32,867 nucleotides of DNA from positions 1 to 32,867 of the forward strand of contig JAQTPE010000004.1 in the NCBI GenBank assembly GCA_028748925.1, read 5' to 3'. Both the position numbers and the translations under genes were made by a program. Positions within the stretch are counted from its first letter, which is position 1. Each line of letters opens with the position of its first letter. Shown here one piece after another: positions 1 to 32,867 of this stretch. The stretch is from Candidatus Omnitrophota bacterium (lineage in GTDB: Bacteria; Omnitrophota; Gorgyraeia; 2-01-FULL-45-10). The notes under the pieces were generated by a model. It saw nothing but the letters and a program-made list of their open reading frames with translations. It was not told where the DNA came from and did no database searches.

Positions 1-911
1 ATCATAGAGTGCAGATATTTGATCCTTATTCCGGTGAACATTTGGGGGCGATCGGTAATCAGGACCTCTTCACGGGTGAAATTGTAGATATTATTACTTT
101 ACCGGACAGAGGACTGCTGGTAAGCGATGAGAAGGCCAATCAGATTTACCGTTTTAAGCGGACTGCGGTAACGCCCGCGGCATTTCAGACGATACCCCCG
201 CCGCTTTTAAGCGGCGAAGGGTTCACAAAACTCTGCGGGATGGCTTATGACTCAAAAGGGCGGACATATGTCATCGATGGAATAACGGGAGGAGTGCGTC
301 GGTATCTTCCGGACTTTAAACCGGATCCCGGATGGAGATTCCAGGCAACGCGCCCGGACAACGAACCTATGCTGCATAGAGCCGAGGGAGTAGCGATCGA
401 CGAATCGAAAGGGACGATCTTTTTATCCAGTGATTGGGACGGCATGATCCTTGCTTTTGATCTTGAAACCGGAAAATGGACTGGTAAGTCTATCGGGAGG
501 AGATCGGATGCCCTGACAGGCAAACCGGTCGGCCAATCGGTCTTTTCGAGATCCGTGGAAGGCCTTGCGATAATAGATCGCTATCTTTTGGCGGTTGATG
601 AAGGCGAAGATAACGCAGCGAAGAGCCGTTATGGACATTTGCTGGTTTTTGACTTAAGCAGTCCCGCGTTGTATGAAACGGACGCCGGGATGTGCCGGAA
701 GAGAATGTCCGAGGGCATTGTAGACGGATTGGTGGGATGGCTGGGGAATTATTTTTCACCGGACGCGGTCGCGGTCTTTCCCGGCAGCGCAAAACATCCG
801 GAGGCGTTAGTAGCGGTTGCGAACCAGGGCTCTTACAAAGTCACAGTCTATAAATGGGCGGATATCAAAAACGAAATAGAGATGTTGCGCAAAAAAGGAA
901 GAAACCCTTGA
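1..911 (+). CDS. Beta-propeller (NHL/phytase-like) protein, 5'-truncated by window edge
   Basis: Frame is open to position 1, so the GTG at 9 is probably not the true start. Repeated propeller-like strands (GLLVSDEKANQIYRF, GMAYDSKGRTYVIDG, EGVAIDESKGTIFLSS, EGLAIIDRYLLAVDEGED). Confidence 0.55.
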   Translation, partial: HRVQIFDPYSGEHLGAIGNQDLFTGEIVDIITLPDRGLLVSDEKANQIYRFKRTAVTPAAFQTIPPPLLSGEGFTKLCGMAYDSKGRTYVIDGITGGVRRYLPDFKPDPGWRFQATRPDNEPMLHRAEGVAIDESKGTIFLSSDWDGMILAFDLETGKWTGKSIGRRSDALTGKPVGQSVFSRSVEGLAIIDRYLLAVDEGEDNAAKSRYGHLLVFDLSSPALYETDAGMCRKRMSEGIVDGLVGWLGNYFSPDAVAVFPGSAKHPEALVAVANQGSYKVTVYKWADIKNEIEMLRKKGRNP

Positions 912-2302
912 TAAAACGATTTCTGGCTAAATGGTATGGGAATTTTACGCGTGAAGAGCTTATCCGTACTTTGCTTTTGGGAGCGGCGTTTGCTTTGATC
1001 ATCGGCACTTACTGGACGTTGCGGCCGTTGAAGGATGCTTTATTCAAAGCATGTATAATAGGCGAAGGCTGTCATATGGACGCTTCGCCTCTGGCGCTTG
1101 CCAAGATGCTTTCTGTTGTTGTGCTGATCCCTCTGGTAATGTTCTACAGCCGCCTTGTCGACCATTTCAAACGCCAGTCGCTCTTTTACGTGGTTGGCGG
1201 TATTCTGGTATGCGGGCTTCTTATCTTCAGTTTTTTATTCAATCATCCGACGTTAGGTCTGGATAATAAAGTGGCGAGCCATGGACGGTGGCTCGGCTGG
1301 GCATGGTATATTTTTGTCGAAGCCTATGGGTCGCTTTTGATCGCGCTCTTCTGGGCATATGCCTCTGATTCTATCGACGCCGAAAACGCCAAAAAATCCT
1401 TTTTTCTTATAGTCATGTTCGGCCAATTAGGCGGTATCGTAGGACCGCAATCTACGGATCTGCCGGTATTGCTCGGTTTTCGTAATTGCGCGCCCCTTAT
1501 AGTGTTATGCGCGGTAAACACTATTATCGTAATACTGATAATACGCCAATTTGCTTCGAGACTATTCCGGCAAACCGTTTCGACGCCCGCTGAAAGCAAA
1601 CCTTTGCCGGAGCATAAGAAAGAAGGCGGAGCCGGTTTTATCGAAGGATTGCGGCTTCTGGTCACAGACCGGTATCTATTCGGCATATTCCTGGTCATAA
1701 GTTTTTATGAAATAATAGTTACGATATTCGATTTTAATTTCAAGCGGCTCGTCTTTCAAAATGCCGTTGGAGATGTCTCCACGGCGCAATCGCTCGGCGA
1801 TTTCGGCACGGCGGTGAACGCGGTATCTTTTATCTGCCTTGCGTTAGGTATAGGCAATGTTCAGCGCCGGCTCGGGATGAAAACGGCGTTATGCGCCATG
1901 CCGGTTATAATCGGTATTATGGTGGTGGGTTTTAAACTGAGCCCTTCGGTTCATATACTTTTCTGGATTATGGTATCCGGCAAAGCGCTTAATTATGCCC
2001 TTAATTCGCCCTCATTGAAACAGCTTTATATTCCTACCTCTCAGGCCGCCAAGTACAAGGCCCAGGCATGGATCGAAATGTTCGGTTCGCGCAGCGCGAA
2101 GGCGTGCGGTTCCGGTGTTAATGCGCTTCTAAAGTTTTTTCAGACGCGCGCCGGAAGCGCTGTCGCAGGTTTCGCTATGTATGTTACTTTCGCGAGCTCT
2201 CTTTCCGGAGTGCTTCTTGTATTCTGGTTTTTCGTGGCGATCTTCCTTTCGAGAGAGTATGACCGGAGAGTAAAACCCGTTAAAGAGGAGGCAGCACGAT
2301 AA
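908..2302 (+). CDS. Tlc/NTT-family nucleotide (ATP/ADP-type) transporter
   Basis: About 12 hydrophobic segments; N-terminal TYWTLRPLKDALF resembles the 'LRxxKDxLV' signature of the family; 'WIEMFGSRSAKACGSGVNALL' in the C-terminal half. TTG start at 908 overlaps the upstream stop, with a purine-rich SD (aaaggaag). The called start at 854 lies inside the upstream gene. Confidence 0.8.
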   Translation: MIKRFLAKWYGNFTREELIRTLLLGAAFALIIGTYWTLRPLKDALFKACIIGEGCHMDASPLALAKMLSVVVLIPLVMFYSRLVDHFKRQSLFYVVGGILVCGLLIFSFLFNHPTLGLDNKVASHGRWLGWAWYIFVEAYGSLLIALFWAYASDSIDAENAKKSFFLIVMFGQLGGIVGPQSTDLPVLLGFRNCAPLIVLCAVNTIIVILIIRQFASRLFRQTVSTPAESKPLPEHKKEGGAGFIEGLRLLVTDRYLFGIFLVISFYEIIVTIFDFNFKRLVFQNAVGDVSTAQSLGDFGTAVNAVSFICLALGIGNVQRRLGMKTALCAMPVIIGIMVVGFKLSPSVHILFWIMVSGKALNYALNSPSLKQLYIPTSQAAKYKAQAWIEMFGSRSAKACGSGVNALLKFFQTRAGSAVAGFAMYVTFASSLSGVLLVFWFFVAIFLSREYDRRVKPVKEEAAR

Positions 2303-3408
2303 TGAAGATCAAAAGTTTTCTATTGATATCCGTTTTGATAATAACAGGCGCCATGAGCGGATGCCAGGCCCTGCAGGGAAATCCTTACGAACTGCATGGA
2401 GATAAAAATTTTTATACAGGCTATGAACCGGTCAATCCGGACGGAACGGTTAATGCGGTAATAGAGATCAGTTCAGGCGACAATGATAAATGGGAAGTTC
2501 GAAAAGACGGAGTTATGAGGTGGGACCAGGAAGACGGCAAACCTCGTATAGTGAAATATCTGGGTTATCCAACGAACTATGGCATGGTACCGAAAACAGT
2601 TTGGGGCGACGGCGATCCGCTGGATATACTGGTTATAGGAAAGCAGCTGAAGCGGGGCCAGGTGATAAAAGCAAAACTTGTAGGGGTTCTGAAAATGAAA
2701 GGTGAAGGAGCCCGGGATGATAAGTTGATAGCGGTATTACCGGATACCTGTTTCGGCGGTGTAAACAATATGGATGAATTCGATCGGGACTTTCCGGGCG
2801 CGTCGTCTATTATAGAAACATGGTTTATGAATTATAAAGGTCCCGGTAAAGTGGAGACGGAGGGATTCGATTCCGCGGAAGAAGCCGGTTCAATGCTAAA
2901 AGACGCCATAAAAGGATTTACGTTTTCATCTGCCATGCCAAAACCTGCCGTTGGCGGCGATGGTGATAATATGAGGGTTCATAGGAGATTTATGCTGGAA
3001 GCGGTAAAGGAAGCGCAAAAAAGTTTACTTGAAGACGGAATTCCGGAAGGATCTGTCCTGATCAAAGAAGGCAGGATCATCGGCCGCGGGCACAATAAGA
3101 GATCGCGGAAGGATTCTTCATATGTTAACTCGGAGATAGATTGTCTGGAGAATGCGGGTATTCTGACAGGGCAGGGTTGCGGAAACTGCACGCTTTATAC
3201 TACTCTATCGCCGTGTGATGAGGCTGCCGATACTATCATAGCGCATAAAATTCCCATCGTGGTCATAGGGGAGAACGAAACCTTTAAAGGTCCGGAAGGC
3301 TATTTGCAGGTTAAGGGGGTGCGATTGATAGATCTGGACATGAAAGAATGCAAAGATATGATGCGGGGCTTTATGAAGAAACATGCGGTAGCATGGGATG
3401 ACGATTAG
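2302..3408 (+). CDS. Putative lipoprotein: family I inorganic pyrophosphatase fused to a cytosine-deaminase-like (FCY1-type) domain
   Basis: Signal peptide with lipobox-like ...ITGAMSGC; PPase signature GDGDPLDILV plus YPTNYG and VGVLKM; C-terminal ~140 aa strongly resembles yeast-type cytosine deaminase (GRGHNKR, ExxxLENAGxL, TLYTTLSPCD, IVVIGENETFKGPEGYLQ). Confidence 0.8.
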   Translation: MKIKSFLLISVLIITGAMSGCQALQGNPYELHGDKNFYTGYEPVNPDGTVNAVIEISSGDNDKWEVRKDGVMRWDQEDGKPRIVKYLGYPTNYGMVPKTVWGDGDPLDILVIGKQLKRGQVIKAKLVGVLKMKGEGARDDKLIAVLPDTCFGGVNNMDEFDRDFPGASSIIETWFMNYKGPGKVETEGFDSAEEAGSMLKDAIKGFTFSSAMPKPAVGGDGDNMRVHRRFMLEAVKEAQKSLLEDGIPEGSVLIKEGRIIGRGHNKRSRKDSSYVNSEIDCLENAGILTGQGCGNCTLYTTLSPCDEAADTIIAHKIPIVVIGENETFKGPEGYLQVKGVRLIDLDMKECKDMMRGFMKKHAVAWDDD

Positions 3409-3527
3409 CCGCGGAGAGTAACCCCGGCAGAATTTGACTTATGATATTTTCAAACACGGATGTTTAAAAAAGAGGTTACCAAAAGAGTCCACTTTTTACT
3501 TGTAGTATTGTAGTTTAAAAAAACAGG

Positions 3528-3710
3528 CTGACGCATTGGCGTGTCAGTGGAAAAGATGGGAGCATAGACGTTCCTAAAAAAGGACGTCTTTTTTATTTCC
3601 GGAGTTTTGAGCACAAAGAAGTGCCTGGTAAGGGTATAGGCGCCCTGTTTGATGCCGCGGTGGCAAAGACAGGGCGTCTCGTTTTATTCGGTATAAAAAA
3701 GGAGGTTATA
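3528..3710 (+). ncRNA. Candidate structured 5' leader RNA upstream of the porin/amtB/glnK operon
   Basis: Successive hairpins: CTGAC..GTCAG (3528-3547), the U-tract hairpin at 3566-3595, CAC/GTG (3612-3623), and a long CGCCCTGT..TGCC/GGCA..ACAGGGCG hairpin (3641-3676). The region ends at a strong SD (aaaggaggttata) before GTG 3711. No known riboswitch class recognised. Confidence 0.4.
3566..3595 (+). terminator. Rho-independent terminator/attenuator-like hairpin in the leader of the porin-amtB-glnK operon
   Basis: AGACGTTCC-TAAAAAA-GGACGTCT followed by TTTTTTA. Confidence 0.6.
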
Positions 3711-5051
3711 GTGTTTTTCCCGCGAAAGAAAGTTTTAGCCGTATTGATATTAGTATCATTTACGAATCTGTCCTCAGTTTTCGCCGATACCGGACTGAGC
3801 GAGGTCGAAGAGCTTAAGAAAGAGATAGCGGTAATGCAGGAACGTCTTAACGCCATGGAGACAAGGCTGCGGCAGTCGGAAATGAAAACGTCCGCCATTG
3901 AAAAAGAGAAGAAGACCGCGGAGACGGGCATACAGGCTGCCGTGACTTCACTTGCCAAAGAGATAGAGTTCCACGGTTTTGTCGACACTTCCTATATATT
4001 AAATACCAACACGCCGAAGTCGCCGAACCCGAGAACCAATAATTTCAGAATATTCGACACCGACGCGAACGGATTCATGTTTAATATGGCACAGCTGAAT
4101 TTTGAGAAGCCCATATCGAAAGAATCGCCTGTCGGGTTCAGGACAGATCTCGATTTTGGGCAGGATGCCAAACTTATACACGCTAATGGCCTCGGCGATC
4201 CCAACGATGTATTCGATCTGCAGCAGGCATACGCTCAGCTCATGATCCCTTTCAGCATCCCTTTCGTGGATACCTTGAGTTTTAAGGCGGGTAAGTATGT
4301 CACGCTGATGGGAGCGGAAGTGATAGAGTCTGTAAATAACTGGAATTTTTCCAGATCATTTTTATTCGGTTACGCCATACCTTTTACGCATCTGGGTGTC
4401 AGGGCGTACTATAAACCATTAGCCGAAGTTCCTGTCGATGCCTATATAGGTATTGTGAACGGATGGGATAATGTGGTCGACAACAATGCGGCAAAGACCC
4501 TGGAAGCACAGATTAATTATTATCCGAACGACAACTTATCTTTCAGTATAGGCGGAATGTTCGGGCCGGAGAGGGCCGATAATAACAGAGATTTCAGGGA
4601 TCTCATAGATTTTGTGGCTACATATAAGGTAACGGACAAATTGACCCTAAAGGCAAATTATGATTATGGCTGGGAGAAAAACGGCGCGACATATCTGCCA
4701 TCCAGCGGCGATAGCCCGACCGCTACAGGGTTGGATGATAAAGATGCTTCATGGCAGGGGATTGCCCTGTACGCAAAATATGACATCTACGATTGGTGGT
4801 CATTGGCGGGCAGGTGCGAATATTTTAGCGATCCGCAGGGGGTCAGGACGGGAGTATTTGTAAATAATAATGGTATGGATCATCTTGACCTTATGGAGTA
4901 CACGTTGACAAGTGAATTTAAGATATTTAAGAACCTGATCGCCAGACTGGAGTACAGGTATGATAAAGCAAGCAATCAGGTCTTCTTCAAAGATAAGGTC
5001 ACCGCAAATAACCAAAGTACGTTTGCGGCCGAAATGATCTACAAATTTTAA
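3711..5051 (+). CDS. Outer-membrane beta-barrel porin (BBP2/OmpL-like family)
   Basis: GTG at 3711 after aaaggaggttata; signal peptide FFPRKKVLAVLILVSFTNLSSVFA; N-terminal coiled coil (EVEELKKEIAVMQERLNAMETRLRQSE); repeated amphipathic strands; C-terminal ...AAEMIYKF. The listed start at 3621 lacks an SD and falls within the structured leader. Confidence 0.75.
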   Translation: MFFPRKKVLAVLILVSFTNLSSVFADTGLSEVEELKKEIAVMQERLNAMETRLRQSEMKTSAIEKEKKTAETGIQAAVTSLAKEIEFHGFVDTSYILNTNTPKSPNPRTNNFRIFDTDANGFMFNMAQLNFEKPISKESPVGFRTDLDFGQDAKLIHANGLGDPNDVFDLQQAYAQLMIPFSIPFVDTLSFKAGKYVTLMGAEVIESVNNWNFSRSFLFGYAIPFTHLGVRAYYKPLAEVPVDAYIGIVNGWDNVVDNNAAKTLEAQINYYPNDNLSFSIGGMFGPERADNNRDFRDLIDFVATYKVTDKLTLKANYDYGWEKNGATYLPSSGDSPTATGLDDKDASWQGIALYAKYDIYDWWSLAGRCEYFSDPQGVRTGVFVNNNGMDHLDLMEYTLTSEFKIFKNLIARLEYRYDKASNQVFFKDKVTANNQSTFAAEMIYKF

Positions 5052-5080
5052 GCCGCAAAAAGAGAAAGGGGGATGTTTCT

Positions 5081-6439
5081 ATGTTCAGGATCATAGGTTT
5101 ATTTCTTATGGCGTCTCTGGGATTAATTCCCGCGTGTTTTGCGCAGGATCCCGGAGGAGCCGCTACGCTTGCAAGCAATCCGCAATTGCCGGTCGATTAT
5201 GTGTGGGTCCTCATGTGCGGGTTTCTTGTGTTCTTTATGCAGGCAGGGTTTGCTATGGTCGAGGCAGGTTTTTGCAGAGCCAAGAACGTCACGAACCTTA
5301 TGGCGAAAAATACCATTGATTTTGTGGTTGCGTCTTTGGTCTTTATGGCTATCGGTTTCGCGTTTATGATGGGCAACGATTACCGCGGCCTAATCGGAAC
5401 CACAGGATGGTTTTTACATGGTTCGAATTATGACGTAAGCAGGTATCTGGTCTTCTTCTGGCAACTGGTATTCGCGGGAACCGCGGCCACCATCGTTTCC
5501 GGGGCTATTGCAGAACGCCTGAAGTTCAAAGCATATTTTCTATATAGCCTGGCTGTCAGCGCTATAATCTATCCTATATACGGACACTGGGTATGGGGTG
5601 GAGGATGGTTATCAAAAATACCTTTTGGATTAGGACATCTTGATTTTGCGGGATCAGGGGTAGTGCATACCGTCGGAGGTTTTGTTGGCCTGGCCGGCGC
5701 CATCATATTAGGCCCGAGGTTCGGCAAGTTTTGTAAAGACGGTAAGCCTAAAGCCATACCCGGACATAGCATTACATTAGCCGCGCTGGGTACATTTATA
5801 TTGTGGTTCGGCTGGTTTGGTTTTAATCCGGGTTCTACTTTTTCGGCGCACCAGCTAAGAATTGCCGTCATCGCGGTTAATACCAATCTGGCGGCAGCGG
5901 CAGGCGCCGCGGTGGCGATATTACTGGTATTCGCTAAGACCAAAAAATGGGATGTCGGTATGATGCTGAATGGCTGTCTTGCGGGTCTCGTTGCCGTTAC
6001 CGCTCCATGCGCCTGGATTGAAGCATGGGCGGCTGTTGTGATCGGCGCGATTGCGGGCGGGTTAGTTGTGTTGAGTGTTTATTTCTGGGAAAGACGAGGA
6101 GTCGATGACCCTGTAGGCGCGGTGAGTGTTCACGGGATAAACGGAGTTTGGGGCTTAATCAGCGTAGGTCTATTCGCCGATGGTACTTATGGTTTGGGCA
6201 CTACCGACGGACCATTGGTTAGAGGGTTATTTTATGGCGGGGGAGCGGGGCAATTGATCGCACAGGTGATTGGGGCCGCAGTTTGTGTTGCCTGGGCGTT
6301 CACACTGGGGTTGGCTGTGTTTAAAATCATGGATAAGTATTTCGGGATACGGGTTTCTCCGGAAGAAGAGTTAAAGGGCCTGGATATACCGGAACACGGA
6401 CAACCGGCATATCCGAACTTCTATGCTCGCGGTAATTAA
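5081..6439 (+). CDS. amtB: Ammonium transporter, Amt family
   Basis: Signal peptide, then VLMCGFLVFFMQAGFAMVEAGFCRAKNV, SGAIAERLKF, PIYGHWVWGGGWL, GSGVVHTVGGFVGLAGA, SVHGINGVWGLISVGLFA: classic Amt motifs. Confidence 0.96.
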   Translation: MFRIIGLFLMASLGLIPACFAQDPGGAATLASNPQLPVDYVWVLMCGFLVFFMQAGFAMVEAGFCRAKNVTNLMAKNTIDFVVASLVFMAIGFAFMMGNDYRGLIGTTGWFLHGSNYDVSRYLVFFWQLVFAGTAATIVSGAIAERLKFKAYFLYSLAVSAIIYPIYGHWVWGGGWLSKIPFGLGHLDFAGSGVVHTVGGFVGLAGAIILGPRFGKFCKDGKPKAIPGHSITLAALGTFILWFGWFGFNPGSTFSAHQLRIAVIAVNTNLAAAAGAAVAILLVFAKTKKWDVGMMLNGCLAGLVAVTAPCAWIEAWAAVVIGAIAGGLVVLSVYFWERRGVDDPVGAVSVHGINGVWGLISVGLFADGTYGLGTTDGPLVRGLFYGGGAGQLIAQVIGAAVCVAWAFTLGLAVFKIMDKYFGIRVSPEEELKGLDIPEHGQPAYPNFYARGN

Positions 6440-6507
6440 ATATTAGCTGTTTTTGCTCTCCACATTTCTAATGGTTATAAGGGGACGAAGAAGGTTGAGG
6501 AGGTATT

Positions 6508-6846
6508 ATGAAAAAAATAGAGGCGGTTTTTAGGGTAGAGAAACTGGAAGATGTTACCGATGCCCTGGAAAAAATCGGATGTCCCGGGATGATGATCACC
6601 AATATTGAGGGGCACGGCAGGCAGAAGGGGTTGATCGAACAATTCAGGGGCAGGGAATATAAGGTAAGGTTTCTTCCGAAAGTGAAAGTCGAGATCGTGG
6701 TAAATGACGGAGATGCCGATAAGGCGGTAAACGCTATTACCAGGGCTGCCCGGACGGAAGAGATCGGAGACGGTAAGATCTTCATTTCCAATATAGAGAA
6801 TGTAATACGAATACGCACCGGAGAGAAAGGGGATGTGGCCATATAG
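6508..6846 (+). CDS. glnK: Nitrogen regulatory protein PII
   Basis: 112 aa; T-loop GREYKVRFLPKVKVEIVV with the uridylylatable Tyr; C-terminal DGKIFISNIENVIRIRTGEKGDVAI; directly downstream of amtB. Confidence 0.93.
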   Translation: MKKIEAVFRVEKLEDVTDALEKIGCPGMMITNIEGHGRQKGLIEQFRGREYKVRFLPKVKVEIVVNDGDADKAVNAITRAARTEEIGDGKIFISNIENVIRIRTGEKGDVAI

Positions 6847-6879
6847 TCGATTGCCCTCCGGTGATATACAGGACGCCGT

Positions 6880-6910
6880 AAAATGTCCGCCTCTTAAGGG
6901 CGGACATTTT
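6880..6910. terminator. Bidirectional Rho-independent terminator after glnK
   Basis: Perfect 12-bp inverted repeat AAAATGTCCGCC-tcttaag-GGCGGACATTTT. Confidence 0.9.
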
Positions 6911-6937
6911 GCATTTATTCCAACCGATGAATTTCGC

Positions 6938-6965
6938 TTGTTTACAGCAGTAATTGGTTTATAAT
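6938..6965 (+). promoter_or_regulatory. Sigma70-like promoter for cdaA
   Basis: TTGTTT (6938) - 16 nt - TATAAT (6960), upstream of SD aaaggagg. Confidence 0.55.
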
Positions 6966-7002
6966 AGATAGTTGTATTCTGTGTTTTTTAAAGGAGGAGA
7001 TT

Positions 7003-8460
7003 ATGTTAAATCGTATCTTAACCTTTTTTCAGCATGCGAAGATCGCGGACATTGCCGACATCGGGATTATTGCGGTATTTTGTTATCTGATTCTGGTCTG
7101 GCTCAAAAAAGCCCGGGCGCGGTTCATATTTATCGGTATGATAATGATGAGCGCCTTGTATATATTGGCGCGCTTGTTCGGGCTCTACTTAACTACCGTA
7201 GCGCTTCAGACATTTTTCGCCGTTGCTCTTATTGTGATAGCCATAATCTTTCAGGATGACCTGCGTCATCTTTTTGAAAGAATAGCCATCTTCAGCGTTG
7301 CGCGCAGGCACCGCGTCGTAACGCCCTTTACGCAGAATGTAGAAATTTTAGGCAGCGCCCTGGCGAATCTATCCCGCAAAAGAATAGGGGTTTTGATCGT
7401 TGTCAGAGGAACCGATCTTCTCGAACGGCACTTGGAGGCGGGGGTTGTATTGGATGCCGTTATAAGCGAAGTCCTTCTCGAGAGCATTTTTGACCGCCAT
7501 GTGCCAAGCCACGATGGCGCTGTAATTGTAGATGCCGGACGTATAACCAAATTGGGATGTCATCTGCCGCTTTCCACGAATATCAAAGAGATCGGACGGC
7601 TGGGTACGCGCCATGCCGCGGCCCTGGGCATAACCGAACGTACAGACGCTCTTTCTCTTGTAGTTTCAGAAGAGGAGGGAAGTATCTCGGTGGCGGAGAA
7701 CGGCAGGATAAGGAACTTAAAGGATATCACTCAGCTTAACAACACTCTACAGGATTTCTATCGCAGAAAATTTCCTGAAAAAAAGAAAACGGGTTTAAAA
7801 CGTTTTTTGATGGAACATTATCCGGAAAAGATAATCGCTGTTCTGATTGCCTGCAGTCTATGGGTAGTGTTCGGGCACCGCACAGAGAATGTCCGGAGAG
7901 ACTTTGTCGTCCCTATAGAATATCGCAATCTTCCCGCGGATCGGATTATTAACGAACCAAAGACAAAAGAAGTAACGGTGACATTGGGCGGGAATGAACA
8001 GGAATTCAACCTCCTTAAGCCGCAGGAATTAAAAATATCTTTGGATATGTCCGGTATTAAAGACGGAGAGAACGAGATCGGTTTTTCTAATGATCTGGTG
8101 CGGAATACTTCCGCTCTTTCCATTGTCAATATCGATCCGGCGCAGATCATTGTAAATTCATACCGGCTTGTACCGCTTACTGTTCCGGTTAAATTAAAGA
8201 CCAAAGGGAAACTGCCGTCAGAAGTTGTGGCGCGAAGTATGAAAGTGGAGCCGGAGTCGCTTTCAATTATGGCCCCCAGCACAATGCCTCGCGATAAAAT
8301 TAACATTGATATGGAGCCTATAGATCTAACATCGGTAAAGCAAACAACGACTATTACGCCTAAGCTTATATTCACACCCGATATCCGGTTCTCCGGAGAC
8401 AAGAATCCCGACTTAAAGGTTATTATTGAGGTCGAAAAGAAAGAAAAACCGAATGGATAA
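7003..8460 (+). CDS. cdaA: Diadenylate cyclase (CdaA-type) fused to YbbR/CdaR-like domains
   Basis: N-terminal transmembrane segments, then the DAC domain with DGA (SHDGAVIVD) and RHx (LGTRHAAALGITERTDA) motifs; further TM (IIAVLIACSLWVVFGH) and YbbR-like repeats (VPIEYRNLPADRIINEPKTKEVTVTLGG...). Confidence 0.92.
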   Translation: MLNRILTFFQHAKIADIADIGIIAVFCYLILVWLKKARARFIFIGMIMMSALYILARLFGLYLTTVALQTFFAVALIVIAIIFQDDLRHLFERIAIFSVARRHRVVTPFTQNVEILGSALANLSRKRIGVLIVVRGTDLLERHLEAGVVLDAVISEVLLESIFDRHVPSHDGAVIVDAGRITKLGCHLPLSTNIKEIGRLGTRHAAALGITERTDALSLVVSEEEGSISVAENGRIRNLKDITQLNNTLQDFYRRKFPEKKKTGLKRFLMEHYPEKIIAVLIACSLWVVFGHRTENVRRDFVVPIEYRNLPADRIINEPKTKEVTVTLGGNEQEFNLLKPQELKISLDMSGIKDGENEIGFSNDLVRNTSALSIVNIDPAQIIVNSYRLVPLTVPVKLKTKGKLPSEVVARSMKVEPESLSIMAPSTMPRDKINIDMEPIDLTSVKQTTTITPKLIFTPDIRFSGDKNPDLKVIIEVEKKEKPNG

Positions 8461-9418
8461 GCGCTTTAAAGAGTTCAAGGATATCCGGCGGGCCGTGTTA
8501 AAAGCGCGGACCATAGCTATCTCCGGCCATATCAATCCGGACGGCGATTCGATAGGTTCTCTTTTGGCGCTTGGTATAGGGTTAGGCGGCTTGGGTAAGA
8601 ATGTGTATATGTTATGCCAGGATGAGATACCTCCAAATTACAAATTTTTGCCCGGCGCGGATCGCATAGTCAAGACAACAAATAAACGGGTTGATCTGGC
8701 AATAGCCGTGGATTGCGGCATTATAGATCTTTTGGACAAAAATATCGCGGTATTCAAAAAAGCAAAGTCCATACTTGAGATTGATCATCATGAATTCAGG
8801 AGATCTTTCGGCGATATGCAATTGATCGATTATAAGGCTTCCTCGGTAGGCGAGATTATCTTCCTGCTCCTGAAAAGAATGAATATCAAAATAACTCAAG
8901 AGATAGCCGAAAACCTCCTGACATCAATAATAGTGGAGACTAACCTTTTCAAATTGCCGAATGTTCGGCCATTTATCTTCAAGATGTGCGCTGAACTGCT
9001 GAAGACTGGGGTAAACTTCTCTGAACTTGTGAATGAAGTCTATGGGCCAAAAACAAAAGAGGCCATGATGCTATCGGCCGTTTGTTTATTAAAGGCAAAG
9101 TTCTTAAAGAAAGGAAGGATCATTTGGTCGGCAATAACGAAAAAAGATCTTAGAGCGTTCGGTGCCAGGGATTATGAGGCCGATGCTATAGCAAACGAAA
9201 TGAGTTCCATGAAGGGAGTTGAGATTGCCGTGTTATTCAGGGAAAAAAGCAAAAAGGTATTGAGGGTAAGCTTGAGATCCAAGGGGGATATCAATATAGG
9301 TAAATTGGCACAAGAATATAAGGGCGGAGGGCATTTCGATATAGCTGGTTTTTATATTTCAAACGGCGGAGACTCAGTTAGCAGGGCTTTATCCTCCGTA
9401 GAGGCGTTGATAGATTAA
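8453..9418 (+). CDS. nrnA: DHH/DHHA1 bifunctional oligoribonuclease/pAp phosphatase-like protein (NrnA family)
   Basis: SGHINPDGDSIGSLLAL, EIDHHEFRR (DHH), C-terminal KGGGHFDIAGF (DHHA1 GGGH). ATG at 8453 overlaps the cdaA stop (8458-8460). Confidence 0.85.
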   Translation: MDKRFKEFKDIRRAVLKARTIAISGHINPDGDSIGSLLALGIGLGGLGKNVYMLCQDEIPPNYKFLPGADRIVKTTNKRVDLAIAVDCGIIDLLDKNIAVFKKAKSILEIDHHEFRRSFGDMQLIDYKASSVGEIIFLLLKRMNIKITQEIAENLLTSIIVETNLFKLPNVRPFIFKMCAELLKTGVNFSELVNEVYGPKTKEAMMLSAVCLLKAKFLKKGRIIWSAITKKDLRAFGARDYEADAIANEMSSMKGVEIAVLFREKSKKVLRVSLRSKGDINIGKLAQEYKGGGHFDIAGFYISNGGDSVSRALSSVEALID

Positions 9419-9448
9419 GTATTCAGAACATGAAGGACAGGAATTGTC

Positions 9449-9476
9449 TTGAGTTTCTTTAAAAATAGATTATACT
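9449..9476 (+). promoter_or_regulatory. Sigma70-like promoter for hflKC
   Basis: TTGAGT (9449) - 16 nt - TATACT (9471). Confidence 0.55.
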
Positions 9477-9487
9477 GATAACATGGG

Positions 9488-9560
9488 TCTAGAGGATATT
9501 CTCTAGAGGTTGATGCGATGGTCGGGCCGCCATCTGATTTAAAATCGGATAGCGGTTTTT
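9488..9560 (+). promoter_or_regulatory. hflK leader with two hairpins, the second terminator-like
   Basis: TCTAGAG-GATATT-CTCTAGA (9488-9507); CCGCCATCTGAT-ttaaa-ATCGGATAGCGG followed by TTTTT (9527-9560), before the SD agggagg at 9571. Confidence 0.5.
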
Positions 9561-9584
9561 GTGTTTATAGAGGGAGGATGAATT

Positions 9585-10579
9585 ATGCAATGGCAAGATA
9601 CGCCTACGCCCGAAGAAATAATCAATGCCGGCAAAAAAAATTTTCTGAATTCAGCAAGTATTTCATTTGGACGGCGGTAGCTTTGTTTATTATCATGGGC
9701 CTTAAAGGATTAATTTATTCGATAGGTCCGGATGAGGTTGGGGTAATTCAGCGGTTCGGTAAATACATCAGGTTGAATTCGCCCGGATTACACGCGAAGA
9801 TTCCCTTCGGCATAGAGAAAGTCACGCCGATTAAGGTAGAAAAAATATTTAAAGAGGAATTCGGCACAGGAAGAGTGGATTCGCCTTCCAGTATTAATAT
9901 GGGAGAAAACAGAGATGTGTCATTGATGCTTACAGGCGATTTAAATATACTCGATGTGCGCTGGATTGTGCAATACAAGATAAAAGATCCCATAAAGTTC
10001 CTTTTTGTCGTGCGCAATCCGCAGACCATTATACGGGATGTTTCCGAAGTGATTATGCGCCGTCTGGTAGGAGATTACACCGTTGATGAGGTGCTTACAA
10101 TTAAAAGAGAAGAGATAGATCATCTGGCCCAAGTTGAAACACAGAAGATATTAGATGAATATCAAACCGGGGTTCAGGTTGTTACGGTGAAATTACTGGA
10201 TGTAAACCCTCCCGATAAAGTGAAACCCGCCTTTAACGAAGTAAATGAAGCAAAGCAGGAGAAAGAGAAGATGATCAACCAGGCCTGGGAGGCATATAAT
10301 AAGGCTATCCCTAAGGCAAAAGGCGAAGCGGAGCGTACAATTCGCGAAGCGGAAGGATATTCTCTTGACAAAATAAACAGAGCAAAAGGCGAAGCGGAGA
10401 GATTTTTAGCCACTCTAAACGAATATAAAAAAGCGCCGGAGATAACGCAGAAGCGATTATATCTTGAAACATTGAATGAGGTTTTACCTAAGGTAAAAGA
10501 TAAATATATTATTGACCCAAGGCAGTCTTCTATATTGCCGTTATTAGATATAGGGAAGAGAGGGGGCGAGGGACAATGA
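9585..10579 (+). CDS. hflK: HflK, membrane modulator of FtsH (apparent -1 frameshift at 9633-9640)
   Basis: SD agggagg then ATG 9585 reads MQWQDTPTPEEIINAGKK in frame 3. After the A8 run the HflK body (FSEFSKYFIWTAVALF...IGPDEVGVIQRFGKYIRLNSPGLHAKIPFG...) continues in frame 2. The listed start at 9518 is probably not real. Confidence 0.85.
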
Positions 10580-11532
10580 AGCGTACAGCGATAGGCATGA
10601 CTTTAGGAATTATCACAGCGATAATTATTTTTATCGTCCTCGCACTTGCGAGCGGCGCGTTATTCATAGTGGACGAAACAAGGCAGGTAGTGATTACCCA
10701 GTTCGGTAAACCTGTGGGCGATCCCATAACGTCAGCGGGTCTGCATTTCAAAATGCCGTTTATACAGGACGCGCATTATTTCGAAAAGAGACTTCTGGAA
10801 TGGGACGGAGACCCTAACCAGATACCCACAAAAGATAAAAAATATATCTGGGTAGACACGATGGCGCGCTGGAGAATAGTGGATGCTCTCAAATTTTTGC
10901 AATCTGTAGGCAACGAACTAAGCGCCTCCAGCCGTTTGGATGATATTATTAATTCCGCCACGCGCGATGCCATCACCAATCATTTATTGGTTGAAGCGGT
11001 GAGGAATTCAAACCGTATATTAGAAACCAAGGAACTTGGAGAGGATGCTATCGTCAGTGAAGAGGCGCTGGAGCGTATAGAAATCGGCAGACAGCAATTG
11101 ACGCGCTCGATACTGGATAAAGCAAAAGTTCTGGCTCCTCAGTATGGCATCGAGGTCATGGATGTGCGTGTGAAACGAGTAAATTATGTGAAAGAAGTGC
11201 GTGATAAGGTATATGACAGGATGATAGCCGAAAGAAAACGCGCCGCCGAGAAATACCGTTCGGAAGGTCACGGTAAATCTGCCGAGATTGAGGGGCAGAT
11301 AGGAAAAGAACTAAAGCTGATCACATCAGAAGCATATCGGCAGGCCCAATCTATTACAGGAAAAGCCGATGCTGAGGCGATCAATATATACGCCCAGGCG
11401 TATTTACAGAATCCGGAGTTTTATTCTTTCCTTAAAACGATAGAGACCTATAAAAACACCATCGATGCCGGTTCCACCATCATTTTAACCACCGACAGCG
11501 ATTATTACAGATATCTGAAGCAGCTTAAATAG
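10576..11532 (+). CDS. hflC: HflC, protease modulator
   Basis: TM anchor plus SPFH domain: FIVDETRQVVITQFGKPVGDPITSAGLHFKMPFIQDAHYFEKRLLEWDG; 4-nt overlap with hflK. Confidence 0.92.
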   Translation: MKRTAIGMTLGIITAIIIFIVLALASGALFIVDETRQVVITQFGKPVGDPITSAGLHFKMPFIQDAHYFEKRLLEWDGDPNQIPTKDKKYIWVDTMARWRIVDALKFLQSVGNELSASSRLDDIINSATRDAITNHLLVEAVRNSNRILETKELGEDAIVSEEALERIEIGRQQLTRSILDKAKVLAPQYGIEVMDVRVKRVNYVKEVRDKVYDRMIAERKRAAEKYRSEGHGKSAEIEGQIGKELKLITSEAYRQAQSITGKADAEAINIYAQAYLQNPEFYSFLKTIETYKNTIDAGSTIILTTDSDYYRYLKQLK

Positions 11533-11540
11533 AGGCCAAT

Positions 11541-11642
11541 ATGCTTATTTTACGGTTGATCTTGATCGGGTTCCTGCTCGGAATCGGGATTTATTTCGGA
11601 TTTATTTTTATGAAATGGGTTACCGTATTACTGAAGCGGTGA
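11541..11642 (+). CDS. Small single-pass membrane protein (33 aa)
   Basis: MLILRLILIGFLLGIGIYFGFIFMKWVTVLLKR*: one hydrophobic helix; located 8 nt after hflC. Not in the ORF track (short). Confidence 0.4.
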   Translation: MLILRLILIGFLLGIGIYFGFIFMKWVTVLLKR

Positions 11643-11689
11643 ATGGCAAGGTAGAGGCGGATTTTATTTAATAAATCTGGAGAGAGATT

Positions 11690-12748
11690 ATGTATAACGG
11701 AATTCTTGAGCGGGTTTTTTTAGGAAACAGAATATCGGATTATTTAATCGCGTGTATCATGTTATTGACCGGATTTGTCGTTATTAACGTCGGTATACGG
11801 TATCTTATAAAGCACGTTAAAAGATTATCCGAAAAAACTGCCACAACAATAGACGACTTTTTGGTAAGCGTCTTCGAAAGACTCGCCGTTCCGTTCCTGT
11901 ATCTTATCGCTTTTTACGCATCTATGAAAAGTCTTAACTTCGATCCTTATTTTGAAAAGGGTTTGAACTATTTTTGCCTGGCCGTAATTGTTGTTTTTGC
12001 CGCGCGCCTTATAATTATGCTCGCTAAGTATGTCTTTAAGATATATCTGACCAAAAACGGCTATGACGCGTCCCTTGAACACAGTCTCCAGGGCATATTG
12101 ATTGTGGTCAAGGCGTTGGTTTGGGGCGGTGCGATAATCTTCTTCCTGGACAATCTCGGTTTTAAAATATCGGCGGTTATCGCCGGTTTGGGTATAGGCG
12201 GTGTTGCCGTAGCGCTGGCCGCGCAGACTATACTGAAAGATCTCTTCAGCTATTTTTCCATAATCTTCGACCAGCCGTTTAAAGTAGGAGACTTCATTAT
12301 AATCGGGGATTTTATGGGGAGTATCGAATACGTTGGAATAAAAACGACGCGTATACGCAGCCTGGGCGGCGAGATGCTCGTATTTTCCAATTCCGATCTT
12401 ACCGATTCCCGTGTGCGTAATTACAAATTAATGGAAAAAAGGCGTGTCGTATTTAAACTGGGCGTTGTTTATGAGACGCCCACGGGAAGACTGAAGGAGA
12501 TTCCAAAAATCATCGAAAACGTTATAAAGAATGTCAAAGACGCCATATTTGATCGCGCTCATTTCTTTTCGTACGGCGACTTCAGCCTGATATTCGAAAT
12601 CGTCTATTATGTCGCCGGGCCTGATTATAACAAGTATATGGATATCCAGCAGGAGATTAATTTTGCCATTAAGGAAGAGTTTGAGAAGAGGGGGATCGTA
12701 TTCGCGTATCCTACCCAGACTCTCTATGTAAATAAAGCAGTCTTATAA
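11690..12748 (+). CDS. MscS-family mechanosensitive channel
   Basis: SAVIAGLGIGGVAVALAAQTILKDLFSYFSIIFDQPFKVGDFIIIGDFMGSIEYVGIKTTRIRSLGGEMLVFSNSDL: canonical TM3/beta domain. Confidence 0.93.
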   Translation: MYNGILERVFLGNRISDYLIACIMLLTGFVVINVGIRYLIKHVKRLSEKTATTIDDFLVSVFERLAVPFLYLIAFYASMKSLNFDPYFEKGLNYFCLAVIVVFAARLIIMLAKYVFKIYLTKNGYDASLEHSLQGILIVVKALVWGGAIIFFLDNLGFKISAVIAGLGIGGVAVALAAQTILKDLFSYFSIIFDQPFKVGDFIIIGDFMGSIEYVGIKTTRIRSLGGEMLVFSNSDLTDSRVRNYKLMEKRRVVFKLGVVYETPTGRLKEIPKIIENVIKNVKDAIFDRAHFFSYGDFSLIFEIVYYVAGPDYNKYMDIQQEINFAIKEEFEKRGIVFAYPTQTLYVNKAVL

Positions 12749-12752
12749 TAAA

Positions 12753-13223
12753 ATGCAGATAAAAGATATAATGTCGGGGCAGGTAATATCCGTAACCCGT
12801 TCCTCAACTTTAAGGCAATTATTGAAGCTATTCGATAAATTTCACATATTTCCTTTAGTCCCGGTTATTGAGAATGATAAACGCCTCATCGGTATTGTCT
12901 CCTTCCGAGATCTTATAGATGCCCTCAGCTCCTACCATCCCGATGTATTAAAATTAGTGCCGTTTTTAGATGAGGAGGAGATAGATATTTTTAAAATGGA
13001 TATCACGGATGATATAGGGAACTTAGTGGTTGTTGAAGATATCATGGAAAGAGAGTTCATCTCTATTTTGGAGGACACTTCGTTAGAAGAGGCTTACAAG
13101 CTTATGAGATTACATCTAAAAGAAGAGGTTCCTGTAACAGATAAAGCGGGCAGGCTGGTTGGTATGGTGGGGGTATTCGATATTATCCAGGCGGTATTTC
13201 GGCAAAAAGGCATAATCGAATGA
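12753..13223 (+). CDS. Stand-alone CBS-domain pair protein
   Basis: Two CBS motifs (MQIKDIMSGQVISVTRSSTLRQLLKLF..., VVEDIMEREFISILEDTSLEEAYKLM...VTDKAGRLVGMVGVFDII). Confidence 0.88.
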   Translation: MQIKDIMSGQVISVTRSSTLRQLLKLFDKFHIFPLVPVIENDKRLIGIVSFRDLIDALSSYHPDVLKLVPFLDEEEIDIFKMDITDDIGNLVVVEDIMEREFISILEDTSLEEAYKLMRLHLKEEVPVTDKAGRLVGMVGVFDIIQAVFRQKGIIE

Positions 13224-14389
13224 ATACAATCTTAGGGGTTGGTTTTATTCTGACAACAGGATTATTCTCCGCGAAATTGATAAAGAGGATAAAATTTCCC
13301 GCGGTGACCGCTTATCTTTTACTGGGCATACTTATCGGCCCGTCGTTATTTAAACTGATTCCGGAAGGGGTCTTAAATTCCTCCGGGTTGATCTCAAATG
13401 TAGTATTAGGTATAATCGCTTTCGGGATAGGGCAGAATTTTTCCAGGTATCATCTCAAAAAAATTGGAAAACCAATTATATGGATCTCTATCTTGGAGGC
13501 TTGCGGGGCGTGGGCATTGGTCACTCTCACTTTTTTGTTTATCCTGAGGCAGCCGTTTTATATCTCGCTTGTATTCGGAGCGATCGCATCGGCAACCGCG
13601 CCTGCCGCCACCGTAATGGTGATAAGGGAATACCGGGCAAGAGGTAATTTTACCGATACCCTTTTAGGCGTAGTCGCGATCGATGACGCATGGTGCCTTA
13701 TCATATTTGCCATATCGCTGGCGATATCGCAGGCGGTATACACACATATGATGGCAGCCTCTTTTTTAATCAAAGTATTTTTCAACGCGCTTTTGAGTAT
13801 ATTTGGATCCTTTGTATTGGGAGCAGTCCTGGCAATAGTGTTATCTCTGCTTTATCGTTTTATCCGTACACAGACAGAATTACTGATTTTTACATTGGGG
13901 TTTATTTTTTTAAATATAGGCCTTGCTATCTGGCTGCACCTGTCGGTTCTTCTGTCGTCCATGTTCTTGGGGGCGATATTGATTAATGCCCACAGATATT
14001 CATTTAAGTTTTTTGACGCCCTAAAATGTGTTGATTCTCCGCTATTTTTGCTTTTCTTTGTACTGGCGGGCGCTAATCTGGAGATAAGTGTTTTGCCAAA
14101 ATTAGGCATAATCAGTATAGCTTATCTTGTATTCAGGGTAATAGGCAAGGTGGGCGGCGCGAGCCTTGGGGCCAAGATCTCTAATGCCCCGGAAAACGTA
14201 AGAAGATATTTGGGATGGGGGCTCGTGCCACAGGCGGGTGTTGCCCTGGGAGTCGCGTTAATTGCAAAGAGCGATTTTCCTGCGGTGGGGGAGATGATCT
14301 TTACTACGATCATCGCAACCACAGTGATTTATGAATTGATCGGGCCGTTATGCACCAAGTATGCTTTGAAAAAAGCCGGTGAAATATAA
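13220..14389 (+). CDS. CPA2-type cation:proton antiporter (Na+/H+ exchanger domain)
   Basis: FPAVTAYLLLGILIGPSLFKLIPEG, FGAIASATAPAATVMVIREYRARGNFTDTLLGVVAIDDAWCLIIF; ATGA overlap with the CBS gene; no C-terminal RCK domain. Confidence 0.85.
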   Translation: MNTILGVGFILTTGLFSAKLIKRIKFPAVTAYLLLGILIGPSLFKLIPEGVLNSSGLISNVVLGIIAFGIGQNFSRYHLKKIGKPIIWISILEACGAWALVTLTFLFILRQPFYISLVFGAIASATAPAATVMVIREYRARGNFTDTLLGVVAIDDAWCLIIFAISLAISQAVYTHMMAASFLIKVFFNALLSIFGSFVLGAVLAIVLSLLYRFIRTQTELLIFTLGFIFLNIGLAIWLHLSVLLSSMFLGAILINAHRYSFKFFDALKCVDSPLFLLFFVLAGANLEISVLPKLGIISIAYLVFRVIGKVGGASLGAKISNAPENVRRYLGWGLVPQAGVALGVALIAKSDFPAVGEMIFTTIIATTVIYELIGPLCTKYALKKAGEI

Positions 14390-14442
14390 ATAAGAGGAAT
14401 ATCCCGGTGAAGCGTAAAATAGAATAACCGAAAACAATCATT

Positions 14443-16722
14443 ATGGCCAACGATATCAAAAAAATAGCTTTTATAGGTAATTATCTCCCAAGGCATTGCG
14501 GTATAGCGACATTTACCACGGATCTCTGCGAAACGTTTGCGGCTCAAAACCCGTCTGTCCAGGTCTTCGCGATACCTGTCACAGATATCGAAGAAGGCTA
14601 CGATTATCCCGATCGGGTACGTTTTGAGATCAAGGAACAGGACATAGACTCGTACAAAGCGGCGGCGGATTTTCTTAACCTGAACGATATAGACGTCGTC
14701 TGTCTTCAGCATGAATTCGGTATTTTTGGAGGCGACGCAGGCGGTTATATATTGGCATTATTACGTCAATTGAAGATGCCTATAATAACGACCCTGCATA
14801 CGGTACTGCAAAATCCGTCGGCGCGTCAAAGACGCGTTATGGACGAACTAATCGGCCTGTCCGATTATGTGATTGTAATGACTCAAAAAGCCGTCGACAT
14901 CCTTCGGGCGGTAAATAAGATAGACGTATATAAGATACGATTAATCCCGCACGGTATACCCGACGTTTCCTTTATCGATCCCAACTTTTACAAAGACCAG
15001 TATGGAGTCGAAGGCAAGACCGCGCTGTTGACATTCGGGCTTCTGGCTCCGCATAAGGGGATAGAGGTTGTCCTGCGCGCGCTTCCCGGAGTTATAAAAG
15101 AATATCCGAATGCGGTATATATAGTCGTTGGAGCTACGCATCCAAACCTATTAAGGCGTGAGGGTGAAGCATACAGGATTTTTTTACAACGCCTTTGTGA
15201 TGAGCTTAAAATTTCCAGAAATGTTATTTTTCATAACCGGTTTGTGTCTCCTGAAGAACTCAAAGAACTGCTCGTGCTTGCCGATATCTATATCACTCCA
15301 TACCTCGTGGAGGAGCAGGTAGTTTCCGGGACGCTTGCCTATTCGTTTGGCGTAGGAAACGCGGTTATCTCGACTCCATACTGGCATGCCGCCGAACTGC
15401 TCAGCGATGGCAAGGGGCTTATTGTGCCGTTTAATGATTCGGAAGCGACAGAGAAAGCGATCATAAGGCTTATCGGCAACGAAAATGAACGTAATGCTAT
15501 ACGCAAGAACGCCTATCTTTTAGGCCGTGAGATGATATGGGCCAATGTGGTGTCAAAATATGCTTTGATTTTCGAAGAATCCAGGATTAAACGTTCCCCC
15601 GCGGTGAAAAAGAAGATAAAGATGTATCCTCTCGAACAGCAGGTCCCCGTATTGCCCGATATCAAACTGGACCATCTCGTCAGGATGACGGATTCCATAG
15701 GGATATTCCAGCATGCCACTTTTAATGTTCCCAATTTTTCCGAAGGTTATTGTACGGATGACAATGCGCGCGCGCTTATTCTCATAGTGCTGCTCGAAAA
15801 CCTCGGTATCGTAAATTCTTTTAAGATCAACGATCTCGCGAGCCGTTACCTCAGCTTTATCAGTTACGCATGGGATCCTTCCATGGGCCGGTTCAGAAAT
15901 TTCCTAACTTTTCAGCGAAATTGGAGAGAAGAGACGCCCAGCGAAGATTGTCACGGGAGGGCTCTATGGGCTATAGGCACCTGCATAGGACGGTCTAAAA
16001 ACGAAGGATTTATTCAAATGTTAGTTGAAATCTTTGAGAAGGCTCTTGCCGCTTCGATGTCATTTACCTCGCCGCGCGCATGGGCTTTCATATTGCTCGG
16101 GATACATGAATACCTGCAGCGCTTTCACGGAGACAGGCTCGCACGCAACTGTATGCAAGCGCTTGCCGCGCGTCTTCAGGATATTTACAAGGCAAATAGC
16201 GACGCTCAATGGCGATGGTTTGAAGCGTCGTTGACATATTGTGACGCCAAATTACCCCATGCTCTTTTTTTAAGCGGACATGATCTCAATAATGAAGAGA
16301 TGCTTAAATCGGGAATAGAGGCTTTAGGCTGGCTTGCTAAGATACAGACTTCAGCGCGAGGTAATTTTCAACCGGTAGGCACGGATGGGGAGTACCATCG
16401 CGGCGGGGTCAAACCTGTCTTTGACCAGCAGCCGATAGAAGCCTATGCCACCGTTTCAGCATGCCTCGAAGCCTATCGTATCACAAAAGACAGGATTTGG
16501 TATGAGAAGGCTTTAAACACTTTTCAATGGTTCCTCGGAAGTAATGATCTTGGCATTTCTTTATATGACCCGGTGGGCGGCGGATGCTGTGACGGACTTC
16601 ACATCAACAGGGTAAATTGTAATCAAGGCGCCGAATCCACTCTTTCATTTCTTCTGGCACTGACCGAAATGACGCATATGGAAAATATTCTCGAGAGTCT
16701 TAAGGAGCCCGTAGAGGAATGA
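14443..16722 (+). CDS. GT4-family glycosyltransferase with a C-terminal alpha-helical (six-hairpin glycosidase-like) domain
   Basis: N-terminal GT-B fold features (FIGNYLPRHCGIATFTTDLC, LLTFGLLAPHKGIEVVLRALP, SGTLAYSFGVGNAVISTPYWHAAELL); C-terminal ~370 aa rich in paired helices (FSEGYCTDDNARALILIVLL). Confidence 0.8.
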   Translation: MANDIKKIAFIGNYLPRHCGIATFTTDLCETFAAQNPSVQVFAIPVTDIEEGYDYPDRVRFEIKEQDIDSYKAAADFLNLNDIDVVCLQHEFGIFGGDAGGYILALLRQLKMPIITTLHTVLQNPSARQRRVMDELIGLSDYVIVMTQKAVDILRAVNKIDVYKIRLIPHGIPDVSFIDPNFYKDQYGVEGKTALLTFGLLAPHKGIEVVLRALPGVIKEYPNAVYIVVGATHPNLLRREGEAYRIFLQRLCDELKISRNVIFHNRFVSPEELKELLVLADIYITPYLVEEQVVSGTLAYSFGVGNAVISTPYWHAAELLSDGKGLIVPFNDSEATEKAIIRLIGNENERNAIRKNAYLLGREMIWANVVSKYALIFEESRIKRSPAVKKKIKMYPLEQQVPVLPDIKLDHLVRMTDSIGIFQHATFNVPNFSEGYCTDDNARALILIVLLENLGIVNSFKINDLASRYLSFISYAWDPSMGRFRNFLTFQRNWREETPSEDCHGRALWAIGTCIGRSKNEGFIQMLVEIFEKALAASMSFTSPRAWAFILLGIHEYLQRFHGDRLARNCMQALAARLQDIYKANSDAQWRWFEASLTYCDAKLPHALFLSGHDLNNEEMLKSGIEALGWLAKIQTSARGNFQPVGTDGEYHRGGVKPVFDQQPIEAYATVSACLEAYRITKDRIWYEKALNTFQWFLGSNDLGISLYDPVGGGCCDGLHINRVNCNQGAESTLSFLLALTEMTHMENILESLKEPVEE

Positions 16723-18161
16723 TAAAGGATGCCGGCATAGTTATCGCACCCGATAACGGGCGCGTTATCATCAGGCCTTATATTCCCGCCGATCAATCGC
16801 GTATCTCGGGGATAGTAGCGCGCGTTATGGCCCTGAGCGAATCCGCCGCCGAAAAAGAGTTAAAGAAGGTGATGCAAAATTTTTCGGGCAGGCATCATGA
16901 TTTCGAAGCAGTTCTTGAGCGCCAATTTGAGGTTGTCCGCGCATATATGCCCCCCGGTTTTGTACCTTCGAAAGCGCGCAAATTTCTCATAGGGGGATAC
17001 TTCATCGGCGAACGTTCGTATGAGTCAACGGCTCTTTTTAATCCTTCCATTGTGGCGCATCCCGATCAGTCGGGGGTTTCTCGCGGTTCGTTACGCATAA
17101 TTATTTCTTTGCGCGCGACAGGAGAAGGGCATATATCCGCATTGGCATTCCGTTCAGGGGTCGTAGACCGGTATGGATCTATATCGCTCGATACGGCTTC
17201 CAGATTTGCCTGCACCGCCGAACCAAAACCGAATACGCTTTATGATAAGACATGTTTTACCGGAAAACTTTATGAGATGGGGCTGGAGAATAATTGCTCA
17301 AAACAAATTACGGAACCTCTGCCGGTCGAGTTTACCATGGATGAACTTCAAAATGAGGTCAATACCTATATTGCCGGGCATAGTCCGCTGACTCCGCCGG
17401 ACAGACTTACCTGTGAAAAGGTCTTATGGCTCGCGCGATGTAATTATGAAGCCGCTTTCGATCCGGGATCTGCGCTCTCAGAACGTGTTCTATTTCCGTT
17501 CTCGCCCAGCGAGCAGAACGGTATGGAGGACGCGCGTTTTGTTTTTTTCAAGGGCGATGACGGAATCGAAAAATACTATGCCACCTACACGGCGTATGAC
17601 GGGAGGGTCATTCTCCCGCAGATAATGGAAACGGAGGATTTTGTTCATTTTAAAATGATCACCCTGAACGGGCCTGCGGCGGTCAACAAAGGAATGGCTC
17701 TCTTCCCCCGCAAGGTAAACGGCCGTTACGCTATGATATCCCGCAACGATAACGAAAGACTTTTTCTTATGTATTCCGACAATATCCATTTTTGGCATGA
17801 AGCCGTTCCGATTATAGATCCTTTATACTCCTGGGAATTTGTGCAGATCGGGAATTGCGGTTCTCCCATCGAGACTGAGCGCGGATGGCTTCTCTTGACT
17901 CACGGCGTCGGCCCACTGCGTCAATACTCGATCGGCGCGGCTCTGCTTGACCGCGATGATCCTTCGCATGTACTCGGCCGATTGGCCGAACCGCTTATTT
18001 GTTGGGAAGATAAAAGCCGTTCCGGATATGTTCCCAACGTCGTCTATTCGTGCGGCGCTATGGTCCATGGCGATATGCTTATTATTCCTTATGCATTATC
18101 CGATCAACAGACGGCCATAGCGCTGGTATCACTGCGTGAGATATTGGATAAATTATCTTAG
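16719..18161 (+). CDS. GH130-like glycoside phosphorylase/hydrolase
   Basis: Five-bladed propeller-like motifs: ESTALFNPSIVAHP, NGMEDARFVFFKG...YATYTAYDG, KGMALFPRKVNGRYAMISRND, IGNCGSPIETERGWLLLTHGVG, YVPNVVYSCGAM; ATGA overlap with the GT gene. Confidence 0.82.
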   Translation: MIKDAGIVIAPDNGRVIIRPYIPADQSRISGIVARVMALSESAAEKELKKVMQNFSGRHHDFEAVLERQFEVVRAYMPPGFVPSKARKFLIGGYFIGERSYESTALFNPSIVAHPDQSGVSRGSLRIIISLRATGEGHISALAFRSGVVDRYGSISLDTASRFACTAEPKPNTLYDKTCFTGKLYEMGLENNCSKQITEPLPVEFTMDELQNEVNTYIAGHSPLTPPDRLTCEKVLWLARCNYEAAFDPGSALSERVLFPFSPSEQNGMEDARFVFFKGDDGIEKYYATYTAYDGRVILPQIMETEDFVHFKMITLNGPAAVNKGMALFPRKVNGRYAMISRNDNERLFLMYSDNIHFWHEAVPIIDPLYSWEFVQIGNCGSPIETERGWLLLTHGVGPLRQYSIGAALLDRDDPSHVLGRLAEPLICWEDKSRSGYVPNVVYSCGAMVHGDMLIIPYALSDQQTAIALVSLREILDKLS

Positions 18162-18237
18162 GTAAGAGGTTCGGAATAATCTATGGTTAAGACTAAAATA
18201 TATCAAGGTAAGGCCGGTCGAAAAAAAGGAGATACAT

Positions 18238-18636
18238 ATGGATAGTTCGATATTGCTTGCAAGGCTCATTGGCCCGTACATAATTCTGATCGGCGTTGCC
18301 CTTATATTTAACCAAAAGACATTCCGGAAAATTATTGAAGATTTTCCGAAAAATCCTTCACTGGTCTTTATGGCAGGACTTTTTACATTTGTTGCCGGCC
18401 TGGCCACCGTATTATTTCACAATATATGGGTTGCTGATTGGCGCGTGATAATTACGGTATTCGGCTGGTTAATGCTGATCAAAGGCGTATCTCTTGTAAT
18501 GATGCCGGGTATTCTGTTCAAGACTACAAAAGTCTATTCGGATAATTTAAAACTGGTACTAATCCCCTGGGGCATAATGATTTTGATCGGTATTTTTCTG
18601 GTGATCAAAGGCTATATTATTAAGGTATGCTATTGA
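18238..18636 (+). CDS. Small integral membrane protein, function unknown
   Basis: 132 aa, about four hydrophobic segments, SD aaaaaaggag. Confidence 0.6.
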   Translation: MDSSILLARLIGPYIILIGVALIFNQKTFRKIIEDFPKNPSLVFMAGLFTFVAGLATVLFHNIWVADWRVIITVFGWLMLIKGVSLVMMPGILFKTTKVYSDNLKLVLIPWGIMILIGIFLVIKGYIIKVCY

Positions 18637-18655
18637 TTATAACGGGAGGTAGGTT

Positions 18656-18904
18656 ATGAAATTGGACGTAAAGGCGTTTGGTCTCGCAGGAGGTATCATA
18701 TGGGGCGCCAGCATGTTTGTGCTGACGTGGTTTGGGATATTGGGCTACGGCAGTTTGAACGCGGCATCTGTAGCGAAGGCGTATTACATCGGCTATTCGG
18801 TAAGCCCTGCAGGCAGTATAATAGGCGCGATCTACGGTTTTTTCGATGCCGGTATAGGGTGTGCGTTATTGGCTTTGCTGTATAACAAACTTATAAAAAA
18901 ATAA
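18656..18904 (+). CDS. Small membrane protein ('bacteriophage holin'-annotated-like family)
   Basis: 82 aa, two hydrophobic helices; AGGIIWGASMFVLTWF...SIIGAIYGFFDAGIGCALLALLYN; SD gggaggtagg. Confidence 0.5.
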   Translation: MKLDVKAFGLAGGIIWGASMFVLTWFGILGYGSLNAASVAKAYYIGYSVSPAGSIIGAIYGFFDAGIGCALLALLYNKLIKK

Positions 18905-18937
18905 GAGCTTTATTAAACAGATATAAGTAATGAGATT

Positions 18938-19198
18938 ATGAGCCCGGATATTTTCGAATCTTTAATGCTGGTCTGTTTCGGAGCCGCATGGCCTTTCTCT
19001 ATCTATAAGATGATAAAGACCAAAAAGGCGCATGGAAAAAGTTTAAGCTTTCTCATAGTTATTCTGATGGGCTACATATCGGGTATCGCGTTCGAATACT
19101 TTGGGGAAAGAAACGACGTCATGTTTTTATATCTGCTCAACACCCTTATGGTCACCATCGATCTTATTTTGACGATAAGGTACAAGGCAGCTCAATAA
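18938..19198 (+). CDS. PQ-loop/SemiSWEET-like three-TM membrane protein
   Basis: 86 aa; FGAAWPFSIYKMIKTKKAHGKSLSFLIVILMGYISGIAFEY resembles a SWEET/PQ-loop triple-helix repeat. Confidence 0.5.
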   Translation: MSPDIFESLMLVCFGAAWPFSIYKMIKTKKAHGKSLSFLIVILMGYISGIAFEYFGERNDVMFLYLLNTLMVTIDLILTIRYKAAQ

Positions 19199-19229
19199 TT
19201 TAAAAGAAGATTAAAAGAGGAGTCGAAAA

Positions 19230-20039
19230 ATGAGCATGTTATCGGACATAACATTATTCGAATGGCTGTCGCTTCTTCTGATAATATCTGTAGCTATCCT
19301 CGGAGGATATTATCCGCTTATGCGGAGAGATAAGGCGAGGGGCAGGGAGGGGTTTCCGGCCGGGGAGTCTTTTACCGCGGGGGTATTTTTAGCCCTGGCA
19401 TTAACCATAATGCTGCCGGCGGGCTATCATCTGTTTAATAAGGCGTTTCCGGAATTTAACTACCCGATAGCATCCATCGTGGCCATAGCATCGTTTCTGC
19501 TTTTACTTGCCATCGAACATGTGACTATGAAATTGGCAAAATCCCATACAGGCCGGGATACAGGATTATCCGATCCCGTTATTCCTATAATAATGACGGT
19601 CATGATAGCCATACCTTCGTTTCTCCTGGGTACCGCTCTTGGGGTAAGCAGGACATTTTCAGCCGTCTTCATACTGGTAGCCATATTAGCCCATAAAAGT
19701 TCGGCGGGCTTTGGCCTGGCATTAACTATGGCACGAAGTACGTTAACCCGGGTTCAGACCTATATTGTATATGGTCTGTTTGTAATCTCCACTCCTCTCG
19801 GAATACTTGTAGGCGCCGATATTCATCAATTCCTTAAAGGGGACATCATGCTTATAGTGAAAGCTTTTATATTATCGGCCGCTGCCGGTATATTTCTTTA
19901 TATGTGTACGCTTCACGGGTTCAGGGACACGCCTTTGGTCAAACACTGTTCCGGAGTGAAAGGTTTCAGTATAATGCTGGCAGGCCTTATTCTTACCGCC
20001 CTGGTGCGCCTTATGCTAGGCCTGGCCCACGGTGGATAA
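19230..20039 (+). CDS. ZIP-family metal transporter
   Basis: FTAGVFLALALTIMLPAGYHLF; AHKSSAGFGLALTMARS...ISTPLGILVGADI resembles ZIP TM4/TM5 of the ZIP1-like type. Confidence 0.7.
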   Translation: MSMLSDITLFEWLSLLLIISVAILGGYYPLMRRDKARGREGFPAGESFTAGVFLALALTIMLPAGYHLFNKAFPEFNYPIASIVAIASFLLLLAIEHVTMKLAKSHTGRDTGLSDPVIPIIMTVMIAIPSFLLGTALGVSRTFSAVFILVAILAHKSSAGFGLALTMARSTLTRVQTYIVYGLFVISTPLGILVGADIHQFLKGDIMLIVKAFILSAAAGIFLYMCTLHGFRDTPLVKHCSGVKGFSIMLAGLILTALVRLMLGLAHGG

Positions 20040-20072
20040 TTTTTTTATCGGCTCTTAAGAAAGACATAAAAG

Positions 20073-20504
20073 ATGGTGAAAAGATTCAGTCATAGCTGTG
20101 TACTCGTTAAGAACTTGAATAGGTCCCTGAGATTTTACGGAGATCTTTTAGGATTGAAAGTAGTGAAAAAAGTTACTGTGGAGGGTAATTGTCCGGAGAC
20201 CGCCTATAATATCAAGGGCCTGAAAATAACATACGTTAAATTACGTGCGCCGTGCGACCCGAAGAAGAGGGATGGCCTGGTTGAGTTGCAATGCTGGCAA
20301 AGGCCTAAGACGCCGGCAAATAAGACATATAATCACCTGTCTTTCAACGTGAGCGGCCTGGAAAGGGAATACAAACGCCTGAAAAAGCGCGGGGTGAAAT
20401 TTATTTCACAACCGGTTATTACGCCTAATGGTAAAAGTAAACTATGCTCTTGCTATGATCCGGATAATAACCTGATAGAATTTATCGAGGATCTAAGCAA
20501 GTGA
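20073..20504 (+). CDS. VOC/glyoxalase-superfamily protein
   Basis: FSHSCVLVKNLNRSLRFYGDLLGLKVVKK...KLCSCYDPDNNLIEFIE: VOC fold motifs. Confidence 0.85.
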   Translation: MVKRFSHSCVLVKNLNRSLRFYGDLLGLKVVKKVTVEGNCPETAYNIKGLKITYVKLRAPCDPKKRDGLVELQCWQRPKTPANKTYNHLSFNVSGLEREYKRLKKRGVKFISQPVITPNGKSKLCSCYDPDNNLIEFIEDLSK

Positions 20505-20524
20505 CTGTTGGAAAGGAGCGTGTT

Positions 20525-22117
20525 ATGGGACGTTCGGAACAGGAAAAAGGTTATGAGGCGCTTAGCCCGTTTGAACTTAAGAATAAACTGATCAGTATGG
20601 CCCAGACGCATCGCGAAAAGATCATGCTGAACGCCGGAAGGGGTAACCCCAACTGGGTAGCTATAGCGCCCAGGGAAGGATTCTTTCAGTTTGGATTGTT
20701 CGCTTTATCGGAGTCGCAACGTTCTCCCCATAGATCGGGTCTGGGGACCGTAGCGCAGAAGGAAGGGCTCTCCGGGCGGTTCAGGGATTATCTGGCCAAG
20801 AACTCCGCTTTACCGGGAGCCGCGTTTCTGACGGAGGTTTTCGCTTATGTGTGCGACGTTCTTAAAATATCCGGAGATGATTTTTTAAATGAGATGGTTG
20901 ACGCGGTCCTTGGAGATCATTATCCGACGCCCGACAGGATGCTCGAGATATGCGAGCATATTGTGCATAAATATCTTGAGCAAGAGATGTTCGGAGGTGA
21001 CGCTTCTATAGGTAAGTTCGATCTCTTCGCGACCGAGGGCGGAACAGCGGCGATGGACTACATATTTACGACTTTGGCGGAAAACAAAATAATCCATAAA
21101 GGCGACAAGATAGCTATGGGAACGCCGATATTCACGCCTTATATCGAGATACCAAGGCTTAATGATTATGAGCTTGTGGAGCTCGAAATCAAGCAGGATG
21201 AGAATTCCGACTGGCAATATCCGGATACTGAAATAGAGAAGCTTTTGGATCCGGCGGTTAAAGCGTTCTTTCTGGTAAATCCATCCAATCCCACATCTGT
21301 CAGCGTGCAAAAGCGTTCACTTGACAAGATAGCTGAGCTCGTCCGCGAGCGCCGTAAAGATCTTATAATATTGACGGATGACGTTTATGGTACGTTCGTC
21401 AACGGTTTTCGTTCGCTTGCCGCCGCGGCGCCGCATAACACAATACTCGTCTATTCCTTCTCAAAATATTTCGGCGCTACGGGATGGCGCCTGGGAGTTA
21501 TAGGTATACACGAGGATAACATCCTGGACCGGCGTATCGCGTCATTGACCCGGGCCGAAAAGGAGGAATTACACGCCCGTTATTGCACCGTTGAGCTTGA
21601 TCCGGACCATATGAAGATCATCGATAGGATGGTCGCCGATTCCCGTTCGGTAGCTCTCCATCACACAGCCGGGCTATCGACGCCTCAACAGGTTATGATG
21701 GTCATGTTTGCGCTGCACTGCCTTATGGACAGAAAGGGCGCTTATAAGAGTATGGCCCAGGATATAGTAAGGAAACGTTTCGAATCTCTCTATACGGCCG
21801 TAGGCGTAAAGGCCCCGGACAACGAATACGACGCCCGTTACTACACGACTATCGACATTCCGGGCCTTGCAAAAGCGAGATACGGTGCGGATTTCGCGAA
21901 CTATCTGGTTAAAAATTTCGAACCGATAGATTTCGTATGGCGTTTGGCCGATGAAAAATCCATAGTCTTGATGGATGGCGGCGGGTTTGACGCGCCTAAC
22001 ATGTCCGTCAGGGTATCGTTGGCCAATCTCGATGACAGCGCCTATATTAATATAGGAAAGGGCATAAGCGAACTGCTCGAGGATTATTACAATACGTGGA
22101 AGTCATCCAATAAGTAG
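20525..22117 (+). CDS. asdA: Aspartate 4-decarboxylase / aspartate transaminase (PLP, fold type I)
   Basis: LNAGRGNPNWVA, ATEGGTAAMDYIF, FLVNPSNPTSV, LTDDVYGTFVNGF, YSFSKYFGATGWRLGVIG; directly followed by aspT. ATG 20525 preceded by aaaggag. Confidence 0.92.
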   Translation: MGRSEQEKGYEALSPFELKNKLISMAQTHREKIMLNAGRGNPNWVAIAPREGFFQFGLFALSESQRSPHRSGLGTVAQKEGLSGRFRDYLAKNSALPGAAFLTEVFAYVCDVLKISGDDFLNEMVDAVLGDHYPTPDRMLEICEHIVHKYLEQEMFGGDASIGKFDLFATEGGTAAMDYIFTTLAENKIIHKGDKIAMGTPIFTPYIEIPRLNDYELVELEIKQDENSDWQYPDTEIEKLLDPAVKAFFLVNPSNPTSVSVQKRSLDKIAELVRERRKDLIILTDDVYGTFVNGFRSLAAAAPHNTILVYSFSKYFGATGWRLGVIGIHEDNILDRRIASLTRAEKEELHARYCTVELDPDHMKIIDRMVADSRSVALHHTAGLSTPQQVMMVMFALHCLMDRKGAYKSMAQDIVRKRFESLYTAVGVKAPDNEYDARYYTTIDIPGLAKARYGADFANYLVKNFEPIDFVWRLADEKSIVLMDGGGFDAPNMSVRVSLANLDDSAYINIGKGISELLEDYYNTWKSSNK

Positions 22118-22123
22118 GAGGCG

Positions 22124-23815
22124 TTGATGATTCATGATATAGCACAGGTGATGCGCGACAATCCGCAAATAGTGCTTTTCCTGGCTCTTGCCATCGGCTA
22201 CTTTGCGGGAAAGCGGCTTAAGATATTCGGGTTTACGCTGGGTTCGACAGCATCGATCCTGTTGGCGGCTATTGTAGTCGGCCAGGTAGGTATTAAGATT
22301 CCCGGGATAGTAAAGGATATAAGTTTTGCCTTATTCATTTTCACCGTAGGGTATAAGGTAGGGCCGCAGTTTTTTGGTTCGCTCAAAAAGGATGGGGCCA
22401 ATTATCTCTGGTTGACGATAGTGGTAGCGGTCACGGCCCTTGCGGCGACGCTCACTATCGGCAAACTCATGCATTTTGACAAAGGTACGACAGCCGGCAT
22501 GTTTGCCGGTTCGATGACGACCTCCGCCGCGATCGGCACGGGTGAAGGCGCGATCGGACGTCTTGGGGGCTCTGAGAATGATAAGAACGAGCTTGATTCA
22601 AATCTGGCCGTAGCATATGCGATCACATATATTTTCGGCACTGCGGGTACGATCATACTTGTGAAACTGGCCCCCGCGATATTGAAGATAGACCTTAAGG
22701 CAGAGGTAAGGAAGCTGGAGGTCCAGATGGGTGGTGTTGGACTCAACGAAGAGAATCCGGAATTGTTTTCGTGGAGCAATCCTCTCGATATGCGGGCCTA
22801 TACGGCACTTAACGGAGCGATTATAGGAAAAAATGTGTCCCGTGTGGAAGCCCTCCTGCCCGGAAGGGTAGCGATAGATAAGATAAAGAGAGGGGATAAC
22901 GTAATTGAATGCACTCCAGAGACGGTTATAATGCGTGAAGATGTGCTTCTTGTACTTGGTAAGACCGCTCAGCTGGTGCATGCTGATGAACTTATAGGGC
23001 CGGAGATTGACCGGGCGAATGTCATGGACATGGCCGGAGAGGTAATGGATATATGTGTCCTGAATAAGAATGTCGCCGGCAAGACGCTTGAAGAGCTTGG
23101 TAAGCTCAAGCTTGCTCATGGGATATTTTTACGCAAAGCGACCAGGCAGGGGCATGAATTGCCTATTATGCCCGGGACTGTGATACATAAGTGCGATTTG
23201 CTTCGGCTTATCGGAGCCAAAGATGATGTGGAGAAGGCGGTCTCATTCCTGGGATATGCGGAACGGCCTACCACAGTCACCGATCTTGTAACAGTGGCGG
23301 CAGGCTGTATCGCCGGCACGCTTCTGGGGCTGATAGTGATCCCGGTCTTCGGTATACCGATAACGTTGGGTACGGGCGGCGGAGTACTCGTAGCCGGATT
23401 GTTATGCGGATGGCTAAGGTCAATGCATCCGACCTTTGGACAGATACCGGGAGGCGCTCAATGGGTATTGGGAGATCTCGGACTTAATTTATTCGTGGCC
23501 TGTGTGGGTGTCGCGGCCGGGCCGCAGGCGTTGACCGCGCTCAAGACGACCGGTTTGGCTGTATTCCTGGGCGGGATCGCGGTGACGACGCTGCCTATAA
23601 TTGCCGTTATCTTTTTCGGGCTAAAAGTTTTCAAGATGAATCCCATATTGCTCTTCGGCGCGACTACCGGTTCTCATAATTGTACAGCTTCACTCAATGC
23701 CATCATAGAAGCATCCGGCGGCAGCCCGTTGGCCGTACTGGGTTACGCCGCTCCGTATGCTTTTGCGAACGTGCTCCTGACGGTTTGGGGCAGTCTGATC
23801 GTTAATTTGATGTAA
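22124..23815 (+). CDS. aspT: Aspartate:alanine exchanger (AAEx family, with RCK_C domains)
   Basis: FALFIFTVGYKVGPQFFGSLKKDG, FAGSMTTSAAIGTGEGAI, LGDLGLNLFVACVGVAAGPQA, FGATTGSHNCTASLNAI; two central RCK_C-like regions. Confidence 0.93.
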   Translation: MMIHDIAQVMRDNPQIVLFLALAIGYFAGKRLKIFGFTLGSTASILLAAIVVGQVGIKIPGIVKDISFALFIFTVGYKVGPQFFGSLKKDGANYLWLTIVVAVTALAATLTIGKLMHFDKGTTAGMFAGSMTTSAAIGTGEGAIGRLGGSENDKNELDSNLAVAYAITYIFGTAGTIILVKLAPAILKIDLKAEVRKLEVQMGGVGLNEENPELFSWSNPLDMRAYTALNGAIIGKNVSRVEALLPGRVAIDKIKRGDNVIECTPETVIMREDVLLVLGKTAQLVHADELIGPEIDRANVMDMAGEVMDICVLNKNVAGKTLEELGKLKLAHGIFLRKATRQGHELPIMPGTVIHKCDLLRLIGAKDDVEKAVSFLGYAERPTTVTDLVTVAAGCIAGTLLGLIVIPVFGIPITLGTGGGVLVAGLLCGWLRSMHPTFGQIPGGAQWVLGDLGLNLFVACVGVAAGPQALTALKTTGLAVFLGGIAVTTLPIIAVIFFGLKVFKMNPILLFGATTGSHNCTASLNAIIEASGGSPLAVLGYAAPYAFANVLLTVWGSLIVNLM

Positions 23816-23842
23816 ATAGCATAACCTAAAAAGGAGGGTATT

Positions 23843-24901
23843 GTGAAAGCGATGAAATACAGCTCTCTTATAGTATGCTGCGTCGTTTTTTGTACTTTTT
23901 TTGCCGCGAGTTCTTATGCGGATTTACCGAAGGTGGTAATAGTTGCGACGGGTGGTACGATAGCCGAAAAGACCGATCCGAAAACCGGCGGTGCGGTTCC
24001 CGCGGTATCCGGCAAAGACCTTATCGAGGCGGTTCCCGGACTTGGCAAGATAGCCAATATAGAGGTGGTCAATCTGTGTGATATAGACAGCTCCCAGATG
24101 ACCCCTGAGATATGGGCAAGATTATCTAAGACCGTCGATGAGCGTCTTGCCGAGGCCGGGGTAAAAGGAGTGGTCGTTACCCATGGTACCGATACGATGG
24201 CCGAAGGGGCGTACTTCCTCAGCCTTACCTTAAAGAGCGATAAGCCGGTGGCTTTTGTCGGCGCGATGCGCGACGTCTCCGACGTATCTCCGGATGGCCC
24301 GGCAAATATCCTGAACGCTGTAATACAAGTTTGTTCGGAAGAAGCAAAAGATTGGGGCGTTACCGTGACGCTTAACGAGTATATTAATTCCGCGAGAAAC
24401 GTGGTAAAGACCAATTCGACCAATGTTCAGACGTTTGATTCCGGGGAGAAGGGGTATCTGGGATATATAGCGATGGGAAAGGTCATCCATTATAATGACG
24501 CCCCCGCGCGGCAAAGACTTCCTATCCCCGATAAATTACCGGATGTGATTTTCCTCAGTACATTCGCGGGGGACGACGGCTCGCTCGTGCGTTTTGCCGT
24601 GGACCGGGGCGCCAAAGGCATAGTGATAGATGCCGTCGGCGCGGGCAACGTCAACGCAAAAGTTTATGAAGCCGTCAAATATGCCATAGCCAAAGGCGTG
24701 GTCGTTGTCATAACAACGAGTGTTTATCATAGCGGAGTCTGGCCCATGTATGGCGACCAGGGCGGCGGTGAGACGCTTGAAAAGAACGGCGCCATATTGG
24801 GCGGCGACCTGCCCGGGGCCAAGGCGCGCCTTCTTCTCATGTTGGCGATCGCCAAAGAGAAGGGGAATGTAGACGAAATTAAAAAATATTTTAAACGGTA
24901 A
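23843..24901 (+). CDS. ansB: L-asparaginase type II (exported)
   Basis: Signal peptide SLIVCCVVFCTFFAASSYA; VIVATGGTIAEK and VVVTHGTDTMAEGAYFL active-site motifs intact. Confidence 0.94.
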   Translation: MKAMKYSSLIVCCVVFCTFFAASSYADLPKVVIVATGGTIAEKTDPKTGGAVPAVSGKDLIEAVPGLGKIANIEVVNLCDIDSSQMTPEIWARLSKTVDERLAEAGVKGVVVTHGTDTMAEGAYFLSLTLKSDKPVAFVGAMRDVSDVSPDGPANILNAVIQVCSEEAKDWGVTVTLNEYINSARNVVKTNSTNVQTFDSGEKGYLGYIAMGKVIHYNDAPARQRLPIPDKLPDVIFLSTFAGDDGSLVRFAVDRGAKGIVIDAVGAGNVNAKVYEAVKYAIAKGVVVVITTSVYHSGVWPMYGDQGGGETLEKNGAILGGDLPGAKARLLLMLAIAKEKGNVDEIKKYFKR

Positions 24902-24935
24902 ACGCGGGCGAACAATACCGGTATAAAAGACGGCT

Positions 24936-26288
24936 ATGGAAAATAAGATATTAAGCTCCGTAATTTTATGTCTGGCGATATTTGCCGCGTCTTTAGTTTA
25001 TGCCGCCGCGGACGATGGAAACAGCAAAGATGTTTCAAGTTTTAACTCATGGATAGCTCAAGATAACGTTACGGGCCGATGGGGCGGTCTTCGCGATAAG
25101 CTTGAAAAAGCCGGCGTTACCATTTCCTCAAATTATGTCATGGATATAAACGGTAACCCTGCCGGAGGAAACAACCGGACTGCGACATATTCCGGCGCTT
25201 TTTATTTCGCGGGCGCCATGGATTTTGAAAAGATAGCTTCCATCAAAGGGTTGGCGCTCAAAGTCAGTAATTACCTATTTTCCGGGCAGAACCTTTCCGC
25301 CGATATAGGCAATTTTTATTGGGTGCAGGAAGTCTACGCGAACGGTAACTATTACCTTGGAGAATTGGATCTTTCTTTGAGTCTTCTTGATGACACGTTT
25401 GTTTTTGAAACGGGCCGCTTATTCGCCGGCGATATTTTCGGCGTTCCGCCTATCGCCCAGTATTATCTGACGAGCGCGCTTAACGGCAGGCTGGGCGCCA
25501 TTCCGTCCGACGTATTCTTTCCGCATTACAATATAGCCGCGTGGGGCGTGCGCGCAACTTATCAGCCCAATAAGGAGTGGCATTTCATAGCCGGCTTATA
25601 TAACGCTGACACGTCAGTCTCAAAGACTACCAACCATGGGACTAATTTTAATTTTGATATGGATCAGGGTTATCTGGCCGTAGGCCAGCTTACTTATAAG
25701 CACGGGCAGGATAAAAAGGATATGACCCTGCCGGGCAGCGCTTCTTTCGGCGCTTATTATGAAAGCAGCAAATTCCCCGATCTCTCTTCTTCGAAGATAT
25801 GGCGCGGTAATTACGGTTTTTATTGGATGCTCGATCAGATGATATATAAGGGCCAGTGGCCCGAATATGAAGGCCCCTCTCACATGAGTTCGTCCTCCAC
25901 GCTCGCTGAACGGCACAGAAAACCGTATTCACAGCAGACGGCGATACCATTGGATAGGCCGGAAGGGCTTACGGCGTGGACAGGGATTACTTTGGCTCCT
26001 GATATACATATCAATACCCAGGTGTACGAAATAGCAACAGGCCTGATCTACCAGGGCCTGCCGCCTAATCGCAACCGCGATGTAACGGCCGTATGCTTTG
26101 TGATAGGGCATTTTAGCGAAAAACTCCCTGGCCAGAGCGATGAAATGATCGTTGAGTTCAATCACAGGTTTCAGCTGGGTCCGTGGTTTTACGTAACGCC
26201 CGACATCCAATATATAATAAATCCGAATGGGCAGAGAAATATCAAGCCCGCCCTGGTCCTCGGCGTTGAGGCGAGCCTTAACTTTTGA
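24936..26288 (+). CDS. OprB-like carbohydrate-selective porin family protein
   Basis: Signal peptide ending VYAA; VTGRWGGLRDKLEKAGVTISSNYVMDINGNPAGG, GRLFAGDIFGVPP, C-terminal ALVLGVEASLNF. Confidence 0.82.
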   Translation: MENKILSSVILCLAIFAASLVYAAADDGNSKDVSSFNSWIAQDNVTGRWGGLRDKLEKAGVTISSNYVMDINGNPAGGNNRTATYSGAFYFAGAMDFEKIASIKGLALKVSNYLFSGQNLSADIGNFYWVQEVYANGNYYLGELDLSLSLLDDTFVFETGRLFAGDIFGVPPIAQYYLTSALNGRLGAIPSDVFFPHYNIAAWGVRATYQPNKEWHFIAGLYNADTSVSKTTNHGTNFNFDMDQGYLAVGQLTYKHGQDKKDMTLPGSASFGAYYESSKFPDLSSSKIWRGNYGFYWMLDQMIYKGQWPEYEGPSHMSSSSTLAERHRKPYSQQTAIPLDRPEGLTAWTGITLAPDIHINTQVYEIATGLIYQGLPPNRNRDVTAVCFVIGHFSEKLPGQSDEMIVEFNHRFQLGPWFYVTPDIQYIINPNGQRNIKPALVLGVEASLNF

Positions 26289-26353
26289 CGCGTAAAATTG
26301 ACTACCGGTATGCTATGAAGATATATTCTTCAGTGTCTGTTATTAAAAATAAA

Positions 26354-26383
26354 TTGACAAGCATAATTGGGGCATGATATAAG
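26354..26383 (+). promoter_or_regulatory. Sigma70-like promoter of the riboswitch-controlled operon
   Basis: TTGACA (26354) - 18 nt - TATAAG (26378), with TATAAT at 26384 as an alternative -10. Confidence 0.6.
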
Positions 26384-26396
26384 TATAATATAATAT

Positions 26397-26485
26397 TGGC
26401 AGGGAATTCGGTGTGAATCCGAGACTGTACCCGCAACTGTATGCAGGCATTGTATGTTGCCTGTGAGTCAGAGTACGAAGACCTC
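26397..26485 (+). ncRNA. Cobalamin riboswitch 1 (short form, atypical 5' side)
   Basis: AGGGAATTCGGTGTGAATCCGAGACTGTACCCGCAACTGTA, hairpin CAGGCA..TGCCTG, then GAGTCAGAGTACGAAGACCT: cobalamin aptamer core. No clear 5' AGGT partner for ACCT. Confidence 0.85.
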
Positions 26486-26528
26486 CGGGAATAGAGGTGC
26501 TGAAATAGTCTTAGGCAATAGATTATTT

Positions 26529-26562
26529 AACTCAATCTCTATAAAAGGGGTTGAGTTTTTTG
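26529..26562 (+). terminator. Rho-independent terminator after riboswitch 1
   Basis: AACTCAATC-TCTATAAAAGG-GGTTGAGTT followed by TTTTG. Confidence 0.85.
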
Positions 26563-26578
26563 TTTTAAGGTACAAATA

Positions 26579-26744
26579 TATACAGGTCCTGCGCGTGCAG
26601 GATGAGAGGGAAGCTTGTGAAGTCAAGCGCGGTCCCGCCGCTGTAACCGGGGACGAAAACCGCAACTGGCCACTGTCTATTATTCATTAGATGGGAAGGC
26701 GCGGTTAGTAGATTGATCCGGAAGCCAGAAGACCTGCCTGTATA
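26579..26744 (+). ncRNA. Cobalamin riboswitch 2 (full length)
   Basis: Closing stem TATACAGG (26579-26586) / CCTGTATA (26737-26744); GAGGGAAGCTTGTGAAGTCAAGCGCGGTCCCGCCGCTGTAACCGGGGAC; GGAAGCCAGAAGACCTGCCTG. Confidence 0.95.
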
Positions 26745-26793
26745 TTGGAGTTGTGTTATTGGACTATGTCTAATAAACGCAGTTTCCTTGCGG

Positions 26794-26858
26794 AAGGATC
26801 AAGCTAAACTGGGAGCAATCCTTAAGTTCTTTTCATAAAAGAGCCTGAGGATTTTTTA
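26794..26858 (+). terminator. Antiterminator/terminator expression platform of riboswitch 2
   Basis: Terminator AATCCTTAAGTTCTTTTCATAAAAGAGCCTGAGGATT + TTTTATT. AAGGAT (26794-26799) can pair with ATCCTT (26818-26823) as antiterminator, and is itself sequestrable by the upstream TTCCTTgcgGAAGGA hairpin. Confidence 0.85.
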
Positions 26859-26898
26859 TTCCGCAGGAAGCGTGGGAATATAAAGGTGGGAACGGTAT

Positions 26899-27174
26899 AT
26901 GCGGGTCAAACCATTAACGGATAAATCGTATCGCAGTATAGTAAAAAGTTATTTTCAAAAAGATTTTTCGTGCGTTAAAGAAGAGATAGCGGTGGTTCTT
27001 GAACATGAACCCGATAGGGACAAGCTATTCAGTATTATTCTGTGCGAGCACTTTAACGAAATAAGAAGGTGCGAAGAGCCCGGTTTAAAAATAACCGCGT
27101 TAAAAAATGTATTGATGGCGTTGGATTATCTTGGAAAAATGTCGCAGGTACAGCGATGGTCGCGAAAAAAATAA
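26899..27174 (+). CDS. Small protein of unknown function (91 aa), first gene after the riboswitches
   Basis: SD aaaggtggg before ATG 26899; ends 13 nt before metE. No recognisable family. Confidence 0.6.
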   Translation: MRVKPLTDKSYRSIVKSYFQKDFSCVKEEIAVVLEHEPDRDKLFSIILCEHFNEIRRCEEPGLKITALKNVLMALDYLGKMSQVQRWSRKK

Positions 27175-27187
27175 GGAGGCGCAGTAT

Positions 27188-29362
27188 ATGAAGACGTATG
27201 CTTATGGATACCCCAGGTTGGGGCCAAATCGTGAATTCAAGACAGCCGTTGAAAAATATTTTTCGGATAAAATAGACGATAAACAGTTAACCCGGGCGCT
27301 TTCGGAAAGGCAGGAGCATATGACATCGATATATGCTTCCACGATCGATCTTTATCCCGCGGGAGAGATATCCCCTTACGATCATTTTCTCGATGAGGCG
27401 TGCGTTCTCGGCTGGGTAAAACCGAAAAATTTTCACGAATATTATGCGTTGACTCGGGGGGAAAAAGCTTTTCCTTTAAAAAAATGGTTTAATACGAATT
27501 ATCATTATCTTACCGTGCCGGTAAAATATCCATCCAATAAAAAAAATACGCTACCGGGATTTCTATCGGATATTAAAGAACCGTCTAAAGAGTTGACGTG
27601 GATGCTGGGGCCTTTAACAATGTCGAAATTAGCGCGTAAAAAAGACGGTTTACACGTTGAGAATATAATAGACGGTTTAACCGATCTTTACAAGTTTCGG
27701 TGTAAGAACCTAAAAACCGTTCATATTGAGGAGCCGGCTTTTGTAATGGACTTGAGCGAAAAAGAACGTCAAGCATCATATCGCTTCTATGAGAAATTAG
27801 GCAAGCTGGTGGACATATGCCTCATTACATATTATGACGATGTTGATCATCTTGAATGTTTATATGATCTGCCGGTCAAGGCCATAGGAATTGATTTTGT
27901 ACATGGAAGAGAGAATATAAAGACGATCGGCAAAAAAGGTTTTCCATCGGATAAGATATTAGTTGCAGGCGTTGTAAGCGGCAAAAACGTCTTTTGCGTA
28001 AATCCTGAGCGAATATTTCCTTTGATAGATATGCTTCGAAAACATTCCAAAGGTCTTATGCTGTCGAACGCAGGGCCGCTTTATCACTTGCCCGAGACTA
28101 CCGCAAACGAGAATCTCCCGCTGGAACTAAAAGAGAGAATACTCTTTGCCGGAGAGAAGATTGCGGAAATAGCGTCTTTAGCAAAAGGCGAGACTCTCTA
28201 TAAAACGAAAGATATGAGAGCGGGGAAGAAACGCAGGCGGAGTAATATAGTTTATAGAGTGAATAGTCTTACGGTAAAAGATTTTAGAAAAAAAGTCTCT
28301 TATAGGAAAAGGATATTACGGCAGAAGATGCTATTGAAACTGCCGGATCTTCCAACCACGACTATAGGAAGTTTTCCGCAGACCAATGAAGTACGCGCTA
28401 TGCGATCATTATTACGGCGAGGAGATATCTCCCGGGAAAAATATCACGGTTACATCCATGGGCGAATCAGAGCGAATATCGTTAAACAGGAGAATCTCGG
28501 CCTCGATGTGTTAGTGCATGGTGAGCCCGAAAGAACGGATATGGTGGAATATTTTGCCGGGAAACTGGAAGGATTTTTCACCAGTGAGCATGGCTGGGTT
28601 GTGTCTTACGGTACGCGCGCATGGCGTCCGCCTATAGTTACCGGAGATATATATCGCGCCGAACCTATGACTGTCGATGATATCTCTTATGCGCAGTCGC
28701 TTACAAAAAGACCTGTAAAAGGGATGCTTACCGGCCCCATCACCATTATGGCATGGAGCTTTGTCAGGGAGGACTTGTCTCCCGAGGAAGTGGCTTATCA
28801 ATTGGCACTGACATTACAGGACGAGATCCGCGATTATGAACGAAAAGGCATACGTATAGTACAGGTTGACGAACCCGCTATCAGGGAGAGAGCTCCCATC
28901 AAGACCAGGGAATGGGGACGATATTTCGATTGGGCGGTTAAAGCTTTTAATCTGGCAACCAATACCTCTCCGGATACGCAGATACATGTTCATATGTGCT
29001 ACTCCGATTTTGCGCAAATAATAAAGTTTATTTTAAAGATGGATTTTGACGTTATTACTATTGAATCGGCCAGGAACGGGTTAGATATGCTTAAGGTATT
29101 CTGTAACGCCGGCTTTTACCGGCAGATTGGATTAGGTGTGTGGGATATCCATTCTCCGCGCGTTCCGGAAGTTAACGATATGAAGATGTTGATAAGAAAG
29201 TGTACCGAAACCCTTGGATTAAAACATGTTTGGGTCAATCCGGATTGTGGGTTAAAAACCAGGGGCTGGAAGGAGGTGAACGCTTCTCTTGCAAATATGG
29301 TTGAGGCTGTAAAGCAGTTTAAGATGGAACAGAACATGAAGGGGGACAGATGCCGCAGGTAG
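27188..29362 (+). CDS. metE: Cobalamin-independent methionine synthase
   Basis: YGYPRLGPNREFK N-terminus; LPTTTIGSFPQTNEVR; zinc-site motifs HVHMCYSDF and NPDCGLKTRGW. ATG 27188 after ataaggaggcgcagtat; the listed start at 27131 overlaps the upstream ORF. Confidence 0.96.
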   Translation: MKTYAYGYPRLGPNREFKTAVEKYFSDKIDDKQLTRALSERQEHMTSIYASTIDLYPAGEISPYDHFLDEACVLGWVKPKNFHEYYALTRGEKAFPLKKWFNTNYHYLTVPVKYPSNKKNTLPGFLSDIKEPSKELTWMLGPLTMSKLARKKDGLHVENIIDGLTDLYKFRCKNLKTVHIEEPAFVMDLSEKERQASYRFYEKLGKLVDICLITYYDDVDHLECLYDLPVKAIGIDFVHGRENIKTIGKKGFPSDKILVAGVVSGKNVFCVNPERIFPLIDMLRKHSKGLMLSNAGPLYHLPETTANENLPLELKERILFAGEKIAEIASLAKGETLYKTKDMRAGKKRRRSNIVYRVNSLTVKDFRKKVSYRKRILRQKMLLKLPDLPTTTIGSFPQTNEVRAMRSLLRRGDISREKYHGYIHGRIRANIVKQENLGLDVLVHGEPERTDMVEYFAGKLEGFFTSEHGWVVSYGTRAWRPPIVTGDIYRAEPMTVDDISYAQSLTKRPVKGMLTGPITIMAWSFVREDLSPEEVAYQLALTLQDEIRDYERKGIRIVQVDEPAIRERAPIKTREWGRYFDWAVKAFNLATNTSPDTQIHVHMCYSDFAQIIKFILKMDFDVITIESARNGLDMLKVFCNAGFYRQIGLGVWDIHSPRVPEVNDMKMLIRKCTETLGLKHVWVNPDCGLKTRGWKEVNASLANMVEAVKQFKMEQNMKGDRCRR

Positions 29363-30102
29363 AATTGTGTGTAGAGATGTTGGATTTTTCACAAAACGCT
29401 TTGGCTATAATCTATGCCGCCTGCCGGCAATGTTATTCGGGGAGTTTTGCTGGACAGATATTTGCCGAAGGACTTAAAGATCGGGTAAAACAGGAAGAAT
29501 TTGTCAGGCAGGTTGTCTCTTCAGGGCACGAAAGCCCTCTTGAGCATGTAAAATTTACTTTTGCCATCAAAGGCGTGTCGAGAGCGCTTACACATCAGCT
29601 TGTGAGGCACAGGGTTGCCTCATATTCACAACAGAGCCAACGATATGTTAAGGAGACCGCTTTTAATTATATTATTCCACCCTCTATAGAAAATGATGAG
29701 GATGTGAAAAAGGAATATCTATGTATTATGCGAAGGATACAGGATAGCTACAACGTTCTGCTGAGGCTATTTAAGAAGAAAGGCAAAAAGGGCGAGATTG
29801 CGAACCAGGATGCGCGTTTTGTCCTGCCTCAGGCGGTAGAGACAAAGATAGTGGTGACGATGAATTGCAGGGAGCTAAAACATTTCTTTGAGGAACGTTG
29901 CTGTGCCCGCGCGCAGTGGGAAATCAGAAGACTTGCCGAAGAGATGATAAGGATATGCAGGAAAGAGTTACCCGCCGTGTTTGATAAGTCCGGAGCGAAA
30001 TGTATTAAGCTGGGATATTGTCCGGAAGGCGCAAAATTCACATGCGGGAAATATCCGTTAAAAGAAGAAGTTTTTGGAGGTAAATATGCCGATGCTTGTT
30101 GA
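29350..30102 (+). CDS. thyX: Flavin-dependent thymidylate synthase
   Basis: RHRVASYSQQSQRYV (ThyX motif) and HESPLEHVKFTF. Confidence 0.96.
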   Translation: MPQVELCVEMLDFSQNALAIIYAACRQCYSGSFAGQIFAEGLKDRVKQEEFVRQVVSSGHESPLEHVKFTFAIKGVSRALTHQLVRHRVASYSQQSQRYVKETAFNYIIPPSIENDEDVKKEYLCIMRRIQDSYNVLLRLFKKKGKKGEIANQDARFVLPQAVETKIVVTMNCRELKHFFEERCCARAQWEIRRLAEEMIRICRKELPAVFDKSGAKCIKLGYCPEGAKFTCGKYPLKEEVFGGKYADAC

Positions 30103-32194
30103 AAATATGTTTAAAAAAATAGTAAAAAGAGATGGTTCTGAAGAGGAATTTGATTCCAGGAAAATCGTAAATGCTATAAGTAAGGCGGGAATAGCGGCTG
30201 GAGAATTCGGCATTGATACTGCCGAAAAATTGGCCGACAAGGTGTTAAATATAACGTTACAATTTATCGTTAACGGTTATCCTTCAGTCGAAATGATACA
30301 GGATATAGTAGAAGAAGTGCTCATAACATCTCCGTATAAAAGAACTGCCAGGGCATTTATTCTATATAAAACTGAACATGCCAGTATAAGGGAAGTCACA
30401 TCGAAGTTCAACGTTAACCTTGTGGATCAATATATAAACAATATGGATTGGCAGGTAAGGGAGAATAGCAACATGGGGTTCTCCCTGCAGGGGCTTAACA
30501 ATTATCTATCTTCGGAAGTCAGCAAGATATACTGGCTCAATAAGATATATACAGGTAATATCAAGGAAGCTCATTTAAGCGGGGATTTTCACATTCATGA
30601 TCTGGGTATTTTGAGCGCATATTGCGTCGGATGGGATTTACAGGACTTGCTTCTTACGGGTTTTAGGGGAGTGAGGGGTAAATCCGAAGCGAAACCGGCA
30701 AAACACCTGCGAACTGCGCTAGGACAAATAGTGAATTTCTTTTATACGCTCCAAGGCGAAGCGGCAGGCGCGCAGGCCTTTTCGAATTTTGATACGTTGT
30801 TGGCGCCTTTTATATATTACGACAACCTGGATTACAAAGCCGTAAAACAGGCGCTTCAGGAATTCCTTTTTAATGTAAATGTTCCTACGCGCGTAGGTTT
30901 TCAAACGCCTTTCACGAATATAACCTTAGACCTAACGGTTCCCTCGTATTTTAACGATCAGGGCGTAATCATAGGCGGCGAAGCGCAATCCAGAACGTAT
31001 AAAGAGTTTAAAAAGGAAATGGATATATTTAACAGGGCATTTCTAGAGGTAATGCTGGAAGGCGACGCCAAGGGGAGAGTATTCACCTTTCCAATCCCAA
31101 CCTACAATATATCAAAAGATTTTGATTGGGATAATCCGAACCTGTCTTTATTGTGGGATGTAACGGCCAAGTACGGGATACCTTATTTCGCGAATTTTGT
31201 TAATTCCGATATGAATCCGGAAGACGCCCGCAGTATGTGCTGCCGTCTGCGTATAGATAACCGTGAACTTCGCAGGCGCGGCGGAGGACTATTTGGCTCA
31301 TCGCCGTTGACAGGTTCAATAGGCGTAGTGACTATAAATATGCCACGACTTGGGTATCTATCAAAAAGCGAAGATGAATTTTTTACCCGGTTGGACAAAC
31401 TTATGCGAATGGCTAAAGCCAGCCTCAGGATTAAAAGGAAGGTGTTGGAGCAGTTAACCGCGAACGACCTCTATCCTTATGTTAAATTTTATCTTAGAAA
31501 TGTCCATCAGCGTTTCGGCGAATATTGGAAGAACCATTTTTCCACTATAGGCCTTACCGGCATGAATGAATCGTGCTTAAATTTTTTACGTGAAGATATC
31601 GGTTCGGATCATGGCAGAGAGTTCGCTTTAAAAGTTATGGATTTCATGAGAAATAAGCTTGTCGAATTTCAAAAAGAGACCGGCGATAACTATAATCTTG
31701 AAGCGACGCCTGCCGAAGGCACCTCTTACAGGTTAGCCAGGCTTGACAAAGAAAGGTATCCAAATATTATAGATGCTAATAAACTTAAAACAGCTTGCAA
31801 GAAACCGCACTTTTATACGAACTCAACCCAGCTTCCCGTGGATTACACCGATGATATCTTTAAAATGCTGGATCTTCAGGACGATCTCCAGGCAAAATAT
31901 ACGGGAGGCACGGTTCAACATCTCTTTATCGGCGAAAGGATAAGCGATATAGGCGCGCTAAAGAGCCTCATTAAAAAGATATGTGTAAAATTTCACCTGC
32001 CGTATTTTTCAATTACACCTACTTTCAGTGTTTGTCCCTCGTGTGGTTATATGGCGGGCGAAGTGCATATATGTCCTGCCTGTAAAAGTACATGTGAAGT
32101 ATATTCAAGGATCGTGGGGTATTTACGGCCGGTAGTTCAGTGGAATGACGGCAAACAGGCAGAATTCAGCATGAGGAAAACGGCAAAAATATGA
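30086..32194 (+). CDS. nrdD: Anaerobic (class III) ribonucleoside-triphosphate reductase
   Basis: N-terminal ATP-cone (IVKRDGSEEEFDSRKIVNAISKA); GDFHIHDL; C-terminal Zn site CPSCG..CPACKSTC and glycyl-radical region RIVGYLRPVVQWNDGK. Confidence 0.96.
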   Translation: MPMLVENMFKKIVKRDGSEEEFDSRKIVNAISKAGIAAGEFGIDTAEKLADKVLNITLQFIVNGYPSVEMIQDIVEEVLITSPYKRTARAFILYKTEHASIREVTSKFNVNLVDQYINNMDWQVRENSNMGFSLQGLNNYLSSEVSKIYWLNKIYTGNIKEAHLSGDFHIHDLGILSAYCVGWDLQDLLLTGFRGVRGKSEAKPAKHLRTALGQIVNFFYTLQGEAAGAQAFSNFDTLLAPFIYYDNLDYKAVKQALQEFLFNVNVPTRVGFQTPFTNITLDLTVPSYFNDQGVIIGGEAQSRTYKEFKKEMDIFNRAFLEVMLEGDAKGRVFTFPIPTYNISKDFDWDNPNLSLLWDVTAKYGIPYFANFVNSDMNPEDARSMCCRLRIDNRELRRRGGGLFGSSPLTGSIGVVTINMPRLGYLSKSEDEFFTRLDKLMRMAKASLRIKRKVLEQLTANDLYPYVKFYLRNVHQRFGEYWKNHFSTIGLTGMNESCLNFLREDIGSDHGREFALKVMDFMRNKLVEFQKETGDNYNLEATPAEGTSYRLARLDKERYPNIIDANKLKTACKKPHFYTNSTQLPVDYTDDIFKMLDLQDDLQAKYTGGTVQHLFIGERISDIGALKSLIKKICVKFHLPYFSITPTFSVCPSCGYMAGEVHICPACKSTCEVYSRIVGYLRPVVQWNDGKQAEFSMRKTAKI

Positions 32195-32784
32195 AAATAG
32201 GAGGTTTGCGGAAACTTTCGCTCATAGACTATCCGGGGAAGACGTGCGCGGTGATATTTACCCAGGGATGTAATTTCCGGTGTCAATATTGCCATAATCC
32301 GGAGCTTGTATATCCTGAACGCTTTTCCGAGCCGATTCCCTTTGAGCGTATGCGCGAATTTCTCAAAGGGAAAAGGGGCCTTTTAGACGGCATAGTTTTT
32401 TCCGGGGGAGAGCCGACTATGCAGGAGGATCTTATCGAGAAGATCCTCGAAGTTCGTTCTCTTGGGTATGCCGTTAAGCTTGACACAAACGGAAGCAATC
32501 CGAAGATTTTATCAAAGGTATTACCTTATTTTGATTATGTCGCCATGGACGTTAAGGCCCCTATGGGAAATGATTATGCTAATGTATGCGGTGTGCCGAT
32601 TGACGATTATGCCATACGTTTGAGCATTATTTTAATAAAGGCATCGGGAATTCAACATGAGTTTAGAACAACATTTGCTAGAAATTTATTAGAAAATGCA
32701 GACATTGTAAAGATTAAGAGTTTGATCGGCGGATCAAAATTTAATTTACAAGACTGTTTAGGTTCAAGCAATGTCCACCTATAA
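32191..32784 (+). CDS. nrdG: Anaerobic RNR activating protein (radical SAM)
   Basis: TQGCNFRCQYCHNPE (CxxxCxxC), FSGGEPTMQ; ATGA overlap with nrdD. Confidence 0.93.
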   Translation: MKIGGLRKLSLIDYPGKTCAVIFTQGCNFRCQYCHNPELVYPERFSEPIPFERMREFLKGKRGLLDGIVFSGGEPTMQEDLIEKILEVRSLGYAVKLDTNGSNPKILSKVLPYFDYVAMDVKAPMGNDYANVCGVPIDDYAIRLSIILIKASGIQHEFRTTFARNLLENADIVKIKSLIGGSKFNLQDCLGSSNVHL

Positions 32785-32867
32785 AGTGTGGATATTTTGT
32801 ATCGATTTGTACTGTAAAGGTTTATGGATTTTCCTTTTATCGGCCCCCAAGTTAAGGTGATAAGGGG

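Follow-up and report, generated by a model that had tools for sequence, protein, structure and literature searches.

A candidate B12-repressed operon joining metE, thyX and nrdDG behind two dissimilar cobalamin riboswitches in an Omnitrophota bacterium

Does a single vitamin signal control the synthesis of methionine, thymidylate and deoxyribonucleotides as one unit? This question is raised by a locus near the end of the window analysed here, a stretch of 32,867 nucleotides that corresponds to the whole of contig C4 of an Omnitrophota draft genome (G000). A sequence-only reading of this locus described two cobalamin aptamers and their terminators ahead of a packed gene set, and proposed that all B12-independent back-ups for methionine and DNA precursor synthesis are repressed together when B12 is present.

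Gene content of the operon

The genes are tightly packed and all lie on the + strand. A 91-aa ORF (26899..27174) is followed by metE (27188..29362), which encodes a full-length cobalamin-independent methionine synthase (PF01717, PF08267; NF003556, 788 bits), and by thyX (29350..30102), which encodes a flavin-dependent thymidylate synthase (TIGR02170, 198.9 bits; motif RHRVASYSQQSQR). These are followed by nrdD (30086..32194), a class III ribonucleotide reductase (NF006126, 1063 bits) with the RIVGY glycyl-radical site and CxxC pairs, and nrdG (32191..32784), the NrdD activase (TIGR02495, 191 bits; CNFRCQYC). The catalytic motifs are intact. The 91-aa ORF ends 13 nt before metE, and the following frames overlap by 13 nt (metE/thyX), 17 nt (thyX/nrdD) and 4 nt (nrdD/nrdG). 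The overlaps from metE through nrdG argue for a single transcript. Three promoter-like matches on the + strand inside nrdD (10 or 11 of 12 bases) count against joint control, and because the window is the whole contig, the 3′ boundary of the operon lies out of view.

The 91-aa ORF had no family in Pfam, NCBIfam or PHROG and no tblastn match in the loci of relatives that were compared, and it was not found in their clusters. Matches to PDB entries were disregarded, as they reached an E-value of 0.09.

Two cobalamin switches in the leader

The packed set is indeed preceded by two cobalamin aptamers, both above the Rfam gathering cut-off of RF00174 (31.5 bits), and each followed by an intrinsic terminator. 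The first is compact (26357..26504, +; core about 26396-26480) and scored 34.9 bits (E-value of 1.9e-5); RF00174 is its best match within the clan. With regard to a Cbl-II/AqCbl subclass, the indications are mixed: within the peripheral domain its alignment passes over 52 model positions, and this large domain is absent, while the junction after P6 (GAGUCAGA) is canonical-like. Neither P1 nor P2 is evident, and the 5′ strand of P13 runs into the stretch expected to form the 3′ strand of P3. Homologous copies in genomes of two further families scored just under the cut-off (G088, 29.6 bits; G153, 28.6 bits) and cover model positions 47-167 only.

A putative promoter, TTGACA-18 nt-TATAAG (26354..26383, +), was placed by alignment of the three leaders and by reading of the sequence; the leaders of G088 and G153 share its -35 block TTGACAAGC. 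We infer that the TTGACA box at 26354 may be the promoter of the operon. If so, the RNA would start only slightly ahead of P3, by a few bases, and P1 and P2 would not fit in.

Downstream of the compact aptamer lies a P13 hairpin (26482..26497, +) that is invariant in the three leaders, and its loop CGGG is complementary to the CCCG of L5 (26430-26433). RNAfold placed a predicted antiterminator (26491..26542, +), in which AUAGAGGU (26491-26498) pairs with AUCUCUAU (26535-26542), when the 3′ strand of the terminator was absent. Terminator 1 (26529..26557, +) forms a hairpin of -13.6 kcal/mol.

The second aptamer (26567..26755, +) is a canonical full-length element of the Cbl-I type, which matched RF00174 over model positions 1-189 with 109.8 bits (E-value of 6.9e-27); its homologue in G088 scored 104.7 bits. 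The P13 of this switch (UCCU-UGCGGA-AGGA) and its predicted antiterminator (26785..26823, +) were folded by RNAfold, with AAGGAU (26794-26799) pairing to AUCCUU (26818-26823), and the same elements are found in G088. Terminator 2 spans about 26817..26853 (+). Both terminators fold far better than shuffled sequences (z -6.0 and z -4.1 for terminators 1 and 2, respectively).

The two switches share a layout. In both, the 5′ strand of the terminator finds its complement in the 3′ strand of a P13-like hairpin, and the P13 loop is complementary to L5, a complementarity that in switch 2 was read from the sequence. Based on these complementary strands and terminators, repression by transcription termination is the best reading of both, and is thus our prediction.

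Conservation of the first switch was followed through the leaders of G000, G088 and G153. The aptamer and terminator 1 displayed 86% mean column identity across these three families, with invariant core positions. In this set of three sequences, the aptamer helices, P13 and kissing loop had 98.6% of their cells paired, and in two pairs both partners had changed; for terminator 1 with its upstream hairpin the share was 98.4%, and both partners had changed in one pair. In 55 and 158 of 500 trials, shuffled controls reached as much covariation as this; the helix data thus amount to consistency and not to proof. All 17 pairs of antiterminator 1 formed in 3/3 sequences (100%) with zero variation; as invariant pairs, they lend no covariation support.

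B12-dependent counterparts in the genome

The logic of a back-up requires a B12-dependent enzyme to be backed up. For the ribonucleotide reductase this enzyme is present: NrdJ is encoded at C6:4906-6576 (750.8 bits), in agreement with the proposal that NrdDG stands in for it. The same cannot be said of methionine synthase. Searches with the domains PF02965, PF02574 and PF02607 found no MetH in this 1.58-Mb draft (158 contigs), an absence that should be read in light of its completeness of 92%, and 19 further genomes from its family likewise yielded no PF02607 frame of MetH length. Since no MetH was found, the claim that MetE replaces it is unsupported here. The wider claim that all B12-independent back-ups are repressed together also goes beyond the findings; what stands is one operon behind two riboswitches of predicted repressing type. 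The only PF02607 match in the genome is a stand-alone corrinoid protein of 212 aa (L008:3805-4443). It adjoins a DUF1015 gene, and the family has further stand-alone PF02607 frames that are close to it in length.

ThyX does lie inside the operon, as the sequence-only reading stressed. No isozyme of ThyX that depends on B12 is known, so to describe it as a back-up for B12 goes a step beyond the gene content. Elsewhere, the genome encodes a ThyA-like protein, which matched a model of archaeal-type thymidylate synthase below the cut-off of that model. As for B12 uptake, a third cobalamin riboswitch of the genome lies upstream of a TonB receptor that partly resembles BtuB.

Occurrence of the arrangement among relatives

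Similar MetE proteins were found in 42 of 386 genomes of the phylum, and the gene order is conserved in part. The closest counterpart is G088, where a homologous tandem leader precedes metE, thyX, a 360-aa ORF that matched no Pfam family, nrdD and nrdG; thyX, this ORF and nrdD have overlapping frames. This genome encodes a BtuR-type adenosyltransferase and has another cobalamin switch near a receptor-like frame, and yet neither NrdJ nor a B12-binding_2 match was found in it, which counts against the isozyme logic in the very genome where the operon is best conserved. On its contig C14, thyX also follows another metE frame (L145:10-2091), which is shorter than the tandem-led copy and differs from it.

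Meanwhile, G153 displays only the compact first switch, followed by metE, nrdD and nrdG. This genome encodes NrdJ as well as a MetH that contains the homocysteine, pterin and B12 domains, and is the cleanest case for the isozyme logic. Because the compact aptamer occurs alone in G153 and the two aptamers differ in architecture, a simple duplication was rejected as the main reading of the tandem leader.

Other genomes displayed related combinations. In G261, a cobalamin switch leads to a TonB receptor, nrdD and nrdG; the NrdG of this genome (L083:6604-8580) has 658 aa, with internal Intein_splicing and LAGLIDADG matches. In G140, a switch-led btuF-like/cob cluster lies upstream of a TonB receptor and exbB/exbD/tonB-like genes, after which come metE, nrdD and nrdG. 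A cobalamin-type match of 27.9 bits, under the cut-off, precedes metE in G202 and represents a compact switch with the junction GAGUCCGAAUACC, and a match to RF01482 precedes metE in G232.

Pairs of metE and thyX occur in G136, G165, G037, G195 and G350. No cobalamin switch was found in G136, G165 or G037, so this linkage also occurs in genomes where none was detected. In G195, a cobalamin switch lies 3′ of thyX and leads to another receptor-like frame. Among named genomes, the closest ThyX is 77% identical and belongs to a Candidatus Omnitrophota bacterium. In the Omnitrophota isolate STC_70, the thyX closest to that of the window adjoins a CobQ-like gene (L085:719-3096).

Proposed mechanism and alternative readings

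Based on these findings, we postulate that this is probably a B12-repressed operon in which two serial cobalamin switches jointly control metE, thyX, nrdD and nrdG. The genes, aptamers, terminators, complementary strands, partial conservation and NrdJ are seen directly; the promoter, the ligand, the direction and strength of control, and the roles of the enzymes are proposed. The proposed direction is based on the P13, antiterminator and terminator strands, which are laid out as in the metE corrinoid riboswitch of P. megaterium, whose layout was shown by mutagenesis to be repressing (PMC10653944).

Transcription would start just 5′ of the compact switch. Upon ligand binding, L5 would kiss L13 and stabilise P13, whose 3′ strand would then be withheld from the antiterminator, allowing the terminator to form. 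RNA polymerase would reach the genes only when both switches are empty. Under scarce corrinoid, MetE, ThyX, NrdD and NrdG would thus be made together. NrdDG would cover for the B12-dependent NrdJ, while MetE would supply methionine; in G153 and similar relatives its counterpart would be MetH, and here none was found. ThyX, carried on the same transcript, may supply dTMP alongside NrdD.

Why two switches should be placed in series has more than one answer. We lean towards a pseudo-cooperative doublet, in which the same form of cobalamin is sensed twice and the serial terminators sharpen the response and cut leakage. Each switch here has its own terminator, and 26 AdoCbl doublets with separate expression platforms have been reported (PMC9481103), but this reading leaves unexplained why the two aptamers have retained their difference in architecture in both G000 and G088.

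A separate matter is whether thyX belongs to the regulon in any meaningful sense. It might be a passenger, brought in through its linkage to metE and placed under B12 control without adaptive meaning. The metE-thyX pairs of G136, G165 and G037, genomes in which no switch was found, and the presence of a ThyA-like protein outside the operon speak for this possibility, which we take seriously while leaning slightly against it, given that thyX is present in both tandem-led operons (G000 and G088) and that the close thyX of STC_70 adjoins a CobQ-like gene.

The retained difference between the aptamers would be accounted for if they bound different forms of cobalamin (for example, methyl- or aquocobalamin versus adenosylcobalamin), with either form shutting the operon as in a NOR gate. 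The aptamers are structurally unlike, with 52 peripheral-domain model positions skipped in the first, and this difference is kept in G088. AqCbl switches are among the classes not seen in tandem in a 2022 survey, so a mixed-form pair would be unreported there (PMC9481103). However, the GAGUCAGA found after P6 in the first aptamer is canonical-like and differs from the junction of the compact switch before metE in G202 (GAGUCCGAAUACC), and we regard two ligand forms as a rather doubtful explanation. The full combination, in which a gate for cofactor forms acts jointly on methionine, thymidylate and deoxyribonucleotide synthesis and ThyX is a true member of the B12 regulon, is unlikely. That the first aptamer is a decayed relic, leaving regulation to the second alone, would fit its low score (34.9 bits), the lack of evident P1/P2 and the conflict between P3 and P13, but is very improbable given its 86% mean column identity, together with the terminator, in three families, its invariant core, and its place as the only switch seen before metE in G153.

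Relation to known systems

Parts of this arrangement are known, namely B12-off control of metE, B12-off control of nrdDG, and tandem AdoCbl switches. The metE gene is a well-known case of control by B12 riboswitches (PMC2211319). The P. megaterium metE riboswitch resembles the switches predicted here in its kissing loop, its P13, the competition of antiterminator and terminator, and its target (PMC10653944); in that organism a cobalamin and a SAM switch stand in tandem before metE (PMC9600662), whereas here two cobalamin switches precede an operon that spans several pathways.

For the delta-proteobacteria Desulfovibrio vulgaris and Desulfuromonas, control of nrdDG by a B12 element has been proposed (PMC545781). 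These systems are alike in having the element before NrdDG, NrdJ in the genome and a proposed repression by B12, but the control was described for nrdDG, while here metE, thyX and nrdDG would share one transcript and two switches. AdoCbl doublets and SAM-I/AdoCbl NOR gates before metE have been catalogued, with AqCbl listed as not in tandem (PMC9481103). Those tandems, like the one proposed here, consist of serial OFF switches with separate terminators; unlike the SAM-I/AdoCbl gate, both inputs here are of cobalamin type, and the two aptamers differ in architecture, a comparison drawn with the reported doublets as a group.

What looks new is that metE and nrdDG are joined to thyX in a single operon behind a pair of unlike aptamers. 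No report of B12 control of thyX surfaced in the open-access literature, as judged by titles and the beginnings of abstracts among the matches listed. If the proposed model is true, one vitamin signal would switch methionine, deoxyribonucleotide and thymidylate synthesis as a unit, and one may ask why ThyX should be tied to B12 status. With this system, the idea that dissimilar cobalamin aptamers in series respond to different forms of the cofactor can also be tested directly.

Origin of the operon and other features of the window

Misbinning of the contig is not favoured: outside the operon, the tetranucleotide composition of C4 correlated with that of other contigs of the genome at r 0.89-0.90 (comparison values were 0.88 for C98 and 0.95 for C68). 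The operon itself is lower both in r (0.834) and in G+C content (0.426). A search of 25 further genomes from the family gave no MetE, and the window's thyX groups with those of G140 and G088 (support 0.87); the metE tree was left out of use, as the support for the window's placement was only 0.22. Transfer of the operon from a relative is possible.

Elsewhere in the window, an nhaA-I RNA (RF03057, 51 bits) lies at 9485-9535 (+) and overlaps the start of an ORF at 9518-10579. Downstream of this RNA are encoded two Band-7 genes, an MscS-type channel, a CBS protein and a sodium/proton exchanger.
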